Below are positions 1 to 64,000 of a stretch of DNA of 64,000 nucleotides, in pieces. Within the stretch, counting starts at the first letter, position 1; the number at the start of each line of letters is the position of its first letter. A model generated the notes under the pieces. It was not told the DNA's origin, ran no database searches, and saw only the letters and a list, made by a program, of their open reading frames with translations. Made by a program: the position numbers and the translations under genes. Origin of the DNA: Hymenobacter ginkgonis. GTDB taxonomy: Bacteria > Bacteroidota > Bacteroidia > Cytophagales > Hymenobacteraceae. The stretch covers positions 1,116,001 through 1,180,000 of the forward strand of contig NZ_WQKZ01000002.1 in assembly GCF_009755225.1 (NCBI RefSeq), written 5' to 3'.

Positions 1-2
1 CG

Positions 3-749
3 CTATTCGACTTTGAGCGCGTAATACTAAAGCCATTGGAGGAAGGCCTGCAGTACCGGCTGAATACCAATCGCGTATCGCTCGACGTATGGGTCGATTG
101 GCTGAAGCAGGAATACCCTGGCGTGGCCTACCAGGAGCAAATTGCCGGCGGCATCAGCAGCAGCTTTCAGGTGACGGGTGACAACAGCCGGATAGCTGTC
201 TCGATTCCGTTTCAGTTCACGGCCCGGCACGAGGGCGGGCAGATTGACACGCTGCACGCGCCCATCCAAACGCTGCTCAACAGCGCGACGGGGGTAGTGG
301 CGCGGCTGCCGCTGCACGGCGCGGTGCTGCACGCCGTGCGCTTCAATACCTACGGCCTGCTCTACAACGACAACTCGTTTCAATACCGCCTACCCTACAA
401 AATGGGCACGGCCTTCTACACCAACGCCACCCTCGAAACCCGCTACGCCGACCTCATGCTGAGCTACTGGAACGGCTACGGGTACTACTCCCCGCTGGGC
501 GGGCCCTACTACCAATCGGTGGCCTCGCGCTACGGCACGCCCGACTACAAGCAAGACCGCCGCCAGCTAGTAATGGCGCGCTTGCTGCGCGACTTCCGCA
601 TCGCCGATGCGGCCGCCATTACGGTACGCGTCGAGCCGGTGTACGATGTCAGCGCCAAACTGCTAGATTTCTCGTTCGGCGTGTACCTCAACTTCCGGCA
701 AGAGTGGCTGCTGGGCAACGTAGCTCGGCGCGTGCGGGTAGGGCAATAG
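3..749 (+). CDS. Probable outer-membrane beta-barrel protein, 3' part
   Basis: The frame is open from the left edge, so the start lies outside the window; a TTG at 36 is only an internal candidate. The visible part of about 248 residues has no cysteine-rich or enzymatic motif. It alternates polar and aromatic residues in short strands, with many Tyr, Trp and Arg and loops such as YGYYSPLGGPYY near the middle, and the last residues before the stop include a strand-like LNFRQEWLLGNVARRV. This is the usual look of a Bacteroidota outer-membrane barrel or porin-like protein. I do not recognise the family or substrate. The downstream gene is convergent. Confidence 0.6.
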   Translation, partial: LFDFERVILKPLEEGLQYRLNTNRVSLDVWVDWLKQEYPGVAYQEQIAGGISSSFQVTGDNSRIAVSIPFQFTARHEGGQIDTLHAPIQTLLNSATGVVARLPLHGAVLHAVRFNTYGLLYNDNSFQYRLPYKMGTAFYTNATLETRYADLMLSYWNGYGYYSPLGGPYYQSVASRYGTPDYKQDRRQLVMARLLRDFRIADAAAITVRVEPVYDVSAKLLDFSFGVYLNFRQEWLLGNVARRVRVGQ

Positions 750-790
750 GGCCCTACCCCCCGCTTAAATGAGGAAGCACCTGATGGCCA

Positions 791-1162
791 TTATAGGCTA
801 CGCTTCAGCTTGCCGTTGCCTTTAAGCTGGCTGCGGTCGAGCACGCGGCCATCGGGCAACACAATTTGGCCGTTGTGCAGCATCATACTCTTGCCGTCGG
901 CCGTTTTTACGCTGCCATCGGTCATCACCTGGGTGCCGTCGCTCATGGTCATGGTTTGAGTCATGGGCAGCAGGGTGCCATTTTGCATGGTTAGCATTTT
1001 GCCTTCCTTCATGAGCACGCCGCTTTCAAAGCGCCGGCTGCTGGGTGGCCGGTCGGCTCTGGGCGGGCGGCCGCCTTCCAAGGTCATAGCTTGCTGGGCT
1101 TGGGCAAGCGAAAAGCTGCCGGCCAGCACTAGGGCGGGTAGCATTGTAGCGAAGACTTTCAT
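791..1162 (-). CDS. Secreted protein with DUF6799-like repeats
   Basis: The protein has 123 residues. The first 22 or so form a signal peptide ending near AQAQ, so it is exported. After a Pro/Arg-rich linker come short repeats of the form M-x-DG-T/S with many Met, Lys, Gly and Asp (LMKEGKMLTMQNG, MTMSDGTQVMTDG, MMLHNGQIVLPDG). This resembles the DUF6799 repeat of Bacteroidota secreted proteins; function unknown. The ATG at 1162 was chosen because it starts directly at the signal peptide; the open frame continues upstream to 1408 but that stretch is not signal-like. The assignment to DUF6799 is from memory of the pattern. Confidence 0.7.
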   Translation of the reverse strand: MKVFATMLPALVLAGSFSLAQAQQAMTLEGGRPPRADRPPSSRRFESGVLMKEGKMLTMQNGTLLPMTQTMTMSDGTQVMTDGSVKTADGKSMMLHNGQIVLPDGRVLDRSQLKGNGKLKRSL

Positions 1163-1247
1163 AGGGCGGGAATAGAAAGCCGACGACTTGGCGGCTGGTT
1201 TTACAACGCAGCCGCCCCCGAAGTAGTTGTTAGCGCGCCCGTTAGCC

Positions 1248-1817
1248 CTAGGCAAGCTGGCGGATAAAGTATAAAATATCGGGCTGCCGAAATTCACGCG
1301 CCCAAAAGCTGCGCCGGAGCCAGGGTACACTAGCGGGTGCCGGCTCCGGCAACTCTTGGGCAAAGCCCAGGGCCTGCGCCACCGCTTGCCCGCGCGTATT
1401 GCTGGCAAAGCAGCGGATGAGCAGCCGCCGTGCCCCTACCCCCTCAAAACCGAACGAGCACACGGCTGCCAAGGCCTCGCGGGCGTAGCCCTGGCCCTCG
1501 GCGGCGGCCGTGAGGTAGTAGCCAATTTCGGCTTGGCCATCAAGCTGCGGCATTAGGCAGATGTCGCCTAAGTAAGCTAGGGTTTCGCGCAGCCAGATGC
1601 CTAGCACGTAGAAGCGCCCCGTGCGCCAGTCATCGGCGAAAGCTGCTAGCTGGCTGGCCGCCGCCGCTAGGGTCGGCACCGCCTGCAAGCGGTCGGGGAA
1701 AGACTCTTGGAGGCGCGCCCGGTTTTGGTCGAGCACGGCAAAAAAAGCGGGTGCATCGGCCGCCTCATAGGGGCGCAGCAGCAGGCGATTGGTGAGCAGG
1801 GGGGTAGGCGGCAGCAT
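1248..1817 (-). CDS. GNAT-family N-acetyltransferase (RimJ/RimL type)
   Basis: About 189 residues. It opens with a strand typical of the RimJ/RimL branch (LLTNRLLLRPYEAAD) and contains the acetyl-CoA binding region as EIGYYLTAAAEGQGYAREA, matching the family pattern Q/R-x-x-G-x-G/A. Near the end is a strand-helix pair (RRLLIRCFASNTRGQAVAQALGF) that matches the conserved N-x-x-S/G-x-x-V-x-x-x-x-GF region. It probably transfers an acetyl group from acetyl-CoA to an amine, possibly a protein N-terminus; the substrate cannot be read from sequence. The ATG at 1817 is preferred over an upstream candidate at 1844 because the homologous region begins there. Confidence 0.85.
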   Translation of the reverse strand: MLPPTPLLTNRLLLRPYEAADAPAFFAVLDQNRARLQESFPDRLQAVPTLAAAASQLAAFADDWRTGRFYVLGIWLRETLAYLGDICLMPQLDGQAEIGYYLTAAAEGQGYAREALAAVCSFGFEGVGARRLLIRCFASNTRGQAVAQALGFAQELPEPAPASVPWLRRSFWAREFRQPDILYFIRQLA

Positions 1818-1932
1818 AGCAGCGCAAAGCGGAAGCCTGGGCAATCAAGGCCCAAGTAGTCAGAAAAACAAGAAGGCAGCAAGCCCAACCTGTCTGGTTA
1901 AGTCTGCTGCCTCTCCCATACGTAAGAACGTG

Positions 1933-2349
1933 CTATACCGCGTACTGGCGCGGGCTGCCCAGCGCTTGCTGCGTGCGCATAACGTTCACTTGCCGGGCCG
2001 CTTCGTTGAAAAACTCTAGGCGGCGAATCAACATTTCCTTGGTGAATACGCGGCCTTCGGGCGTGCGCATGATGGACTGCTTGTCGGCCAGCACGCGCTG
2101 CATGGCGGCGAGTGTCTGGTCTTCGTGCTTCATAAATTGCTGCTGAAATTCGGCCAGCCGCGCCACGCCCGTCGCCGTGAGCTGAAAGTGCTCGCCAGCG
2201 CCTTGGTTCAGTACCTCGCACAGCACGTACACTTCGAGCGGCAGGCTGGTTTCGAGAGAGGTAGTGCGCAAGTCGAGGCCGGCGGCCAGCGCGTCGAGAA
2301 TAATGCGCACGTTGCGCTCAAATTGCTGGTAGTAAGCTTGGGCTTCCAT
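1933..2349 (-). CDS. Conserved hypothetical protein
   Basis: This 138-residue cytoplasmic protein is not recognised. It is rich in helix-forming residues (Gln, Glu, Leu, Ala), has no signal peptide, membrane segment or cysteine, and looks all-helical. A central segment, QLTATGVARLAEFQQQFMKHEDQTLAAMQRVLADKQ, is amphipathic and could form a short coiled coil. It lies about 100 bases downstream of the MoxR ATPase gene on the same strand, so co-transcription is possible. Its codon use is like its neighbours, which supports it being real. Confidence 0.6.
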   Translation of the reverse strand: MEAQAYYQQFERNVRIILDALAAGLDLRTTSLETSLPLEVYVLCEVLNQGAGEHFQLTATGVARLAEFQQQFMKHEDQTLAAMQRVLADKQSIMRTPEGRVFTKEMLIRRLEFFNEAARQVNVMRTQQALGSPRQYAV

Positions 2350-2452
2350 CTATAAAATGCGAAAAGAATAGCAGGCTGAGCAGAGTACCTACTAATACGG
2401 TTAGTGTGCAGTAAAGTGGCTTCGCTTAACTCAGCCTGACGTTCAGGTAGGA

Positions 2453-3418
2453 TTAAAGGAGTTCTTTGATAATCTGCTCCACGCTCACGCCTTCGGCCTC
2501 CGCTTTGAAGTTGCGCACAATGCGGTGGCGCAGAATGGGCAAAGCTACGGCGCGCACGTCTTCAATATCGGGCGAGTACTTGCCCGTGAGCAGGGCGTTG
2601 CACTTGGCCGCCACAATGAGGTATTGGCTGGCCCGGGGCCCGGCGCCCCACTCCAATAGCTGCTGGGCGCGGGGCGCCGTGCGGCCCATATTGGGACGGG
2701 TTTTGTGCACGAGGCTCACGGCGTATTCTACCACATTATCGGCCACCGGTACGCGGCGCACCAAGGCTTGGTAGGCCTGTATCTCGGCGGCACTGAGTAC
2801 TTTGCCGGCCACCGCACGGCGATCGGAAGTAGTATTTTTGACAATGTTTAGTTCTTCTTCGTAGCTGGGGTAGCCCAGCTCAATGTTGAACATGAAGCGG
2901 TCGAGCTGCGCCTCGGGCAGGGGGTAGGTGCCTTCCTGCTCGATGGGGTTTTGGGTGGCCAGCACAAAAAACGGCCGCGCGAGGGGGTAGCGCTGGCCGG
3001 CCACCGTCACGGCGTATTCCTGCATACTTTCGAGCAGGGCAGCTTGGGTTTTGGGCGGCGTCCGGTTGATTTCGTCAGCCAGGATAATGTTGGCGAAAAT
3101 CGGCCCCTTCACAAACTGAAACTCGCGTTGCTGCGTCAGCGTCTCCGAGCCCACAATGTCGGATGGCATCAGGTCGGGCGTGAACTGAATGCGGTTGAAA
3201 GACAAATCGAGCGAATCGGCGATGGTTTGCACGAGCAGTGTTTTAGCCAGGCCCGGTACGCCTACCAGTAGGCAGTGGCCTTGCGCAAATACGGCAGTTA
3301 GTACCAAGCGCACTACATCCTCTTGGCCCACAATGACTTTGCCAATTTCCTGGCGCAGCTGCTGGTAAGCACGGGTCAGCGAATCGGCCGCTTCTTTATC
3401 GTTTTGAAAGGGAGCCAT
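2453..3418 (-). CDS. MoxR-family AAA+ ATPase
   Basis: At 321 residues it has the normal length for a MoxR ATPase. Walker A is GVPGLAKT at residues 53-60 and Walker B with the family signature DEINR lies at 115-119, followed by TPPKTQAALLESMQE, a hallmark of MoxR. ATQNPIEQEGTYPLPEAQLDRF is the sensor 1 region. MoxR proteins act as chaperone-like ATPases, often with von Willebrand A-domain partners (Bat proteins); a BatD-like gene occurs in this window but 40 kb away. No vWA partner is adjacent here. An inverted-repeat element lies just upstream of the start. Confidence 0.95.
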   Translation of the reverse strand: MAPFQNDKEAADSLTRAYQQLRQEIGKVIVGQEDVVRLVLTAVFAQGHCLLVGVPGLAKTLLVQTIADSLDLSFNRIQFTPDLMPSDIVGSETLTQQREFQFVKGPIFANIILADEINRTPPKTQAALLESMQEYAVTVAGQRYPLARPFFVLATQNPIEQEGTYPLPEAQLDRFMFNIELGYPSYEEELNIVKNTTSDRRAVAGKVLSAAEIQAYQALVRRVPVADNVVEYAVSLVHKTRPNMGRTAPRAQQLLEWGAGPRASQYLIVAAKCNALLTGKYSPDIEDVRAVALPILRHRIVRNFKAEAEGVSVEQIIKELL

Positions 3419-3440
3419 CAGAATAAAGGAATACGAACAA

Positions 3441-3539
3441 AGAACGTCATGCTAAGCTTGCGAAGCATCTTACTCGGGGTCGCTGGGTTGAAGCCCAACG
3501 ATGCGAGCAAGATGCTTCGCAAGCTTAGCATGACGTTCT
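3441..3539. repeat. Long inverted-repeat element, copy 1
   Basis: Two 31-base arms (3441-3471 and 3509-3539) are exact reverse complements, starting AGAACGTCATGC and ending GCATGACGTTCT. The 37-base spacer holds a smaller hairpin (GGTTG/CAACC). It lies between the MoxR start and the end of the SurA-like gene, both on the minus strand, so it would fold in an RNA read through from the upstream PPIase genes. Four related elements occur in the window. Confidence 0.9.
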
Positions 3540-3560
3540 GGGGTTTTTAAGAAAGCAATT

Positions 3561-4955
3561 TTATTGGTCGGTGCTTGCCGTCAATATCTTGCACTGGGCA
3601 TATTCGGGGGCCACTTCGAGGTAGACGCTGGTGCGGTTCTGCTCGTACCACTCGTCTAGGGCACGGCTTTTCTTTTGCGTCAGTGCGGCCTGCGATATTT
3701 TCTGGTAGTCGTCGAGCAGGTTGGCCTGGTGAGGCGGCGTATTGCTCTTGAGGTATAGGATGCGCATGGCGTCCTTGCCATCGTCGGTGCGGTAGGGTAG
3801 GGGCGGGGTAATGTGGCCCACCTTCATGGTGTCGATGGTGAAGAAGATGGCCGGGTCGAGCTTATCGAGTGGCATGCGCGAGCCGCCATCTTGGCGGTTG
3901 GCAAGCAGGCCACCGTTGCCGCTGCTAGCTTTATCGGTGCTGAAATCCTTGGCGGCTTTCGCGAAGGAAATACTGTCTTTCAGAATCTGCGTGCGAATGC
4001 GCGCCAGCTTGATGGCGGCGCCGTTGGCATCGGCAGCGCCGGTAGCGGGCTTCAGCAGAATGTGGCGGGTAGAATACGAATCGCCCTTGCGCTCAATGAA
4101 TTGAATCAGGTGAAAGCCGAACTGCGATTCCACTACCGGCGACATTTGGCCGGGCTCTAGCTTGCGCGAGGCAGCTTCGTATTCGGGCACCAACTCACCC
4201 TTTTTGAAGAAGCCGAGGTAGCCGCCCTGCACCGCCGAGCCGGGGTCTTGCGAATACTGCTTGGCCAGGGTTTCAAAGCTTTCACCGGCCAAGACGCGTG
4301 CCCGCAAGTCGTTGAGCTGCGCGATGGCGGCCTGCTTGGCCTTGTCATTCACTTGCGCCGGAATGACAATCTGCCCAATTTCTACTTCCGTCGAGAAATA
4401 CGGGATGCTGTCCTTGGGCACTTTGTCGAAATACTCTTTTACCTCGCGGGGCGTCACGGTCACCTTGCCCGAGATTTTATCCTGCATTTCCTGCTGCACC
4501 AACTGGTCGCGAACCTGCGAGCGCAAGTCTTCCTTGAGTACCCGCAGCGGCTTGTTGTACATCTCCTCCAGCTTTTTTTCCGAGCCCACCTGCTGCACGA
4601 AGTAGTTCATGCGGCGGTCGAGCTCGCTGTTTACGCGGGCATCGGTCACGGTTACAGAGTCAACTTCGGCGCGGGCCAGCATCAGCTTATTAAGCACCAG
4701 GCTCTGCACTATCTTACAGCGCAGGTCGGGGGGTAGGCCCTTGCCTTGGGCACGGGCTTCTTCCTGCGCCACAATGCCCTCAATCTCCGAGCGTAGCACA
4801 ATCTGGTTGTCTACTTTCACGGCAATACCATCGAGCAACTGCTGCCCACGAGGACGCGTGATGCCCAACTGGGCCTGGCTGGTATGCGGCAGGGCCAGGG
4901 CCGTGCCTAAGGCGAATAGGAGGAGCGCCGACAAGCGCTGAGGTATAAACTGCAT
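3561..4955 (-). CDS. SurA-like periplasmic peptidyl-prolyl isomerase
   Basis: The protein has 464 residues with a signal peptide (about residues 1-29, ending SQAQ). An N-terminal SurA-type chaperone region contains IAVKVDNQIVLRSEIE and the helix with PPDLRCKIVQSLVLNKLM. Two parvulin domains follow: the first from about residue 190 (EIGQIVIP to FGFHLIQFIERK), the second from about 295 (STRHILLKP). It likely helps fold outer-membrane proteins in the periplasm. The ATG at 4955 places the signal peptide correctly; the open frame runs further upstream without a signal-like start. It is directly downstream of another parvulin gene, and the two probably form an operon. Confidence 0.9.
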   Translation of the reverse strand: MQFIPQRLSALLLFALGTALALPHTSQAQLGITRPRGQQLLDGIAVKVDNQIVLRSEIEGIVAQEEARAQGKGLPPDLRCKIVQSLVLNKLMLARAEVDSVTVTDARVNSELDRRMNYFVQQVGSEKKLEEMYNKPLRVLKEDLRSQVRDQLVQQEMQDKISGKVTVTPREVKEYFDKVPKDSIPYFSTEVEIGQIVIPAQVNDKAKQAAIAQLNDLRARVLAGESFETLAKQYSQDPGSAVQGGYLGFFKKGELVPEYEAASRKLEPGQMSPVVESQFGFHLIQFIERKGDSYSTRHILLKPATGAADANGAAIKLARIRTQILKDSISFAKAAKDFSTDKASSGNGGLLANRQDGGSRMPLDKLDPAIFFTIDTMKVGHITPPLPYRTDDGKDAMRILYLKSNTPPHQANLLDDYQKISQAALTQKKSRALDEWYEQNRTSVYLEVAPEYAQCKILTASTDQ

Positions 4956-5055
4956 AGGATAGGGAGTCGCGGAGAAGGCCAAGGGTTGCCGCCCACGGGG
5001 CGATAACGCAAAAAGAGAGGCAGAAAATTCGGTGCTAACGGCCAAAACCGCGCGC

Positions 5056-7440
5056 TTATTTTGTAATGAGCTTGCTTACTTCGGCGTCGTTCACCTGCAC
5101 CGGGTATTGCTGGCGCAGCTGCTCAATCCACTGTTTTTCGAGGTAGTTCTGGTAGTCGCTGGTGGCTTGGCCGCGGGCGTCGGTCAGCATTTTAGGACCG
5201 GCGGGCAAGTTTTGCTTCACCACTACGGCGTAGTAGCGGCCGTCGCGCTGGGTGGTGTAGGTGCCGGCTGGCCGGGTCAGGTAGTCGTCCATCACCTTGT
5301 TATCGCCCTTCTGGAAAGTGCGCTGCTGGATTTGTACCGCCAAGGGGTTTTGCTGGTTCAGTATGGCTTCGAGGGCCGCCGGCGAGTTGCTAAAGAACGC
5401 CAAGCGCGTATCGCCAGTAGCCGTAGTAGCGGCCGAAGCCGGCGCTAGCGTCAAGCGGCGGCGCTCAATTTTGCCAGCCTTAGCCAAATAGTCGATAGCT
5501 GCCGTGGCGCGCTGCCGAGCTAGTGCTGGGCTCTCGCCCTTGCGAATGTGGCCGGCTACCGTCACGGCCAGGGCCGTGTCCTGCGCCAGGCGGCGGGCGG
5601 CATCGTCGAGCACGGCCGAGCCACCAGCATTAGCCGGCGTAGCGGTGCCTGCTTTGAAATGCACCAAGGCCGAGCCCGCCTTGCCCGCTACGGCGTAGCG
5701 GCCAGCAGCCAGCTCGCGCTGCGCCCGAGCCAATAATTGGGGGGTAGCCGCCGAGATAACAGTGCCCCGGGCCCGCTGCCCAAACTGGTAGTTGGCCTGG
5801 TTGGCCATGAAAAACTTACGTAGCCCCGTCGTATCCTCAATGGCCTTGCTCCATACTTTCTCGTCCATCAGTTGGAAGAGCAGGATGCCGTCGCGGTATT
5901 CTTGTACGAGCATGCGGTAGTCTTCGTACTTGGTGGGCAAGCTGGCCTTCTCAAAATCGGTCAGGCTTTGGTCCACGTACTGGTCGTAGAGCTGCTGCAT
6001 GGCAAATGCCGGCTCGGCCGTGGGGCGCGGGCGCTGGTTTTGCTGCACGTAGGTCAGGAAGCTGCTAACGGGGTAGGGCTGGCCTTTAATGGTGAAAAGC
6101 GGCAGCTTGTCACCGCCCATTTTCTTGGTATTCTTCGACGCCTTAGCGCCGCTAGCCGTCATGGTAGCGGGGTTGAACTTGTAGCGGCCCTTCACCAACG
6201 CCGTATCGGCCTGGGCAAATGCCAGTGCCTTGGCGGCCGGAATCTCCACAAACTGGTCTTCCTGACGAATACGCTTCAGGAACGCGGCCCGGTTCAGCTC
6301 CGAGCGCGAGTCTTTGGCCACCTTGCTTTTCAGCGTGGGCTCTAGCGTAGCGAAGGGGGGTAGGGGCTGCTTCTCAATCAGCTTGATGATGTGCCAGCCA
6401 TAGGGCGTTTGCACCGGGGCCGAAATGTCGCCGGGCTTTTGCAGCTTGAAGGCCACTTCCTCGAACGACGGAATCATGCGGCCGGTGCTGAAGGGCGGCA
6501 GCTCGCCGCCGTTGGGGGCCGAGCCAGCATCTTCCGAAAACTGAGCTACTAGCTTGTTCCAGCTTTCGCCCTTACGCAAGCGGGCGTACAGCTCCGCAAT
6601 TTTCTTGTGAGCCGCCACCGAGTCGGCGCGGGGCGCCTGGGGCGTCACGCGCACCATGAGGTGAGCTACTTTGATTTCGCCCTGGGCCGCGCGGCGGTCA
6701 TTCACCTTGATGAGGTGGTAGCCGAAGCGCGTGCGAATAGGCTGGCTCACTTGGCCAACGGGCGTGAGGTAAGCGGCCGTTTCGAACGGATACACCATCT
6801 GCATAGCCGTGAAATAGCCGAGCTTACCCCCATTTTCTTGGGCCGAGGGGTCTTCGCTGGTGGTGCGGGCCACGGTGCCAAAATCCTCGCCGCCCGTTAC
6901 GCGCTGGCGCAGGGCCTGTACTTTCTGGTATGCGGCTAGCGTGTCGGCCGGGCTGGCATCGGGCGCTACGCGCACCAAGATGTGCGAGGCGTTTACCTCC
7001 TGGCCCATGCGCGCGTAAGCTTCGCGCACCAGTTGGTCGGTCACGCCCTTCTCGGTGAGATAGGGCTGGGCCAGCTGCTGCTTATAGCCGTCGAGCTCGC
7101 GCCGAAACGCCTGGGTAGTATCGAGGCCATGCTTCTCGGCATCGAGCACCTTGAGGCGGAAGTTGGTATAGAGCGTGAGGTACTCGTTCACACCGGCGCG
7201 GGTGCCGTAGTCGGCGGCCGTGGCGTTATTTTTCCGGTACACGTAGGCAAACTCACTGGCCGGCACTTGGTAAGTGCCCAGCGTTTCGAGGGCGGGGCCG
7301 CTGGCAACTGGGGTAGCCCCGGCAGCCAGGGCCGAACTCGCCGACGTAGTGGTAGTAGTGGGCTTGCTAGTCTGGCAGGCGGCCAGCTGCAACAAGGTGG
7401 CCGCGGCAGCAGCGCCGGCCAACGGGAGGCGTGAGTGCAT
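5056..7440 (-). CDS. Multi-domain parvulin-type peptidyl-prolyl isomerase lipoprotein
   Basis: This 794-residue protein begins with a lipoprotein signal (LLQLAAC, lipidated Cys near residue 22). Two parvulin domains follow: residues about 135-240 (NASHILVRVAPD to FGYHLIKVND) and 245-355 (IKVAHLMVRV to YGWHIIKLIEK). The remaining 430 residues resemble the C-terminal half of large PPIases. A stretch near residue 640 (VAGHIRKGE with ARQRATAAIDYLAKAG) recalls an OmpA-type peptidoglycan-binding fold, but this is only a resemblance. It is predicted to be a periplasmic, lipid-anchored folding factor for envelope proteins. The SurA-like gene follows about 100 bases downstream on the same strand. Confidence 0.88.
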   Translation of the reverse strand: MHSRLPLAGAAAAATLLQLAACQTSKPTTTTTSASSALAAGATPVASGPALETLGTYQVPASEFAYVYRKNNATAADYGTRAGVNEYLTLYTNFRLKVLDAEKHGLDTTQAFRRELDGYKQQLAQPYLTEKGVTDQLVREAYARMGQEVNASHILVRVAPDASPADTLAAYQKVQALRQRVTGGEDFGTVARTTSEDPSAQENGGKLGYFTAMQMVYPFETAAYLTPVGQVSQPIRTRFGYHLIKVNDRRAAQGEIKVAHLMVRVTPQAPRADSVAAHKKIAELYARLRKGESWNKLVAQFSEDAGSAPNGGELPPFSTGRMIPSFEEVAFKLQKPGDISAPVQTPYGWHIIKLIEKQPLPPFATLEPTLKSKVAKDSRSELNRAAFLKRIRQEDQFVEIPAAKALAFAQADTALVKGRYKFNPATMTASGAKASKNTKKMGGDKLPLFTIKGQPYPVSSFLTYVQQNQRPRPTAEPAFAMQQLYDQYVDQSLTDFEKASLPTKYEDYRMLVQEYRDGILLFQLMDEKVWSKAIEDTTGLRKFFMANQANYQFGQRARGTVISAATPQLLARAQRELAAGRYAVAGKAGSALVHFKAGTATPANAGGSAVLDDAARRLAQDTALAVTVAGHIRKGESPALARQRATAAIDYLAKAGKIERRRLTLAPASAATTATGDTRLAFFSNSPAALEAILNQQNPLAVQIQQRTFQKGDNKVMDDYLTRPAGTYTTQRDGRYYAVVVKQNLPAGPKMLTDARGQATSDYQNYLEKQWIEQLRQQYPVQVNDAEVSKLITK

Positions 7441-7635
7441 AGAGAGAATTAAGCGAACCGGCCTAAGCAGCCTTGGGAAGCAAATCCCACCGCATCAGGC
7501 ACAATGCTGGTGCAATTTTACGAAGAAAATCGCGGGGGGCGGCAAAATCCGGAAATCAGGAGGGTAGGGGCCGTGGCTTAAAACTAGCACTATAGCTAGC
7601 TAAAGCTGCCATAGTGCGCCTGGGGCCGTTTATAC

Positions 7636-8052
7636 TTAGGCCAATTCCTTGGTGAGGTGGCAGATGGTGTGCGAGTTGCGCTCAAAAAACTCGACGCGGT
7701 CCATGATGCGCGAAACCAGCGCCATGCCCATGCCACCCCTGCGGCCTTGCCGAATGTACTCGCGCAGGTCGGGGGTAGGGGTAGCGCCGCGGGGCAGAAA
7801 CAGGTTGCTGCCGTGATCTTCAATCTCGATTTCGAGGCGGTGGTTAACAAGAACCAATATCAAGTCTAAGAATTGGCTCGAATCTTCCTCGTTGGCGTGA
7901 ATGATAAAGTTGGCCACGACTTCATCAACTGCCAAAACTACTTGGTTAACAATTACTTCGCTACGTTTGCCGGCCAGTAGAAAATCGCGCACGAAGTCGC
8001 GCACCTGTTGCAGGTTCTGGCGCGAACAACTAATGCGGATACGGTCCTGCAT
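7636..8052 (-). CDS. HATPase anti-sigma-type serine kinase (RsbW-like)
   Basis: The 138-residue protein is a single GHKL-type ATPase domain. The N-box region reads VVLAVDEVVANFIIHA (usual pattern E-x-x-x-N), the DHG motif is EIEDHGSNLF, and the lid/G2 region is GRRGGMGMALVSRIMD. Proteins of this kind phosphorylate an STAS antagonist and bind a target, often a sigma factor. It is the last gene of a three-gene set with an STAS protein and a SpoIIE phosphatase upstream. No sigma factor is adjacent, so its target is unknown. A purine-rich inverted repeat separates it from the STAS gene. Confidence 0.88.
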   Translation of the reverse strand: MQDRIRISCSRQNLQQVRDFVRDFLLAGKRSEVIVNQVVLAVDEVVANFIIHANEEDSSQFLDLILVLVNHRLEIEIEDHGSNLFLPRGATPTPDLREYIRQGRRGGMGMALVSRIMDRVEFFERNSHTICHLTKELA

Positions 8053-8058
8053 GGTAGG

Positions 8059-8131
8059 GAATGGAGAAGGAGAAAGGAGGAGTAAAGAATCAGGGGCAAT
8101 AATTCTTCACTCTTCCCTTTTCCTTCTTCAT
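8059..8131. repeat. Purine-rich inverted repeat, copy 1
   Basis: A GA-rich left arm (8059-8090) and a TC-rich right arm (8102-8131) are imperfect reverse complements around a short spacer. It lies between the STAS and HATPase genes of the partner-switching set. A second element with similar arms is found inside hrpB at about 16474-16544. Confidence 0.7.
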
Positions 8132-8135
8132 GTGG

Positions 8136-8465
8136 TTAAACGGTCTGAGCTTCTTCGACAGTGGGCACAATGTTCATAAGCGAATCGAGGCCTAGAATCT
8201 CAAATACGTTGAACACCTTCTCCTGCATGTTGTAGAAAACCAATTTCACGTCGGAGTCCTGCAGGCGCTGCAAATGGGAGATAAAAACGCCCAGGCCAGC
8301 CGAGGAAATGTAGCTCAGCTTTTGGCAGTCGATAAGAACTTTGCGGTAAGTGAGGAGGTCGGGCTTGTTAAGCTCGGTATCGAGTACGACCGCTGAAGAC
8401 GCGTCTAATTCGCCATCGAGGACGAGAGTGAGCGTGTCGGCGGCGGGTTGAGCAGTTACTTTCAT
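8136..8465 (-). CDS. STAS-domain anti-sigma factor antagonist (RsbV/SpoIIAA-like)
   Basis: The 109-residue protein is a single STAS domain. The strand LTLVLDGELDASSAVVLDTEL and the segment KVLIDCQKLSYISSAGLGVFISHL fit the family; the SSAG motif contains the serine that is phosphorylated by the cognate kinase and dephosphorylated by the SpoIIE-type phosphatase. Both enzymes are encoded beside it. It starts about 20 bases after the phosphatase gene ends, which suggests an operon. The ATG at 8465 was chosen over an upstream candidate at 8477 since MKVTAQ begins the first strand of the domain. Confidence 0.92.
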   Translation of the reverse strand: MKVTAQPAADTLTLVLDGELDASSAVVLDTELNKPDLLTYRKVLIDCQKLSYISSAGLGVFISHLQRLQDSDVKLVFYNMQEKVFNVFEILGLDSLMNIVPTVEEAQTV

Positions 8466-8486
8466 AATAGGCCCCATACGCGGGGG

Positions 8487-10592
8487 TTAGGCCTGGGGTT
8501 GGGCCGATTTGAATTTGATGACGAGCAGTGTTTGGTCGTCGTGCAGGGGTAGGCCCTGGCTAAACTGCTGCACATCTTGCCGGATATGGGTGTTTATTTC
8601 CTCGGCCGACTGGTAAAAGCAGGCGCTCAGCATTTCGCGCAGGCGCTCCTCGCCGTATTCGTTGCCTTCGCCATCGCGGGCCTCCACAATGCCGTCGGTG
8701 TAAATAACCATGACGTCGCCGGGGTTATAATCCCAAAACTGGGTCTTGACGTACTTTTCGTAGCTGGCATCGCGGATGATGCCTAGCCCCAGCCCTTCGG
8801 TGCGGAAGTAGCTCACCTCCTCCTTAATGGAGTGGTAGTAAAGCGTGTGGCAGTGCCCGGCCCGCGCAAAGCTGAAACCACCAGCCTGGTAATCAATCAA
8901 GTAGAAAGCCGCTGTGATAAACGACGAGCGCTCTAGGCAGTGGGTGAGGGCCTCGTTGGCCTGCACCATAAAGCGGTGCGGGTCGGGGTAGCGGTTGCGC
9001 TCATTCTTGGCCAGGGGGTTGGCCTGCATCAGGGCGTGGAAGATGCCCTTCATCTGCGCGGTGTGGAAGGCCGCCGTTACGCCCTTGCCCGATACGTCGC
9101 CGATGAGCACAGCCAGCTTCTGGCCGGGCAGGTGCAAGAAGTCGTAGAAGTCACCGCCTACTTCCTTCGCTGCTTGGGCGTAAGTACTGATTTCAAACCA
9201 GTCGTCGGTCGGCAGCTTCTTCGGAATGAGACGCTCCTGCACTAGGGCCGCAATGCGCAGCTCGTCCTGGGTCCGCTGGTTTACGCGCGCCTCGTGGGCC
9301 AGCTGCAGGTTTTCGAGGCTGAGAACGGTTTGGCTAGTGAAGGTATTTAGAATACTGCTGTCTTCGCGGTCGAAGCCCTCAAGCTCCTCCTTAAAAAGGA
9401 CCATCACGCCGTAGTCGTAGCTGGGGCTGCGCAGCGTAAGCACCACTACCGAGCAGAAATGATACCCAAGGCCCGCCAGGCGCTGCGACCGGCCCAGGTC
9501 GTTGTCAATTACCTCCAGGCGCTCGTCAATGAGCAAGCCCGCCAAGTTGGCCCGCAGCTTGTCTACATCTGCCGGGGTAAGGTGGTGGAGCAGGGGCATC
9601 ATTTGGCTGCCGGTCGGGTCGGTGGGCTGGGGGCGGGTATCGAACCAAGCGGCGTCAGCCTGCACCGTTTTAACGGCTGAGTCGAAGAGCGCTTGGTAGA
9701 TTTCTGGAGCCGTTTGGCCACGCTGAATAATCTGGGTAAGCTGTTGCAAACTCAGAATCTCGTTGCGGCGCTGCTCAAAAACGTCGGCCGTAGGCAAGTT
9801 AAAAAACGATACTAACAGCCCCGCTATGGCATAAAAAACGGCGAAGAAGGATGTCAACACCAGAAAGGCCTGCTGGCTAGCGGGCGCCAGCAGCGCCGGG
9901 TCGGTTTGGGCCTGCGTGAGGTAGCGCAAAAACAGCAGCAAACACGTCAAAACGCCTATTTGCAGCAAAATGGCCTGCACCTTCTGGCCTTGGCTGAGGT
10001 AGGCTACCCAGCGCTGGTGCCCACTGAGGTACACCCCAAACAGGGCTAGCCCGGTAATGAGCACGACCCGCAGCGTGTAGGGCACATTCCAAATAAAAAG
10101 CTGCAAGAGCAGGGCTATCCCCAGCGTAAGCTCAAAAACTACCCACTCGCGCCGCAGCTTGCGGCCACCCCGAAACCCCACGAGCGAGCGCCAGGTGTAA
10201 AGCGTTTGCGACAGCAGTAAAATAAAGAGCGCCAGTACTACCGTGTAGCTCACGGCCGAGGTAACGTTGCCGGGCAGGGGTAGGGTATGGGCCGCCGTGA
10301 GGCGCTCGACGAGCATAGCCGCTACTAGCCCGCCCGTGGCGAGCAAGCTCCGCCAGAATACCTGCCGCAGTAGCGGCACAAAATTGTGCCCGCGCAGGCC
10401 TTCGGGCTGCAGGCGGGCATACATAAAAACGAAGGCTGCAAAGCCTGCCTGCGCCAGTAGTAGCACCCAGCGCGGCCACACGTCGGCTTGGTTGGCCAGC
10501 GCATGGCTTTGGCTAAGTGTACCCAGCAGCAGAACTACCCAGCAGGCAGCAGCAGCTACCAAAAGCCAGGCAGAGCGGGAAATAGTGGGCAT
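8487..10592 (-). CDS. Membrane PP2C-type (SpoIIE/RsbU) serine phosphatase
   Basis: About 701 residues. The first 270 or so hold seven to eight hydrophobic membrane segments. They are followed by a linker helix (EQRRNEILSLQQLTQIIQRG) and a GAF-like domain of about 150 residues. The C-terminal SpoIIE/PP2C domain begins near residue 460 (RIAALVQERLIPKKLP), with metal-binding signatures EVGGDFYDF and IGDVSGKGVTAAF and a later YTDGIVEARD. It probably dephosphorylates the STAS protein encoded next, in response to a membrane or GAF-sensed signal. It is the first gene of the three-gene partner-switching set. Start at 10592 or two codons upstream cannot be separated. Confidence 0.92.
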   Translation of the reverse strand: MPTISRSAWLLVAAAACWVVLLLGTLSQSHALANQADVWPRWVLLLAQAGFAAFVFMYARLQPEGLRGHNFVPLLRQVFWRSLLATGGLVAAMLVERLTAAHTLPLPGNVTSAVSYTVVLALFILLLSQTLYTWRSLVGFRGGRKLRREWVVFELTLGIALLLQLFIWNVPYTLRVVLITGLALFGVYLSGHQRWVAYLSQGQKVQAILLQIGVLTCLLLFLRYLTQAQTDPALLAPASQQAFLVLTSFFAVFYAIAGLLVSFFNLPTADVFEQRRNEILSLQQLTQIIQRGQTAPEIYQALFDSAVKTVQADAAWFDTRPQPTDPTGSQMMPLLHHLTPADVDKLRANLAGLLIDERLEVIDNDLGRSQRLAGLGYHFCSVVVLTLRSPSYDYGVMVLFKEELEGFDREDSSILNTFTSQTVLSLENLQLAHEARVNQRTQDELRIAALVQERLIPKKLPTDDWFEISTYAQAAKEVGGDFYDFLHLPGQKLAVLIGDVSGKGVTAAFHTAQMKGIFHALMQANPLAKNERNRYPDPHRFMVQANEALTHCLERSSFITAAFYLIDYQAGGFSFARAGHCHTLYYHSIKEEVSYFRTEGLGLGIIRDASYEKYVKTQFWDYNPGDVMVIYTDGIVEARDGEGNEYGEERLREMLSACFYQSAEEINTHIRQDVQQFSQGLPLHDDQTLLVIKFKSAQPQA

Positions 10593-10738
10593 GAGCAAAG
10601 GGTAAAAACAACTGCTGGCATTCCCATTTACCTATCGCCACTCAGCCGTTGAAAAACAAAAATACAACGGCCCGCCAAAGTGAAGCGCCTGGCGGGGGGT
10701 AGGGCCACCGCCCTACCCCCCTAAAAAAGCGTGAATGC

Positions 10739-12334
<1,596 letters not shown>

Positions 12335-12384
12335 CTAACCTGTACACGCCGTACGCCTTCCTGCCACCTTAAAACTATTCGATT

Positions 12385-12543
12385 ATGGTAACTGTCATTT
12401 TTCGCCGCGTGCTGCCCCTGCTTGTGTTGGGCAGCCTCGCCCTTAGCTCTTGCGTGGTGCACGAAAGAGGCGGCCCACCTCGCGAGCGGCACGGCCATGG
12501 CCGCGGTCGCCCCGGCCCGGGTCCAGGCCCTAGCCGCTTCTAA
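12385..12543 (+). CDS. Small lipoprotein with His/Arg/Gly/Pro-rich tail
   Basis: A 52-residue peptide begins with a charged N-terminus, a hydrophobic core and a lipobox ending LALSSC (Cys at residue 23), so it is probably a lipoprotein. The mature part is short and rich in His, Arg, Gly and Pro (RHGHGRGRPGPGPGP). I do not recognise a family. The reading frame is followed 20 bases later by a clear plus-strand terminator, which supports a genuine short transcript. Metal binding by the His/Gly tail is only a guess. Confidence 0.65.
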   Translation: MVTVIFRRVLPLLVLGSLALSSCVVHERGGPPRERHGHGRGRPGPGPGPSRF

Positions 12544-12563
12544 GCCAACCGCTTTATTGCCTG

Positions 12564-12594
12564 CAAAAAGACGCCTGCCAAGGCGTCTTTTTTT
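12564..12594 (+). terminator. Intrinsic terminator after the small lipoprotein
   Basis: A GACGCCT/AGGCGTC stem with a four-base loop is followed by seven T residues, giving a strong plus-strand terminator. Confidence 0.9.
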
Positions 12595-13029
12595 GTGTTG
12601 ATAATTTCCCTGCCCCCTCCGTTGGCAGCTGGCCTAGGTACAAAAAAAAGACCTGTCCCAAGCGGGACAGGCCTTTCAACAGGGTTTCCTTTTCCAATTG
12701 AGATTCCCTTAAGATTTTACCTTGCCAAGTGCCGGGCCAAGGGTAGGCTTAGCCGCAGCAATAAATAATTTATTGACTAACAAATAACTCGCCTTGTAGT
12801 TAGCTACGCCGCTTTTCGGGCGTAGAATAACTGCACGGTAGCGCTGATAAGTAAGGCAAAAATACGCAGGCCAGCCGCTTGCGTCAGCATTCTAGCCGAC
12901 GAACCGAGGCGTTTGGTCGGCAGGCGGGTCAGCTTAGCGGTTAAAAATGGCCGCTTAGGGCATTGCTGCTAAACAATTGCGGGGTGGCCATCGTCTTACC
13001 CGCGTTCAAATTCAAGAACCTTTTCCTTT
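12595..13029. other. Intergenic stretch with a minus-strand terminator and a 28-codon frame
   Basis: No protein gene of normal size is visible. The stretch contains the minus-strand terminator at 12642-12676, which implies transcription coming from the right. The only minus-strand frame of note is 12804-12890 (ATG, 28 codons, a mildly hydrophobic peptide starting MLTQAAGLRIFALL). I could not match the region to tmRNA, RNase P or 6S RNA. Confidence 0.4.
12642..12676 (-). terminator. Minus-strand intrinsic terminator without an obvious gene
   Basis: On the minus strand a CCTGTCCC/GGGACAGG stem with a four-base loop is followed by a run of eight T. No clear minus-strand gene lies upstream before the divergent SDR gene at 13030. 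Confidence 0.8.
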
Positions 13030-13863
13030 ATGTCTAAGACCTGGTTTATTACCGGCGCCAGCACCGGTTTCGGGGCCGCGCTGGCCGATTTAGTGCTCGA
13101 AAAGGGCGACAAAGTAGCCGCCACTTTCCGCCAGCAGGCGCAAGCCGACGAATTCAGCCAAAAAGTGGGCGCCAACGGCAAAGGCCTAGTGGCCGATGTG
13201 GCCGACGAAGCCGCCGTGAAAAAAGCCGTGGCCGACGCCATCGCCGCCCTCGGCCACCTCGACGTGGTCGTGAACAATGCCGGCTACGGCTCGATGGGCC
13301 CCATTGAGGAGATTGACGATGCCGAGGTGCAGCGCCAGTTCGACATCAATGTGTTTGGCCCGCTGCGCGTTATCCGGGCGGTGCTGCCCCACTTGCGGGC
13401 GCGCAAAAGCGGCCACATCCTCAACATTACCAGCATCGGGGGCCTGCGGGCTTTTCCGGGGGTAGGGATTTACAACGGCTCGAAATTCGCCCTCGAAGGC
13501 ATTGGTGAAAGCTTGGCCGTGCAGGTGGCACCCCTCGGGATTCACGTCACCAACATCGAGCCCAGCGGCTTCCGCACCGACTGGGCGGGCCGCTCGGCTA
13601 CCTTCACCGAGCCCGCTATTGAAGACTACCGCGCCACGGCCGGCAAGAACATGGCCGATATTCAGGGCTACAGCGGCCAGCAGCCCGGCGACCCAGTGCG
13701 CGCCGCCCAGGCCATGTTCGACCTCGTGCGCATGGACAACCCGCCCCTGCACCTGCCCCTGGGCAAAGCAGCCGTGAAGGGTGCCCTCGATAAATTTGCT
13801 ACCATCACCAAAGAAGTGGAGCAGTACGCCCACATTGGCAACGGGGCCGATTTTCCGAGCTAG
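13030..13863 (+). CDS. Short-chain dehydrogenase/reductase
   Basis: The 277-residue protein is a classical SDR with a Rossmann fold. The cofactor motif TGASTGFG lies at residues 8-15, the structural NNAG at 82-85, and the catalytic Ser135, Tyr148 and Lys152 (YNGSK) are all present. The substrate is not known. The later part resembles the broad group of SDRs annotated as oxidoreductases in Bacteroidota (PSGFRTDWAGRS). It is a single-gene unit: the terminator at 13898-13945 follows. Confidence 0.93.
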   Translation: MSKTWFITGASTGFGAALADLVLEKGDKVAATFRQQAQADEFSQKVGANGKGLVADVADEAAVKKAVADAIAALGHLDVVVNNAGYGSMGPIEEIDDAEVQRQFDINVFGPLRVIRAVLPHLRARKSGHILNITSIGGLRAFPGVGIYNGSKFALEGIGESLAVQVAPLGIHVTNIEPSGFRTDWAGRSATFTEPAIEDYRATAGKNMADIQGYSGQQPGDPVRAAQAMFDLVRMDNPPLHLPLGKAAVKGALDKFATITKEVEQYAHIGNGADFPS

Positions 13864-13897
13864 CAGCGAAGCCTGCATAACGCAGCAAAACAGCAGC

Positions 13898-13945
13898 AAA
13901 CGGTTGTCATTGCGCGCCTAGCGAAGCAGTGACAACCGTTTTTTT
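13898..13945 (+). terminator. Terminator after the SDR gene
   Basis: Arms AAACGGTTGTCA and TGACAACCGTTT flank a 20-base loop and end in a run of T. The loop contains a GCGAAGCA core similar to that in the larger inverted repeats of this window. Confidence 0.8.
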
Positions 13946-14014
13946 GCCCCAATTAGCCTGTGGGTTGGCTGGCGAGTAAAACCGCTTTTATCGCAGTCGC
14001 GCGTACTTTGTGGT

Positions 14015-14869
14015 ATGTCCCACGCCAAGCCGCCTACCCCCTCCACCGACTTCGAAGCCCAGAGCTGGCAGCACCTGCAAGACCTGTTGTTTCACGATAC
14101 CTGGGATGCCCGCCTGGGGCGCTACCGCTCGCCGTTTGTGTACCGCGGCATGCGCAGCTTCGGCTATAAGCTCAGCACCAGTTTGCAGCGCTTGAGCGGC
14201 GAATACCAGCACCTGGAACACCACTTGCTGCGCAATTTCCGCAAGTACGCCCGCGATACGACTACCCCCCCCAGTGCCACGGTATGGGACTGGCTGGCCC
14301 TGGCCCAGCACCACGGCCTGCCCACCCGCCTGCTCGACTGGACGTACTCGCCCTACGTGGCGCTGCACTTCGTCACCGACGACCTGCACGCTTACCACCA
14401 AGACGGTATTATTTGGGCGCTCAACTACGTGAAAGCCGCCGAGCACCTGCCGCCCGCCCTGCGCGGCGCGCTCGCCAGCGAGGGCTCCAATGTGTTCACC
14501 TCAGAGCTGCTGGCGCCGGCCGTGCCAAGCCTGCGGGCCCTCGAAGATTTGCAGCCCGAGCCCTTCGTGCTGTTTTTGGAGCCGCCTTCGCTCGATGCGC
14601 GCATTGTGCACCAGTACGCGCTGTTTTCGCTCATGAGCACCTCGCAGGCCATGTTGCATACCTGGCTGGCCGCGCGCCCCGAGCTGTATTTCCGCATCCG
14701 TATTCCGGCCCGCCTCAAGTGGGAAATTCGCGATAAGCTCGACCAAGCCAACATCACCGAGCGCGTGCTGATGCCCGGTCTTGGCGGCCTCAGCCGCTGG
14801 CTGCACCGGCACTACTCGCCAGCCCGTGGCCGCTCGGCTACTGGTGAAGGCAGCGAACTGCCCGGCTGA
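14015..14869 (+). CDS. FRG-domain protein
   Basis: The 284-residue protein contains the FRG domain (named for its conserved F-R-G) early on: FVYRGMRSFGYKLSTSLQRL, followed by ATVWDWLALAQHHGLPTRLLDWTYSPYVALHFVTD, the most conserved stretch of the family. The rest is less conserved. The biochemical role of FRG domains is not established. It has no signal peptide and is probably cytoplasmic. A weak -7-like TACTTTG lies only a few bases before the ATG, so the leader would be very short. It is a single gene with an inverted-repeat element downstream. Confidence 0.85.
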   Translation: MSHAKPPTPSTDFEAQSWQHLQDLLFHDTWDARLGRYRSPFVYRGMRSFGYKLSTSLQRLSGEYQHLEHHLLRNFRKYARDTTTPPSATVWDWLALAQHHGLPTRLLDWTYSPYVALHFVTDDLHAYHQDGIIWALNYVKAAEHLPPALRGALASEGSNVFTSELLAPAVPSLRALEDLQPEPFVLFLEPPSLDARIVHQYALFSLMSTSQAMLHTWLAARPELYFRIRIPARLKWEIRDKLDQANITERVLMPGLGGLSRWLHRHYSPARGRSATGEGSELPG

Positions 14870-14903
14870 TGTTAGGGGGTAGGGAAAAGTAGGCACACCT
14901 CTT

Positions 14904-14990
14904 CAGAACGTCATGCTTCGACTGCGCGCAGCCTGCATAGTTGAACGGCCCTCTTGATGCAAGCGAGAGATGCTTCGGCTGCGCGCAGAT
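14904..14990. repeat. Inverted-repeat element, copy 2 (truncated)
   Basis: It starts like the other copies (CAGAACGTCATGC) and continues with the palindromic CTGCGCGCAG, which recurs in the right part after GATGCTTCGG. The outer part of the right arm is missing: where GCATGACGTTCT is expected the sequence is AT-rich. It is therefore a decayed copy. Confidence 0.65.
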
Positions 14991-15140
14991 AATATTTTTT
15001 CAAATCTCTATCGGCTTCCTTTTTCTGCTGTTTTAAATAACAACAGCTTGATTGTCAAAGCAACACACAATGATAAGCTTTGTACCGGCACAACTTTTTT
15101 TGTGCTACCGTATGAACTTCTTGTACTGACTCACCAAGTT

Positions 15141-17801
15141 CTAGGACGTTCCGAGGCGCTTTTTGGTGAGTTTGGTTGGTATGTGTTCCATCGGCTTATC
15201 GGGCCACGGGTGGCGTGGGTATCTGCCTTTCAGGTCTTTACGCACCTCAAAGTAACCTTTCTCCCAAAACGAACGCAAGTCGCGCGTTACTTGCGCCGGC
15301 CTACCCCCCGGCGACAGCAGATGCAGCAGTAGCGGTACGCGGCCCGCGGCTACGGTAGGCGTTTCAGTGAGGCCAAATAGTTCTTGCAGCTTCACGGCCA
15401 GCACGGGGGTAGTGGGGTCGGCATAGTCGAGGGTGACGTGCGAGCCGCTGGGCACTTCGAGGGCGGCGGGCGCCAAGCGGTCGAGCTCTTGGCGCTGGGC
15501 CCAGCCGCCGGGCAGCCGCGCCAGCAGCGGCTCCACGAGGTCGAGGCGCTGCACCTGGTCGAGGCTTTTGAGGCCGGCTAGGTGCGGCCCCAGCCAGGTC
15601 GGCAAGTCGGCCAGCAGCGCGTCATCACCAAACGAAGGCCACGGCTCGCCGCCCACCAGTTGGTGCAAAAATTCTAGGCGCTGCCGCAGTTGGTGCGCCC
15701 CGGCGGTCCAGTTCAATTTACTTAGACCTGCCTCCTGCAAATAGCCCAGCAAGGCCTGGGCCACCAGCGCCGCATTGGGCTGGCCAATGGTTGTTTCGGA
15801 GAGGAGCAGCGCCCCCAGGCGGCGCACGCGGCGGCCGGCTACGCGCTGGGTAGTGGGGTCGTAGCGCACCTCATCGGTAGTCAGGATTTGCTCAACAAAG
15901 GCCGTTTCGAGCTCCTCACGGTCGAGCGGCGCGGCCAGGGTGGCGCGGGGCGCGGCGGCGGTGCCCGCCAGGTAAGCCACCGCAAAAAAGGTTGCCTGCG
16001 GGTCCACGTCTTCCGTTTTCAAGCTCACGCGCTGCCCCGTGACGAGGCGCAGGCGGTCGGGCGCCTCGCGCTGAGCCAGCCGGTCGGGGTAGGCCAGCGC
16101 GGTAAGCAAGCCCACCGGCGCCGCAGCAAGCGACTGCGTTAGCGCGTTGTCCTTGCTGGAACCCTGGCGGCTTTGCAGGTGGCGGGCCACGTCGCGCACG
16201 CGCTGCAAAGTAGCATGGTGCAGCGCCAGGCCCGGCAGCGGCGCCCGGCCGCTGGCCAGCGCTTCGAGCCGCAGGCGCAGGTCGGGGGGTAGGGGGCGCG
16301 GGTCGTTGGGGGTGGCCCAGCGCAGTAGGTCGCGCTCGGCCAGCAAAGCCGCCAGCGCCGCCGCGGCGGGGCCGTGGCCCAGCTCGGTGCCGCGCACTAC
16401 CAAGTGGCCCAGGCGCGGCGGCAGGCCTAGCTTGGCCAGCTGGCGGCCGTGGGGGGTAGGAGTTAGTTTTAAGGAGGAAGTAGGCAGGAGAAAGGAGAAA
16501 TTGTTGCCGGCCGCTACTCCTTCATTCCTCCTGCCTGCTTCCTCATTTTTCAGCGCGCCCAGTCGCAGCAGCAACTCGCGTGCCTGGGCCACGGCCGCGG
16601 CGGGCGGCACATCGAGCCAACGCAAACTCGTGGGGTCGGCGGCGCCCCACAGCGCCAGTTCCAGCACCAGGCCGCTAAGGTCGGCAGTGTGGATTTCGGG
16701 CGGGCGGTGGGCCGGTAGCTGGTGCTGCTCGGCCTCCGTCCAGAGGCGGTAGCAGGTGCCGGGCGCCAAGCGGCCGGCGCGGCCCCGGCGCTGGTCGGCA
16801 CTGGCGCGGGCCACGGGCACCGTCTCCAACGTGGTGAAGCCAGTGCGCGGCACGAAGCGGGGCACGCGCGCAAAGCCGCCGTCAATCACCACCCGCACCC
16901 CCTCGATGGTGAGGCTGGTTTCGGCGATGCTGGTGGCCAAAATCACCTTGCGCCGGCCAGCCGGGGCAGGGCGCAGGGCAGCGTCCTGGGCGTCGAGCGG
17001 CAGCTCGCCGTGCAGCAGGTGCAGGTCGGTGGTGGGGGGTAGGGAATCGCTGAGCTTTCTACCTACGCGCTGCAAATCGGCTACGCCGGGCAAGAACACC
17101 AGCACGTCGCCGGCGTGCGCGGCCAGGGCTTCGCGCACTTGCGCGGGCACCAGCTCGGCCAGCCGTTCGCTGGGCTTATTGGGCAACGCGGCGGCGCGGC
17201 GCGGGTCGAGGTACTGCGTTTCGATGGGAAATAAAAAGCCCGCCGACGACACCACCGGCGCGGGTAGCCACTGCCCCAGCCGCTGCGCCTCCAGGGTGGC
17301 CGACATCAGCACAATGCGCAGTTCGGGCCGCAGCACGGCTTGCGCATCCAAGGCCAGCGCCAGGCCGAGGTCGGCGTTCAGGCTGCGTTCGTGAAACTCG
17401 TCAAATACCACGCAGGCCACCTCTTCGAGTGCGGGGTCGTCTTGCAGCATCCGGGTCAAAATACCTTCGGTAATCACCTCAATGCGCGTGTCTTTCGATA
17501 CTTTGCTGTCGAGGCGCACGCGGTAGCCCACGGTGCGGCCCACGGGCTCGCCCAGCAGCTGGGCCAGGCGGGCGGCGGCGGCGCGGGCGGCCAGCTGGCG
17601 CGGTTCCAAGACCAGTATTTTTTGGGCCGGCGCGCGCCAGTCGGCGGCCAGCAGGGCCAGCGGCACCACGGTGGTTTTGCCGGCGCCGGGCGGCGCTTCG
17701 AGCACCGCACGCGCGTTGGTTTCGAGAGCCGCCAGCAGCTCGGGCAGGGCAGCTACAACGGGTAAATCGGGGAAGGGCGGAAGGCGGAAAGCAGCGGACA
17801 C
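15141..17801 (-). CDS. hrpB: ATP-dependent helicase HrpB
   Basis: The 886-residue protein is a DExH-type helicase. Walker A is PPGAGKT (residues 37-43), the DEFH box lies at 134-137, SAT at 167-169, and the helicase C domain contains ATSIAETSLTIEGVRVVIDGG and QRRGRAGR. The C-terminal HrpB-specific domain follows. Its role is not well defined in bacteria. It has an oddity: between LLLRLGAL and TPHGRQLAKLG, which normally lie close together in HrpB, there is an in-frame insertion of about 30 residues encoded by a purine-rich inverted repeat (16474-16544). Confidence 0.95.
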   Translation of the reverse strand: MSAAFRLPPFPDLPVVAALPELLAALETNARAVLEAPPGAGKTTVVPLALLAADWRAPAQKILVLEPRQLAARAAAARLAQLLGEPVGRTVGYRVRLDSKVSKDTRIEVITEGILTRMLQDDPALEEVACVVFDEFHERSLNADLGLALALDAQAVLRPELRIVLMSATLEAQRLGQWLPAPVVSSAGFLFPIETQYLDPRRAAALPNKPSERLAELVPAQVREALAAHAGDVLVFLPGVADLQRVGRKLSDSLPPTTDLHLLHGELPLDAQDAALRPAPAGRRKVILATSIAETSLTIEGVRVVIDGGFARVPRFVPRTGFTTLETVPVARASADQRRGRAGRLAPGTCYRLWTEAEQHQLPAHRPPEIHTADLSGLVLELALWGAADPTSLRWLDVPPAAAVAQARELLLRLGALKNEEAGRRNEGVAAGNNFSFLLPTSSLKLTPTPHGRQLAKLGLPPRLGHLVVRGTELGHGPAAAALAALLAERDLLRWATPNDPRPLPPDLRLRLEALASGRAPLPGLALHHATLQRVRDVARHLQSRQGSSKDNALTQSLAAAPVGLLTALAYPDRLAQREAPDRLRLVTGQRVSLKTEDVDPQATFFAVAYLAGTAAAPRATLAAPLDREELETAFVEQILTTDEVRYDPTTQRVAGRRVRRLGALLLSETTIGQPNAALVAQALLGYLQEAGLSKLNWTAGAHQLRQRLEFLHQLVGGEPWPSFGDDALLADLPTWLGPHLAGLKSLDQVQRLDLVEPLLARLPGGWAQRQELDRLAPAALEVPSGSHVTLDYADPTTPVLAVKLQELFGLTETPTVAAGRVPLLLHLLSPGGRPAQVTRDLRSFWEKGYFEVRKDLKGRYPRHPWPDKPMEHIPTKLTKKRLGTS
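16474..16544. repeat. Purine-rich inverted repeat, copy 2, inside hrpB
   Basis: The left arm is GA-rich (16474-16497) and the right arm TC-rich (16517-16544); they are imperfect reverse complements around a 19-base spacer. The element is read in frame as residues of roughly 419-443 of HrpB without a stop. Confidence 0.75.
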
Positions 17802-17810
17802 CCGCCAAAA

Positions 17811-18575
17811 TTACACCCGCTGCAAGTGCCACAGGTCCACCTTCAGCGGGCCGCCCGCGTGCAGCACCGGCGCGCCGAGGGGGGTAGGCAGGCCGTGGCT
17901 TTCAACCAGCGTCGAGTCGTAGGCCAAGAGTTCGGCCTCGCGTAAAGGCCACGGCTGGTGCGCAATGCGGCCGCGGTACAGCTTCTCGCCGCGCCCTACC
18001 CCCTGCCCACTAGCTGCATACAAGGCGTAGCGCTCGGTAAGAAAAAAAGCCAGCGAGCCGGGTTCGGTGGGGGGTAGGAGCTCGCCCAGCGCCCAGGTGG
18101 CGCTAAAGTGCGCGTCGGGCGCACCGTTGTGCACGCGGTGGCCAGTGTAGTGCAGCTGCTCGGCGGTGGGCCGCTCGAGGTGCAAATGGGCCCGAAAATA
18201 GGGCAGGTAAAAAAACGTGCGCGCCGCCCATACCGCCAGCGGGTTGGTGGCGTCGAGCGAAAAAAACCACACGCCCGGCACGCCATCTAGGTGCACGTAG
18301 GTGCGCACGTTCAGCTCCAAAAACTCGCGCACGCCCGGCACCGGCGGCGTAATGCGGCTGTGTACATTCCACATTCGGAAGGGCACCACGCCCAGCCAGG
18401 CGTAGCCATCGTGGGTGTCTATTTGCAGGCGCGCGGGCAAGTGGGGTTGCAACAGCTCGGCCGGCACCGGCCAGTGCATAAAAAGCAAGTCGCCCCACTC
18501 TTGGTGCATGAGGGGCCAGCCGGTGGGGCGCTCGCGCATGGCCAGGCGGTCGGCTAGGGTGGGGGAGGAGGGCAT
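17811..18575 (-). CDS. DUF2071 (YqjF) family protein
   Basis: The 254-residue protein matches the YqjF/DUF2071 pattern: LMHQEWGDLLFMHWPVPAELLQPHLP near the N-terminus, AWLGVVPFRM, and FLELNVRTYVHLDGVPGVWFFSLDA in the centre, then YLPYFRAHL. Function is unknown. It lies ten bases downstream of the hrpB start region's end on the same strand order (its stop is upstream of hrpB's ATG at 17801), so hrpB may be co-transcribed after it. An inverted-repeat element lies upstream. Confidence 0.88.
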   Translation of the reverse strand: MPSSPTLADRLAMRERPTGWPLMHQEWGDLLFMHWPVPAELLQPHLPARLQIDTHDGYAWLGVVPFRMWNVHSRITPPVPGVREFLELNVRTYVHLDGVPGVWFFSLDATNPLAVWAARTFFYLPYFRAHLHLERPTAEQLHYTGHRVHNGAPDAHFSATWALGELLPPTEPGSLAFFLTERYALYAASGQGVGRGEKLYRGRIAHQPWPLREAELLAYDSTLVESHGLPTPLGAPVLHAGGPLKVDLWHLQRV

Positions 18576-18594
18576 GGGGTGGGCTTTAAAACAT

Positions 18595-18699
18595 AAAGAA
18601 CGTCCTGCTGCGCCCCGCGCAGCCTCTTGCGTGCAGCAATAATTAACTCGTTCAGGGAGGTGAGCGAGATGCTGCGCGGGGCGCAGCAGGACGTTCTTT
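18595..18699. repeat. Long inverted-repeat element, copy 3
   Basis: Perfect 29-base arms at 18595-18623 and 18671-18699 begin AAAGAACGTCCTGC and end GCAGGACGTTCTTT. The spacer is 47 bases. It has CCTG where copies 1 and 4 have CATG, with the matching change in the other arm. It lies between the rhodanese and the DUF2071 genes. Confidence 0.9.
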
Positions 18700-18716
18700 T
18701 TAGTAATCTTACTTGC

Positions 18717-19040
18717 TCAATACACCGGCACGTTGGGGTCTACGCTGAGGCTCCAGGCATCGATGCCACCCCTTAAGTTAAGCAAATTTTCGTGGCCTAG
18801 CCGGTGCTGCAAATAAGCCAGCGCCTGCGCCGAGCGCACGCCGTGGTGGCAAATAAGCACCACTGGCCCCTGGGTACGGATTTCGGCGGCGCGGCGCGGA
18901 ATTTCGCCCAGCGGAATAAGCACACTGCCCGCAATGCGGCAGTAGTCAAATTCCATTTCTTCGCGCACATCCACGAGCTGAATGTCTTCGCCAGCGGCGA
19001 GGCGAGCGTGCAGGGCGGCGGGGGTAAGGTCGGGCAGCAT
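18717..19040 (-). CDS. Rhodanese-domain protein
   Basis: The 107-residue protein is a single rhodanese domain: IQLVDVREEMEFDYCRIAGSVLIPLGEI, then the active-site loop CHHGVRS with the catalytic Cys, and NLRGGIDAWS at the end. Such proteins carry sulfur on the cysteine as a persulfide. No signal peptide is visible, so it is cytoplasmic. The ATG at 19040 is preferred because the longer frame upstream is not conserved-looking. It is divergent from pnuC, with only about 50 bases between the two starts. Confidence 0.92.
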   Translation of the reverse strand: MLPDLTPAALHARLAAGEDIQLVDVREEMEFDYCRIAGSVLIPLGEIPRRAAEIRTQGPVVLICHHGVRSAQALAYLQHRLGHENLLNLRGGIDAWSLSVDPNVPVY

Positions 19041-19091
19041 AGCGCAAAAGTACCCCCGCCGGCTACCTTGCGCGGCTTTTACGCTTCTGCT

Positions 19092-19751
19092 ATGCTCCTC
19101 GACCTTGCCAGCCTGCCCGCCGAAATCCTGGCCGCCGTGCGCACCACCGATTCGCTCGAAGTAGCTGGCGTAGTCACGGGCATCATTTGCGTGTGGCTGG
19201 CGGCCCGCAGCAACATCTGGAATTTTCCGGTGGCCATCGTCAGCTGTGGGCTCTACCTGCTGGTGTTTGTGCGAGCGCGGCTGTACTCCGATGCTGGTTT
19301 GCAGCTGGCTTTCATTGCGTTGGCCGCGTATGGCTGGTGGGCTTGGCTGCGGCGCCAGCGCCAAAGCAGTACGTCCGGCCCGCACCCCGAGTCCACCGAC
19401 GTAACGCTGCCCATCACGCGCACATCGGCGGGGCTCTGGGCGCTACTGGTGGGGGTAGGCGCCGCCTATGCCCTGGGGGCCGGCTACTTGTTTGCGCGCC
19501 ACACCGACGCAGCCCTACCCTACTACGACAGCACCACCACGGCCATCAGCCTGGTGGCGCAGTACCAGCTCTCGCGCCGCAAAATCGAAAACTGGCTGCT
19601 CTGGATTAGTGTCGATGTCGTGTACGTAGGCATTTATTGGCACCGCGGCCTGGCGCTCACCAGCCTGCTCTACGCCGTGTATTTAGCCCTGGCCGCCTAC
19701 GGCTACTGGGAGTGGCTGCGCGAAGTAAAAAGAGCGAAAGTTTTGGCTTAA
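19092..19751 (+). CDS. pnuC: PnuC-family vitamin transporter
   Basis: The 219-residue inner-membrane protein has about seven hydrophobic helices and the family's typical start (EVAGVVTGIICVWLAARSNIWNFPVAIVSCGLYLLVF), with YWQWLRE-like YGYWEWLREV at the end. PnuC proteins carry nicotinamide riboside by facilitated diffusion coupled to phosphorylation, while relatives carry thiamine (PnuT) or riboflavin. The next gene encodes a NadR-type ribosylnicotinamide kinase, which points to nicotinamide riboside. A TPP-controlled receptor 2 kb downstream leaves thiamine as an alternative. The ATG at 19092 starts just before the first helix. Confidence 0.9.
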   Translation: MLLDLASLPAEILAAVRTTDSLEVAGVVTGIICVWLAARSNIWNFPVAIVSCGLYLLVFVRARLYSDAGLQLAFIALAAYGWWAWLRRQRQSSTSGPHPESTDVTLPITRTSAGLWALLVGVGAAYALGAGYLFARHTDAALPYYDSTTTAISLVAQYQLSRRKIENWLLWISVDVVYVGIYWHRGLALTSLLYAVYLALAAYGYWEWLREVKRAKVLA

Positions 19752-19775
19752 AAACAGTTGTCGTGTTGCCTCGCC

Positions 19776-20309
19776 ATGACAGAAAAAGAAACCCTTCAGC
19801 GCATCTCCCTCACCGGCCCCGAATCGGCGGGGAAATCTACCTTGGCCGCGCAGTTGGCGGCGCACTACGGCACCACGTTCGTGCCCGAGTTTGCCCGAGC
19901 TTATCTGGAAACACACGGCCCCGCCTACACCCTGCCCGACCTGGAAGCCATTGCCCGCGGCCAGCTGGCCGCCGAAGACCAGGCTGCCGCCCACGCTACC
20001 AGCCGGCTCTTTTGCGATACCGACTTGCTGGTGATTAAAATCTGGGCTGAGAATGCCTTCGGCACTTGCCCGGCCTGGGTACTGGCCGAGCTGGCGCGGC
20101 CCCGCTACGTCCTTACCCTGCTGCTAGCCTCCGACCTGCCCTGGGCGCCCGACCCCCTGCGCGAACACCCCGACCCCGCCCAGCGTAAGCATTTCTACAA
20201 CTTGTACCGCGCCGAACTTGTAGGGCGCAGCTGGCCCTTTGCCGAAATCAGCGGGGCGCCGGCCCAACGCTTTGCCCAAGCCTGCGCCGCCGTAGAGGGG
20301 GTAGGGTAG
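19776..20309 (+). CDS. NadR-type ribosylnicotinamide kinase domain protein
   Basis: At 177 residues it corresponds to the C-terminal kinase part of NadR, without the NMN adenylyltransferase domain. The P-loop is GPESAGKST, followed by FVPEFARAYLE and IARGQLAAED, all typical. It probably phosphorylates nicotinamide riboside that enters through the PnuC encoded 24 bases upstream, trapping it as NMN for NAD synthesis. The ATG at 19776 is preferred to an upstream candidate at 19758. The two genes are likely an operon. Confidence 0.88.
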   Translation: MTEKETLQRISLTGPESAGKSTLAAQLAAHYGTTFVPEFARAYLETHGPAYTLPDLEAIARGQLAAEDQAAAHATSRLFCDTDLLVIKIWAENAFGTCPAWVLAELARPRYVLTLLLASDLPWAPDPLREHPDPAQRKHFYNLYRAELVGRSWPFAEISGAPAQRFAQACAAVEGVG

Positions 20310-20366
20310 GCCGCGGTCCTCTTTGTGCTTGCGGCGGCCAGCCACCATTCACTTTATATCAGCCAT

Positions 20367-21251
20367 ATGCCTACGCTTACTTCTGCCACGGCCCACGTCG
20401 AAATAGCGGCCCACGGGGCCGAGCTCACCAGCTTCAAATCGTTGGCCACGGGCCTCGAATACGTGTGGCAAGCCGACCCGGCGCAGTGGGCGCGCCACGC
20501 GCCGCTGCTGTTCCCGATTGTGGGGCGCCTGCCCGACGACACCTATCTGCACGAGGGCCAGCCGTACAAGCTGCCCCAGCACGGCTTCGCACGCGACCAA
20601 GAGTTTATGCTCATCAAGCACGACGCTACCAGCCTCACGTTTCAGCTGATGGCCAGCGCCGCCAGCCGCGCCGTGTACCCGTTCGAGTTTGAGCTGCGAG
20701 TGCGCTACAAACTGCGCGGCGCCATGCTCACGGTGGGCTGGCACGTGCGCAACCCGGCGGCTTCGGGCCACGATTTGTTGTTCAGCATCGGGGCGCACCC
20801 GGCCTTCAATTGCCCATTGCAGCCCGGGGCAGGCGAGCAATTTAGCGACTACGCTTTTCACTTCGACCACCCCGTGACGCTCGCGCGCCAGCTGCTGCGC
20901 GGCGGCTTGCGCAGCGGCGAAACGGCGCCCGTGCTCGCTCAGCAAGCGGCCCTACCCCTCACCTACGAGCTATTTGCCGACGATGCGCTGGTATTCGACC
21001 ACTTCGACTTCACCCGCCTCACCCTGCAAAAAGCTGACAAGACCGGCCCTTTCGTGCGCATGCAGTTCGATGGCTTCCCCTACCTCGGCCTCTGGACCAA
21101 AGGCCCCGGCGCGGCCTTCGCCTGCATCGAGCCCTGGCAGGGGGTAGCCAGCCCAGCGGGCCCACCGCAGGAGCTGCGCGACAAAGAAGGCATCCTCACC
21201 CTGGCGCCCAGCCAGGAATTTGAGGCGAGCTACTCGATTGAGATTGGGTAA
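20367..21251 (+). CDS. Aldose 1-epimerase family protein
   Basis: The 294-residue protein has the galactose-mutarotase-like beta-sandwich pattern: ARHAPLLFPIVGRLPDDTYLHEGQPYKLPQHGFARD (with the conserved His), LLFSIGAHPAFNCPL (second conserved His) and a C-terminal YLGLWTKGPGAAFACIEPWQGV with the catalytic Glu. It belongs to the branch related to LacX/YeaD-like epimerases. The exact sugar is unknown. It follows the NadR-type gene by under 60 bases and may be co-transcribed, though no functional link is obvious. Confidence 0.88.
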   Translation: MPTLTSATAHVEIAAHGAELTSFKSLATGLEYVWQADPAQWARHAPLLFPIVGRLPDDTYLHEGQPYKLPQHGFARDQEFMLIKHDATSLTFQLMASAASRAVYPFEFELRVRYKLRGAMLTVGWHVRNPAASGHDLLFSIGAHPAFNCPLQPGAGEQFSDYAFHFDHPVTLARQLLRGGLRSGETAPVLAQQAALPLTYELFADDALVFDHFDFTRLTLQKADKTGPFVRMQFDGFPYLGLWTKGPGAAFACIEPWQGVASPAGPPQELRDKEGILTLAPSQEFEASYSIEIG

Positions 21252-21291
21252 GAATCGGGATTAGTGCAACTAGCAGAACAATAGTTAAAGA

Positions 21292-21372
21292 ACGTCATGC
21301 TGAGCTTGCCGAAGCATCTCTACCACGCCGTAACGGTGTAGTAGAGATGCTTCGGCAAGCTCAGCATGACGT
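21292..21372. repeat. Long inverted-repeat element, copy 4
   Basis: Perfect 32-base arms at 21292-21323 and 21341-21372 start ACGTCATGCTGAGC and end GCTCAGCATGACGT. The spacer is 17 bases. It lies between two convergent genes and may also act as a terminator. Confidence 0.9.
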
Positions 21373-21416
21373 CCCTTTTTTCTGAATATTTTAGTATTAA
21401 ATAATTGATTTTCTGT

Positions 21417-21641
21417 TTATACCTCTACCGGGCGGCGGTTGTAATCGGGCTCCCAGTCGTTGATGGGGCGCGAGATGCCGGGGGGTAAATCGAGGTCGGG
21501 CAGGCCGGGCTCGTGGGGCTCGCCGCCGCCGTCGTCGTCGCTAGATGGCGGGGGGGTAGGCGGCACGCCGCGCCGCCGCGGTATCACCATAAAAAGCGTA
21601 AATACCGCGAGCATAACCATGGCAAAAAGTAGCTGATGCAT
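21417..21641 (-). CDS. Small single-pass membrane protein
   Basis: The 74-residue protein has one hydrophobic N-terminal helix (LLFAMVMLAVFTLFMVI) followed by RRRG, then a Pro- and Asp-rich tail (PPTPPPSSDDDGGGEPHEPGLPDLDLPPG). It is probably anchored in the inner membrane with the tail in the cytoplasm, by the positive-inside rule. No family is recognised. The ATG at 21641 starts just before the helix; the longer open frame upstream is GC-rich and unlikely to be coding. Confidence 0.55.
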   Translation of the reverse strand: MHQLLFAMVMLAVFTLFMVIPRRRGVPPTPPPSSDDDGGGEPHEPGLPDLDLPPGISRPINDWEPDYNRRPVEV

Positions 21642-21855
21642 AAGGCAGGACGGTAGAATAGGAGCTAGCAGAAGAACGGGGAAGAGGCCATCAAAAAAGC
21701 CGCCCGCCAGCAGCAGCCGGCATTGGCAACGTAAACGGGCGGCCCAGCGTTGTGCCCCGGCCCGCACAAGTGCTAAGATAACTGATGCTCAGCAAATGAA
21801 AAAGGTCAACGGAACGCATTAAGGTAAAAAAAGCCGTGCTCCCGCTTGCTTGGTG

Positions 21856-21863
21856 TATCTTTG
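21856..21863 (+). promoter_or_regulatory. Promoter -7 box of the TPP-riboswitch transcript
   Basis: TATCTTTG matches TAnnTTTG exactly and ends about 8 bases before the 5' strand of the riboswitch, as expected for its promoter. Confidence 0.75.
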
Positions 21864-21871
21864 CACCCTGT

Positions 21872-21957
21872 TTAGGGGTGCTAGCGCAGATTATCCTGCG
21901 CTGGCTGAGATTACACCCATTGAACCGGAACCGGGTAATGCCGGCGTCGGGAAAAAC
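21872..21957 (+). promoter_or_regulatory. TPP (THI-box) riboswitch
   Basis: The element shows the conserved THI-box pieces in order: GGGGTGC at the 5' side, a variable CGCAG hairpin, then CTGAGATTACACCCATTGAACC, GGAACCGGGTAATGCCGGCG and the closing GGGAAAAACAA. These pair into the five-helix TPP aptamer. It lies 70 bases before the TonB-dependent receptor start and would repress it when thiamine pyrophosphate is plentiful. No clear intrinsic terminator follows it, so control may act on translation. (Each quoted piece here is only part of the element.). Confidence 0.95.
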
Positions 21958-22029
21958 AATCCGCGAGCGTTTCCGCCCTTGCACCGACCCCTGGGGCCGG
22001 GGCGCGTTCTACTTATTCCTTTTTCATTT

Positions 22030-24519
22030 TTGAAAACTGTACTCTTTGCGGGGGCGGCGCTGCTGGCGCTGGCTACCGCGCCGGCGTGGGCGCAAGGCCC
22101 CGTGTCCGGCACCATCACCGATGCCCGCACGGGCGAGGCGCTGCCGGGTGCTACCATTTTGCTCGATGGCGCCGCCATCGGGACCACGAGCGCGGCGGGC
22201 GCGTTCAATTTGTCGGCAGTGCCGGCTGGCAGCCACGAGCTGCGCATCACGTTTCTGGGCTACGAGCCGCTAGTGCGGCAGGTGCGCGGCCAAGGTGCTG
22301 AGCAGCAATTTAATGCGCAATTGTTGCCGGGCGGCGTGCTCACGGGCGAGGCGCTCATCACGGCCTCGCGGGCCAGCGACCGCACCGCCACGGTGTATAC
22401 TAACCTCAGCAAGCAAGACCTCAACAAGCGCAATTTTGGCCAAGACTTGCCTTATCTGCTCGACCAAACGCCCTCGGCCGTGGTCACCTCCGACGCCGGG
22501 GCGGGGGTAGGGTACACCGATATCCGCATTCGGGGCACGAGCAGCACGGGCATCAATACCACCATTAACGGCGTGCCCCTGAACGACCCCGAATCGCACG
22601 GCTCGTTTCTGGTGAATTTGCCCGATTTGGCGTCGTCCGTTAACAGCTTGCAGGTGCAGCGGGGGGTAGGCACTAGCCAGAACGGCAGCGCTGCCTTCGG
22701 GGCCAGCATCAACATCTCGACCCTCGACAACCGCCGCGAGGCCTACGCCGAAACCCAAAACAGCTACGGCTCCTTCAACACCTGGAAAAACAACGTGTCG
22801 TTTGGTACCGGCTTGGTGGGCAAGTACTTCACGTTTGACGGGCGCCTGTCGCGCATTGCCAGCGACGGCTATATGAACAAGGCGGCTTCCGATTTGAAGT
22901 CGTATTATTTCGCCGCGGGCTATCAAAACAAGAGTACGCTGCTCAAATTCATCACCTTTTCGGGCCGCGAAAAAACCTACCAGGCCTGGAACGGCGTGCC
23001 CGAACCCGCCCTCACCGGTAACCAGGCCCAGCTTCAGACCTACCTTGACAACGGCGAGCTGAGCGCCGCCGACGCGGCCCGCGTGCGCCAGGAAGGCCGC
23101 CGCTACAGCTACTACACCTACGACAACCAGACCGACAACTACCAGCAAAACCACTACCAGCTGCACCTCTCGCAAGGCCTGGGCTCAGATTGGAACTTGG
23201 GGGCGGCGCTGCACCTCACGCGCGGCTTTGGCTACTACGAGAGCTACCGTGCTAACCGCAAATTTGCGGACTACGGCTTGCAAAACGTGGTTTTGGGTGG
23301 CGATACGCTCACAAAAACCAACCTCGTGGACCGTAAGTGGCTGGATAACTATTTCTACGGTGGCACCTTCGCGCTCAACTACCAGCCCAAGGACAACGAT
23401 AAGATTCAGGCCACGCTGGGCGGCGGCTGGAACCGCTTCGACAACGACCACTACGGCGAAATTATTTGGGCGCAGTACGCCTCCACCAGCACGCTGGGCC
23501 AGCGCTACTACTTCAATACGGCTCGCAAAACCGACTTCAACGCCTACGCCCGCGCCACCTGGCAGGTGCTACCCTGGCTGGGCCTGTACGGCGACGCGCA
23601 AGTGCGCCGCATCCTCTACAAAATCGATGGGGTAGAGGACGAGCAAAACGACGTGACCACCCGCGCCAACTACACATTTTTCAACCCCAAAGCTGGCGCT
23701 ACTATTGCGCTCGGCCACGGGCAGCAGCTTTACGGCAGCTTTGCCGTGGGCCAGCGCGAGCCAGTGCGCGCCGACTTCACCGACCGCCAGGCCGGCTACC
23801 CGCCCGCCCAGGCCGAGCGCCTGAATGACTTCGAGGCGGGTTACCGCTTCACCCGCGCCGACTTGGGCTTTCTGGGGCCGCGCACGGCCGTGCGCGTCGA
23901 GGCCAACTACTTCGACATGACGTATCGCAACCAGCTCGTGGCTACCGGCCAGCTCAACGATGTGGGCACCGCCCTGCGCACCAACGTGGCCCGCAGCTAC
24001 CGGCGGGGGGTAGAGCTGACCGGCTTCGTAGCGGCCGATGATAAAATCAGCCTCAGCAGCACGCTCACCCTCAGCCGCAACCGCATTCTGGACTACCACG
24101 ACGTGACCTATGACGCTAACTACGCGCCCGTAGTAGCCGCCGAAGGCCGTACTACTACCATCTCCTACTCGCCGTCGGTGGTGTCGGCGCATACCCTCGA
24201 AGGCCAGCCGCTCAAGGGCTTACGCGTGGCGGCGCTCTACAAAACGGTGAGCCGCCAGTACCTCGACAACTCGACCAACGAGGGCCGCAGCATCAACCCC
24301 TACCAGGTGCTCGATTTGCGCCTGCGCTACGCCCTGCACCCGTCGTTTATGAAGGAAATCGAGTTGGCGCTGCTCGTCAGCAACGTGCTCAACCGCGAGT
24401 ACGTGGCCAATGGCTACACCTACGGCTACATCGGCGTGAGCGGCCAGCAAGAAACCTTCAACTGGTATTACCCGCAGGCCACGCGCAACTACTTGGGCTC
24501 GGTGAACTTGCGGTTCTAA
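22030..24519 (+). CDS. TonB-dependent receptor, probable thiamine uptake
   Basis: The 829-residue outer-membrane receptor begins at a TTG (22030), since no ATG precedes the signal peptide (KTVLFAGAALLALATAPAWAQ). A carboxypeptidase-regulatory-like domain follows (VSGTITDARTGEALPGATILLDG), then the plug (DLPYLLDQTPSAVVTSDAGAG, VQRGVGTSQNGSAAFGASINI) and the barrel, ending in a terminal aromatic RF. The TPP riboswitch in its leader indicates that it imports thiamine or a precursor with energy from TonB. No TonB-linked inner-membrane thiamine transporter is directly adjacent; pnuC lies 2 kb upstream. Confidence 0.92.
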   Translation: MKTVLFAGAALLALATAPAWAQGPVSGTITDARTGEALPGATILLDGAAIGTTSAAGAFNLSAVPAGSHELRITFLGYEPLVRQVRGQGAEQQFNAQLLPGGVLTGEALITASRASDRTATVYTNLSKQDLNKRNFGQDLPYLLDQTPSAVVTSDAGAGVGYTDIRIRGTSSTGINTTINGVPLNDPESHGSFLVNLPDLASSVNSLQVQRGVGTSQNGSAAFGASINISTLDNRREAYAETQNSYGSFNTWKNNVSFGTGLVGKYFTFDGRLSRIASDGYMNKAASDLKSYYFAAGYQNKSTLLKFITFSGREKTYQAWNGVPEPALTGNQAQLQTYLDNGELSAADAARVRQEGRRYSYYTYDNQTDNYQQNHYQLHLSQGLGSDWNLGAALHLTRGFGYYESYRANRKFADYGLQNVVLGGDTLTKTNLVDRKWLDNYFYGGTFALNYQPKDNDKIQATLGGGWNRFDNDHYGEIIWAQYASTSTLGQRYYFNTARKTDFNAYARATWQVLPWLGLYGDAQVRRILYKIDGVEDEQNDVTTRANYTFFNPKAGATIALGHGQQLYGSFAVGQREPVRADFTDRQAGYPPAQAERLNDFEAGYRFTRADLGFLGPRTAVRVEANYFDMTYRNQLVATGQLNDVGTALRTNVARSYRRGVELTGFVAADDKISLSSTLTLSRNRILDYHDVTYDANYAPVVAAEGRTTTISYSPSVVSAHTLEGQPLKGLRVAALYKTVSRQYLDNSTNEGRSINPYQVLDLRLRYALHPSFMKEIELALLVSNVLNREYVANGYTYGYIGVSGQQETFNWYYPQATRNYLGSVNLRF

Positions 24520-24531
24520 GGTGGGTTAGCT

Positions 24532-24593
24532 ATGAGTATCCCACTCCCTACCCCCTCATCATGTGATGAGGGGGTAGGGAGTGGGATACTCAT
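24532..24593. repeat. Perfect 30-base inverted repeat (hairpin)
   Basis: Arms of 30 bases (24532-24561 and 24564-24593) are exact reverse complements separated by two bases. It starts ATGAGTATCCC and ends GGGATACTCAT. Each arm contains the GGGGTAG heptamer. There is no T run, so it is not a standard terminator, though it ends the receptor gene and precedes the modA promoter. Confidence 0.9.
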
Positions 24594-24625
24594 TCAGGCA
24601 CAAGCATCGGCGCTAGCTAGGGCAG

Positions 24626-24633
24626 TATCTTTG
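24626..24633 (+). promoter_or_regulatory. Promoter -7 box of modA
   Basis: TATCTTTG matches TAnnTTTG; the modA ATG is about 38 bases downstream. Confidence 0.7.
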
Positions 24634-24671
24634 CGTATATAACGGTAGCGCGTAGTTGCCGTACTCTGCGC

Positions 24672-25442
24672 ATGCCTCGATTCATTTTTTGCCTGCTGGC
24701 CGTGCTCGTTGGCTGGCGTCCGCTGGCCGCGGCGCCTACCCCCGTCGCGGGCTCTGCGCCGATTACCATCGCCGCCGCCGCCGACCTGAAGTATGTGCTC
24801 GATTCGCTGGTCACGATTTATAACCGCCAGCACCCGCAGGCCAAGGCCAGCGTGGTGTATGGCTCGTCGGGCAAGTTTTACGAGCAACTGAGCCACGGCG
24901 CGCCGTTCGATATGTTTTTTTCGGCTGACAGCGAGTACCCTAAGCGCTTGCAGCAGGCCGGCCTCACGGCCAGCGCCCCGCAACCTTATGCCATGGGGCG
25001 GCTGGTGCTGTGGAGCAAAAAGCTGAATCCCAGCACCAAGGGCATCAATACCTTGCTCGACCCGCAGGTGAAGCGCGTGGCTATTGCCAACCCCGCCCAC
25101 GCCCCCTACGGCCGCAGCGCCGAACAAACCCTGCGCTACTACAAGCTCTACGACCAAGTAAAACCGAAGCTGGTGCTGGGCGAAAACATTGCTCAAACGG
25201 CACAGTACGCCGCCACCGGCGCCGCCGACGCGGGCCTGCTGGCTTACTCGCTGGCGCTCAGCCCCGAGCTGCGCCGGGCTGGCCGCTTCTACCTTATTCC
25301 GGCCACCGTGCACGCGCCCTTGCAGCAGAGCTACGTGGTGCTGAAGCGCGCCCAAGGCAATGCCACCGCTACTGCTTTCGCCGCCTTTATGGCGAGCCCG
25401 GTAGCCCGGCAAGCACTGAAAAAGTATGGGTTCGGGCTGTGA
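24672..25442 (+). CDS. modA: Molybdate ABC transporter, substrate-binding protein
   Basis: The 256-residue protein has a signal peptide (LLAVLVGWRPLAAA) and the ModA fold: ITIAAAADLKYVLDSL at the start of the mature protein, VVYGSSGKFYEQLSHGAPFDMFFSAD with the oxyanion-contacting Ser residues, and IANPAHAPYGRSAEQTL. It binds molybdate or tungstate in the periplasm for delivery to ModB. It is the first gene of modABC, with its own promoter. A 100-base inverted repeat separates it from modB. Confidence 0.93.
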   Translation: MPRFIFCLLAVLVGWRPLAAAPTPVAGSAPITIAAAADLKYVLDSLVTIYNRQHPQAKASVVYGSSGKFYEQLSHGAPFDMFFSADSEYPKRLQQAGLTASAPQPYAMGRLVLWSKKLNPSTKGINTLLDPQVKRVAIANPAHAPYGRSAEQTLRYYKLYDQVKPKLVLGENIAQTAQYAATGAADAGLLAYSLALSPELRRAGRFYLIPATVHAPLQQSYVVLKRAQGNATATAFAAFMASPVARQALKKYGFGL

Positions 25443-25458
25443 TGGCAGGTCAAAAAAG

Positions 25459-25557
25459 GAACGTCCTGCTGCGCCGGCCGAAGCAGTTCTACCACGCCGA
25501 TGGGCTTGCGGTTCAACAATGCGAGCGAGCTGCTTCGACAAGCGCAGCAGGACGTTC
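25459..25557. repeat. Long inverted-repeat element, copy 5
   Basis: Arms at 25459-25486 and 25530-25557 begin GAACGTCCTGCTGCG and end CGCAGCAGGACGTTC, with three mismatches among 28. It sits between modA and modB, inside what should be one operon. Confidence 0.88.
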
Positions 25558-25595
25558 TGTTTGATTCCTAATTTCTAATTCGTAATCCTAAAAAA

Positions 25596-26276
25596 GTGCC
25601 CCCCGACTACTGGCAAACCCTGCGCCTGACGCTGGCCCTGGCCGCCTGCACCACGGTGCTGCTGCTGGGGCTGGGCATTCCGGTGGCATATGCGCTGGCA
25701 CACACGCGCAGCCGGCTGCGCCCGCTGGCCGAGGCGGTGGTGAGCTTGCCGCTGGTGCTACCGCCCACGGTGATAGGGTTTTACCTGCTGCTGGCCTTTA
25801 GCGACAGCACGGCGCTCGGGCGGTTTTTAAGCAATCAGTTGGGGCTGAGCCTGAACTTCACGTTTACCGGCATCTTGCTAGGGTCGCTGGTGTACTGCCT
25901 GCCGTTTATGGTGCAGCCTTTGCAGGCAGGTTTTGCGCAGGTGCCGCGCTCGCTCACGGAGGCCTCCTACACGCTGGGCAAGTCGCGCCTCACTACGCTG
26001 TGGCGGGTGCTGCTGCCTAATATGAAACCGGCGCTGCTCAATGGCGCGGTGCTCACGTTTGCCCACACACTGGGCGAATTTGGGGTGGTGCTGATGATAG
26101 GGGGTAGCCTGCCCGGCCGCACGCGGGTGGCCTCCATCGCCATCTACGACGAGGTGCAGAGCCTGCACTACGACCAAGCTAACGCTTACGCGCTCACGCT
26201 GTTGGTATTGGCTTTCGTGATTTTGGTGGGGCTGTATTGGTTTACTAAAAAAGACGCCACCCGCCGCCTGTTGTAG
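25596..26276 (+). CDS. modB: Molybdate ABC transporter permease
   Basis: The 226-residue inner-membrane protein starts at GTG and has about five or six membrane helices. The ABC coupling motif (EAA loop) is visible as SLTEASYTLGKSRLTTLWRVLLPNMKPALLNG, with the conserved G. LPLVLPPTVIGFYLL and HTLGEFGVVLMIGGSLPG are typical of ModB. It works with ModA and ModC. Its gene ends six bases before modC begins. Confidence 0.94.
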   Translation: MPPDYWQTLRLTLALAACTTVLLLGLGIPVAYALAHTRSRLRPLAEAVVSLPLVLPPTVIGFYLLLAFSDSTALGRFLSNQLGLSLNFTFTGILLGSLVYCLPFMVQPLQAGFAQVPRSLTEASYTLGKSRLTTLWRVLLPNMKPALLNGAVLTFAHTLGEFGVVLMIGGSLPGRTRVASIAIYDEVQSLHYDQANAYALTLLVLAFVILVGLYWFTKKDATRRLL

Positions 26277-26282
26277 CTGCCC

Positions 26283-27128
26283 GTGATTGACCTCCACCTG
26301 ATCAAAGCCCTGCACACCGCCGCTGGCCCGCGCACCCTCGACGTGCGCCTCACCCTACCCCCCGGTGAGGTGCTGGCCCTCAGTGGCCCCTCGGGGGCGG
26401 GCAAAACCACACTGCTGCGCTTGCTGGCTGGCCTCAGCCGGCCCGATGGCGGGTTTCTGCAAGTAGAGGGCCAGGTGTGGTACAGCCACGAGCGCGGCCA
26501 ATGGCTGCCCCCGCAGCGCCGCCCGCTGGGCTTCGTGTTTCAAGACTACGCGCTATTTCCGAACATGACGGTGCGCGAAAACCTGGCCTTCGCCGCCGAA
26601 GGCCAGCCCCAAGCGCGCCAGATTATTGACGGGCTACTAGAGCTGCTGGAGCTAACCGAGCTGGCTCCGCGCCGGCCGGCGGCACTCTCCGGAGGGCAGC
26701 AGCAGCGCGTGGCGCTGGCCCGCGCCCTGGCGCGCCGCCCGCGCCTGCTGCTGCTCGACGAGCCGCTCTCGGCCCTCGACCTGGCTACCCGCCTGCGTTT
26801 GCAGCAGGCCCTGGCCGACATCCACCGCGAGTTCAAGCTTACTACCGTGCTCATCAGCCACGACCCAGCCGAAATTGCCCGCCTCGCTACCCGGGTGGTA
26901 GAGCTCGACCTAGGCCAGGTGGTGCGCGTGGGGCCGCCGGTGCCGGTGGCTGCCTTGGGCACTACGGTAGGGGGTAGGGTAGTGGCCGTGCTGCCCGGCG
27001 GGCACCTGCGCGTGCAGCTGGGGGGTAGCGCCACGCTGGTAGAAGTGCCGGCGCCTACGGGCCCACCCTACGCCCCCGGCGACGAGCTAGCCCTGAGCTT
27101 GGCCGTAGTGCCTGCCCGCCGCGATTAG
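26283..27128 (+). CDS. modC: Molybdate ABC transporter ATP-binding protein
   Basis: The 281-residue protein starts at GTG. Walker A is GPSGAGKTT (35-43), the Q-loop lies at VFQDYALFP, the signature LSGGQQQR at 134-141, and Walker B with LLLLDEP at 154-160, followed by the H-loop LISHDP. After the ATPase domain comes a short C-terminal region of about 60 residues (GGRVVAVLPGGHLRVQLGG) that resembles one Mop/TOBE half-domain. It powers ModB. The short C-terminus may limit molybdate-dependent regulation. Confidence 0.93.
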   Translation: MIDLHLIKALHTAAGPRTLDVRLTLPPGEVLALSGPSGAGKTTLLRLLAGLSRPDGGFLQVEGQVWYSHERGQWLPPQRRPLGFVFQDYALFPNMTVRENLAFAAEGQPQARQIIDGLLELLELTELAPRRPAALSGGQQQRVALARALARRPRLLLLDEPLSALDLATRLRLQQALADIHREFKLTTVLISHDPAEIARLATRVVELDLGQVVRVGPPVPVAALGTTVGGRVVAVLPGGHLRVQLGGSATLVEVPAPTGPPYAPGDELALSLAVVPARRD

Positions 27129-27144
27129 CCGCTAGCCACTGGGT

Positions 27145-27152
27145 TATATTTG
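27145..27152 (+). promoter_or_regulatory. Promoter -7 box of the acyl-CoA dehydrogenase gene
   Basis: TATATTTG matches TAnnTTTG; the ATG at 27179 follows 26 bases later. Confidence 0.65.
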
Positions 27153-27178
27153 TCTGAAACCTTATTGCCCACCCGCCC

Positions 27179-28414
27179 ATGTCTTCCATTGCCGACGTGC
27201 TCTCGCCCGAAGCCAAAGCCCACACTGCCCAAAAAGGCAGCACCAACGCCAACGGCTTCACCGATTATTTTGACCTCGACGGCTTGCTTACGGAGGAGCA
27301 TATCCTCATCCGCCAGAGCATCCGCGACTTTGTTAAAAAGGAAATTTCGCCCAACATTGAGAAGTGGGCGCAGCAGGCACATTTCCCCTCAGAAATCGTG
27401 CGCAAGTTTGGCGAGGTAGGTGCGTTTGGCCCCACTATCCCGCAGGGATACGGCGGCGGGGGCCTCGACTACATCAGCTACGGCCTTATTATGCAAGAGA
27501 TTGAGCGCGGCGACTCGGGCATGCGCTCTACGGCGTCGGTGCAGGGCTCGCTCGTAATGTTTCCCATCTACCAGTACGGCTCGGAGGAGCAGCGCCGCAA
27601 GTACCTGCCCAAGCTGGCCAGCGGCGAGTGGCTGGGCTGCTTCGGCCTCACCGAGCCCGACCACGGCTCGAACCCCGGCGGCATGACCACCAACATCCGT
27701 GAGGAAGGCGACCATTATATTCTCAATGGCGCTAAGCTCTGGATATCGAACTCGCCCGAGTGCCAGGTAGCCGTGGTGTGGGCCAAAAACGAGCAGGGCC
27801 GCATCAAAGGCGTCATCGTGGAGCGTGGCATGCCCGGCTTTACTACCCCCGAAATTCACAACAAGTGGAGCCTGCGCGCCAGCACCACCGGCGAGCTGGT
27901 GTTCGACAACGTACAGATTCCGAAAGAGAATATCCTGCCCAACGTCGAGGGCCTGAAAGGTCCGCTCAGCTGCCTCGACTCAGCCCGTTTTGGCATTGCG
28001 TGGGGCGCCATCGGCGCGGCCATCGACTGCTACGAATCAGCCCTGAAGTACAGCTTGCAGCGCGAGCAGTTCGGCAAGCCTATCGCTGGCTTCCAGCTCC
28101 AGCAGCGCAAGCTGGCCGAAATGATTACCGAAATCACTAAAGCCCAGCTGATGGCTTGGCGCCTGGGCGTGCTCAAAAACGAAGGCAAGGCCACCAGCGC
28201 CCAAATATCGATGGCCAAGCGCAACTCCGTCGATATGGCTTTGCACGTGGCCCGCGAGGCCCGCCAGATTCACGGCGGCATGGGCATCACGGGCGAATAC
28301 CCCATTATGCGCCACATGATGAACCTCGAATCGGTCATTACTTACGAGGGCACGCACGATATTCACCTACTCATTACGGGCGCCGATATTACGGGTATTC
28401 AAGCGTTTAAGTAG
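27179..28414 (+). CDS. Acyl-CoA dehydrogenase, glutaryl-CoA dehydrogenase type
   Basis: The 411-residue flavoprotein has the acyl-CoA dehydrogenase fold. Diagnostic segments are GMRSTASVQGSLVM, LASGEWLGCFGLTEPDHGSNPGGM (FAD and substrate contact) and the C-terminal MMNLESVITYEGTHDIHLLITGADITGIQAF. The Glu in TYEGTHDIH is the catalytic base position of glutaryl-CoA dehydrogenases. It would convert glutaryl-CoA to crotonyl-CoA in lysine and tryptophan breakdown, passing electrons to ETF. It stands alone with its own promoter and terminator. Confidence 0.93.
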   Translation: MSSIADVLSPEAKAHTAQKGSTNANGFTDYFDLDGLLTEEHILIRQSIRDFVKKEISPNIEKWAQQAHFPSEIVRKFGEVGAFGPTIPQGYGGGGLDYISYGLIMQEIERGDSGMRSTASVQGSLVMFPIYQYGSEEQRRKYLPKLASGEWLGCFGLTEPDHGSNPGGMTTNIREEGDHYILNGAKLWISNSPECQVAVVWAKNEQGRIKGVIVERGMPGFTTPEIHNKWSLRASTTGELVFDNVQIPKENILPNVEGLKGPLSCLDSARFGIAWGAIGAAIDCYESALKYSLQREQFGKPIAGFQLQQRKLAEMITEITKAQLMAWRLGVLKNEGKATSAQISMAKRNSVDMALHVAREARQIHGGMGITGEYPIMRHMMNLESVITYEGTHDIHLLITGADITGIQAFK

Positions 28415-28428
28415 TTGTATTACTACAC

Positions 28429-28467
28429 AAAAAAGGCCACTCATAATTTGTGAGCGGCCTTTTTTGG
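28429..28467. terminator. Bidirectional terminator
   Basis: An AAAAAAGGCC/GGCCTTTTTT stem with inner CTCA/TGAG pairs lies between the convergent dehydrogenase and the small secreted-protein gene. Confidence 0.88.
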
Positions 28468-28478
28468 GTAGCAACGTC

Positions 28479-28850
28479 TTAATTTTTCTCCAGCAGGTAT
28501 ACCGTTTGATTGACGAAGGTTGTTCCTCCTTTTGCAAAGGAAGATGGTGTGGTACTAACTACGTGCCAGCCAGTCTTGGTCAGCTCGTTTACTTTGGCTA
28601 GTGCCACTTTTTGAACTTCTACATAGCCAGTCGTAACCTTCTCAGCACTTCGAATTTTAACGTCAACTGCTTGTTCAGATTGCTGGCCGTTAGGCATAAC
28701 GGTTGTTACGTTGGCATCGGCTGAGAAGGTGTTCAATGTAAAATTGCAGACAACCATCATATAGCCAGCGGGTTCGGCAGCTTTCGGATAAAAAGCCCAG
28801 GAACTGGCGGCGGCCAAGGTCAGGCCAAGAAAAAGTAGCGATTTTTTCAT
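28479..28850 (-). CDS. Small secreted hypothetical protein
   Basis: The 123-residue protein starts MKKSLLFLGLTLAAASSWAF, a clear signal peptide. The mature part (YMMVVCNFTLNTFSADANVTTVMPNGQQSEQAVDVK, then KVALAKVNELTKTGWHVVSTTPSS) reads like a small alternating strand and helix protein. The last half (KVNELTKTGWHVVS, TVYLLEK) resembles short DUF4177-like folds seen in cytoplasmic proteins, but this is a weak resemblance. Base composition is clearly more AT-rich than that of neighbours, which may point to acquisition. The ATG at 28850 fits the signal peptide. Confidence 0.65.
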   Translation of the reverse strand: MKKSLLFLGLTLAAASSWAFYPKAAEPAGYMMVVCNFTLNTFSADANVTTVMPNGQQSEQAVDVKIRSAEKVTTGYVEVQKVALAKVNELTKTGWHVVSTTPSSFAKGGTTFVNQTVYLLEKN

Positions 28851-29041
28851 TTTTAGGGTGCAGATAAAAAAGCAGGGAAAATAGGATTGCAAGCTAATGC
28901 GCAATTGCCACATCAGAAAAAAATAGCGGTTATATTTTAATACTGCTAGTTCTGCGCGTAGCGCATTTCCTCATAAGTATGATTATTAGGATAGATGCCT
29001 GTGCGCAAGTTCTACAATTGTGAGAAAAGCGCTAACTGATA

Positions 29042-29176
29042 TTATGCCAGCAGCTTCAGCAAATCACCGTTTTCCTTGCCACGCCAACCCATACCCTGCG
29101 CCGGCACAGCTTTGTGCGCGAGCCGAAGTCGGTAGCGAAGCTTATGCGACAGGGCTTCATCAAGCAGCAATTTCAT
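29042..29176 (-). pseudogene. Truncated DUF5615-type toxin (PIN-like)
   Basis: The 44-residue reading frame begins MKLLLDEALSHKLRYRL and continues to MGWRGKENGDLLKLLA, then stops. The family usually reads M-K/R-x-L-L-D-E-x-L-P and has a downstream MGWxGxxNGELLxxA followed by a second half with TxDxN; here the second half is missing. Normal length is about 110 residues. The start overlaps the end of the DUF433-like remnant upstream, the usual arrangement of these toxin-antitoxin pairs. I infer a dead toxin gene. Confidence 0.6.
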
Positions 29177-29429
29177 GGGCCAACTCAACTCGTAGATGTA
29201 TGGGTAGTAAGGCCGCTGGTGCCGCATTAGGCACGCGCTTAATCTGCCCTTTCTCCACTGTCGGATAATCCAGCAAAAATTCAATCAGCGGGTGGCTCGC
29301 CCCCAAATAGCTGACTAAACGGCTTATAGACACCCACGTGCCCGTAAAAGCTGGCGTGCTGTCCGCTATTTCCGGGTTGATGATGATGAGGTCGGTGCGT
29401 AATATAGCAAGATGTACGAAGCTCCATTC
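29160..29429 (-). pseudogene. Decayed DUF433-type antitoxin
   Basis: On the minus strand the open frame encodes DLIIINPEIADSTPAFTGTW, then VSYLGASHPLIEFLLDYPTVEKGQI, which matches the DUF433 antitoxin pattern (HPEI..G.P.F.GTR, L.DYPT). No ATG, GTG or TTG start lies in frame before it (TGA precedes at 29430-29432), and the usual R in GTRV is replaced by W. The frame then diverges from the family until its stop. It overlaps the DUF5615-like fragment. It is best read as a broken gene. Confidence 0.6.
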
Positions 29430-29486
29430 TCAACGGTAAGTCCCTACCCCCCGTATAGCTAGCAGTACTAATTCCCCTCCTCAGCT

Positions 29487-29828
29487 ATGTCGACCCCAGC
29501 AGAAGAATACCAGCCCCACGAAAACGCCGAAACCCGCCGCCAAGAGCGCCGCGAACACGATAAAGAAGCTTACCAAGAGCAAGGCGATGACATGCGCCAG
29601 GGTGGCCCCGACCCCGACCTGGCCCACCGCCTCCGCACCCGCTCGGGCGATGGCAATTTCGACCCCAACGTGCAGGCCGAAGATGGCACCAGCGATGGCG
29701 TAGCTGCCCACATCGGCAGCAGTGGCCAGGGCGCCAGCAAGCGCGGCCACGACACCGAGCAAAACAGCAACAAAGCCCCCGACCGCCTCGACCAACGCAA
29801 CGTGGATGGCGGCGATTTGAAAGACTAG
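29487..29828 (+). CDS. Highly hydrophilic, probably disordered protein
   Basis: The 113-residue protein is rich in Asp, Glu, Gln, Arg, Asn and Gly with no hydrophobic core (MSTPAEEYQPHENAETRRQE, DDMRQGGPDPDLAHRL, GHDTEQNSNKAPDRLDQRN). No known domain is seen. It looks like a hydrophilin-type or desiccation-related protein, but that is an inference from composition. It is followed by a strong plus-strand terminator, which supports this strand over a hydrophobic frame of similar length on the other strand. Other tolerance-related inference in the window is the ferritin-like array. Confidence 0.6.
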   Translation: MSTPAEEYQPHENAETRRQERREHDKEAYQEQGDDMRQGGPDPDLAHRLRTRSGDGNFDPNVQAEDGTSDGVAAHIGSSGQGASKRGHDTEQNSNKAPDRLDQRNVDGGDLKD

Positions 29829-29850
29829 CCTTCGCTAAAATTGATTCCGG

Positions 29851-29885
29851 AAAGCCCGTCGTGTTCAGCACGTCGGGCTTTTTTA
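29851..29885 (+). terminator. Intrinsic terminator
   Basis: AAGCCCG/CGGGCTT stem with an inner GTG/CAC pair and a run of six T, ending the hydrophilic-protein transcript. Confidence 0.88.
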
Positions 29886-29932
29886 GTGTGGCGTTTTCGG
29901 GGCTTTCCCCGCGTTCGCCGTAATTTGCCCGC

Positions 29933-30271
29933 ATGAAGCCCGCTACGCCCCTTGTTTTGCTGGAATGCCTGGTTGCCGGCACTTCCCACCGCCCCGAATT
30001 ACCCAAGCAAGAAAAGTCGCTTAAAATCGGCCAGACCCTGCGCCTCGAGCGCGAAGCCGACAGCAAGTACGACGACTGGGCGGTGAAAGTACACTCGGGC
30101 GCAGCCGACGACAAGGCCAGTATCTGGCTCGGCTACCTGCCCGAAACCCGCAACGAAACCGTGGCCCGCCTGCTCGACGCGGGCTACCCCCTCACGGCGC
30201 GCTTAGCCCACAAAGCTTGGGAAGACGACTGGTTGCACCTCGAAATAGAAGTGCTGCTGCCCCGCGATTAG
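29933..30271 (+). CDS. Stand-alone HIRAN-domain protein
   Basis: The 112-residue protein is mostly one HIRAN domain: LECLVAGTSHRPELPKQE, then LKIGQTLRLEREADSKYDDWAVKVHSG and WLGYLPETRNETVARLLDAG. The pattern L-x-R-E-x-x-x-x-x-D-x-x-A-V and L-G-Y-x-P is typical. HIRAN domains bind DNA, notably 3' ends at damaged or stalled forks, and are usually fused to helicases or nucleases; here it stands alone. It lies just upstream of ruvB in the same direction, which may reflect a role in DNA repair. Confidence 0.82.
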   Translation: MKPATPLVLLECLVAGTSHRPELPKQEKSLKIGQTLRLEREADSKYDDWAVKVHSGAADDKASIWLGYLPETRNETVARLLDAGYPLTARLAHKAWEDDWLHLEIEVLLPRD

Positions 30272-30375
30272 CGTTGTTTTTGCCGCTGCTCGGGAGCTTT
30301 TTGCTAACTAAATTGGTTAGCTAAAAGCCGGCCTCGAACGGGTAGCCGGTACCCCTCACCTGATACCTAACAGCC

Positions 30376-31428
30376 ATGCGCGAAGCCTATCTCACCGGCG
30401 GCACCGACCACTTCGATGCCACCGATAAGGATATCGACAAGGCCCTGCGGCCGCTGAGCTTCAGCGACTTCACGGGCCAGGACAAAATCCTGGAAAACCT
30501 CAAGGTATTCGTGGCCGCCGCCAAGCAGCGCGGCGACGCCCTCGACCACGTGTTGCTGCACGGGCCTCCCGGCCTGGGCAAAACCACGCTCTCGCACATC
30601 ATCGCCAACGAGCTGGGCGCGGGCATCAAAATGACCAGCGGCCCGGTACTCGACAAGCCCAGCGACCTCGCCGGCCTCCTCACCAACCTGGAGCCGCACG
30701 ACGTGCTGTTCATCGACGAGATTCACCGCCTCAACCCCGTGGTGGAAGAGTACTTGTACTCGGCGATGGAAGACTACCGCATCGACATCATGCTCGACTC
30801 GGGCCCCAATGCCCGCTCGGTGCAGATTTCGCTGTCGCCTTTCACGCTCATCGGGGCTACTACGCGCTCGGGTATGCTCACAGCGCCGCTGCGGGCACGC
30901 TTCGGTATTGCCGCACGCCTAGAGTATTACGACTCTAAGCTGCTGACAACCATTGTGCAGCGCTCGGCCGAAATTCTGCAAACGCCCATTCACGAAGATG
31001 CGGCTTACGAAATTGCCCGCCGTTCGCGCGGCACGCCCCGTATCGCCAACAACTTGCTGCGCCGCACCCGTGACTTTGCCCAAATCAAGGGCAACGGCAC
31101 CATCACAGTCGAAATAGCGCAGTTTGCCTTGAACGCGCTCGACGTGGATGCCCGCGGCCTCGACGACATGGACAAGCGCATCCTCACCACCATCATCGAC
31201 AAGTTTAAAGGTGGCCCAGTGGGCATCAGCACCATCGCCACGGCTTGCGGCGAAGAGGGCGAAACCATTGAAGAGGTGTACGAGCCCTTCCTCATTCAGG
31301 AAGGCTACATCAAGCGCACGGCGCGGGGTAGGGAGGCTACCGAGGCTGCTTACCAGCACCTGGGGCGGTTATTGCCCAATCACTTACGAGGGAATAACGG
31401 CGATTTATTTGCTGAGATTACACAGTAA
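30376..31428 (+). CDS. ruvB: Holliday junction DNA helicase RuvB
   Basis: The 350-residue AAA+ motor drives branch migration with RuvA. The family start [23 protein letters not shown] is present, Walker A is GPPGLGKT at 63-70, Walker B DEIH at 114-117, and sensor 1 [22 protein letters not shown] follows. The winged-helix domain at the C-terminus contains GPVGISTIA and [20 protein letters not shown] at 30376 fits. No ruvA or ruvC is adjacent. Confidence 0.98.
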
Positions 31429-31440
31429 GAAAGCCTTGCT

Positions 31441-31480
31441 AACAAGAAATGCACCGCCCCAAGCGGTGCATTTCTTGTTT
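31441..31480 (+). terminator. Terminator after ruvB
   Basis: A 16-base-pair stem (AACAAGAAATGCACCGC with its complement) with a four-base loop and a terminal TTGTTT end the ruvB transcript. Confidence 0.85.
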
Positions 31481-31497
31481 ACTGTTTATGCGCTGCC

Positions 31498-31980
31498 ATG
31501 TATACCTTCACTGCCCCGCTTGCGTTGATTGGCGTCAATCCGTTTGTGCCACTACCGCCTGAGGTGCTGGCGGGTATTTGCTTACGCGCTGGGAAGGCCA
31601 AAGGCCCTATTCGGGTGTGCGGCGAGGTCAATGGGCGGCCTTATCAACAAACGCTGGTGCGCTACGTCGGTGTATGGCGGCTGTACATCAATCTGGCCAT
31701 GCTCGACCACTCCCCGCGGCGGATTGGCGAGGTGCTGACTATCACTATCGACTTCGACCCGGCAAAGCCGCTTCTGCCAACCTGCTCAGCTCTAGAGGAA
31801 GCGCTGGCCGAAACTCCCGAGGCCCGGCGGGTGTTCGAAGGGCTACCTCCTTCGCGGCAGCTAGAAATAGTACGCTACTTAGCCCGATTAAAGGCGGAAG
31901 CCAGCCTAACGCGCAACATCGACCGCGCTGTCGGATTTTTGCTGGGTAAAAACCGTTTTGTGGGTCGTGACCGACCCTAA
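31498..31980 (+). CDS. DUF1905/YdeI-type protein
   Basis: The 160-residue protein has an N-terminal DUF1905 barrel (MYTFTAPLALI, PIRVCGEVNGRPYQQTLVRYVGVWRLYINLAML, GEVLTITIDFDP) and a C-terminal helical part of the YdeI/OmdA bacteriocin-protection type (PEARRVFEGLPPSRQLEIVRYLARLKAEASLTRNIDRAVGFL). The role in this organism is unknown. It precedes queG by 15 bases, so the two may be co-transcribed. Confidence 0.8.
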   Translation: MYTFTAPLALIGVNPFVPLPPEVLAGICLRAGKAKGPIRVCGEVNGRPYQQTLVRYVGVWRLYINLAMLDHSPRRIGEVLTITIDFDPAKPLLPTCSALEEALAETPEARRVFEGLPPSRQLEIVRYLARLKAEASLTRNIDRAVGFLLGKNRFVGRDRP

Positions 31981-31995
31981 GTTACTGCTTCACTT

Positions 31996-32946
31996 ATGCT
32001 CCTGCACGCCGAATGGACACCCTATATCAAACGGCGCGCCGCCGAGCTAGGCTTTATGGCCTGCGGCATTTCGAAGGCCGAGTTTTTGGAGGAAGAAGCC
32101 CCACGCCTCGAAAACTGGCTTAAGCGCGGCATGCACGGCAAAATGGCCTGGATGGAAAACCACTTCGACAAGCGCCTCGACCCGCGCCTGCTGGTGGACG
32201 GCGCCAAGTCGGTAATTTCGCTGCTGCTCAATTACTACCCCCCTGCCGAAGACCAGCAGCCGGATGATACGCTGAAAATCAGCAAGTACGCCTATGGGCG
32301 CGATTATCACTTCGTCATCAAAGACAAGCTTAAAACGCTACTGGCCGACATGCAGGCTAACATTGGCGAGGTAGGCGGGCGCTGCTTTGTCGATTCGGCG
32401 CCGGTGCTCGACAAGGCCTGGGCTAAAAAGGGAGGGGTAGGGTGGGTAGGAAAAAATTCCAACCTCATCACGCCCGGCGCGGGCTCGTTCTATTTTATCG
32501 CCGAGCTAATTGTGGACGTGGAGCTAGCGTACGACGGTGCCATCCGCGACTACTGCGGCACCTGCACCAAGTGCCTCGACGCCTGCCCCACGCAGGCCAT
32601 CACCGAGCCCTACGTGGTGGATGGCAGCAAGTGCATCAGCTACTTTACCATCGAGCTTAAGGACCAACTAATTCCGCAAAACGTGGCTGGGCAGTTTGGC
32701 AACTGGGTATTTGGCTGCGACATCTGCCAGGACGTATGCCCCTGGAACCGCTTCGCGAAGCCCACGCAAGAGACGCAGTTTCAGCCGCATCCAGAGCTGA
32801 AAAATTTGTCAGCCAGCGACTGGCAGGACATAACTCACGAGGTCTTTCAAGCGTTATTCAAACAGTCGGCCCTCAAGCGCACTGGCTACGAAGGCTTGAA
32901 GCGCAATATCAAATTCGTGACTGGCCAAAGCCAGCTCGGGAGCTAG
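31996..32946 (+). CDS. queG: Epoxyqueuosine reductase
   Basis: The 316-residue cobalamin and iron-sulfur protein carries out the last step of queuosine synthesis in tRNA. The N-terminal region ([24 protein letters not shown]), [26 protein letters not shown] and two ferredoxin-type clusters ([17 protein letters not shown] and [11 protein letters not shown]) match the family. Its length is normal. Its 3' end overlaps by a few bases a convergent small gene. Confidence 0.97.
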
Positions 32947-33155
32947 CCCGCCGCGCGAGGGGGTAGGGCACTGTGCTGAATAAAAACGCGTTTCAGCACC
33001 CGGCGATAAAGGCGCGCGAATTGCTGGTAGCACCACGTCTTAAACTCTACCAAATCGGCGGGCGTAATGTACTGCAAGGCCTTGCGCAGCTCTTTTTCAA
33101 AGAGCTTTTTGCTGAAACTGACTTTCAACAAAATCATTTTCACATAGTCTAACAT
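32943..33155 (-). CDS. Small conserved hypothetical protein
   Basis: The 70-residue basic protein ([40 protein letters not shown], then [10 protein letters not shown]) has the pattern of a short Bacteroidota protein that I remember as conserved but without a name: FDxxLFEKELxKA and L-K-W-C. It is probably helical and cytoplasmic. The start may be 33155 or the Met six codons later. It overlaps the end of queG on the opposite strand by four bases. Function unknown. Confidence 0.7.
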
Positions 33156-33208
33156 AACGGGTGGGAAAGGTAAGAGTAGGGTAATTTCGGAACGGTACCC
33201 GTATACGC

Positions 33209-33235
33209 AAAAAAAGCGGCTGAGGCCGCTTTTTA
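33209..33235 (-). terminator. Terminator of ferritin-like pair 1
   Basis: On the minus strand an AAAAAGCGGCC-type stem (AGCGGC with GCCGCT) is followed by seven T, directly after the end of gene A1. Confidence 0.85.
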
Positions 33236-33257
33236 AGGGGTTTTTAACGCCAATTAA

Positions 33258-34127
33258 CTAGGCGCTAAAGATATTCAGCAGGCTTATTGCATCTTGCGTA
33301 ACCATAGGCTCGTCGAAGGCCTCAGCAATGGCAGTCGATTGCACGATGTAAGTGCCAATAAGCAGCGCCGTAAACGGCACTTGGCGGTAGCCCGATAGAA
33401 ATTGCTGCTCGGTGGCCTCGCCCGAATACACAGTACCCGTGCTGGCAGGGGTAGTGGCCTGCGTGGTAAACTGCACAGGGTAAGTGGGCACCAGGTCGGC
33501 CGCGCTGGGCCAGCCTTTTACCTGAGCCCCGCGGCGGCGGCGTAGCGTGCGCAAGTGCGCCGCGTGGCGGCTCTCGACGGTGGCTAGGCGCTGCACGCCG
33601 CCCAGCAAAGGCCGGTCGGCGGTGAGCAAGGAAAGTTGGCCGAGGTAGATGCGCACACCAGCATCTTCGAGCTGCTGGGCTAGCTCCAAGAAGCCAGCTT
33701 CCGTCGTCAAGGCATTGGGAAACAAGATGCTGCCCGTGCGGCTGCCGCTGAAGTTATATGTCGCGGCGGGGGTAGGGGGCGTCACGCCCGAGTTGAGCAG
33801 GGCTTGATTTAAGAAATCGATGTGCTGCTGCTGTTGGCTTTGCAGGCGCACCACATCGTCGCGTAAGCTGCCGCTTAAGCCTAGCGCGGTAGAAGCCAGG
33901 GCCTGGGTATAAAACGCGCGTTGCGTGTACTCTAAGCGCAGCAATAGGGCCAGTTGGTCGAGGCTGGCCAGCGTGCTGGCGGCGGCCGGGGCTGTGCTCA
34001 GCACGCCCAGCGGCAGTGCGGCGGCGGCCGCCCGCCCCAGCTGGTGCAGCAGCGCGCGGCGGGGCGCCGGCCCCGCCTGGGCCGTGTCGACCGAAGCTAA
34101 ATAATCGAACAGGGAAAAGACGTTCAT
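33258..34127 (-). CDS. Ferritin-like protein A1 (diverged member)
   Basis: The 289-residue protein has the A-family layout: a short N-terminus with PRRALLHQLG, a hydrophobic stretch, then a four-helix ferritin-like (PF13668-type) domain. Helix 1 keeps E (LLLRLEYTQRAFY), but the usual ExxH in helix 2 is QQQQH, losing the Glu ligand. Helices 3 and 4 keep LEDAGVRIY and TVESRHAAHLR. It is the last gene of the array, read just after B1. Probable location is the periplasm. Function is unknown; loss of a ligand suggests a changed or lost metal site. Confidence 0.8.
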   Translation of the reverse strand: MNVFSLFDYLASVDTAQAGPAPRRALLHQLGRAAAAALPLGVLSTAPAAASTLASLDQLALLLRLEYTQRAFYTQALASTALGLSGSLRDDVVRLQSQQQQHIDFLNQALLNSGVTPPTPAATYNFSGSRTGSILFPNALTTEAGFLELAQQLEDAGVRIYLGQLSLLTADRPLLGGVQRLATVESRHAAHLRTLRRRRGAQVKGWPSAADLVPTYPVQFTTQATTPASTGTVYSGEATEQQFLSGYRQVPFTALLIGTYIVQSTAIAEAFDEPMVTQDAISLLNIFSA

Positions 34128-34154
34128 AACGGGTAGCTATACAGCCTAAGGAAG

Positions 34155-34847
34155 CTACGCAATGGGTAGCAGCGATACATCAATGACAGCCAGCGTGATA
34201 TAAGGCGTAATAGCCTTGAGCACATCGGCGGGGGTAGCAATGTTGGCTAGTGGGCCGCCGCTAGTGAGCACCGCATCGGGGGCGGCCAGCGTGGTGGGAG
34301 CGAGCAAGTCGCGCACCGTGGCGGCGTGCCGGGCTTCTACCGAAGCAATCTTGAGCATAAACCGGAGCGTGTCGGCCGTAGTCAGGAACGGCACGCTGAA
34401 CGTGAGCGCCGCTGAGCACAAATCCTCGAATGTTTGGGCTGCCGCCAGCACGCCGGCCCGCGTGGTGAGGGGTAGGGTACTAAAGTCGAAGATGAGCTGT
34501 GGCAGGGCCGCCGTAGCCCCCAGCGCGTAGCCCAGGCTAAGCTGCTGCACAATTTCGTGGTCGCGCAGGTCTGTTACGGTAAGCAGGTCGGCGCCCGTCA
34601 GGTCGGCGGGCACGGTGGCCGTCACCTTCTGGTAAAACGCCACTTGCAGCTGCTTCAGCAGGTAGAAATAATTGAGTTGGCCGGTGTCGTCGTTGGTGAG
34701 CGCGTAGGTCGGCGTGGTAGTGGTGGGCTCGGGGTCATTGGCCGAGCAGCCCGCCAGCGCCAAGCCAGCGGTGGCCGTAGCGCTGCCCGCTACCCGCAAA
34801 AAAGTGCGCCGACGCAGCGTGCGCGAAGCCCAGGAAGATAAATGCAT
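34155..34847 (-). CDS. Ferritin-like lipoprotein B1 (diverged member)
   Basis: The 230-residue protein starts with a Tat-type signal (RRRTFLRVAGSA) and a lipobox LALAGC. Its helix 1 reads LKQLQVAFY where the other B proteins have LEQLE, so both acidic residues are lost. Helix 2 reads HEIVQQ in place of HExIH, losing the His. Helix 3 keeps FEDL but lacks the Tyr, and helix 4 keeps SVEARHAATVRDL. It likely cannot bind a standard di-iron centre. It has its own promoter box at 34894-34901 and is followed 27 bases later by A1. Confidence 0.82.
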   Translation of the reverse strand: MHLSSWASRTLRRRTFLRVAGSATATAGLALAGCSANDPEPTTTTPTYALTNDDTGQLNYFYLLKQLQVAFYQKVTATVPADLTGADLLTVTDLRDHEIVQQLSLGYALGATAALPQLIFDFSTLPLTTRAGVLAAAQTFEDLCSAALTFSVPFLTTADTLRFMLKIASVEARHAATVRDLLAPTTLAAPDAVLTSGGPLANIATPADVLKAITPYITLAVIDVSLLPIA

Positions 34848-34893
34848 AAGTCTGAGGCGACAAAAAGTAAAGTAGCCGCGGTAGGAGGGATAG

Positions 34894-34901
34894 CAAAGTT
34901 A
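34894..34901 (-). promoter_or_regulatory. Promoter -7 box of pair 1
   Basis: On the minus strand TAACTTTG matches TAnnTTTG, about 46 bases before the B1 start. Confidence 0.65.
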
Positions 34902-34980
34902 CACCCGCCGCGGGGGCCACCGGGGTAACAGCCGGAGCCTTGCCCGCCCCCGCTAGGTTGCAAGCGCTGGCCCAGGGCCG

Positions 34981-35913
34981 CTACACGAATAAACCCTTGA
35001 GGTTGCCGCTGGCCACAAAGTTGAGGGCAATGGCTTTCACCTTGGCCGGGTCCAGGGGCTCATCAAAGGCCTCGGTGGCGGCGATGGAGGTGAGCACCAG
35101 CCCAGCGCCGGGCGACGACGAGTTGCTTTGGGTATTGATGCCGACCTGCACTGTATTATCTTCGGCGGGGTAGGCAGTGGTGGTACCAGCGCCGTACACG
35201 CTAGCGGTGAGGGCCGGCAGCGGGCCATTATTGTCGCGCTGCGATATCCAGCTCTTGGGCTTGGTAGCCAAGGTATTGGCTGAAGGCGCATCGGCGGCTG
35301 CTGTGACGCCCCCGCGCCGCAGCGTGCGGATGTGCGACGAGTGCCGCGCTTCTACCGAATGGATATTGAAGGCCGCCGTCAACAGGTCTTTGTTGTTTAT
35401 CAGCGCAGGGATAGCGCCTTTGTAGGCCCGCACGCCGGTGTCTTCAAAAGCCTGGGCCAACGCCAAAAAGTTGGTCGAGCTAGCAAAAGGCGTCAGGCGG
35501 TTGGCACCGGCCGTGTAGTCGAAGGCAGCGGCAGTAGGGTCGGCGATGGCGGCGCTGCCTAGCACGGCGCGCAGGGCGTTCACGTGTCCACGCTCATCGT
35601 CGCGGATGGCTGTGAAAGCCACATTGTCGCTGCTCGATAAGATATTGGCGTTGAGGCCCGCTTGGTAATAATACAGCTCCAGGTACTCCAGGCTCAACGC
35701 CAAGTTGAGGACTGCTTGCACATCGGCCGTGATGGCAGTCGTTTGCCCGTAGGCTTTCTGAAAAAGCCCGCTGAGAAGCGTCGGTAGCGTAGCCGCGGTG
35801 ATGGCTTTACCGGTGCTGCCTAAGTACTTAAACACCCGGCGGCGCGAGTCGAAGCGGCCATATACTTCGGGGTCAACGCGCTCCAAGTCAGAAAAAAGCT
35901 GAAAAATATTCAT
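34981..35913 (-). CDS. Ferritin-like protein A2
   Basis: The 310-residue protein begins MNIFQLFSDLERVDPEVYGR, then SRRRVFKYLG (twin-Arg motif) and a hydrophobic segment ending KAYGQT. The ferritin-like domain shows four ligand helices: LSLEYLELYYY, RDDERGHVNAL, AFEDTGVRAYKG and HSVEARHSSHIRTLRR. The C-terminus after about residue 215 contains LKPKSWISQRDNNGP-type and FDEPLDPAKV segments shared with A3 and A4. It follows B2 by 40 bases. All four E/ExxH positions are kept, so a di-metal site is likely. No terminator is obvious after this gene. Confidence 0.88.
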   Translation of the reverse strand: MNIFQLFSDLERVDPEVYGRFDSRRRVFKYLGSTGKAITAATLPTLLSGLFQKAYGQTTAITADVQAVLNLALSLEYLELYYYQAGLNANILSSSDNVAFTAIRDDERGHVNALRAVLGSAAIADPTAAAFDYTAGANRLTPFASSTNFLALAQAFEDTGVRAYKGAIPALINNKDLLTAAFNIHSVEARHSSHIRTLRRGGVTAAADAPSANTLATKPKSWISQRDNNGPLPALTASVYGAGTTTAYPAEDNTVQVGINTQSNSSSPGAGLVLTSIAATEAFDEPLDPAKVKAIALNFVASGNLKGLFV

Positions 35914-35953
35914 GTAGCTAAAAAATCACGGGGTAGGAAGAACGAGCCAGCGG

Positions 35954-36736
35954 CTAAACCAGGCTGGGGGCGGTGAGCTGCGAGCCGGTGGCCAGGTAGG
36001 CATTCACCTTGGGTAGCACCGCGGCGGGTAGCAGCGATTTTTCCATGCGGGCCGTGGCGCTGGTGGTGCTGCTGTCTATCACGTCGGCACCAACGAACCC
36101 ATTGCCGAGGCTGCTGGCACCGCCGGCTACCAGAATATCGCGAAGCAGGGCAGCGTGGCGTGCCTCTACCGACACAATTTTGCCGGCCAGCCCGAGGTAA
36201 TCGACGTTGCTGAAAAAGCGGGCGGCTCCGTTGTAGGCAGCCACCCCCAGGTCTTCAAACATCTGGGCGGCATTGAGCACCCCCATTTTGTCGGCGCCCG
36301 TCACCGTGGTGCGGTCGCTGAAGCTAATAGTCGAAAAATCGAAGGAAAGCGCCTTGATGGGCGTACTGTTAGCAGTCAGTGCCGTGCGAAGCAAATCGAC
36401 GTGGATTTTTTCGTGCAGCGCCAAATCACTCAGCAGCTGGTACTCGGCCGAGCCCACAGCCAGCGAGGTGAAGTAGGCCCCAGCCAGTACCTGGGTGTAA
36501 AACGCTGATTCGAGTTGCTCCAAAGCATAAGCGTAGTTGAGCACGCCTACATCGCCGCTGCCTACATCGAGCAGCGCCGTGGTGGTATCATCCTTTTTGC
36601 AGCTAGCGAGCGTGAGAGCCGTAGCGCCCGCAGTGGCGCCGGCGTATTTAATAAACGAGCGCCGCTTGATGGGCGCCAGCAGCGGCGACGAACCGGGGGT
36701 AGGAGCGGAAGCGCCGGCTGAACGGGAAAAGGACAT
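35954..36736 (-). CDS. Ferritin-like lipoprotein B2
   Basis: The 260-residue protein has an N-terminal Tat motif KRRSFIKYAG with lipobox LTLASC. The ferritin-like helices read YALEQLESAFY, LALHEKIHVDLL, MFEDLGVAAYNGA and VSVEARHAALLRDI, so all ligand positions are kept. The ATG at 36736 is chosen because the frame further upstream runs through the terminator of pair 3 and is not signal-like. It is predicted to be exported folded by the Tat system and lipid-anchored. A2 follows as its partner. Confidence 0.88.
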   Translation of the reverse strand: MSFSRSAGASAPTPGSSPLLAPIKRRSFIKYAGATAGATALTLASCKKDDTTTALLDVGSGDVGVLNYAYALEQLESAFYTQVLAGAYFTSLAVGSAEYQLLSDLALHEKIHVDLLRTALTANSTPIKALSFDFSTISFSDRTTVTGADKMGVLNAAQMFEDLGVAAYNGAARFFSNVDYLGLAGKIVSVEARHAALLRDILVAGGASSLGNGFVGADVIDSSTTSATARMEKSLLPAAVLPKVNAYLATGSQLTAPSLV

Positions 36737-36801
36737 AGCAACCAGAATAAGAGAAAGTAGCTGGGCAGCAAGGACAATACTTACTGTCCTTAAATTCCTA
36801 G

Positions 36802-36809
36802 CAAAGTTG
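36802..36809 (-). promoter_or_regulatory. Probable -7 box of pair 2
   Basis: On the minus strand CAACTTTG differs at one position from TAnnTTTG and closely resembles the TAACTTTG of pair 1. An inverted repeat (AGGACA/TGTCCT) lies between it and the B2 start at about 36771-36790, which could be an operator. Confidence 0.45.
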
Positions 36810-36813
36810 GCAC

Positions 36814-36848
36814 AAAAAAAGGACCGACCCGCAAAGGTCAGTCCTTTA
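36814..36848 (-). terminator. Terminator of ferritin-like pair 3
   Basis: On the minus strand a GGACTGACC/GGTCGGTCC-type stem is followed by seven T, about 60 bases after A3. Confidence 0.85.
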
Positions 36849-36905
36849 TTCAATTCAGCTGCGGCCAGGGTTGGCCGTGGGCCAGGTGGCGCAGCACGGT
36901 AACTA

Positions 36906-37964
36906 CTAACCGAAGAACGTGCTGCCCGTGACAGCGAAGGTCTTGGCAATCGTCAGAACCGTTGGCACGTCAAGCGGCTCGTCGAAGGCTTCCGAGTACG
37001 ACAGCGTAGGGAAGTTAGCGGTGGCCGTCAGCGTGGTAGCCGATAGCGTTACGCCACCCTGAATAACGTTGTTCTCGGCTGGGAATACCGGAGCGGAGAG
37101 CGTAGTAGGCGTGTAGGCTGGAGCCGTGCCAGCGCCATATACCGGCGCCGTTACAGCTGGAGCCGGACCACCATTGTCGTTACCCGAAATCCAGCTTTTT
37201 GGAGAAGCCGAACGGTCAGCTTCGTTAGTACCGCTGTTAGTAGGGGCCACAGCCGAAGCAGTGTTGTTGGCAGCACCGGCGCGGCGCATGGTGCGCAAAC
37301 GCGAGGCGTGACGAGCTTCTACCGAGTGAATGTTGAGCGCAGCCGTGAGCACGTCCTTGTTCGACATCAGGTAAGGAGCACCGCCTTTGTAAGCACGTAC
37401 ACCCGTGTCTTCCAAGGCCTGAGCTACGGCCAGGAAAGTAGCTGGCGTAGTAAAAATGCCCGCGAACGGACCAGTACCAGTGCCCTTGCCGCCGGTGAAG
37501 TCGAAGTCGCCGGTTACGCCCAAGGCGTTCGGCGTGCGGTTCGGAGCGGCGATGGGCGTGCCGCCCAAAGCGGTGATGGTAGCAATCAGAGCCGAAACGT
37601 GGTTTGACTCATCCAGGCGGATGATGTCGAGCGATGCCAGGTTAGTGGTGCTGAAGCCGCTGCGGAAAGTGGTTTGGGCAGCCGTAGCCGTAGCGCCGAT
37701 GGTGCCCAGGCCGAGGTTGTAAAACGTCGACTCCAGGTATTCGAGGCGCAGGGCAAAGTTCAGCACGTCAACTACGCCAGGAGCGGCTGTAGTTTGAGCA
37801 TAAGCTTTATTCAAAACAGCACCGAAAGCCAATGGCACGGCAGCCGCCGTCAGCTTCTGGCCCAGGCCGCTCATGTGCTTGAAGATGGAGCGACGCGAAT
37901 CGAGGCGGTCGTAAACCTCGGGGTCTACCTTCTCGATTTCGGAGATAATTTCAAAGATATTCAT
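36906..37964 (-). CDS. Ferritin-like protein A3
   Basis: The 352-residue protein is the longest A member. It starts MNIFEIISEIEKVDPEVYDR, then SRRSIFKHMSG and a hydrophobic segment ending KAYAQT. Helices read LRLEYLESTFYN, RLDESNHVSAL, ALEDTGVRAYKGG and HSVEARHASRLRTMRR; all E and H ligands are kept. The C-terminal third contains SPKSWISGNDNGGPAP and SEAFDEPLDVPT. It follows B3 by 45 bases and ends 60 bases before a terminator. Probably a periplasmic ferritin-like protein exported by Tat. Confidence 0.88.
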   Translation of the reverse strand: MNIFEIISEIEKVDPEVYDRLDSRRSIFKHMSGLGQKLTAAAVPLAFGAVLNKAYAQTTAAPGVVDVLNFALRLEYLESTFYNLGLGTIGATATAAQTTFRSGFSTTNLASLDIIRLDESNHVSALIATITALGGTPIAAPNRTPNALGVTGDFDFTGGKGTGTGPFAGIFTTPATFLAVAQALEDTGVRAYKGGAPYLMSNKDVLTAALNIHSVEARHASRLRTMRRAGAANNTASAVAPTNSGTNEADRSASPKSWISGNDNGGPAPAVTAPVYGAGTAPAYTPTTLSAPVFPAENNVIQGGVTLSATTLTATANFPTLSYSEAFDEPLDVPTVLTIAKTFAVTGSTFFG

Positions 37965-38009
37965 GATATAGACGGAGTTGGAATGAGGGAAAAGCCGGAG
38001 CCGGCTATT

Positions 38010-38741
38010 TTATTGAATGCCGGAAACATCAAGCTTCGAACCATCGGCCAAGAAAGTGTTGGCCGTGGCCACTACCGTCGCAGGGTCTTTCGAAATTTCC
38101 GTGCTAGTCGTGCCAATGGCTACTACGTCGCTGCCCACGAACGTGCCTTCCGACACCAAGTCGCGAATGATAGCCGCGTGGCGAGCTTCCACCGACACAA
38201 TTTTACCGGCAATAACCAAGTAGTTAGCCGACGTGATGCGGCGGCCAGCACCATTGTAAGCAGCTACGCCGAGGTCTTCGAAAGCCTTGGCCGTGCCCAG
38301 TACCGACGTACGCGACGTGAAGTCGATTTTCGAGAAATCAGGCGTCAGCGCCTTAATGGGGGTAGCACCAGCACCCGTGATAGCTGCTTTGAAGAACTCG
38401 CGGTGAATTACTTCGTGGTAGTACAGGTCGTCTAGAATCAGCTTTTCGGCATTGCCAGCGGCCAGGCCAGTGTAGTACGAACCCGTACGCAACTGCGTGT
38501 AGAAACCGGCTTCGAGCTGCTCAAGCGCATAAGCGTAGTTGAGCACACCTACGTCGCCGCTACCTACGCTTACCATGCCCGGTGACGAGTCGCTTTTGCT
38601 GCAACCAGCTAGTACCAAGGCAGTAGCCCCGGCCGTAGCGCCAGCATACATGAAGAATGAGCGGCGCTTGATGGGCGTGTACAGCGGCTGGTCCAGGTCA
38701 GTCTCGACCTGCTGTGAGCCAGAGAGGAGTTTGTTAGACAT
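38010..38741 (-). CDS. Ferritin-like lipoprotein B3
   Basis: The 243-residue protein has KRRSFFMYAGATAG and lipobox LVLAGC. Ferritin-like helices: YALEQLEAGFYTQL, LYYHEVIHREFF, AFEDLGVAAYNGAG and VSVEARHAAIIRDL. Ligands are complete. The start region on the minus strand is pyrimidine-rich, without a clear Shine-Dalgarno sequence, as is common in Bacteroidota. Its promoter box is at 38794-38801. It is most similar in its N-terminal region to B4. Confidence 0.9.
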   Translation of the reverse strand: MSNKLLSGSQQVETDLDQPLYTPIKRRSFFMYAGATAGATALVLAGCSKSDSSPGMVSVGSGDVGVLNYAYALEQLEAGFYTQLRTGSYYTGLAAGNAEKLILDDLYYHEVIHREFFKAAITGAGATPIKALTPDFSKIDFTSRTSVLGTAKAFEDLGVAAYNGAGRRITSANYLVIAGKIVSVEARHAAIIRDLVSEGTFVGSDVVAIGTTSTEISKDPATVVATANTFLADGSKLDVSGIQ

Positions 38742-39099
38742 AAGGGAAAAGAAAAGGAAAAAGAGGAAATAGAGAAAATGGCCTAAAAGAAATCAAAAAT
38801 ATACTAACTTACTAAGCAGTAGATTTTCATAATTCTAGGTGTCGAGGCTACTTATGGTGGCGCTTTACGCTACTTGCCCAAACTAGTTGTTGGGCTTCTA
38901 TGCTCACCTACGTAGCCTAGCAAGCACTCAGATTGGTCAGCGAAGTAATTATTCTAGTTTGCGCGAGTCGGGTTACCCGATGGGGGTAGGATAAAATATG
39001 CGCAGTGAGGAGGTTACCTTATTGGCTGGGGGTATGCTCGTGTGGGTACTTAACTCGCCAAAAAGCTCATCAGACAAAGCAACTTTATTTTAAAAACAC
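38742..39099. other. Intergenic region upstream of pair 3
   Basis: No gene is supported here. The stretch holds the pair 3 promoter box at 38794-38801 and an AT-rich segment. Plus-strand reading frames of up to 65 codons look like chance. The terminator of pair 4 follows at 39100. Confidence 0.5.
38794..38801 (-). promoter_or_regulatory. Promoter -7 box of pair 3
   Basis: On the minus strand TATTTTTG matches TAnnTTTG, about 53 bases before the B3 start. Confidence 0.6.
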
Positions 39100-39134
39100 A
39101 AAAAAGCCGCTCCTACAAAGAAGCGGCTTTTTTT
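39100..39134 (-). terminator. Terminator of ferritin-like pair 4
   Basis: AAGCCGCT/AGCGGCTT stem with T runs on both sides, about 30 bases after A4. Confidence 0.88.
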
Positions 39135-39161
39135 GTAACCTAAGAAAAAACCGGTTATTGC

Positions 39162-40163
39162 CTATACGAACAGGCCTTTTGCCTTGCCAGCAGTCGAAGT
39201 GAACATCGAAGCAATGCTCTTGACGGTAGCGGGGTCTAGCGGCTCATCGAATGCCTCCGATATTGCCGCGGCCGTGTAGGTGCTTCCAAGCGTAGTGAGG
39301 TTCACGCCGGCTTGCGAAGTGTTGTCTTCGCCGGGGTACGAGGCATCTGGCGTGCCGGTAGCGGGCGTGCCAGGGCCATATACTTTGCTGGCTGGCTTGC
39401 TACCATCTGGCGCGGTAGGGCCACCGTTGTCAACGAGGCTAATCCAGCTTTTGGGGGCGGCATCGTAAGGAGATACTGCTGGCGCACCGGCCGAGCCAAG
39501 TGCGTTGGCCACGATGGCGCGTCGCACCGTACGGAAGTGCGAGTTGTGGCGTGCCTCTACCGAGTGAATGTTGAGCGCGGCCTCCAAAATGTCTTTGGTA
39601 GCCGTTGTGTTCAGCACGGGAGCACCGCCTTTGTAGGCGCGTTGGCCGGTGTCGGAGAAAGCTTGGCCAGCGGCGAAGAACAAGGCGCCGTTGGTGTTGC
39701 CAGTCGAACCTGGTATCAGGGCGTTTTTCATGGGGCCGTTGCCCGTACCGCTACCACCCGAATAGTCGAAGTCGGTAACCAAATAGGGGGTAGGCGCTGC
39801 CGTGCCCAGTACCGCACGCAGCGCATTGATATGCCCAGCTTCGTCGTTGCGGATAGTGGTAATGGCCGCAGTTTCTTGCGACGGAATCAATCCTGCAATT
39901 CCTAGCGCAGTATTATAGAAGTGATATTCTAAGTACTCTAGCTGCAAAGCCAGTGTGAGTACGGCCTGCACAGGCGCAGTCAGCGTAGCGCTTTGGCCAT
40001 AAGCGCGGTTGAAGAACGACGCCAGCACAGCGGGTACGGCGGCAGTAGTTATTTTTTGGCCTGCATTACCCAAGTATTTAAATACCCGGCGGCGGGGGTT
40101 AATACGGTCGAGAAACTCGGCGTCGGCTTTCTCTAGGTCAGAGAGAAGTTGAAAAAAATCCAT
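39162..40163 (-). CDS. Ferritin-like protein A4
   Basis: The 333-residue protein starts MDFFQLLSDLEKADAEFLDR, then PRRRVFKYLGN and a hydrophobic segment ending RAYGQS. Helices read LQLEYLEYHFYN, RNDEAGHINAL, AFSDTGQRAYKGG and HSVEARHNSHFRTVRR. In helix 3 the usual Glu of FEDTG is Ser (FSDTG), so one ligand of the expected set may be missing. The C-terminal part has APKSWISLVDNGGP and SEAFDEPLDPATV. It follows B4 by 39 bases. Confidence 0.88.
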   Translation of the reverse strand: MDFFQLLSDLEKADAEFLDRINPRRRVFKYLGNAGQKITTAAVPAVLASFFNRAYGQSATLTAPVQAVLTLALQLEYLEYHFYNTALGIAGLIPSQETAAITTIRNDEAGHINALRAVLGTAAPTPYLVTDFDYSGGSGTGNGPMKNALIPGSTGNTNGALFFAAGQAFSDTGQRAYKGGAPVLNTTATKDILEAALNIHSVEARHNSHFRTVRRAIVANALGSAGAPAVSPYDAAPKSWISLVDNGGPTAPDGSKPASKVYGPGTPATGTPDASYPGEDNTSQAGVNLTTLGSTYTAAAISEAFDEPLDPATVKSIASMFTSTAGKAKGLFV

Positions 40164-40202
40164 GACAAGGCAAATATTAAATGGTGAATGACAACACGGC
40201 TA

Positions 40203-41021
40203 CTAAGCGAAGCTGTTGGCCGAGAGCTTAGAGCCGCTAGCCAAGAAGTTGTTGACCGCTTGCAGAATAACTGGCGGCCGCTTCGAGCGCTCTTGGCCGG
40301 GGCCAGGGTTGCCATTGCCTTGCGTGTTGGGGGTAGTATTAGGAGTGCCTTCGCCTGCGTATTGTCCGGCAACTGCCGGGGCCGATGGGGTGAACGTGTT
40401 CACGACATCGCTGGCTACGAAGGTGTTGTAGGTGCGCAGGTCACGGATAAGCGCCGCGTGGCGGGCTTCCACCGATACAATTTTACCGGCTAGGGCCAAG
40501 TAAGCGTTGCCAGATATAAAGCGGCCGGCGCCATTGTAGGCGGCTACCCCAGTGTCTTCAAACGTCTGAGCAGCATTCAAAACGCTGGTGCGGTCGTTGA
40601 AATTAATGGTACTGAAATCTGGAGTCAGGTCTTTCAGCGGGGTAATGCTGTTGGCTAGCAACGCGGCTTTCAAAAAGTCGCGGTGAATGCCTTCGTGCAA
40701 AGCGAGGTCGTCAAAAATTTGTTTCTCGGCGCTGCCCGTAGCCAAGCCAGTGTAGTACGTGCCCGTCTTAATTTGCGCGTAGAAAGCGGCCTCAAGCTGC
40801 TCTAGGGCGTAGGCGTAGTTGAGGATACCACCATCGCCCGAACCTACATCTATCGTGCCGGGTGATGAATCACTCTTGCTGCAACCAGCTAATACCAAGG
40901 CGGTAGCTCCGGCCGTAGCGCCGGCATACATAAAAAACGAGCGTCGTTTGATGGGCGTCAAAAGCGGCCGGTCGAGGTCGGCCTCAAGCGGCTGCGAACC
41001 AGAGGAGAGATGATTGGACAT
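40203..41021 (-). CDS. Ferritin-like lipoprotein B4
   Basis: The 272-residue protein shares KRRSFFMYAGATAG and LVLAGCSKSDSSPG with B3, pointing to a recent common origin. Helices: YALEQLEAAFYAQI, LALHEGIHRDFL, TFEDTGVAAYNGAG and VSVEARHAALIRDL; ligands complete. Relative to B3 it carries an extra low-complexity stretch near the C-terminus (GEGTPNTTPNTQGNGNPGPG). No convincing -7 box was found upstream. A4 follows as its partner. Confidence 0.9.
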   Translation of the reverse strand: MSNHLSSGSQPLEADLDRPLLTPIKRRSFFMYAGATAGATALVLAGCSKSDSSPGTIDVGSGDGGILNYAYALEQLEAAFYAQIKTGTYYTGLATGSAEKQIFDDLALHEGIHRDFLKAALLANSITPLKDLTPDFSTINFNDRTSVLNAAQTFEDTGVAAYNGAGRFISGNAYLALAGKIVSVEARHAALIRDLRTYNTFVASDVVNTFTPSAPAVAGQYAGEGTPNTTPNTQGNGNPGPGQERSKRPPVILQAVNNFLASGSKLSANSFA

Positions 41022-41222
41022 GATAAAAAAAGGAAAGAGGAAAAGGAAATGGGCGTGGCAACGGGTAAGCTGCGCCGTTCCGCGCCGCTGTATGCCCTCT
41101 ACGCTGAGTTAGCTCAACGGATGCCTAAAAAAGGAAAAAATCATTCAACCTGGTATCAGTAGCCCGTAGTTTACTACTTGATTTTAAATTATTAAGTTGG
41201 TTTATTGCTAAAGATGGAATGC

Positions 41223-41258
41223 AAAAAAAAGAGCTACCGGTTAGGTAGCTCTTTTTTT
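41223..41258 (-). terminator. Terminator of ferritin-like pair 5
   Basis: AAAAAAGAGCTACC/GGTAGCTCTTTTTTT stem with a short loop, 45 bases after A5. Confidence 0.9.
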
Positions 41259-41302
41259 GATAAAGCGGAAGAAAGCAATCGTAGTAAACAGTAGGGTAGC
41301 AA

Positions 41303-42130
41303 TTATTGGATTAAACCGCCAGCCCGGGAGGCGTCGAGCACTTCGGCCGGCGTGAGGGCTTCGTCGAAAGCGGCGGCTACATCGGCGGCGCTGTACGTGG
41401 CTGCCAGCTTGGTAGGGAGGTCCACATTCGATTGAATAGTGGTAGCCTCGGGCGTAGCACCCGAGTACGTAGCGTTAGCAGCCAGGTCGTCGGAGTTGCT
41501 CACCCAAGGTGTTTGGCCGCGCAGCAGGCGGATGTGGGCGGCGTGGCGCGCCTCCACCGAGTGGATTTGGAGCGCCGTAGTGAGCAAGCTCACTTGCGTA
41601 GAGGAGGGCAGGCCGTTGCTAGCGCCCACCACCAACTCGGCGGCGCGGCCCTTGTAGGCGCGCACGCCGGTGTCTTCGAGCAGTTGCGCTACCCCCAGCA
41701 GGCCGGCGTAGGTTTTGTTGGCATCAAATACCGATTGCTTGAATTGCACCATTGCGCGGGGCGTGCCGCCGAGCGTCGTAATCACGCCTTTTAGCAGGTT
41801 TACGTGGCCGTCCTCGTGCTGCTTTATCTTAGCCATGGCCGTGGCGGGCGCACCCGCGGGCACTAGGCCCGAGGCAATAAATTTGGCGTAAAAATCTTGC
41901 TCCAGGTATTCGAGAGCCAGGGCATAGTTGAGAATGTCGATAGGCGTATCGGCATTGGTGCCGGCGTAGGCCTTCTTAAAAAGCCCACCCACCAGCAGGG
42001 GGGTAGCCGCCAGGGCCGCGCGCCGAGCTGCACTGCCCAAGTGCTTAAACACCGCGCGGCGCGAGTCGAAACGGCCCAGTACGTCGGGGTCGGCGGTAGC
42101 CAGCTGGTCTAGAATAGCAAAGAAATTCAT
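41303..42130 (-). CDS. Ferritin-like protein A5
   Basis: The 275-residue protein is the shortest A member. It starts MNFFAILDQLATADPDVLGR, then SRRAVFKHLGSAARR and a hydrophobic segment ending KAYAGT. Helices read LALEYLEQDFYAK, KQHEDGHVNLL, LLEDTGVRAYKGR and HSVEARHAAHIRLLRG; ligands complete. The C-terminal part is trimmed but keeps AAFDEALTPAEV, matching FDEPLDPA of other members. It follows B5 by 35 bases. Confidence 0.88.
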   Translation of the reverse strand: MNFFAILDQLATADPDVLGRFDSRRAVFKHLGSAARRAALAATPLLVGGLFKKAYAGTNADTPIDILNYALALEYLEQDFYAKFIASGLVPAGAPATAMAKIKQHEDGHVNLLKGVITTLGGTPRAMVQFKQSVFDANKTYAGLLGVAQLLEDTGVRAYKGRAAELVVGASNGLPSSTQVSLLTTALQIHSVEARHAAHIRLLRGQTPWVSNSDDLAANATYSGATPEATTIQSNVDLPTKLAATYSAADVAAAFDEALTPAEVLDASRAGGLIQ

Positions 42131-42165
42131 GGCGATAAATCAGATGAAAGACTAGTAGAAATGGC

Positions 42166-42903
42166 TTAGCTAAGCTGGCTGGCGTCGAGGGTTTGGGTGA
42201 CGTACTTCTGCACGGCGGCCACCAGGGCGGCCGGCTTCAGGGGGTTGCGGTCGAGGCCCGAGGTAGGCTCTGTCACGGCGTCGCCGGCAAAGAAATTGGT
42301 GGCATCGCCGGGGTATAATAAGTCGCGCAGGTAGGCCGCGTGGCGGGCTTCTACCGACACGATTTTGCCGGCCAGCACCAAATACGCCGGGTTTTTGATG
42401 AGCGCCCCGGCCCCGTTGTAAGCCTGCACGCCTAAATCTTCAAATGCCACGGCGGCGGCCAGCACGCTGGCGCGTTTGGTAAAGTCGATAGACGAGAAGT
42501 TGACCGTCAGGTCCTGGATTAGCTGGCCCGGTGCGTCGCGGTTGATGGCCGCCTTAAAGAAGTCGCGGTGAATGGCCTCGTGGGTCGCTATTTGGGTGAA
42601 GTAAGCCAGCTCGCCGGTTTGAAAATCGGTGGCGGGAGTCTTTACCACTTGCGCGTAAAAAGCCGCTTCTAGCTGCTCCAAGGCGTAGGCATAGTTGAGC
42701 ACGCCCACATCGCCGGCCGCAAATACCACCGTGTTGGAGGGGGTAGGGGTGGCATCATCTTTTTTGCAGCCCGCCAGCACTAGGGCCGTAGCGCCAGCCG
42801 TGGCCCCGGCATATTTGAGGAAAGAGCGCCGCTGTAGCGGCTGCCGCAGCACCGGCTCGTCGGGGATAAGGGGGGTAGGGCTGGTGGCAAAAGCAGCGGC
42901 CAT
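42166..42903 (-). CDS. Ferritin-like lipoprotein B5
   Basis: The 245-residue protein has QRRSFLKYAGATAG, the closest to the Tat consensus in the set, and lipobox LVLAGC. Helices: YALEQLEAAFYAQV, IATHEAIHRDFF, AFEDLGVQAYNGAG and VSVEARHAAYLRDL; ligands complete. The ATG at 42903 is chosen over an upstream TTG-type start at 42933. Its -7 box is at 42962-42969, directly beside the terminator of a possible small RNA. It heads the most upstream unit of the array. Confidence 0.88.
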   Translation of the reverse strand: MAAAFATSPTPLIPDEPVLRQPLQRRSFLKYAGATAGATALVLAGCKKDDATPTPSNTVVFAAGDVGVLNYAYALEQLEAAFYAQVVKTPATDFQTGELAYFTQIATHEAIHRDFFKAAINRDAPGQLIQDLTVNFSSIDFTKRASVLAAAVAFEDLGVQAYNGAGALIKNPAYLVLAGKIVSVEARHAAYLRDLLYPGDATNFFAGDAVTEPTSGLDRNPLKPAALVAAVQKYVTQTLDASQLS

Positions 42904-42961
42904 AGCTAATGAATAATAATGGGGAGAAAGCAAGAAGCTAAACAGCGGAATGAAGAGGCCA

Positions 42962-42969
42962 CAAAACTA
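42962..42969 (-). promoter_or_regulatory. Possible -7 box of pair 5
   Basis: On the minus strand TAGTTTTG matches TAnnTTTG, placed right at the T run of the hairpin at 42970-43001. It is about 60 bases before the B5 start. A -33 element would fall inside the hairpin. Confidence 0.45.
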
Positions 42970-43001
42970 AAAAACCTGGCCTCGCAGGAGGTCAGGTTTT
43001 T
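42970..43001 (-). terminator. Minus-strand terminator upstream of pair 5
   Basis: AAAACCTGACCTC pairs with GAGGCCAGGTTTT around a CTGC loop with one mismatch, followed by T residues on the minus strand. No minus-strand protein gene lies upstream within reach, so it ends a short RNA or acts as a leader hairpin for pair 5. Confidence 0.75.
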
Positions 43002-43096
43002 GGTATCCAAGTACTAATTCTCGCTGAAGGCCGAGGTTTTCTCGGTGAGATTTCAGCAGTTGGAAGCAGGTAGCGTTAGGATATAGAGAAGATACC
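42970..43096 (-). ncRNA. Candidate small structured RNA
   Basis: On the minus strand, GGTATC (43096-43091) pairs with GATACC (43007-43002), enclosing about 83 bases. Inside, CTAACGCT can pair with AGCG and TTAG further on, and CCGAG/CTCGG forms a hairpin with an AAAA-type loop. A terminator follows at once (42970-43001). It might be an independent small RNA or a terminator-controlled leader for the B5-A5 unit. I could not match it to a named RNA family. Seen from structure alone; expression is unknown. Confidence 0.4.
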
Positions 43097-43216
43097 AGTA
43101 ATGAAAAAGGAAACAGGGCACGGCCAACCAGCTGCCTCCGGGCAGGCGGAGTAGGCCGAGCCTGGAGAAAATACGACCTTTGTGGCCGAAGTGGATTTTC
43201 AACCCCAAAAAAGTAA

Positions 43217-44746
43217 GTGCGCACGCGTAGTTTTTTGAGTGCAGGAAAACGGAGCGGCTGGCTGCTGGTGCTGTGGCTGCTGGGCAGCTTGGCCCTGCGT
43301 GCCCAGCCGGCGCCGGCGCCTAGCACTGGCCCTGGTACGGCCGTGCTAGTGCCCCCGCCCACGGCCGTGCCGTTGGTGGGGCCGTTCACGCTGGCGTTTC
43401 GGCTGAGCGGGGTGGCACTGGTGGGGCAGCCCGAATTTCCAGAACTAGAGGGCTTTCGCAAAGGAGGGCAGGCGCGCACTACCACTACCCGCCTGCTGCC
43501 CGGCGGCCGCCGCACCACCGAGCTTACCTTCACGCAGCGCTACCTGCCCTACGCCGAAGGGGATTACCAGGTGCCGCCCTTCGACCTCACCGTGAACGGG
43601 CAGGTGCTACACAGCCCCGGGGGCCGGGTGCGCGTGGGCGCGGGCCCTACCCCCCCCGCCACGGCCGGGGCCGCCATGCCACCGGGCACGGCCGTCGGCT
43701 CGCTCGACCAACTGCTGGGCAAGCCTAAGCCCCAGAACTTCTACGAGCCGCCCGACTTTGCCTCGCTGGCCTTGGAGGCCGACCAGCCGCGGGTGTACAT
43801 GGGCCAGGGCGTACACGTGGCCTTGTACTTTTACCTGCGGCCTGCCGACCAAGCGCTGCTCAATTTCTATGACTTCAACGGCCAGCTGACCGAGCTGTTG
43901 CGGCAGCTGCGGCAGCCTACTACGTGGGAGGTGCCCGCCGTGCAGCCCTCCGTGCTGCCCGACACTGTGCGCCGGGCGGGCGGGCAGGTGTACCTGCGTT
44001 TTCGGCTGGCCGAAAACACCTATTACCCCCTCACGGCGCAGCCGCTGCGCTTCCCAGCGCTGGCCCTAACCCTGACCAAGTTTAAGCTGCTTAAAAAGCC
44101 GCAGCCCGGTGATACCGAGCGCTTAGCCATCTACAAAACCTACACGGCGCCGGCCCTTACCATTGCCGTGCGCCCGCTGCCGCCCCGCCCTGGCGGAGCC
44201 GATAGCAGCAGCGTGGCCGTGGGCGACTACGTGCTGAGCGAGGGCATCAGCGGCACGCGCTTCCGCACGGGCGAGGCTTTCACCTACACATTTGGGGTAG
44301 AGGGCAGCGGCAATATGGCGGCGTTGCAGCTGCCGCTGCCCCGCCTACGCCCTGGCCAGGGCCTAGAGATATACGGTCCCACCATTCGGGAGGAAGCCCT
44401 GCCCGATGGCCGCCAACGCAAGAGCTTCCGCTTTCGGGTGGTGGCGCACCGGCCCGGCCCGGTGCCACTCGACAGCCTGTTTCACCTGCTTTTTTTCAAC
44501 CCTACCACGGCCCACTACGGCACCCTGCGGGCCGAAGTGAACCCATTCGTGGAGGGTGCCGCGCAAGCCCTGGCCACCGGCGCGCAGCCCGCCGACGACC
44601 CGTTTTACGGCCCCGCCCTGGCCCGCGCCGATGCCCAGCTGCAACCCCTCGACATCTACCAGCAGGTGAGCCGCTACGCCAGTTGGCTGGTGGCGGGCCT
44701 GCTTGTGGTAGCTACCGGCGGCTGGTGGCGGGCCAGGCGGGGCTAG
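43217..44746 (+). CDS. BatD-like protein
   Basis: The 509-residue protein starts at GTG and has a signal peptide ([16 protein letters not shown]). The segments [73 protein letters not shown] and [19 protein letters not shown] match the BatD (oxygen tolerance) family of beta-sandwich periplasmic proteins. A C-terminal membrane helix ([15 protein letters not shown]) anchors it. In Bacteroidota BatD usually sits with batA, batB and moxR, but here it stands alone, with moxR 40 kb away. GTG is the first plausible start in front of the signal peptide. Confidence 0.82.
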
Positions 44747-44772
44747 CTACTTTTACAGCTTATAACTACGGT

Positions 44773-45852
44773 ATGTCAAATAGTTTCGGAACGCTTTTTC
44801 GCATCACCACCTTCGGCGAATCGCACGGGGTAGGGATTGGGGTAATTATTGATGGCTGCCCGGCGGGTGTGCCGCTCGACTTGGCCGAGATTCAGGCGGC
44901 GCTCGATAGGCGGCGGCCGGGGCAGTCGGCGCTTACTACCCCCCGCCAGGAGGCGGACCGCGTGCAGGTGCAGTCGGGCACGTTTGAGGGCATGACGACG
45001 GGCACGCCCATTAGCTTATTTATTCCGAACGCCGACCAGCGCTCCGACGATTACTCGCACATTGCGCACGCCTACCGCCCCAGCCACGCCGACTACACCT
45101 ACGATGTGAAGTATGGCCGCCGCGATTACCGCGGCGGCGGCCGCAGCTCGGCCCGCGAAACGGCCGCCCGCGTGGCCGCCGGCGCCGTGGCCGCCCGGCT
45201 GCTAGCCCACTTCGGTGTGGCGGTAAAAGCCTACGTCTCGGCCGTGGGTGAGGTAGAAGTAACCAAAAGTTACGAGGAGCTAGACCTTAGCCTAATAGAG
45301 CGCAACCTTGTGCGCTGCCCCGACCCCGAAACGGCCGCCCGCATGGAAGACCGCATCCGGGCGGCGCAGGCGGCGCACGATACGGTAGGCGGCGTAATAA
45401 CCGGCGTGGCCACCGGCCTACCCCCCGGCTTGGGCGAGCCAGTTTTTGATAAGCTGCCTGCCGTGCTGGGCCACGCTTTGCTGAGCATCAACGCTGTGAA
45501 AGGTTTCGAGTTTGGCTCGGGGTTCGCGGGCACCAAGCTGCCCGGCTCGCAGCACAACGACGAGTTTTATACCGACGAAGCGGGCCGCGTGCGCACCCGC
45601 ACCAACCACAGCGGCGGCAGCCAGGGCGGCATTTCCAACGGCCAAGATGTCAATTTTCGCGTCGCCTTTAAGCCCGTGGCTACGCTCTTGCAGCGCCAGC
45701 AAACCATCAACGACCAAGGCGAAAGCATCGAGCTAGTGGGCCGCGGTCGCCACGACGCCTGCGTGCTGCCCCGCGCCGTGCCCATCGTAGAGGCCATGAC
45801 GCAGCTTGTGCTAGCTGATTTGCTCCTGCGCGCTCGGGCCAACCAGCTGTAA
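44773..45852 (+). CDS. aroC: Chorismate synthase
   Basis: The 359-residue enzyme makes chorismate from EPSP using reduced FMN. The family start [27 protein letters not shown], the segment [17 protein letters not shown], and the C-terminal [24 protein letters not shown] and [19 protein letters not shown] are all present. The ATG at 44773 gives the standard start; the longer frame overlaps the BatD gene end. It begins 26 bases after the BatD stop. Confidence 0.98.
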
Positions 45853-46193
45853 ACCAACGAAGCAGAATGTGCGGGGGTAGGGAATGGGGCAAATTCTGCC
45901 TCCTACCCCCCCAGCTTAAAGCAGAGTCGCTCAGCGAAGCTATTTATAAGCAATCTAATTAAAAAAGGAATAATTTAAGCCAGAGCAAACAACTCTTATG
46001 GAGGGTATTTCGTTGTAAACCAACAGCATGAGTATGGGTTAGCAGGTCGTGGCCTTTATCTTGGCGCAACCTCTGTCCTAGTGTTGTTGTTATACCCGCA
46101 CTTTCTGGTTTATCGCGCAGTAGCTTCGGGATGTAAATTCCAGTTTAGGAGGCTGCCACGCGGCTTTTTTCTGTCGTTAATTTCCTAGCCATT
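45853..46193. other. Intergenic stretch after aroC
   Basis: No gene is supported. Just after aroC an inverted pair (GCAGAAT/ATTCTGC) overlaps a second possible pairing of GGGGGTAGG with CCTACCCCC (about 45862-45917), so two alternative hairpins are possible; one may end aroC. The rest is AT-rich leader sequence for the Nfu-type gene. Confidence 0.5.
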
Positions 46194-46796
46194 ATGTCTG
46201 CCATTTCGATTTACGCCGAGGCGTCGCCCAACCCTGAGAGCATGAAATTCGTGCTCAATTCTACCTTGCTGCCCGATGGCGTGAGCGTAGACTACCCCAA
46301 CCTGGAGGCGGCGGCCAACTCGCCCATCGCCCAGGAGCTGTTCAACTTCGACTACGTGGGCCGGGTGTTCATTGCCCAAAACTTCGTAACCGTCACCAAA
46401 ACGCAGCCCCAACTGAACTGGACCAGCATCATCCCCGAGCTGCGGCAGTTTATTAAGAGCTACGTGGAGGCCGGCGGCGAACTGTTTCTCGTTGACCCCG
46501 CCGCCGAGCAAAAGGCAGCCCAAGCTGCTAGCGCCGGCGACCCTACGCAGCAAGATGGCTTCACGTCGCAAAAAATCATCGACCTGCTCGATAACTACGT
46601 GCGCCCCGCCGTGGAGCAAGACGGCGGCAATATCACCTTCAAGTCGTACCACGATGGCATCGTGACCGTGAACCTGCAAGGTTCGTGCTCGGGCTGTCCT
46701 TCGGCCACGGTTACCCTCAAGTCGGGCATCGAAAACCTACTCAAGCGCATGGTGCCCGAAGTGCGCGAGGTAGTAGCCGAAGGCGTGCTGGTGTAG
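46194..46796 (+). CDS. Nfu-type iron-sulfur cluster protein
   Basis: The 200-residue protein joins an N-terminal Nfu domain (EASPNPESMKFVLNSTLLPDG, FNFDYVGRVFIAQNFVTVTK) to a C-terminal NifU-like domain with the cluster-binding CSGC pair (Cys165 and Cys168) in VNLQGSCSGCPSATVTLKSGIE. Such proteins hand Fe-S clusters to target enzymes. Cytoplasmic. A terminator follows at 46820-46850. Confidence 0.93.
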   Translation: MSAISIYAEASPNPESMKFVLNSTLLPDGVSVDYPNLEAAANSPIAQELFNFDYVGRVFIAQNFVTVTKTQPQLNWTSIIPELRQFIKSYVEAGGELFLVDPAAEQKAAQAASAGDPTQQDGFTSQKIIDLLDNYVRPAVEQDGGNITFKSYHDGIVTVNLQGSCSGCPSATVTLKSGIENLLKRMVPEVREVVAEGVLV

Positions 46797-46819
46797 TAGT
46801 CAGTTGCCAGTGCAGCAGT

Positions 46820-46850
46820 GAAAAGGCTGGGCGTTGCCCAGCCTTTTTTT
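46820..46850 (+). terminator. Terminator after the Nfu-type gene
   Basis: AAAAGGCTGGGC/GCCCAGCCTTTTTTT stem with a run of seven T. Confidence 0.9.
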
Positions 46851-46887
46851 ATGCCGTTACTTTAGCCAGAATTTTATCCTGAATGGC

Positions 46888-47745
46888 TTGGAACAAGAGG
46901 TACTGCTCGAATTACCGCCGTCGGTTTTACCCAGCTACCCGACGATTAAAGAAAGCTGGGCAGCCCTAGGTTGGTTTTTGCTAGGCACCATCCTGGTGGC
47001 GCTGGTCGTGCTGGTGCCGGTCGGAGCCTTGTGGCACCAGCAGGCACAGGCACGGCAATTGACTACGGCAGTAGTAGGCGAGGGCGGGTTGCTCCTTACC
47101 ATTTGGTGGCTGCACCGCCGGGCAGGGCCCGGGCGCTGGCCGCATCTGGTATGGCACAAGCAGGCCTTGCCTTGGTCGCTTTACGCCTGGCTGCCCGTGC
47201 TGGCGCCAGCGCAGGCCATACTGCTGACAACCTTGGCGCTATTACCCTTACCTAATTGGATGGACAAAACCTTCCAAGATTGGGCGCGCTACCCCGTGCT
47301 AGCGTTCGGAATAGGAGGTATTGTGGGGCCTGTGCTCGAAGAATACTTATTTCGAGGCATTCTGCTCCGTGGGTTGCTGCGCAATTACCGGCCGTGGGTG
47401 GCAATTGGGCAGTCAGCGCTGCTATTCGGAGCGTTTCACTTCAATCCGGCGCAAAGCGTTTCAGCCGCGCTGATGGGCTTGCTACTAGGCTGGCTCTATT
47501 ACCGCACCCAGTCGCTGGGTTTATGCATGGGCCTTCATGCGCTCAACAACCTATTTGCCTTCAGCATGATGCGCCTCTCAGAAACGTCGCACTATGCTGC
47601 ATTGGAAAACTACCAGTATGCGGTTGGGTATTGGGTGCTGGTGGTAGTTGCCGCAGGGGGGGTAGGGGCCTATCTATGGCAGCTTAATAAATTACCGTTG
47701 CCCCCCGGTGCAGCTAGTGCTGGGCCAGTGGCACCGCAGGCGTAA
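46888..47745 (+). CDS. CPBP-family intramembrane metalloprotease
   Basis: The 285-residue membrane protein has about seven hydrophobic helices. Its three conserved motifs are present: EEYLFRG (EExxxR), LLFGAFHF (FxxxH) and GLHALNNLF (HxxxN/B). Such proteins are Abi/CPBP-type proteases of unclear substrate. The TTG at 46888 is suggested as start, since the longer frame runs back into the terminator of the previous gene; an internal start is also possible. The terminator at 47756-47795 follows. Confidence 0.85.
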   Translation: MEQEVLLELPPSVLPSYPTIKESWAALGWFLLGTILVALVVLVPVGALWHQQAQARQLTTAVVGEGGLLLTIWWLHRRAGPGRWPHLVWHKQALPWSLYAWLPVLAPAQAILLTTLALLPLPNWMDKTFQDWARYPVLAFGIGGIVGPVLEEYLFRGILLRGLLRNYRPWVAIGQSALLFGAFHFNPAQSVSAALMGLLLGWLYYRTQSLGLCMGLHALNNLFAFSMMRLSETSHYAALENYQYAVGYWVLVVVAAGGVGAYLWQLNKLPLPPGAASAGPVAPQA

Positions 47746-47755
47746 CTGCCCCATG

Positions 47756-47795
47756 CAAAAGGGCGCTGAACCTCACGAGTTCAGCGCCCTTTTGC
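47756..47795. terminator. Bidirectional terminator
   Basis: AAAAGGGCGCTGAAC/GTTCAGCGCCCTTTT stem, 15 base pairs, between the convergent CPBP and DUF5777 genes. Confidence 0.9.
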
Positions 47796-47813
47796 GTAAA
47801 GTAGTAACGTGCT

Positions 47814-48725
47814 CTAGCGCCGCTGCTTTACTGTGAAATTGCGGCTTACATTGAAGCCCAAGAAAATATCACCCTTAAAGAAGTTGCCGGTAGTTTCGGC
47901 GATAAACTGCTTTTCAATCATACCGGGCGCGTTGGTGAGGTGCAGCTGAAAGATGTGGCCCCCGGTTTCAATATCTACGCCCACGGCCACGGCGTTGTGG
48001 TAGTGGTCGGCGGTGTATTTGCTCAGCAGCTGGTAGTATTCGGCGTTGACGGAGAAACGCTTGGTAATTTTATAGCGCCCGCCGCCGCCCAGAGCATACA
48101 CGTCGTTGTTTTCGCCTTCGCCCAGCACCAGGTTGCGGTGAATGAGGGTCGGCATAAGTTGCAACGACAAGTCGCTGCTGAACTTACGGGCGATGAGTGC
48201 CTGGTAGGTATAAGCCATCCGGTCATTCACGCTGCGGGGGTAGCCGTCGGTATAACGAAAGGTGGCCAGCGCCGCCGACGTAAACAGCGTGACCGACACC
48301 GGCACGGTATGCATGCCAGTTGTTTGCTGAATAAGCTTGTATTTCAGAAATCCGTCAATGGTTTTAACCAGCGAGGAACGGCCGAGGCCTACCTCCAGCC
48401 GGTTGGTCACGGCGTACTCCAGCGCCAGGCGAATTTGGGCATTGTCGAGACCAAAAAACTGGTAAGCTCCTTGGTTCAGGGTGCCGAAGTTGTGCGAAAA
48501 CAGAAATACCAGCGTGCCCTCGCCGGGCGTTTGCACCGTGTGGCCGTTGATGAGGCGTGTGCTCTTAAAGGTAGCATCTACTAGCTCGGTAGGCGCTTCC
48601 TTTTTCGCGTCTTTTTCGAGCTGGCCCAGCAGGTCGTCTTGGGCGTGCGCCGCGGGCGCCGCCAGCCCACCCAACAGTAGACTAAGCCCGGCTACGCGAG
48701 AAATAAAAGTAAATACTTGATTCAT
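47814..48725 (-). CDS. DUF5777-family outer-membrane barrel
   Basis: The 303-residue protein has a signal peptide (LLLGGLAAPAAHAQ), then FKSTRLINGHTVQTPGEGTLVFLFSHNFGTLN, the start of DUF5777, and repeated strand pairs (RLEVGLGRSSLVKTIDGFLKYKLI, NAEYYQLLSKY, GHIFQLHLTNAPGMIEKQF). It is a probable outer-membrane barrel of unknown function. It is the last of a three-gene cluster with a YceI-like protein and a haem-motif lipoprotein, a grouping I recognise from Bacteroidota. Confidence 0.88.
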   Translation of the reverse strand: MNQVFTFISRVAGLSLLLGGLAAPAAHAQDDLLGQLEKDAKKEAPTELVDATFKSTRLINGHTVQTPGEGTLVFLFSHNFGTLNQGAYQFFGLDNAQIRLALEYAVTNRLEVGLGRSSLVKTIDGFLKYKLIQQTTGMHTVPVSVTLFTSAALATFRYTDGYPRSVNDRMAYTYQALIARKFSSDLSLQLMPTLIHRNLVLGEGENNDVYALGGGGRYKITKRFSVNAEYYQLLSKYTADHYHNAVAVGVDIETGGHIFQLHLTNAPGMIEKQFIAETTGNFFKGDIFLGFNVSRNFTVKQRR

Positions 48726-48744
48726 AAGTAGAATAAATGGAAAG

Positions 48745-49365
48745 CTAGGGTTGGGAAACCAGGGCCGGCGCTACGACGTCGCACGTGAGGTTGACGCGGA
48801 TGCTGACCGACTTGGCAATGTGCTCGCGCACGAGCAGCGGAATATCGATGGAGTAGTCGGCCGGTGCCACGTTGAAATAGGCAAAGATGACCAGCTGGCC
48901 ATCGCGTAGCTGCAACGTGCCCGATACCAGTACTTTGTGGCTTACCCCGTGCATGTTGAGGGTGCCTTCTACCTCCACGTTTTGGGGGCCGACGCTCAGT
49001 TGCTTCTGCACTTGAGCCATGTTGACTAGTTGGCCGGTGAAAGTGGCTTTGGGGTACTTCTCCGATTCCATGTAATTCTCGTTGAAGTGCTCCTGCATGA
49101 GGGTGCGCTTAAACTGAAACTCGTGGATGGGCACCGAAAAAGCCAACTGGCCGGTGCTCATATCGATTACCGCCGCCACCTTGTCGTTGCGTGCCTCAAT
49201 GTCTTCCATAATGGAAGCTGAGAAGAAAGAAATATGCCCGGCGCGCGTCATATACTTGCCCTGGGCCTGGGCAACCCGCGGCCCGGCCAGCAGGCCAGCT
49301 AGCCACAGCAACAGCCCGAGCAGCAGCGGCCCCGGCGGACGCATACTTCGTGAAAGACCGGTCAT
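48745..49365 (-). CDS. YceI-family periplasmic protein
   Basis: The 206-residue protein has a signal peptide (LLGLLLWLAGLLAGPRVAQAQ) and the YceI lipocalin-like pattern: ISFFSASIMEDIEARND, QFKRTLMQEHFNENYMESEKYPKATFTGQL, and VEGTLNMHGVSHKVLVSGTL. YceI proteins bind long hydrophobic chains such as isoprenoids in the periplasm. It lies between the haem-motif lipoprotein upstream and the DUF5777 barrel downstream, all read in the same direction within short gaps. Confidence 0.92.
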   Translation of the reverse strand: MTGLSRSMRPPGPLLLGLLLWLAGLLAGPRVAQAQGKYMTRAGHISFFSASIMEDIEARNDKVAAVIDMSTGQLAFSVPIHEFQFKRTLMQEHFNENYMESEKYPKATFTGQLVNMAQVQKQLSVGPQNVEVEGTLNMHGVSHKVLVSGTLQLRDGQLVIFAYFNVAPADYSIDIPLLVREHIAKSVSIRVNLTCDVVAPALVSQP

Positions 49366-49413
49366 GCAAAAAGAGTAAGGAGCAGAAGGGAGGGGTAGGG
49401 CGCCGCCCGAGGC

Positions 49414-49836
49414 TTAGTTATTGAGCGCGCCAGCATCTACCCAGGCCTTGATAACGGCAATCTGGCAGTCGTTAAGCTTGGCGCCTACCTGCGGCATGGC
49501 CGGGAAACCGGGGTCGTGCCGAATATTGCCTACCATGTAAGGCACGCCGTTGATGCCATTGGTTGGCAAGGCATAATAATGCACCTGCGAAAAGTCATCC
49601 ATATTAAAATTGCCCTGCAGCGAAATAGGATTGTGGCAGGCATTGCGGCAATTCTGCGTTAGGATGGGAAGTACATCTAATTGGTAGCTCACCGCCTGAG
49701 GGACGTTGCAGGCCGTGGTAGGTTCTGGCTCCTTATATCCATTCGTGTACGAGCAAGCAGAGAGCAGAAAAGTGCCTAATGCGGTTGCCAGCAATAATGC
49801 ACGATTGCGAGAAACAGAAAGTATAAATAATTTCAC
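49414..49836 (-). CDS. Lipoprotein with haem-like CxxxCH motif
   Basis: The 140-residue protein starts at GTG, with a lipobox FLLSAC near residue 28. The mature part has YQLDVLPILTQNCRNACHN, like the first half of a c-type cytochrome domain, but the motif is C-x3-CH rather than the usual C-x2-CH. A later MPQVGAKLNDCQIAVIKAWVDAGALNN matches the C-terminal helix of such domains, with the Met of MPQ as a possible axial ligand. Probably a periplasmic, lipid-anchored cytochrome-like protein. It heads the cluster with YceI and DUF5777. Confidence 0.82.
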   Translation of the reverse strand: MKLFILSVSRNRALLLATALGTFLLSACSYTNGYKEPEPTTACNVPQAVSYQLDVLPILTQNCRNACHNPISLQGNFNMDDFSQVHYYALPTNGINGVPYMVGNIRHDPGFPAMPQVGAKLNDCQIAVIKAWVDAGALNN

Positions 49837-50242
49837 AAAAAAAGGAATTTTAGTAATTTAGGCAATTTAATGCAGGAAAGTTATGGATAAAATAGTGAAT
49901 CTTAAAGAAAATGCGATTGAATTGGATTAAGATTCAGGTTTTTGCCTTCATCTAATTACCTGTTTCATTTCCTTCAAAATTCTCTCTGGAGCATCCATTT
50001 TACAGCTCAATTGCGGTAGCCTAGAGCACGCCGCTATTGGCCAGTTAATTTTAACGGATAGCAACCTACGCGGCCGGGCAAAACTAAGATTGCGAGAAAC
50101 GCATAATTGACTATTTTCGTTAAATAAACCTTCTGGCCAGTTGAAGGTGTGCGAACAGTTGCTGGCATTGGCCATCCACTTAAACGCGGCCAGCGCAGGG
50201 CGCGACACCGCAGTAAGCTGGGGACAACGCTGACAAGTAGCC
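49837..50242. other. Intergenic stretch with one doubtful ORF
   Basis: No gene can be supported. A minus-strand frame at 49948-50244 (98 codons, starting MATCQRCPQLTAVSRP) begins right after the SecDF terminator and has an unusual composition for this genome. I recognise no family in it. The rest is AT-rich and includes the leader of the haem-motif lipoprotein. Confidence 0.35.
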
Positions 50243-50280
50243 ATAAAAAAAGCCTGACCAAACGGTCAGGCTTTTTTTAT
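50243..50280 (-). terminator. Terminator after secDF
   Basis: AAGCCTGACC/GGTCAGGCTT stem with T runs on both strands, just after the secDF stop. Confidence 0.9.
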
Positions 50281-50297
50281 GGCGTGGTAATGGGGGT

Positions 50298-53285
50298 CTA
50301 TACCGTAGCGCGGTTCAGTTTGGGGGCATCGCCCGCTAAGCTGTCAATTTCTTCGCCCGCGGCTTTGCGCTCGCGCTCCTCTTTTTTACCATAGGTATCG
50401 AGGATGATGGGGGTAGCGATGAACAGCGACGAATACGTGCCGAAGATGATGCCAATAATCATGGCGAACGAGAACGAACGCAGCGTTTCGCCGCCGAAGA
50501 TGTAGAGAATCACTACTACTAGGAACACAGTCGTGAACGTAATCATGGTGCGCGAGAACGTCGAGTTCAGGGCCGGGTTCACTACTTGGGCAAACGTCAG
50601 CTTGGGGTTTTCGCGCAGGTATTCGCGCACCCGGTCGTAAATCACCACTGTGTCGTTCATCGAGAAGCCGATAATGGAAAGTACGGCCGCCACGAAAATC
50701 TGGTCCATCTCGTAGTTGATGCCAAAGGCGCGGGCGATGGGGTAGGAAGCAATTACCAACAGCGCATCGTGGAAGAGGGCGATAACGGCAGCCATTGAGT
50801 ACTGCCACTTTTCGAAGCGAAACAATACGTACACGAAGATGCCGAGCAGCGTGAGTGCCAGGCTCAGGAACGAGGTGCGTTTGATGTCGTCGGCGATGGT
50901 GGCGCCTACTTTAGAGGTCGATTTAATAACCGGTGCGTCGGCCGAATACTTGGTTAGGCCTTGGTTGAGGTCATCGAGTACTTGCTTGTCAGCGGTCTGG
51001 CTTTCGTCTTCCGACAGGTAGCTGGTCGTGATGCGCAGGCGGTCAGGGGCGCCGTACTGCTTCACCTCAAGGCCGGCATTTTTGAAGACGGGTTCTAGGG
51101 TCGAACGCACGTCGGAAGCGACCATGGCCTTGTTGAAATCAACTACATAAGCGCGGCCACCGCGGAAGTCAACGCCCAGGTTGGGGCCGCCTTGCAAGTA
51201 CATCAGCACGAAGCCAATGACGATAACGATAGTCGAGAAAGCGTAGGCAATTTTACGCTTGCCCACGATGTCGAAGTTGACATTCTTAAACAGGTTGCGC
51301 GAGAGGAAGGTCGAGAACGTAATGCGGCTCGTCTCCTTACCCTTAATGAGAGCCTCGATGATGAGGCGCGACACGTACACCGCCGACAAGAACGAGGTGA
51401 GTACGCCAATACCCAGCGTCACGGCGAAGCTCTGCACTGGGCCGGTGCCGAAGAAACCGAGGATGATGGCAATCAGCATCGTCGTCACGTTGGAGTCGAA
51501 GATGGCCGAGAAAGCGCGCGAATAGCCTGCGTTCACGGCATCGTGCAGCGAGTGGCCGTGGTCAAGTTCTTCCCGAATCCGCTCAAAAATCAGCACGTTC
51601 GCATCCACCGACGAGGCAATAACGAGGATAAGACCGGCGATGCCGGGTAGGGTAAGGGCAGTGCCAAACTGCGCCAACACTCCCAGAATCAGGAACATGT
51701 TGAAGAGCAGCGCGGCATCGGCCACGAGGCCGGCGCGGCCGTAGTACACGGTCATGAAGACCATGATAATGAGCAAGCCAGCCAGCGACGAATATAAGCC
51801 TTGGTTGATGGCTTCTTTACCCAGCGAAGGACCTACTACGGCTTCTTCGACAATGCGGGTAGGGGCGGGTAGCTTACCCGCTTTCAGCACCTGGGCCAAG
51901 TCTTGCGCTTCGTCGATGCTGAAATTGCCCGAAATGCTGGTGTTGCCACCCGAGATTTCGCTCTGCACTACGGGGTCCGAATACACTACGTCGTCGAGTA
52001 CCACGGCTACTTGCTTGCCGATGTTGGCACCCGTCATCTTCTGCCACTTGCGCGAGCCCGTGGGGTTCATGCTCATGCTCACTTCGGGGCGGCCGGTTTG
52101 GTCGTAGTCCTGGCGGGCATCGCTTACTACCTCGCCGCTAATGGGGGCAGCTATAGTGCCGGTACGGTCTTTCTTCACGGCCACCAAGCGCAGAAACTGC
52201 TGCTTATCAGCATCAATCGGCTTGGCGATGTAAAGCAGCGCCATGTTGGGCGGCATAATGCTACGAGCTTCTTCCGAACGCAGCACCACATTCATTTGGG
52301 CCGTATCGCGCAGGTTCACGCCCAGCGTGCCGGGCATCGTGAGCAGCCGCGCCAGCACACCACCTTTTTGAGCGGCGGCCGAGTCAGTTTTAGCCGCAGC
52401 GGCGGGCGTCTTTTTGGCAAGCTGCGCGGCGAGCGAGTTGGCGTCGCCAGTGGTAACAGTCGAGTCGGTCTTGGCCGTAGCGGCAGGGGTAGTAGCACCG
52501 GCTTTCTCCTTGGCCGTCAGCACTTGGTCGAGCTGCGCCAGGTAGGGCGTTACTTCATTCTGGGGCCACACTTCGTAAAATTCGAGCTTGGCCTGGCCTT
52601 GCAGCAGCTTGCGCACGCGGTCGGGGTTATCCACGCCGGGTAGTTCTACCTGAATGCGGCCAGTACCCTTTACGCGCTGAATGTTGGGCTGGTTGACGCC
52701 GAACTTATCCACCCGCTTGCGCAGAATGTCGAACGAGCGGTCGATGGCGTCTTCCTCCTCCTTGTTAATCGCCGACAGCACGCGGTCGTCCGACGTGTTG
52801 AGGTCAATTTTGCGGTCTTTGTTAACCGAGTTAGCGAAGATGCGCGCCAGTGGTTTATCGGGCGATACTTCCTTATAAGCCTGGTAAAACAGGGTAGTAA
52901 ATGGCGTGCCCGAGTTGGTTTTCTGACGCTCCTGCGCCAGTTCAATCGCCTTGTTGAAGCCCGCATCTTTCGAATTGCCGGCCATGGCGCGTACAATTTC
53001 TACCGGCGAAACTTCCAGCGTCACGTGCATGCCGCCTTTCAAGTCGAGGCCGAGGCCAAGCTCATTCTGGCGTACGTCGCGGTAGGTGTAGGGCCCAAAA
53101 ACGGGGGCGCGCCATACCGAGTCGAGGTAGTGCTGGCGCTGGGTTTCGTTGAGTTGGCCGTTGTGCGTGGCGTAGACCACTGCTTTTTGCTGCACCCCAC
53201 GCGAGACGTAGGTGAAGAACAAAAAGTACGCGCACAGCACCGAAACAACGACGGTGAGGGCGATAATGATACCTTTGTTACGCAT
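50298..53285 (-). CDS. secDF: Protein translocase SecDF fusion
   Basis: The 995-residue inner-membrane protein fuses SecD and SecF, as is normal in Bacteroidota. It begins with MRNKGIIIALTVVVSVLCAYFLFF (first helix), then GLDLKGGMHVTLEV (SecD). Mid-protein shows SecD membrane helices (VDANVLIFERIREELDHG); the SecF part has GPNLGVDFRGGRAYVV and MNDTVVIYDRVREYLREN. It uses proton motive force to help complete protein export through SecYEG. The ATG at 53285 precedes the first helix; the longer frame is not conserved-looking. It has one of the longest proteins in the window. Confidence 0.97.
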   Translation of the reverse strand: MRNKGIIIALTVVVSVLCAYFLFFTYVSRGVQQKAVVYATHNGQLNETQRQHYLDSVWRAPVFGPYTYRDVRQNELGLGLDLKGGMHVTLEVSPVEIVRAMAGNSKDAGFNKAIELAQERQKTNSGTPFTTLFYQAYKEVSPDKPLARIFANSVNKDRKIDLNTSDDRVLSAINKEEEDAIDRSFDILRKRVDKFGVNQPNIQRVKGTGRIQVELPGVDNPDRVRKLLQGQAKLEFYEVWPQNEVTPYLAQLDQVLTAKEKAGATTPAATAKTDSTVTTGDANSLAAQLAKKTPAAAAKTDSAAAQKGGVLARLLTMPGTLGVNLRDTAQMNVVLRSEEARSIMPPNMALLYIAKPIDADKQQFLRLVAVKKDRTGTIAAPISGEVVSDARQDYDQTGRPEVSMSMNPTGSRKWQKMTGANIGKQVAVVLDDVVYSDPVVQSEISGGNTSISGNFSIDEAQDLAQVLKAGKLPAPTRIVEEAVVGPSLGKEAINQGLYSSLAGLLIIMVFMTVYYGRAGLVADAALLFNMFLILGVLAQFGTALTLPGIAGLILVIASSVDANVLIFERIREELDHGHSLHDAVNAGYSRAFSAIFDSNVTTMLIAIILGFFGTGPVQSFAVTLGIGVLTSFLSAVYVSRLIIEALIKGKETSRITFSTFLSRNLFKNVNFDIVGKRKIAYAFSTIVIVIGFVLMYLQGGPNLGVDFRGGRAYVVDFNKAMVASDVRSTLEPVFKNAGLEVKQYGAPDRLRITTSYLSEDESQTADKQVLDDLNQGLTKYSADAPVIKSTSKVGATIADDIKRTSFLSLALTLLGIFVYVLFRFEKWQYSMAAVIALFHDALLVIASYPIARAFGINYEMDQIFVAAVLSIIGFSMNDTVVIYDRVREYLRENPKLTFAQVVNPALNSTFSRTMITFTTVFLVVVILYIFGGETLRSFSFAMIIGIIFGTYSSLFIATPIILDTYGKKEERERKAAGEEIDSLAGDAPKLNRATV

Positions 53286-53430
53286 TGATTTATAAATATT
53301 TGTGATTGGCAGATGGGAAATTGTGAGCCGGAAGGTGGAGTTGTCGTGAGCTAGAAAGTGGATGCCGGCCCAGGGGCAGGTACTGCCCAAGCCAATCCCT
53401 ACGTACTAGGTCGTAACTCCGAGTTCCCCG

Positions 53431-53814
53431 CTACGGGGCTTGCGGCGACAGCGCCGCGCGCAAAAGCAACTGGTGGCACTGTTGCGCCACAAAGGTCAGT
53501 GGGGCGGCCGCCGTAGCAGCGGCAATGGCCCGGCGCACTAAGCGCGGCTGCCAAGCTAGGGGCAGGGTAGGGGGCAGCCAGCCCAACACGGCGGCCGGCG
53601 CCACGTAGGCACCCAGCGGCGAGGCCGCTTCCAATACTATTTTTTGCTTGATGACCGTGGCACGGGGTAGGGCGCTCACCCGCGACTGCGTCGGCGTGCC
53701 CAAGGGGCGCAGCAAGGTCACCGCTCGGCCATTCAGGCCCAGCAGCAGCAGCACGGGTAGGGCCACTAGGGCCACCCGCAGAAAGTGCTGAAACTGAGAA
53801 AGTGAATTGCGCAT
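53431..53814 (-). CDS. Hypothetical protein with N-terminal membrane segment
   Basis: The 127-residue protein starts MRNSLSQFQHFLRVALVALPVLLLLGLNG, a signal peptide or anchor, and then a basic, Ala/Pro/Leu-rich part (PTQSRVSALPRATVIKQKIVLEAASPLGAYVAPAAVLGWLPP, AQQCHQLLLRAALSPQAP). No family recognised. It is followed downstream by secDF on the same strand. The frame has normal codon use, but no homology cue is available. Confidence 0.5.
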   Translation of the reverse strand: MRNSLSQFQHFLRVALVALPVLLLLGLNGRAVTLLRPLGTPTQSRVSALPRATVIKQKIVLEAASPLGAYVAPAAVLGWLPPTLPLAWQPRLVRRAIAAATAAAPLTFVAQQCHQLLLRAALSPQAP

Positions 53815-53866
53815 AGGAGGGACAGGGCTACAAATATAGCCCGTTTGCTCGGCACTCACCAAGCGC

Positions 53867-54334
53867 TCAGCTATCGGCTAGGCCCGCGAAGGTGTACTGC
53901 GCATCGCTCCAGAACTCGTCGAGGGCAATGAGGCGCGGCTTGAAAAAAGAAATCAGCGCCGGCCAGTCGTCGCGGTTGAAGAGATTAATGGGCGCCAACT
54001 TCTGGTAAATGCGGCTCAGTGGCTGGCCGTGCTCCGTGGTGGCTTGCGGCTCCCAGCGCCAGGCCTCGCCCAATGTGTCGTGCAACAGCGTTTTCAGCTC
54101 TGCAAATTGCTCAAAAAACAGCTCGCGCACTCCGGCATCGGGCTGGGTGAGCTCGATGGCGATGCTAGCGTGGCGGTTGTCGGCGTGTAGCTTGAATTGC
54201 ACACCTTTTACGCCGGTTTTGTAATTCACCCAGTTAGTGGGCATCCCTTCGGCAGAGGGGATAGGAGCCATATACTGGCCAAACACCGTCCAGAATGCTT
54301 GGCGCAACTGCGAAGCTTCGGCTTTGCTATACAA
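53867..54334 (-). CDS. DUF4268 protein
   Basis: The 155-residue protein matches the DUF4268 pattern of Bacteroidota: SQLRQAFWTVFGQYMAPIPSAEGMPTNWVNYKTGVKGVQFKLHADNR, then HASIAIELTQPDAGVRELFFEQF and SRIYQKLAPINLFNRDDWPALISFFKPRLIALDEFW. It is probably cytoplasmic. Function unknown. It lies 24 bases downstream of the udk gene on the same strand. Confidence 0.86.
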   Translation of the reverse strand: MYSKAEASQLRQAFWTVFGQYMAPIPSAEGMPTNWVNYKTGVKGVQFKLHADNRHASIAIELTQPDAGVRELFFEQFAELKTLLHDTLGEAWRWEPQATTEHGQPLSRIYQKLAPINLFNRDDWPALISFFKPRLIALDEFWSDAQYTFAGLADS

Positions 54335-54358
54335 GACGCTCGTTCTTAAATGAGCAAA

Positions 54359-54991
54359 CTACCCTACCCCCGCCGCCGCGACCTTGCCACGCAAGTAGCC
54401 AGTGAGCACGGCTAAGCCATTTTCAAAATGGTGGTTGTTGGGGATAATGATATCTGCCTCGCTCTTAAAGGGTTGAATATACTTTTCGTACGTCGGGGCC
54501 ACGTGGTGGGTGTAGCGATACAGGACATCTTGCAAGTCGTAGCCACGCTCGTCGCGGTCGCGCACAATGCGGCGGTGCAGCTTCACGTGCTCCTGGGCAT
54601 CAATGTACACCTTGAGGTCGAGGAGCTTAGCAATTTCTTCGAAGTAAAAAACAAAGATGCCTTCTACCACTACAATAGGAGCCGGCTTGAACACCAACTC
54701 CTTAGGTACCACGCCGGGCTGGTTGAAGGTGTACTCCTTGCGGCGCACCTCGTGGCCGGCACGCAAGTGGCGCACGTCGCTGGCGTAGGCATCCGAATCG
54801 ATGCTGGCCGGTAGGTCGAAGTTTTCAACGCCCTGCGCATCCCGCAATTGCTGGTCGCGCGGGTGGTAGTAATTGTCCTGCGAAATCAGGCAGATTTCGT
54901 TTTCGGGAAAAGCGGCCAGCAAGCGGCGCAAAAACGTAGTTTTGCCCGATGCGCTGCCGCCCGTGATACCAACGAGGTAGGGATGCTGCAT
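54359..54991 (-). CDS. udk: Uridine kinase
   Basis: The 210-residue enzyme phosphorylates uridine and cytidine with ATP or GTP, for pyrimidine salvage. P-loop GITGGSASGKTT near residue 9, LISQDNYYHPRDQQ with the substrate-binding region, NFDLPASIDSD, and VVVEGIFVFYFEEI are typical. The ATG at 54991 (MQHPYL) gives the standard start. Confidence 0.95.
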   Translation of the reverse strand: MQHPYLVGITGGSASGKTTFLRRLLAAFPENEICLISQDNYYHPRDQQLRDAQGVENFDLPASIDSDAYASDVRHLRAGHEVRRKEYTFNQPGVVPKELVFKPAPIVVVEGIFVFYFEEIAKLLDLKVYIDAQEHVKLHRRIVRDRDERGYDLQDVLYRYTHHVAPTYEKYIQPFKSEADIIIPNNHHFENGLAVLTGYLRGKVAAAGVG

Positions 54992-55055
54992 AACGGAGGG
55001 CAAAGGTAGCGCCTGCGGTAAAGTTTGGCGTACCCCAGCCTAATGCCGCTGCGAT

Positions 55056-55637
55056 TTATTCCGCTCCCAAAAATGCTAGCAACCCCGCCACCGCGCGCGC
55101 CCGGTGGCTGAGTAGGTTTTTCTCGGCCGTGGTCATTTCGGCAAACGTGCGGCCGTCGCCCTCGTTAGGCACAAACACGGGGTCGTAGCCAAAGCCCCCG
55201 CGGCCGATGGGTGCCGCTGCGATAATGCCAGCTACCTCGCCGCTGAACTCGTGCACATCCTCGTCGCCGCGCACCAGCGCCACCACCGTGCGGAAACGGG
55301 CTTGGCGGTTGGGCTGAGTGCCTAGCTCATGCAGGAGCTTGGCTACGTTGGCTGCGGCTGCGCGCTCGGGCCCCGCGTAGCGCGCCGAATACACGCCGGG
55401 CGCTCCATCCAGGGCGGCTACTTCGAGCCCGGTATCGTCGGCGAAGCAAGCCACGCCGTAGTGGTCAAATACGTATTGAGCTTTTTGCCGTGCGTTGCCT
55501 TCGAGCGTGGGCTGCGTTTCGGGTAGCTCTTCGTGGCAGCCAATGTCGGCCAAACTTAGCAACTGCAAACCGGCGGGCAGCAGCGGCCGAATTTCATCCA
55601 GCTTATGAGTATTGTTGGAGGCAAAGCAGAGACGCAT
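55056..55637 (-). CDS. Non-canonical purine NTP pyrophosphatase (RdgB/HAM1)
   Basis: The 193-residue enzyme hydrolyses dITP, XTP and related nucleotides to monophosphates and keeps them out of DNA. It starts with the classic MRLCFASNNTHKLDEIRPLL; FADDTGLEVAALDGAPGVYSARYAG and GFGYDPVF are the conserved active-site segments. The ATG at 55637 fits the family; the longer frame is not conserved-looking. A hairpin ATTCTGC/GCAGAAT lies just upstream at about 55664-55681. Confidence 0.95.
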   Translation of the reverse strand: MRLCFASNNTHKLDEIRPLLPAGLQLLSLADIGCHEELPETQPTLEGNARQKAQYVFDHYGVACFADDTGLEVAALDGAPGVYSARYAGPERAAAANVAKLLHELGTQPNRQARFRTVVALVRGDEDVHEFSGEVAGIIAAAPIGRGGFGYDPVFVPNEGDGRTFAEMTTAEKNLLSHRARAVAGLLAFLGAE

Positions 55638-55779
55638 GAGAAAAAACTTGGGAAAGGCCGAAAATTCTGCACAAGCAGAATGAAAATTTTTCTTCCGGCA
55701 GTGCAAGGAAGCCGCAAAGTTGCCCCGCATTTTTAAAAATCCCTATCCCCCTTGTGCGTACCAGGCCAAGTAAGTGGCC

Positions 55780-56220
55780 TTACCGAAACATCGATTTGAT
55801 GGTGCCCCACGAGCGCTCGAGCGTGCTCACGGTGCCGGCCACGGTGGTGGTATAAGCTTGGTCGGGGCCGGGGCCGCGCACCGTGAGGCGATAGGCCACG
55901 GGGCCTTGCAGCAGGCCCGAATGGCTGCGGTAGAGGCAGGTATCGGCAAAAGAATAGCGAAGCTGGCCAGTAGGCACTACCCTGCTAATAACCCGGAAGT
56001 CAGTTTCATCCGGGGATTTACGGCTTAGGTCGAAGCCCGTAACGTCGGTTTCTGTATTCACTTCCCACTCTACCCGCACTGCCGAGCCATCGTAGGTAGC
56101 CATAAAAAGGAGCAACGTAGTAGCCAGCGCTAGCCCAGCGCTGCCGAGCAGCAGCCCTAGCCCCAACCCTAAGCGGAGCCCAAGGCCGGCGAAACGGCGG
56201 GATTGGGAGAAGTACAGCAT
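55780..56220 (-). CDS. Secreted hypothetical protein
   Basis: The 146-residue protein has an N-terminal hydrophobic, Gly/Leu-rich signal or anchor (FAGLGLRLGLGLGLLLGSAGLALATTLLLF). The rest, TYDGSAVRVEWEVNTETDVTGFDLSRKSPDETDFRVI and YRLTVRGPGPDQAYTTTVAGTV, reads as a fibronectin type III-like beta-sandwich (VEWEVNTETDVTGFDLSRKS is the usual pattern). It is probably an exported or surface protein. Starts at 56220 (ATG) or 56226 (TTG). Function unknown. Confidence 0.62.
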   Translation of the reverse strand: MLYFSQSRRFAGLGLRLGLGLGLLLGSAGLALATTLLLFMATYDGSAVRVEWEVNTETDVTGFDLSRKSPDETDFRVISRVVPTGQLRYSFADTCLYRSHSGLLQGPVAYRLTVRGPGPDQAYTTTVAGTVSTLERSWGTIKSMFR

Positions 56221-56391
56221 AGGCAAAGACGACCAACAGAATGGCTGATAACCAAATATAGGCCGTGGCTGCCATGCGCCGCTACCCCCAGCCCAGTGCC
56301 GAAGGGCGCGTGGCCCAGCTTAATGCCGCGGCTCTTTTAGGGAGAAGAGTCTCAAGAAGGTCAAAAGGTTGACTATGTCGGCGATAATTCG

Positions 56392-56399
56392 TACTTTTG
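56392..56399 (+). promoter_or_regulatory. Promoter -7 box of rpmE2
   Basis: TACTTTTG matches TAnnTTTG, with TTGAC about 20 bases upstream as a -33 element. It is a close match to the Bacteroidota consensus. Confidence 0.75.
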
Positions 56400-56453
56400 C
56401 AATCCCTTCCGCAAAACCGGCAGGGTTTAATAGGTAAATAGGCCCTCCCGATA

Positions 56454-56723
56454 ATGAAAAAGGACACGCACCCCGAGTACCGCCAGGTAGTTTTCCAAGA
56501 CACCTCGTCGGACTTCAAGTTCATCACCCGCTCCACGATGACGTCGGCCGAGACGATTCAGTGGGAAGACGGCAACACCTACCCGGTAATCAAAATAGAA
56601 GTGAGCAGCGCCTCGCACCCCTTCTATACCGGCAAAAACATGTTTATCGACACCGCCGGCCGCGTGGAGAAGTTCCGCAGCCGCTACGCCAACAAGACGC
56701 AAAGCAGCGCGGGCAAAGAATAG
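56454..56723 (+). CDS. rpmE2: Ribosomal protein L31, type B
   Basis: The 89-residue protein matches type B L31: [20 protein letters not shown], then [37 protein letters not shown]. The zinc-binding cysteines of type A are absent, as expected. It has its own promoter and terminator. Confidence 0.97.
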
Positions 56724-56771
56724 CTTTTGCGCCAGCTGTTAGCCCTTGGCTACTAGCAGTTAGCCTGCAAG

Positions 56772-56808
56772 AAACTCCTTTTGGCAAGCCCAGAAGGAGT
56801 TTTTTTTG
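56772..56808 (+). terminator. Terminator after rpmE2
   Basis: AAACTCCTT/AAGGAGTTT arms with a 13-base loop and a run of T. Confidence 0.85.
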
Positions 56809-56894
56809 GCCCCAAGCCAAGCAGCCCGCCGTAAATTTGGGTTTATTCTTACGATAAAGCTGATAGCGAATAGCCATCAGCCCTAGCTTACTAC

Positions 56895-58103
56895 ATGCAC
56901 CTTTTGCTGTTCGACGACCCGGCTATTCGGCCCCACCTGCTGCCGCTCACCTTTACGCGGCCGGTGGCGGCGCTGCGCTGCGGCATCCTCACCATTGCCG
57001 AGAAGTGGCAGCGCCGGCTGGGTACGGAGGGGGTAGGGCACCTCACGCAGCCGTACTTGCAGGCCAAGTTTCCGGCCAATGTAGTGGCGGGCCCGGCCTT
57101 GGTGGTAAACGGTGCCGTATGCCCCGACGACCTGCTAGTGCGCCAGGTGCTGGCGCTGGCGCCCGGCCAGGGCCTATACTTTGGCGAAACACTGGTGGCC
57201 GCGCACTTAGCCGATGCTTTTAAGGTGGCTGAGCTTATCCAGGATGGCTTGCAGTCGCAGCGGGAAGTGGCAGAGGAAATAACGGTTATCAGCCGTCCGT
57301 GGCAGCTTTTCTTGCACAACGGCGTCGAGATTCGCCGCGATTTTGCCCTGCTTACCCACGGCCGCACTTCGCAGCCGGTGGGCGATGCGCACACCATTGT
57401 ATACGCACCCGAAAACATCTTTATTGAGCCCGGCGTGAAGATTCGCGCCGCGATTCTCAATGCGGAGGACGGCCCAATTTACTTGGGTAGGAACTCGCAG
57501 GTGCACGAGGGAGCTATCATTAAAGGGGCGCTGGCGCTGTGCGAGGGCAGCCACATCAACGTTGGCGCTAAGATGCGCGGCGACAACACAGTGGGGCCTT
57601 TCTCTAAAGTAGGCGGCGAAGTTGGTAATAGTATCTTGCTGGGCTTCAGCAATAAAGGCCACGATGGCTACCTTGGCAACTCGGTTATTGGCGAATGGTG
57701 CAACCTAGGCGCCGATACTAATACCAGCAACCTCAAGAACAACTACGCCCCGGTAAAAGTCTGGAGCCACGCCGCGCACCGCTTCGTCGATACCGGCCAA
57801 ACCTTCTGCGGCCTGCTCATGGGTGACCACAGCAAGTGCGGCATCAATACCATGTTCAATACCGGCACGGTAGTGGGGGTAGGGGCCAATATTTTTGGCG
57901 CCGGCTTTCCGCGGCAGTTTATCCCGAGCTTCAGTTGGGGCGGCGCTTCGGGCTTCGAAACCTTCCGCCTACCCAAAGTAGCCGAGGTAGCCGAGCGTGT
58001 GATGGCCCGCCGCGGCCTGAGCTATGACGCAGTGGAGCAAGGCGTTATGGAAGAAATATTTCAGGCCACGACTGGCGATAGAAACTGGGAGAGACATAGC
58101 TAA
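56895..58103 (+). CDS. GlmU-like sugar nucleotidyltransferase/acyltransferase family protein
   Basis: The 402-residue protein has an N-terminal region of a GlmU-like type (LLLFDDPAIRPHLLPLTFTRPVAALRCGILTIAEKW) but without the usual nucleotide-binding GGxGTR motif, and a C-terminal left-handed beta-helix of hexapeptide repeats (IYLGRNSQVHEGAIIKGALALCEGSHINVGAKMRGDNTVGPFSKVGGEVGNS). This family is widespread in Bacteroidota. Its exact activity is unknown; acetyl transfer or nucleotide transfer is possible. The holB gene begins at the next base after its stop codon. Confidence 0.85.
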   Translation: MHLLLFDDPAIRPHLLPLTFTRPVAALRCGILTIAEKWQRRLGTEGVGHLTQPYLQAKFPANVVAGPALVVNGAVCPDDLLVRQVLALAPGQGLYFGETLVAAHLADAFKVAELIQDGLQSQREVAEEITVISRPWQLFLHNGVEIRRDFALLTHGRTSQPVGDAHTIVYAPENIFIEPGVKIRAAILNAEDGPIYLGRNSQVHEGAIIKGALALCEGSHINVGAKMRGDNTVGPFSKVGGEVGNSILLGFSNKGHDGYLGNSVIGEWCNLGADTNTSNLKNNYAPVKVWSHAAHRFVDTGQTFCGLLMGDHSKCGINTMFNTGTVVGVGANIFGAGFPRQFIPSFSWGGASGFETFRLPKVAEVAERVMARRGLSYDAVEQGVMEEIFQATTGDRNWERHS

Positions 58104-59237
58104 ATGACCTTCGCCGCTATTCCCAATCAAGCTGCCCTCAAAGAAGTGCTGCGCCAGTCGGTGCAGCGCGGGCACGTGGCGCACGCCCAGCTCTTTCGCG
58201 GAGCCGAGGGTTCGGCGGCGCTGGCCCTGGCGCTGGCCTACGCGCAGTATCTCAACTGTGAAGACCGCGCTGAAGCGGCGCCCGACAGCTGCGGCCACTG
58301 CCCAGCCTGTCTGAAAATCAGCAAACTGGCGCACCCTGACCTCAATTTTATCTTCCCCAGCACCACTACTAAATCGGTGCCCAAGGATGCGACCAGCGGC
58401 CGGTTTATGGCCGAGTGGCGCACGTTTCTGGCCGAAAGCCCCTACCAGGGTTTCAACGACTGGATGCAGCACATGGGGGCCGAAAACAAGCAGGGGAGCA
58501 TTTCGAAAGAAGAGGCTGGCCAGTTGCTTAAATTGGTGTCGCTCAAAGCGTTCGAGGCGCGGTTTAAAATCGTCATCATCTGGCTGCCCGAATTGATGCA
58601 CCCGGCCGCCGCCAATGCGGTGCTTAAGCTGCTAGAGGAGCCCCCGCCCGCTACAGTATTCTTGCTCGTTAGCAACGAGCCCGAACGGCTGCTGCCTACC
58701 ATCATCAGCCGGGTGCAGCCGGTGGTGGTGCGCCCGTTTTCGGAAGATGACATTACGGCGTATCTCACGGCGCACTACCACGTGCCCGAGGTAAAGGCCC
58801 GGCAGGTAGCTCAGCTGGCCGAGGGCAACCTGGGCGCCGCCATTGCCAGCCGCGAGCACAGCGCTGACCACAACTACGCCGAGTTTTTTATCAACTGGAT
58901 GCGCAAGTGCTACTCCTTGAAAATGACGGAGGTGATGGCGCTGGCGGATGAGTTTCAGAAGATGGGCCGCGAAAACCAGAAGGAGCAGCTCAGCTTCTCG
59001 CTGGGGCTGCTGCGCAAGGTGCTGCTCTTCGGCATCGACCCACAAATGGTGCCGCACCTGGCCAGCGGCGAGCAGCAGTTCGTGCAGGGTTTCAGCCGCT
59101 TCGTAACGGCCCGCAATGCCGACCAGCTCACCGAAGAGCTGAACACGGCCCACTACCACATCGAGCGCAACGCCAACCCGCGCATGGTTTTCGTAGATGC
59201 TTCGTTGCGCATGGGCCAGCAGCTGCGCCGAGCGTAA
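58104..59237 (+). CDS. holB: DNA polymerase III subunit delta'
   Basis: The 377-residue clamp-loader subunit begins with the usual AALKEVLRQSVQRGHVAHAQLFRG. A zinc cluster is visible as CEDRAEAAPDSCGHCPACLKI. The segment VIIWLPELMHPAAANAVLKLLEEPPPATVFLLVSNEPERLLPTIISRVQPVVVRPF is characteristic of delta'. As in other delta' subunits there is no working Walker A. It starts at the base following the GlmU-like stop, so the two genes are co-transcribed. Confidence 0.92.
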   Translation: MTFAAIPNQAALKEVLRQSVQRGHVAHAQLFRGAEGSAALALALAYAQYLNCEDRAEAAPDSCGHCPACLKISKLAHPDLNFIFPSTTTKSVPKDATSGRFMAEWRTFLAESPYQGFNDWMQHMGAENKQGSISKEEAGQLLKLVSLKAFEARFKIVIIWLPELMHPAAANAVLKLLEEPPPATVFLLVSNEPERLLPTIISRVQPVVVRPFSEDDITAYLTAHYHVPEVKARQVAQLAEGNLGAAIASREHSADHNYAEFFINWMRKCYSLKMTEVMALADEFQKMGRENQKEQLSFSLGLLRKVLLFGIDPQMVPHLASGEQQFVQGFSRFVTARNADQLTEELNTAHYHIERNANPRMVFVDASLRMGQQLRRA

Positions 59238-59289
59238 CTGCGCGTAGCAACTGCTTCGCGCCACTTCTTTTCCTGCCGACCTTTGCCTG

Positions 59290-60246
59290 ATGCGCCACCG
59301 ATTGTATCCGTTTTTGCTTGCTACCAGCCTGGGGCTGGGGCAGCCGGTGCAAGCGCAAGTGGTAGGGCCCCTACCCCCCCCGCCCGAGCCCAGTGCTGCC
59401 GGCGGCCCTGGTATTCACCAGGGCCGCTTTATTGGGGTGGTGGTAGGTACGGCCGTGGTGTACACGCTAACTTCTTATCTGTTAGGCAAAACGTGGTACA
59501 CCAAGCGGGTACCTTTCCACTCTTTCAACGACAACGGCGAGTGGCTGCAAATGGACAAAATAGGCCACGCGACCACCGCCTACGCCATCGGGCGCGGCGA
59601 GTACGAGCTGTTTAAGTGGAGCGGTGTGAACGAGCGCGCCGCGGTGCTTACCGGTGGCCTCATTGCCTTGCTGTACCAAACCACCATCGAAGTTTTCGAC
59701 GGCCGCTCCGAGGGCTGGGGGTTTTCGAAGGGCGACATGGCGGCCAATCTCACGGGGGTAGCCCTATTCATGGGCCAGCAATACGGCTTTGGGGAGCAGA
59801 AGGTAAGTATGCGTTACGGCTGGCGCAAGAGCATTTACCCGCAGTACCGGCCCGATTTGCTGGGGCGTACCACACGCAGCCAACTGCTGAAGGACTACAA
59901 CGGGCAGCAATACTGGCTGTCGGTAAATGTGGCGTCGGTGCTGCCGGTGGGCCCTTCGTTTCCGCGCTGGCTTAACCTCGACTTGGGCTATAGCGGCAGC
60001 GGCATGACGGGCGGCCACGCCAACCCGCCCTACTTCGATGCTGCGGGCCAGGAAGTGAAATTTACCCGCTACCGCCAGTTTTATCTTTCGCCCGATATTT
60101 CGCTGGCCCGCCTGCCGGGAATAAATGGGGCGGGAGCGCAGCCGCTGGTTAGTGCCGGGCAGTTTTTCAAAATTTCGGCTCCCTCACTGGAATTCAGCCC
60201 GTTGCACGGCGTGCGTTTTCACCCTTTGCTGCTGCCTACCGATTAA
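59290..60246 (+). CDS. DUF2279 protein
   Basis: The 318-residue protein has a signal peptide (FLLATSLGLGQPVQAQ), then a Pro-rich linker. The domain DUF2279 follows: WYTKRVPFHSFNDNGEWLQMDKIGHATTAYAIGRGEYELFKWSGV, ALLYQTTIEVFDGRSEGWGFSKGDMAANLTGVALFMGQQY. The pattern DKxGH and GFSxGDMxAN is typical. Location is probably the outer membrane; function unknown. The sequence gacctttg about 10 bases before the ATG may be a weak -7 box. Confidence 0.86.
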   Translation: MRHRLYPFLLATSLGLGQPVQAQVVGPLPPPPEPSAAGGPGIHQGRFIGVVVGTAVVYTLTSYLLGKTWYTKRVPFHSFNDNGEWLQMDKIGHATTAYAIGRGEYELFKWSGVNERAAVLTGGLIALLYQTTIEVFDGRSEGWGFSKGDMAANLTGVALFMGQQYGFGEQKVSMRYGWRKSIYPQYRPDLLGRTTRSQLLKDYNGQQYWLSVNVASVLPVGPSFPRWLNLDLGYSGSGMTGGHANPPYFDAAGQEVKFTRYRQFYLSPDISLARLPGINGAGAQPLVSAGQFFKISAPSLEFSPLHGVRFHPLLLPTD

Positions 60247-60315
60247 TTGTTTTTGCCGGCTGCTACCCCCGCCTGTTTGGCGAACCTCGGGGTAGGCAGT
60301 CAAGTTAAGTGTCTT

Positions 60316-61257
60316 ATGCCCGAAACCCTCATTCGCCTTGCCACCCGCGCCTCGCGCCTTGCCCTCTGGCAAACCGAGCACGTAGCTGCCTTGCTTAACC
60401 AAGCCGGCCTACCCACCGAAATTGTGTCGATGCAAACCACCGGCGATAAAGTGCTCGACCGCTCACTCGATAAAATTGGGTCGAAAGGGGTGTTCACCGA
60501 AGAGCTGGAAGAAAGCCTGCGCCGCGGCGATACGCACCTGGCCATCCATTCGGCCAAAGACGTGCAAAGCTCTATCCCGGCCGACTTGGAGCTGCTGGCT
60601 TTTTTGGAGCGCGAGAAGGTCAACGACGTCGTAATCAGCTTTCAGGAAAACTTTGACATCAGTAAGCCCGGCATTGTGCTGGGCACCAGCAGCACGCGGC
60701 GCAAGGCACTGCTGCGTCGCTTTTACCCCCAGGCCAGCACTGCCGAAGCCCGCGGCAACCTCCAAACGCGCGTGCGCAAGCTCGAAGAAGGCCAGTACGA
60801 TGCCTTGGTATTAGCCTACGCTGGCGTGCACCGCATGGGCTATGACGGCCTCATTCGGCACGAGTTGCCGGCCGGTAAGTTCGTGCCGCCCGTAGGGCAG
60901 GGTAGCATTGCCGTTGAATGCTCACGTTTTTTGGATAATAAGCTAAAAGACAGAATAAAGCAAGCTATCGACCACCCCAATACGCACCGCTGCCTACTAG
61001 CCGAGCGGGCCTTTTTGCGTACCATGGAAGGCGGATGCAGCATTCCATCGTTCGCCCTGGCTACGCTCACGCCGGCCGGTGAGGTGCGGCTGCACGGCGG
61101 CCTTATCAGCCTGAGCGGCGAGGAATACGTGGATTTCGAGCAGATTGCCCCCGCGGCGCAGGCCGAGGGCCTGGGCATGGCCGTGGCCGAGCATGTGCTG
61201 GGGCACGGCGGTGCGGCCATTCTGGCCAGCATCCGGGAGCACCGCGGCGAATTGTAG
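60316..61257 (+). CDS. hemC: Porphobilinogen deaminase (hydroxymethylbilane synthase)
   Basis: The 313-residue enzyme links four porphobilinogen units into hydroxymethylbilane for haem synthesis. It starts with IRLATRASRLALWQTEHVAALL; GVFTEELEESLRRGDTHLAIHSAKDVQ and GTSSTRRKALLRRFYP are typical. The dipyrromethane cofactor is held by Cys241 in EGGCSIP. The ATG at 60316 agrees with the family start; the longer frame is not homologous. No other haem genes are adjacent. Confidence 0.97.
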   Translation: MPETLIRLATRASRLALWQTEHVAALLNQAGLPTEIVSMQTTGDKVLDRSLDKIGSKGVFTEELEESLRRGDTHLAIHSAKDVQSSIPADLELLAFLEREKVNDVVISFQENFDISKPGIVLGTSSTRRKALLRRFYPQASTAEARGNLQTRVRKLEEGQYDALVLAYAGVHRMGYDGLIRHELPAGKFVPPVGQGSIAVECSRFLDNKLKDRIKQAIDHPNTHRCLLAERAFLRTMEGGCSIPSFALATLTPAGEVRLHGGLISLSGEEYVDFEQIAPAAQAEGLGMAVAEHVLGHGGAAILASIREHRGEL

Positions 61258-61271
61258 GGTGGCAATACGTG

Positions 61272-61279
61272 TAATTTTG
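61272..61279 (+). promoter_or_regulatory. Promoter -7 box of the cyclophilin gene
   Basis: TAATTTTG matches TAnnTTTG; a TTG 17 bases upstream may serve as -33 element. It overlaps the end of the hemC region. Confidence 0.65.
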
Positions 61280-61302
61280 CTGCCCTTAGCCGTTTTACTC
61301 GC

Positions 61303-61953
61303 ATGCGTATAACCACCCGGAAACTTCGCCTGAATTGCCTGTTGCTACCTTTGCTCTGGCTGCTCAGCCTACCCGCATGGGCCGATAAAGCCCCGAAGAT
61401 TACCAAGAAGGAGGAAGTTGTAACTATTAGCACCAGCCTAGGCGATATCCGTCTTATCTTATTCAGAGATACCCCTTTGCACCGGGCCAACTTCTTGAAG
61501 AAAGCAAAGGATGGCTTTTACAACGGCACCACTTTTCACCGCGTTATCCCCAATTTTATGGTGCAGGGTGGCGACCCTAACTCCAAGGATAGCGACCCCA
61601 CCAACGATGGCCAAGGCCCCCCCAACGAGCCTACTATTGCGGCCGAGCTAGCCGCTGGCCACAAGCACGACTACGGCGCCGTGGCCGCCGCCCGCCAGGG
61701 CGACTTCGTTAATCCGCAGCGGCTCAGCAGTTCCAGTCAGTTCTATCTAGTCGAAAATCACCAAGGGTCGCACTTTCTCGACGGCCAGTACACCGTATTT
61801 GGCCAGGTCATTCAAGGGCTGGAGGTTTTGGATAAAATCGCGGCGTTGCCCAAAGACAGCCGCGACCGTCCTCTCACCGACCTTCGGATGACGATGAAAG
61901 TGACCAAGCTCAAGCGCAAAAAAATTACGGCCTTGTACGGGCGTCAATTCTAA
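61303..61953 (+). CDS. Exported cyclophilin-type peptidyl-prolyl isomerase
   Basis: The 216-residue protein has an N-terminal signal peptide (LNCLLLPLLWLLSLPAWA). The cyclophilin fold is visible: VVTISTSLGDIRLILF, PLHRANFLKKAKDGFYNGTTFHRVIPNFMVQGGDPN, SSSQFYLVENHQGSHFLDGQYTVFGQVIQGLEVLDKIAAL. It probably assists protein folding in the periplasm. It has its own promoter. Confidence 0.95.
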   Translation: MRITTRKLRLNCLLLPLLWLLSLPAWADKAPKITKKEEVVTISTSLGDIRLILFRDTPLHRANFLKKAKDGFYNGTTFHRVIPNFMVQGGDPNSKDSDPTNDGQGPPNEPTIAAELAAGHKHDYGAVAAARQGDFVNPQRLSSSSQFYLVENHQGSHFLDGQYTVFGQVIQGLEVLDKIAALPKDSRDRPLTDLRMTMKVTKLKRKKITALYGRQF

Positions 61954-62028
61954 GCGAAATACCAGTCCGCCCTGGTTTAAGCAGTTGCCTGTCTGCTTGA
62001 CCCGCGGCGGGCCTAACGGCCAGAACGC

Positions 62029-62940
62029 ATGAAAATTCTTATCACTGGTTCCAACGGCCTGCTTGGCCAAAAACTGGTTGAACTGCTGTACCAGCAGCCT
62101 GGCATAGAACTAGTAGCCACTGCGCGCGGCGCTAACCGGCTCGCTAATCGCTACCCCACCCTGCGCTTCGTACCCCTCGATGTGACGGTGGCCACCCAAG
62201 TGCAGCAAGTGCTGGCGCAAGAGCACCCCACGCACCTCATCCACACCGCCGCCATGACCAACGTGGACGAGTGCGAACTGAATCAGGCTTCGTGCTGGAC
62301 GCAAAATGTAACGGCCGTAGACTACCTAGCTGCCGCCTGCGCTCAGCACGCTATTCACCTCACCCACCTCAGTACCGACTTTGTTTTCAACGGCCAAGCG
62401 GGCCCGCTGGCCGAAGAGGCTACCCCCGACCCCCTCAGCCACTACGGCCGCAGCAAGCTGGCTGCCGAGCATGTGGTGCAGGGCACAGCCGGCTTGCGCT
62501 GGGCCATTGCGCGCACGGTGCTCGTGTACGGCACGCTGCACGGCGGTGGCCGCAGCAATATTGTGCTATGGGTGCGCGATTCGTTGCGCAAGGGACAGGC
62601 AATCAAAGTGGTAGACGACCAATGGCGTACCCCCACACTGGCCGAAGACCTAGCCCAGGGATGCTGGCTGCTCGCCCGCCAGTCGGCCCAGGGCATTTAC
62701 CATCTCAGTGGGCGCGAGCTGCTTACCCCCTACCAAATGGCCCAGCAGGTTGCCGATTTTTTCGAACTCGATAAAGCGCTGCTTGAGCGGGTCGATAGCA
62801 GCACATTTACGCAGCCCGGCCGGCGGCCGCTGCGCACAGGTTTTATCATTGCCAAGGCGGAGCGCGAACTAGGCTACCGGCCCCACTCCTTTGCGGAAGG
62901 CATTGCCCTGCTTGCGCGCCAAACGGAAGCTTCGGCCTAA
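62029..62940 (+). CDS. dTDP-4-dehydrorhamnose reductase-like SDR
   Basis: The 303-residue protein is an extended SDR of the RmlD type. The cofactor motif is GSNGLLGQKL near residue 7, then HLIHTAAMTNVDECELN, LSTDFVFNGQAGPLAEEATPDPLSHYGRSKLAAEHVV with the catalytic YxxxK, and QWRTPTLAEDLAQG. It may reduce a dTDP- or other nucleotide-linked sugar. No other rhamnose genes are adjacent, so the substrate is uncertain. A terminator follows. Confidence 0.88.
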   Translation: MKILITGSNGLLGQKLVELLYQQPGIELVATARGANRLANRYPTLRFVPLDVTVATQVQQVLAQEHPTHLIHTAAMTNVDECELNQASCWTQNVTAVDYLAAACAQHAIHLTHLSTDFVFNGQAGPLAEEATPDPLSHYGRSKLAAEHVVQGTAGLRWAIARTVLVYGTLHGGGRSNIVLWVRDSLRKGQAIKVVDDQWRTPTLAEDLAQGCWLLARQSAQGIYHLSGRELLTPYQMAQQVADFFELDKALLERVDSSTFTQPGRRPLRTGFIIAKAERELGYRPHSFAEGIALLARQTEASA

Positions 62941-62958
62941 AGCGGTTGCAGAGGCTAT

Positions 62959-62993
62959 AAAAAAAACCCATTGGCAAGGCCAACGGGTTTTTT
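62959..62993 (+). terminator. Terminator after the RmlD-like gene
   Basis: AAAAAACCC/GGGTTTTTT arms with a GGC/GCC inner pair and a short loop. Confidence 0.88.
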
Positions 62994-63177
62994 AGCTATA
63001 AGCCTTCCGCTTCTAAGTATACAAACTACAACAATATAAGGACACGAATAGAGGACTTCTAAAATGTTGGTGTACTGCGCGCTGCAATAGCATCCAACGT
63101 AAAATTTTAAAGTAGTTATTTTATCAATAAGTAGTCGGTGAGTGTGAAGTTATTTTACAAGCACAAATGCTTAAAAA

Positions 63178-63387
63178 TTAGCTTAATTCGGGCCAATGGC
63201 CGATAAGCAAACCTCCAACAAGTATGGCAGTGCGCTGGCGCAGCGCAGCCTCACCCAAGGCGCGGGGTATCAGTCGGCCATCGAGGGTGGTAAAATCGCG
63301 GCCAGCTGCCAATACAGCTTGGTCGGCGGCAGTTAAAGCAGTGCCAACGCGGGTTACTGCATGGCCTGAAGAATAAGACGCTTTCAT
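63178..63387 (-). CDS. Small hypothetical protein
   Basis: The 69-residue protein starts MKASYSSGHAVTRVGTALTAADQAVLAAGRDFTTLDGRLIPRAL and ends AILVGGLLIGHWPELS. No family recognised; it has a mildly hydrophobic C-terminus but no clear signal. Its composition is close to coding for this genome although it lies in an AT-rich stretch. The ATG at 63387 is the only reasonable start. Confidence 0.45.
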   Translation of the reverse strand: MKASYSSGHAVTRVGTALTAADQAVLAAGRDFTTLDGRLIPRALGEAALRQRTAILVGGLLIGHWPELS

Positions 63388-63626
63388 CGGTGTTTTGATA
63401 AATCAGGAAAAAGAATAGGATAGCGTGGCGCAGTTCCGGGCGGAACTCTGATACAATATTAGAAGCTGCATGTGCCAGGCTAAAGGACATTGTTGCCTCT
63501 TTTGTGACATGCCAGCTTCAATATGTTAGCCTGCTAATCTTATAAAAACACCAGGATTAATGAAATAAAAATAAACGGTTAGTTTTGTAACCATTTAAAT
63601 TTAAGCAAATTAAAGAAAAAAATCAA

Positions 63627-64000
63627 TTACTTTATTTTGGTTCGTAAATGCGCAGCGGTGACATCAGAGGCCGTTTTATTGAAATATTCTTTGCTGGAAT
63701 GCAGCCCGGAAAGCTGGCGCGCCACCTCCTGAAGGGCTAGCAAAGTGAATAATAGCGCCGAGCCCGGCCCAACAACCAGCCACCAGGCAGTAGGCTCTTG
63801 GCGCAGGGTACCAAGCAAATGCCCCCAGCTAGCAGTAGTAGGCAGCAGGCCGATACCCAAGAACGCCAGGGTGCTTTCGAGCCCGATAAGCCCCGCTAGG
63901 CTCAGGGGCGCAGAAGCCCAGAGCGGTTGGCAAGCATGGGGCAACGCGTGCCGCCACCAAATGCGCCACTCCGGCAGCCCGCTGGCCCAGGCGGCTTCCA
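63627..64000 (-). CDS. Peptide-type ABC transporter permease (DppC/OppC-like), C-terminal part
   Basis: The frame is open through the right edge of the window, so the N-terminus is missing. The visible part of about 123 residues has the EAA coupling motif (EAAWASGLPEWRIWWRHALPHA), a membrane segment APLSLAGLIGLESTLAFLGIGLLP, TTASWGHLLG, and a last membrane segment LVVGPGSALLFTLLALQEVA. This is the C-terminal portion of a DppC/OppC permease. Its last 20 residues (HSSKEYFNKTASDVTAAHLR and on) are not typical for the family. Confidence 0.88.
   Translation of the reverse strand, partial: EAAWASGLPEWRIWWRHALPHACQPLWASAPLSLAGLIGLESTLAFLGIGLLPTTASWGHLLGTLRQEPTAWWLVVGPGSALLFTLLALQEVARQLSGLHSSKEYFNKTASDVTAAHLRTKIK

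Follow-up and report, generated by a model that had tools for sequence, protein, structure and literature searches.

Five tandem pairs of Ferritin_2 genes with predicted Tat signals in Hymenobacter ginkgonis: an ordered array of a conserved two-gene unit

INTRODUCTION

Ferritin_2 proteins (Pfam PF13668) have been tied to the survival of drying in bacteria, plants and tardigrades. Phosphatase activity is known for RvFeMP-1, a di-metal protein of a tardigrade, and for the bacterial DRB0118; the authors place it 1-2 orders of magnitude under that of known metabolite phosphatases, and both proteins are dimers; Asp135 is essential in RvFeMP-1, yet DRB0118 has Gly there and is active (PMC11616004). 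A Deinococcus radiodurans DRB0118 mutant is desiccation-sensitive (PMC1978522).

The window analysed here is a stretch of 64,000 nucleotides from Hymenobacter ginkgonis, and positions 33258-42903 of it hold ten genes of this known kind, arranged in pairs. The literature searched, in which most subscription journals are missing, yielded no account of either the pair or the array; two papers dealing with the general stress response of Alphaproteobacteria treat Dps-type proteins, not Ferritin_2.

RESULTS

Layout of the array

Ten consecutive minus-strand open reading frames alternate strictly between a putative Tat lipoprotein (A) and a larger partner with a predicted Tat signal of its own (B), making five pairs: A1 (42166-42903) and B1 (41303-42130), A2 (40203-41021) and B2 (39162-40163), A3 (38010-38741) and B3 (36906-37964), A4 (35954-36736) and B4 (34981-35913), and A5 (34155-34847) and B5 (33258-34127). 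The A-to-B gaps of pairs 1-5 are 35, 39, 45, 40 and 27 bases, and the ORF coordinates agree with the alternation and the within-pair gaps of 27-45 bases given in an earlier note on this DNA. A1 starts at ATG 42903 and A4 at ATG 36736; where the ORF list sets the start further upstream, this is mechanical. On the plus strand, a BatD-like gene (43217-44746) and a queG-like gene (31996-32946), both named by eye, are the conserved flanks of the array site. Remnants of additional pairs were sought in the array gaps, and none was convincing. A phage origin was considered and rejected, with no A match among 50,697 phage records.

Export signals and anchoring

All ten proteins have an RR motif and the A proteins have LAGC or LASC lipoboxes, just as first read from the letters, while the PF10518 (TAT_signal) cut-off is exceeded in A1 and A4 only. 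The B signal is of an unusual Tat type with a long conserved n-region. Its hydrophobic segment had been said to end in AYxQT, which holds for B3 and B4; B2 has AYGQS and B1 AYAGT, and B5 is without the motif. The genome has one TatC, so that a Tat translocase is available, and by their signals A and B are its predicted substrates.

Positions +2 to +6 past the lipobox Cys hold on average 2.85 acidic residues of 5 across the A family. The published Bacteroidota surface signal, either C-x-K-(D/E)2 or a run of acidic residues, is exact in A1 and A4 (CKKDD in each) and weaker in A2 (CSKSD), A3 and A5. We infer that A would be anchored in the outer membrane, and it is probably sent to the surface via this lipoprotein export signal.

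Transcription signals

Intrinsic terminators on the minus strand follow B1 (41224-41258; z -6.9), B2 (39097-39137; z -6.5), B3 (36818-36847; z -5.6) and B5 (33211-33234; z -3.4). Over all pairs compared, a terminator was called after B in 128/189 and after A in 4/189; a pair is usually closed by its own terminator. Motif matches to the Bacteroidota-type -7 box, TAnnTTTG, lie upstream of A1 (42962-42969), A3 (38794-38801) and A5 (34894-34901), all on the minus strand; a scan for the sigma-70 consensus gave four sites against 3.7 expected. Structured RNA within the array was discarded as a candidate: the two Rfam matches fall on the hairpin of the B2 terminator and do not reach their gathering scores.

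Fold, metal ligands and likely chemistry

Against PF13668, the profile named in the earlier note as a check, all ten proteins score 72-130 bits (Pfam profile search; curated cut-off 24.7), and the whole genome has exactly these ten matches and no others. Two of the ten were folded with AlphaFold2, and both A3 (mean pLDDT 85.7) and B3 (76.1) are predicted as ferritin-like four-helix bundles. The first Foldseek match of each is RvFeMP-1, with Dps-like proteins, bacterioferritins and ferritins ranking next; the ferritin fold claimed at the outset is thus borne out by prediction for this pair.

The series E, ExxH, E, ExxH is the classical di-iron/di-manganese ligand set. It had been ascribed to both families and is intact in A1 (EEEHEEH), A2, A3, A4, B1, B3 and B4. 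In B2 the helix-3 metal Glu is Ser, and most of its lineage (lineage II, below) has Val or Ser there. The last pair is eroded: A5 (KQEQEEH) has lost both helix-1 Glu (to K and Q) and the helix-2 His (to Q), while in B5 (EQQHEEH) Q replaces the Glu of helix 2 as well as the second Glu of helix 1. The position aligned with RvFeMP-1 Asp135 is Gly in nearly all A and B.

RvFeMP-1 and DRB0118 supply the sole biochemistry available for the Ferritin_2 family, and we therefore favour hydrolysis of phosphorylated metabolites as the likeliest chemistry, tentatively and somewhat short of an even chance. The classical ligand set leaves room for a redox enzyme, an extracytoplasmic di-iron or di-manganese pair that would guard the envelope against oxidants in drying and UV, either removing peroxide as Mn catalase does or oxidising Fe2+ in the manner of a ferroxidase. 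The lower-ranking Foldseek matches suit this reading, and a Hymenobacter isolate is reported to accumulate Mn/Fe and to resist UV (PMC4751316). Phosphatase is, however, the only activity measured in PF13668 (PMC11616004), the neighbourhood has no genes for haem or respiratory partners, and a PDB sequence search gave the window proteins no significant similarity to ferritin and no match to Mn catalase up to E=1; the Pfam search did not match them to Mn catalase either. We regard the redox enzyme as unlikely, though the strongest of the competing accounts.

A and B as a conserved unit

In 79/79 Bacteroidota loci from five families, all fetched using B alone, A lies directly upstream of B on the same strand. 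Within the genus, 107 of 120 genomes have an even PF13668 count, and in 105 of 120 the total is twice the B count. The pairing is far beyond chance. Certain alphaproteobacterial plasmids also bear A and B, and the unit, which the earlier note had described from this stretch of DNA, is not peculiar to H. ginkgonis but phylum-wide in Bacteroidota.

Trees of A and B for 90 pairs have 44/87 splits in common, where shuffles reach at most 2 (n=500). A and B distances correlate at r=0.82; shuffling partners within genomes gave a maximum of 0.69, and 0/1000 shuffles reached the observed value. Agreement so far above within-genome shuffling indicates that whole pairs were duplicated, as had been proposed.

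Constant gene order and tree congruence within genomes together argue for a tight partnership, though not for contact. On these sequence patterns we consider it probable that A and B are physical partners. They might instead be co-regulated independent enzymes, A at the membrane or surface and B periplasmic, that form no complex; anchoring and C-termini do differ between the two, and an operon alone also predicts co-inheritance, but the tightness of the partnership makes this account rather improbable, a little more so than redox chemistry. Neighbouring genes give weak hints only, none pointing to a pathway: outside Hymenobacteraceae no family occurs in more than 6 of 125 neighbours (thioredoxin-like 6, RskA anti-sigma 5, sigma-70 region 4 in 4).

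Duplication history and the last pair

The five pairs of the window represent four old paralogous lineages found genus-wide (pair 1 in lineage I, pairs 2 and 4 in II, pair 3 in III and pair 5 in V), and the array sits at one conserved genomic site, BatD-[pairs]-queG. Judging by the trees, most of the duplications predate H. ginkgonis.

Lineage V is the last pair in 22/22 arrays where it is found. The A metal site is decayed in 10/22 lineage V pairs versus 2/167 elsewhere. As a general account, plain pseudogenes were rejected for lineage V, with open frames and dN/dS of ~0.05-0.24 between related copies, values that are rough, dS being near or above 1. H. lapidarius (L148), by contrast, has its copy in fragments. 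A lineage that sheds its metal site yet stays constrained is, in H. ginkgonis, probably a non-catalytic or altered partner.

Retention of lineage V without ligands, the several isoforms at one site and the link of homologues to desiccation would also suit a non-catalytic protectant or metal store, an abundant stable helical protein that would buffer metals or shield the envelope in drying and whose copy number serves as dosage. Outside lineage V, 165/167 A proteins retain the ligand positions, which neither dosage nor shielding would need, and the isoforms diverged long ago instead of being identical; we think such a role quite improbable. Least credible by far is recent local amplification in the H. 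ginkgonis genome: the genes are adjacent and all in one orientation, but in both trees the window's pairs cluster with those of other species, pairs 2 and 4 being the only two from one lineage, which rules out recent local duplication as the source of most pairs and mainly recent copying as the way the array was built.

DISCUSSION

Our overall reading is that each pair encodes an exported two-subunit di-metal Ferritin_2 protein, anchored through A, hydrolytic, and protective in drying or oxidative stress; as a whole we place it a little under an even chance. Each A-B pair would be one transcription unit. A and B would fold and load metal in the cytoplasm before export, which would explain the Tat route, and A, at the outer membrane and probably on the surface, would hold or cooperate with B. 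The Glu, ExxH, Glu, ExxH centre would then carry out metal-dependent chemistry beyond the inner membrane, perhaps hydrolysing phosphorylated metabolites in the surroundings of stressed cells, nucleotides and sugar phosphates among them, and so shield the cell. Whole-pair duplication at one conserved site, mostly before the species arose, would have produced the isoforms. Several points count against this reading: redox di-metal proteins have the very same six ligands, the co-inheritance of A and B can also reflect co-regulation, the Asp135 that RvFeMP-1 needs is Gly here (as in the active DRB0118), the published phosphatase activities are low, the neighbouring genes indicate no pathway, the Tat signal of B is unusual, and the export signals of A2, A3 and A5 are weak. 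The metal, oxidant or desiccation role first suggested for the array fits loosely, the closest solved relative being a metallophosphatase and the desiccation genetics coming only from the distant homologue DRB0118. The decaying last pair, the conserved site and the separate terminators are additions to the earlier note.

A further-reaching version is speculative and, in our view, improbable: A and B would be obligate subunits of one exported di-metal enzyme, the first lipid-anchored at the surface and the second soluble, present phylum-wide and beyond and expanded into an ordered isoform array. Its last unit would have turned into a pseudoenzyme pair that lacks metal, is kept by selection and serves to modulate or scaffold the active pairs. 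The two paralogues are almost always paired in Bacteroidota, and in some Alphaproteobacteria, so assays of single recombinant proteins may test half an enzyme. One-pair species, such as many Chitinophaga and Mucilaginibacter, allow a clean deletion test, and the lineage V pairs that are metal-less by nature are ready-made controls.

RvFeMP-1 (RvY_06210; PDB 8KCE, 8WAI, 8W9K; PMC11616004), the closest solved structure, is like A and B a PF13668 four-helix bundle, and its helix-1 Glu, helix-2 ExxH and helix-3 Glu ligands correspond to theirs. It differs in being a single protein with an IgG-like domain and not a Tat lipoprotein, in having Asp135 where A and B have Gly and Asp162 of helix 4 in place of the Glu of their second ExxH, and in its reported cytoplasmic location when expressed in human cells. 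DRB0118, a clade 2 Ferritin_2 protein compared here by description, shares with A and B the PF13668 domain without an extra domain, Gly at 135 and an N-terminal secretion signal (PMC11616004), but is discussed as a lone protein with no A-B pairing and is a self-dimer in solution. The pcC13-62 desiccation-related proteins of resurrection plants and Rds1 of fission yeast are likewise Ferritin_2 and are stress-regulated (PMC11616004); unlike A and B they are eukaryotic, come from single genes and have an altered second metal site. Mn catalase, ferritin, bacterioferritin and Dps share the ferritin-like fold, and their di-metal members have ligands of the E, ExxH, E, ExxH kind, whereas the window proteins give no significant PDB sequence match to them and bear export signals. 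In Mesorhizobium and Methylobacterium radiotolerans (L171, L172), plasmids bear Ferritin_2 genes in tandem and in the same order, an orthologous A (272-292 bits) followed by B (203 bits), although there A is without a lipobox, the C-terminus of B is short and each place holds one pair.

Array layout and family membership

On the minus strand at 33258-42903 lie ten genes in which A, a Tat lipoprotein with a Ferritin_2 domain, alternates with B, a larger Tat-exported Ferritin_2 partner. The earlier note had described them as ferritin-like from the DNA alone, and they are real members of the family: all ten proteins pass the Pfam cut-off for PF13668 (Ferritin_2), and they are the only PF13668 proteins in the whole genome. 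NCBIfam offered the array proteins no named model other than a Tat signal. Numbered in minus-strand order, the pairs (A1/B1 to A5/B5) have internal gaps of 35, 39, 45, 40 and 27 bases and are separated by 281, 420, 169 and 133 bases; A4 starts at the ATG at 36736. Just before the A3 and A2 start codons the minus strand has long pyrimidine runs (CCTTTTTCCTTTTC...), at 38742-38785 and 41022-41060.

The pair as a unit

A profile built from B only found 79 loci in named genomes of Hymenobacteraceae, Chitinophagaceae, Sphingobacteriaceae, Spirosomataceae and Cytophagaceae, and in all 79 an A gene lies directly upstream of B on the same strand. Of 296 genomes sampled evenly over the phylum, 33 have B, and an A match nearly always adjoins it. 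Among 120 genomes of the genus the PF13668 count is even in 107 and exactly twice the B count in 105. Beyond the phylum, Mesorhizobium and Methylobacterium radiotolerans plasmids hold A and B orthologues with the order kept. By this distribution the A-B pair is a conserved unit across the phylum and beyond.

A Haladaptatus plasmid has a single B-like gene. The Granulicella tundricola plasmid pACIX903 (locus L169, 3989-5833) has two adjoining Ferritin_2 genes that do not make an A-B pair, neither being clearly A or B, beside annotated spore photoproduct lyase and DNA ligase genes. One of few exceptions to strict alternation is an orphan A between pairs of a four-pair array in another genome (L057, G057:C1:24000-43999, at 5240-6004). 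Plasmids can carry A-B pairs: one (L045, G118:C6, 9105-10672) has a B frame that ends early and is annotated as two pieces, and the 158-kb plasmid of Hymenobacter sp. YIM 151858-1 (L173, 3200-4906) has an intact pair adjoining umuD and a Y-family polymerase gene.

Signals in the DNA make each pair most likely a transcription unit in its own right. An intrinsic terminator lies 3′ of B in 128 of 189 pairs versus 3′ of A in 4 of 189; the window has one after each of B1, B2, B3 and B5 but after none of the five A genes. Of 186 A genes, 24 have the Bacteroidota -7 box TAnnTTTG upstream, closely clustered near -62, versus 2 of 178 B genes (background 4%); the window has it before A1, A3 and A5. Pairs 4 and 5 may share one transcript, because no terminator separates them. 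In Chitinophagaceae some single pairs (L157, L159, L140 and other loci) have a gene for an ECF-type sigma factor or RskA-type anti-sigma factor nearby; among 125 neighbours RskA_C occurs in 5 and sigma-70 region 4 in 4, which may hint at how single pairs are regulated.

Origin of the array

Trees of A and B from 90 pairs have 44 of 87 splits in common (at most 2 after label shuffling, n = 500), and A and B distances correlate at 0.82, while shuffling partners within genomes gave at most 0.69 (n = 1000). The two proteins are thus congruent beyond within-genome shuffles, and therefore the pairs duplicated whole, as the earlier note had proposed. In a tree of 189 concatenated pairs, window pair 1 falls in lineage I, pairs 2 and 4 in II, pair 3 in III and pair 5 in V, these lineages being old paralogous groups of pairs. 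Fresh duplication as the origin of all five pairs was rejected, since each of these lineages is common to other genomes of the genus. The array is an old, ordered isoform family.

The array's site is conserved. In about 20 genomes fetched from the family it lies between a BatD-like and a queG-like gene; a chorismate-synthase-like gene comes beyond the former and a ruvB-like gene beyond the latter (names that we presume from sequence recognition). These genomes include one-pair ones such as Adhaeribacter. Among the arrays examined the window's is the longest there; another genome also has ten PF13668 genes, with only three pairs at this site.

Metal-site loss in the last pair

Lineage V pairs are last in the array, on the queG side, in 22 of 22 cases found. 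Outside lineage V, 165 of 167 A proteins keep all seven metal-ligand positions; within it, 12 of 22 do (Fisher 3e-9, ignoring relatedness). A5 reads KQEQEEH versus EEEHEEH when intact, and B5 reads EQQHEEH. In 22 of 28 B proteins of lineage II, window B2 included, Val or Ser replaces the helix-3 Glu. Between related genomes the ligand-losing lineage V genes have dN/dS of roughly 0.05-0.24 (NG86; approximate, as dS is near or above 1); most of them are not dying. The last unit of the array is losing its metal site while under constraint. In Hymenobacter lapidarius (L148, 3825-5524) the third and last pair, of lineage V, is probably broken, A and B alike running over several frames.

Export signals and family motifs

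The A proteins combine an RR motif with a lipobox, and a single TatC is encoded in the genome. The optimal signal for lipoprotein surface export is C-x-K-(D/E)2 in Capnocytophaga, with SDDDD as the proposed Bacteroides counterpart (PMC5080379). Window A1 and A4 (CKKDD) match the former exactly; A2, A3 (CSKSD) and A5 (CSAND) match more weakly. Positions +2 to +6 after the A lipobox hold a mean of 2.85 acidic residues in 5 (acidic background 10%), and A would be exposed at the cell surface.

The B N-terminus is conserved as MNxFxIIxEIEKVDPEVYxRLDxRRxxFK, followed by a hydrophobic segment whose last residues are mostly AYA or AYG; the C-terminus has the conserved motif EAFDEPL. B proteins also have an invariant His 3 residues N-terminal to the helix-4 Glu (HxxExxH), absent in A; in B3 (gene 36906-37964) it is residue 213. 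This His and the invariant C-terminal FDE may mark a B-specific function.

Predicted structure and comparison with known proteins

AlphaFold2 gave confident four-helix bundles for A3 (mean pLDDT 85.7) and the core of B3 (76.1; C-terminal part uncertain). Physical contact of A and B in a complex is what we infer, as is the chemistry of the pair. That chemistry may also be redox, because the intact ligand set of four Glu and two His (one helix-1 Glu counted) is likewise the classical di-iron/di-manganese set. The nearest characterised relatives of A and B are phosphatases. Both models have RvY_06210, that is RvFeMP-1, as their top Foldseek match, at a significant level with A and at E about 0.002 with B; it is also the one significant relative in a PDB sequence search. 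RvFeMP-1 is a tardigrade metal-dependent phosphatase and Deinococcus DRB0118 is a phosphatase too (PMC11616004); a DRB0118 mutant is desiccation-sensitive (PMC1978522). RvFeMP-1 Glu51 aligns with a helix-1 Glu of A and B, Glu90 and His93 with their helix-2 ExxH, Glu132 with the helix-3 Glu and Asp162 with the Glu of the second ExxH; where RvFeMP-1 has Asp135, A, B and DRB0118 have Gly.
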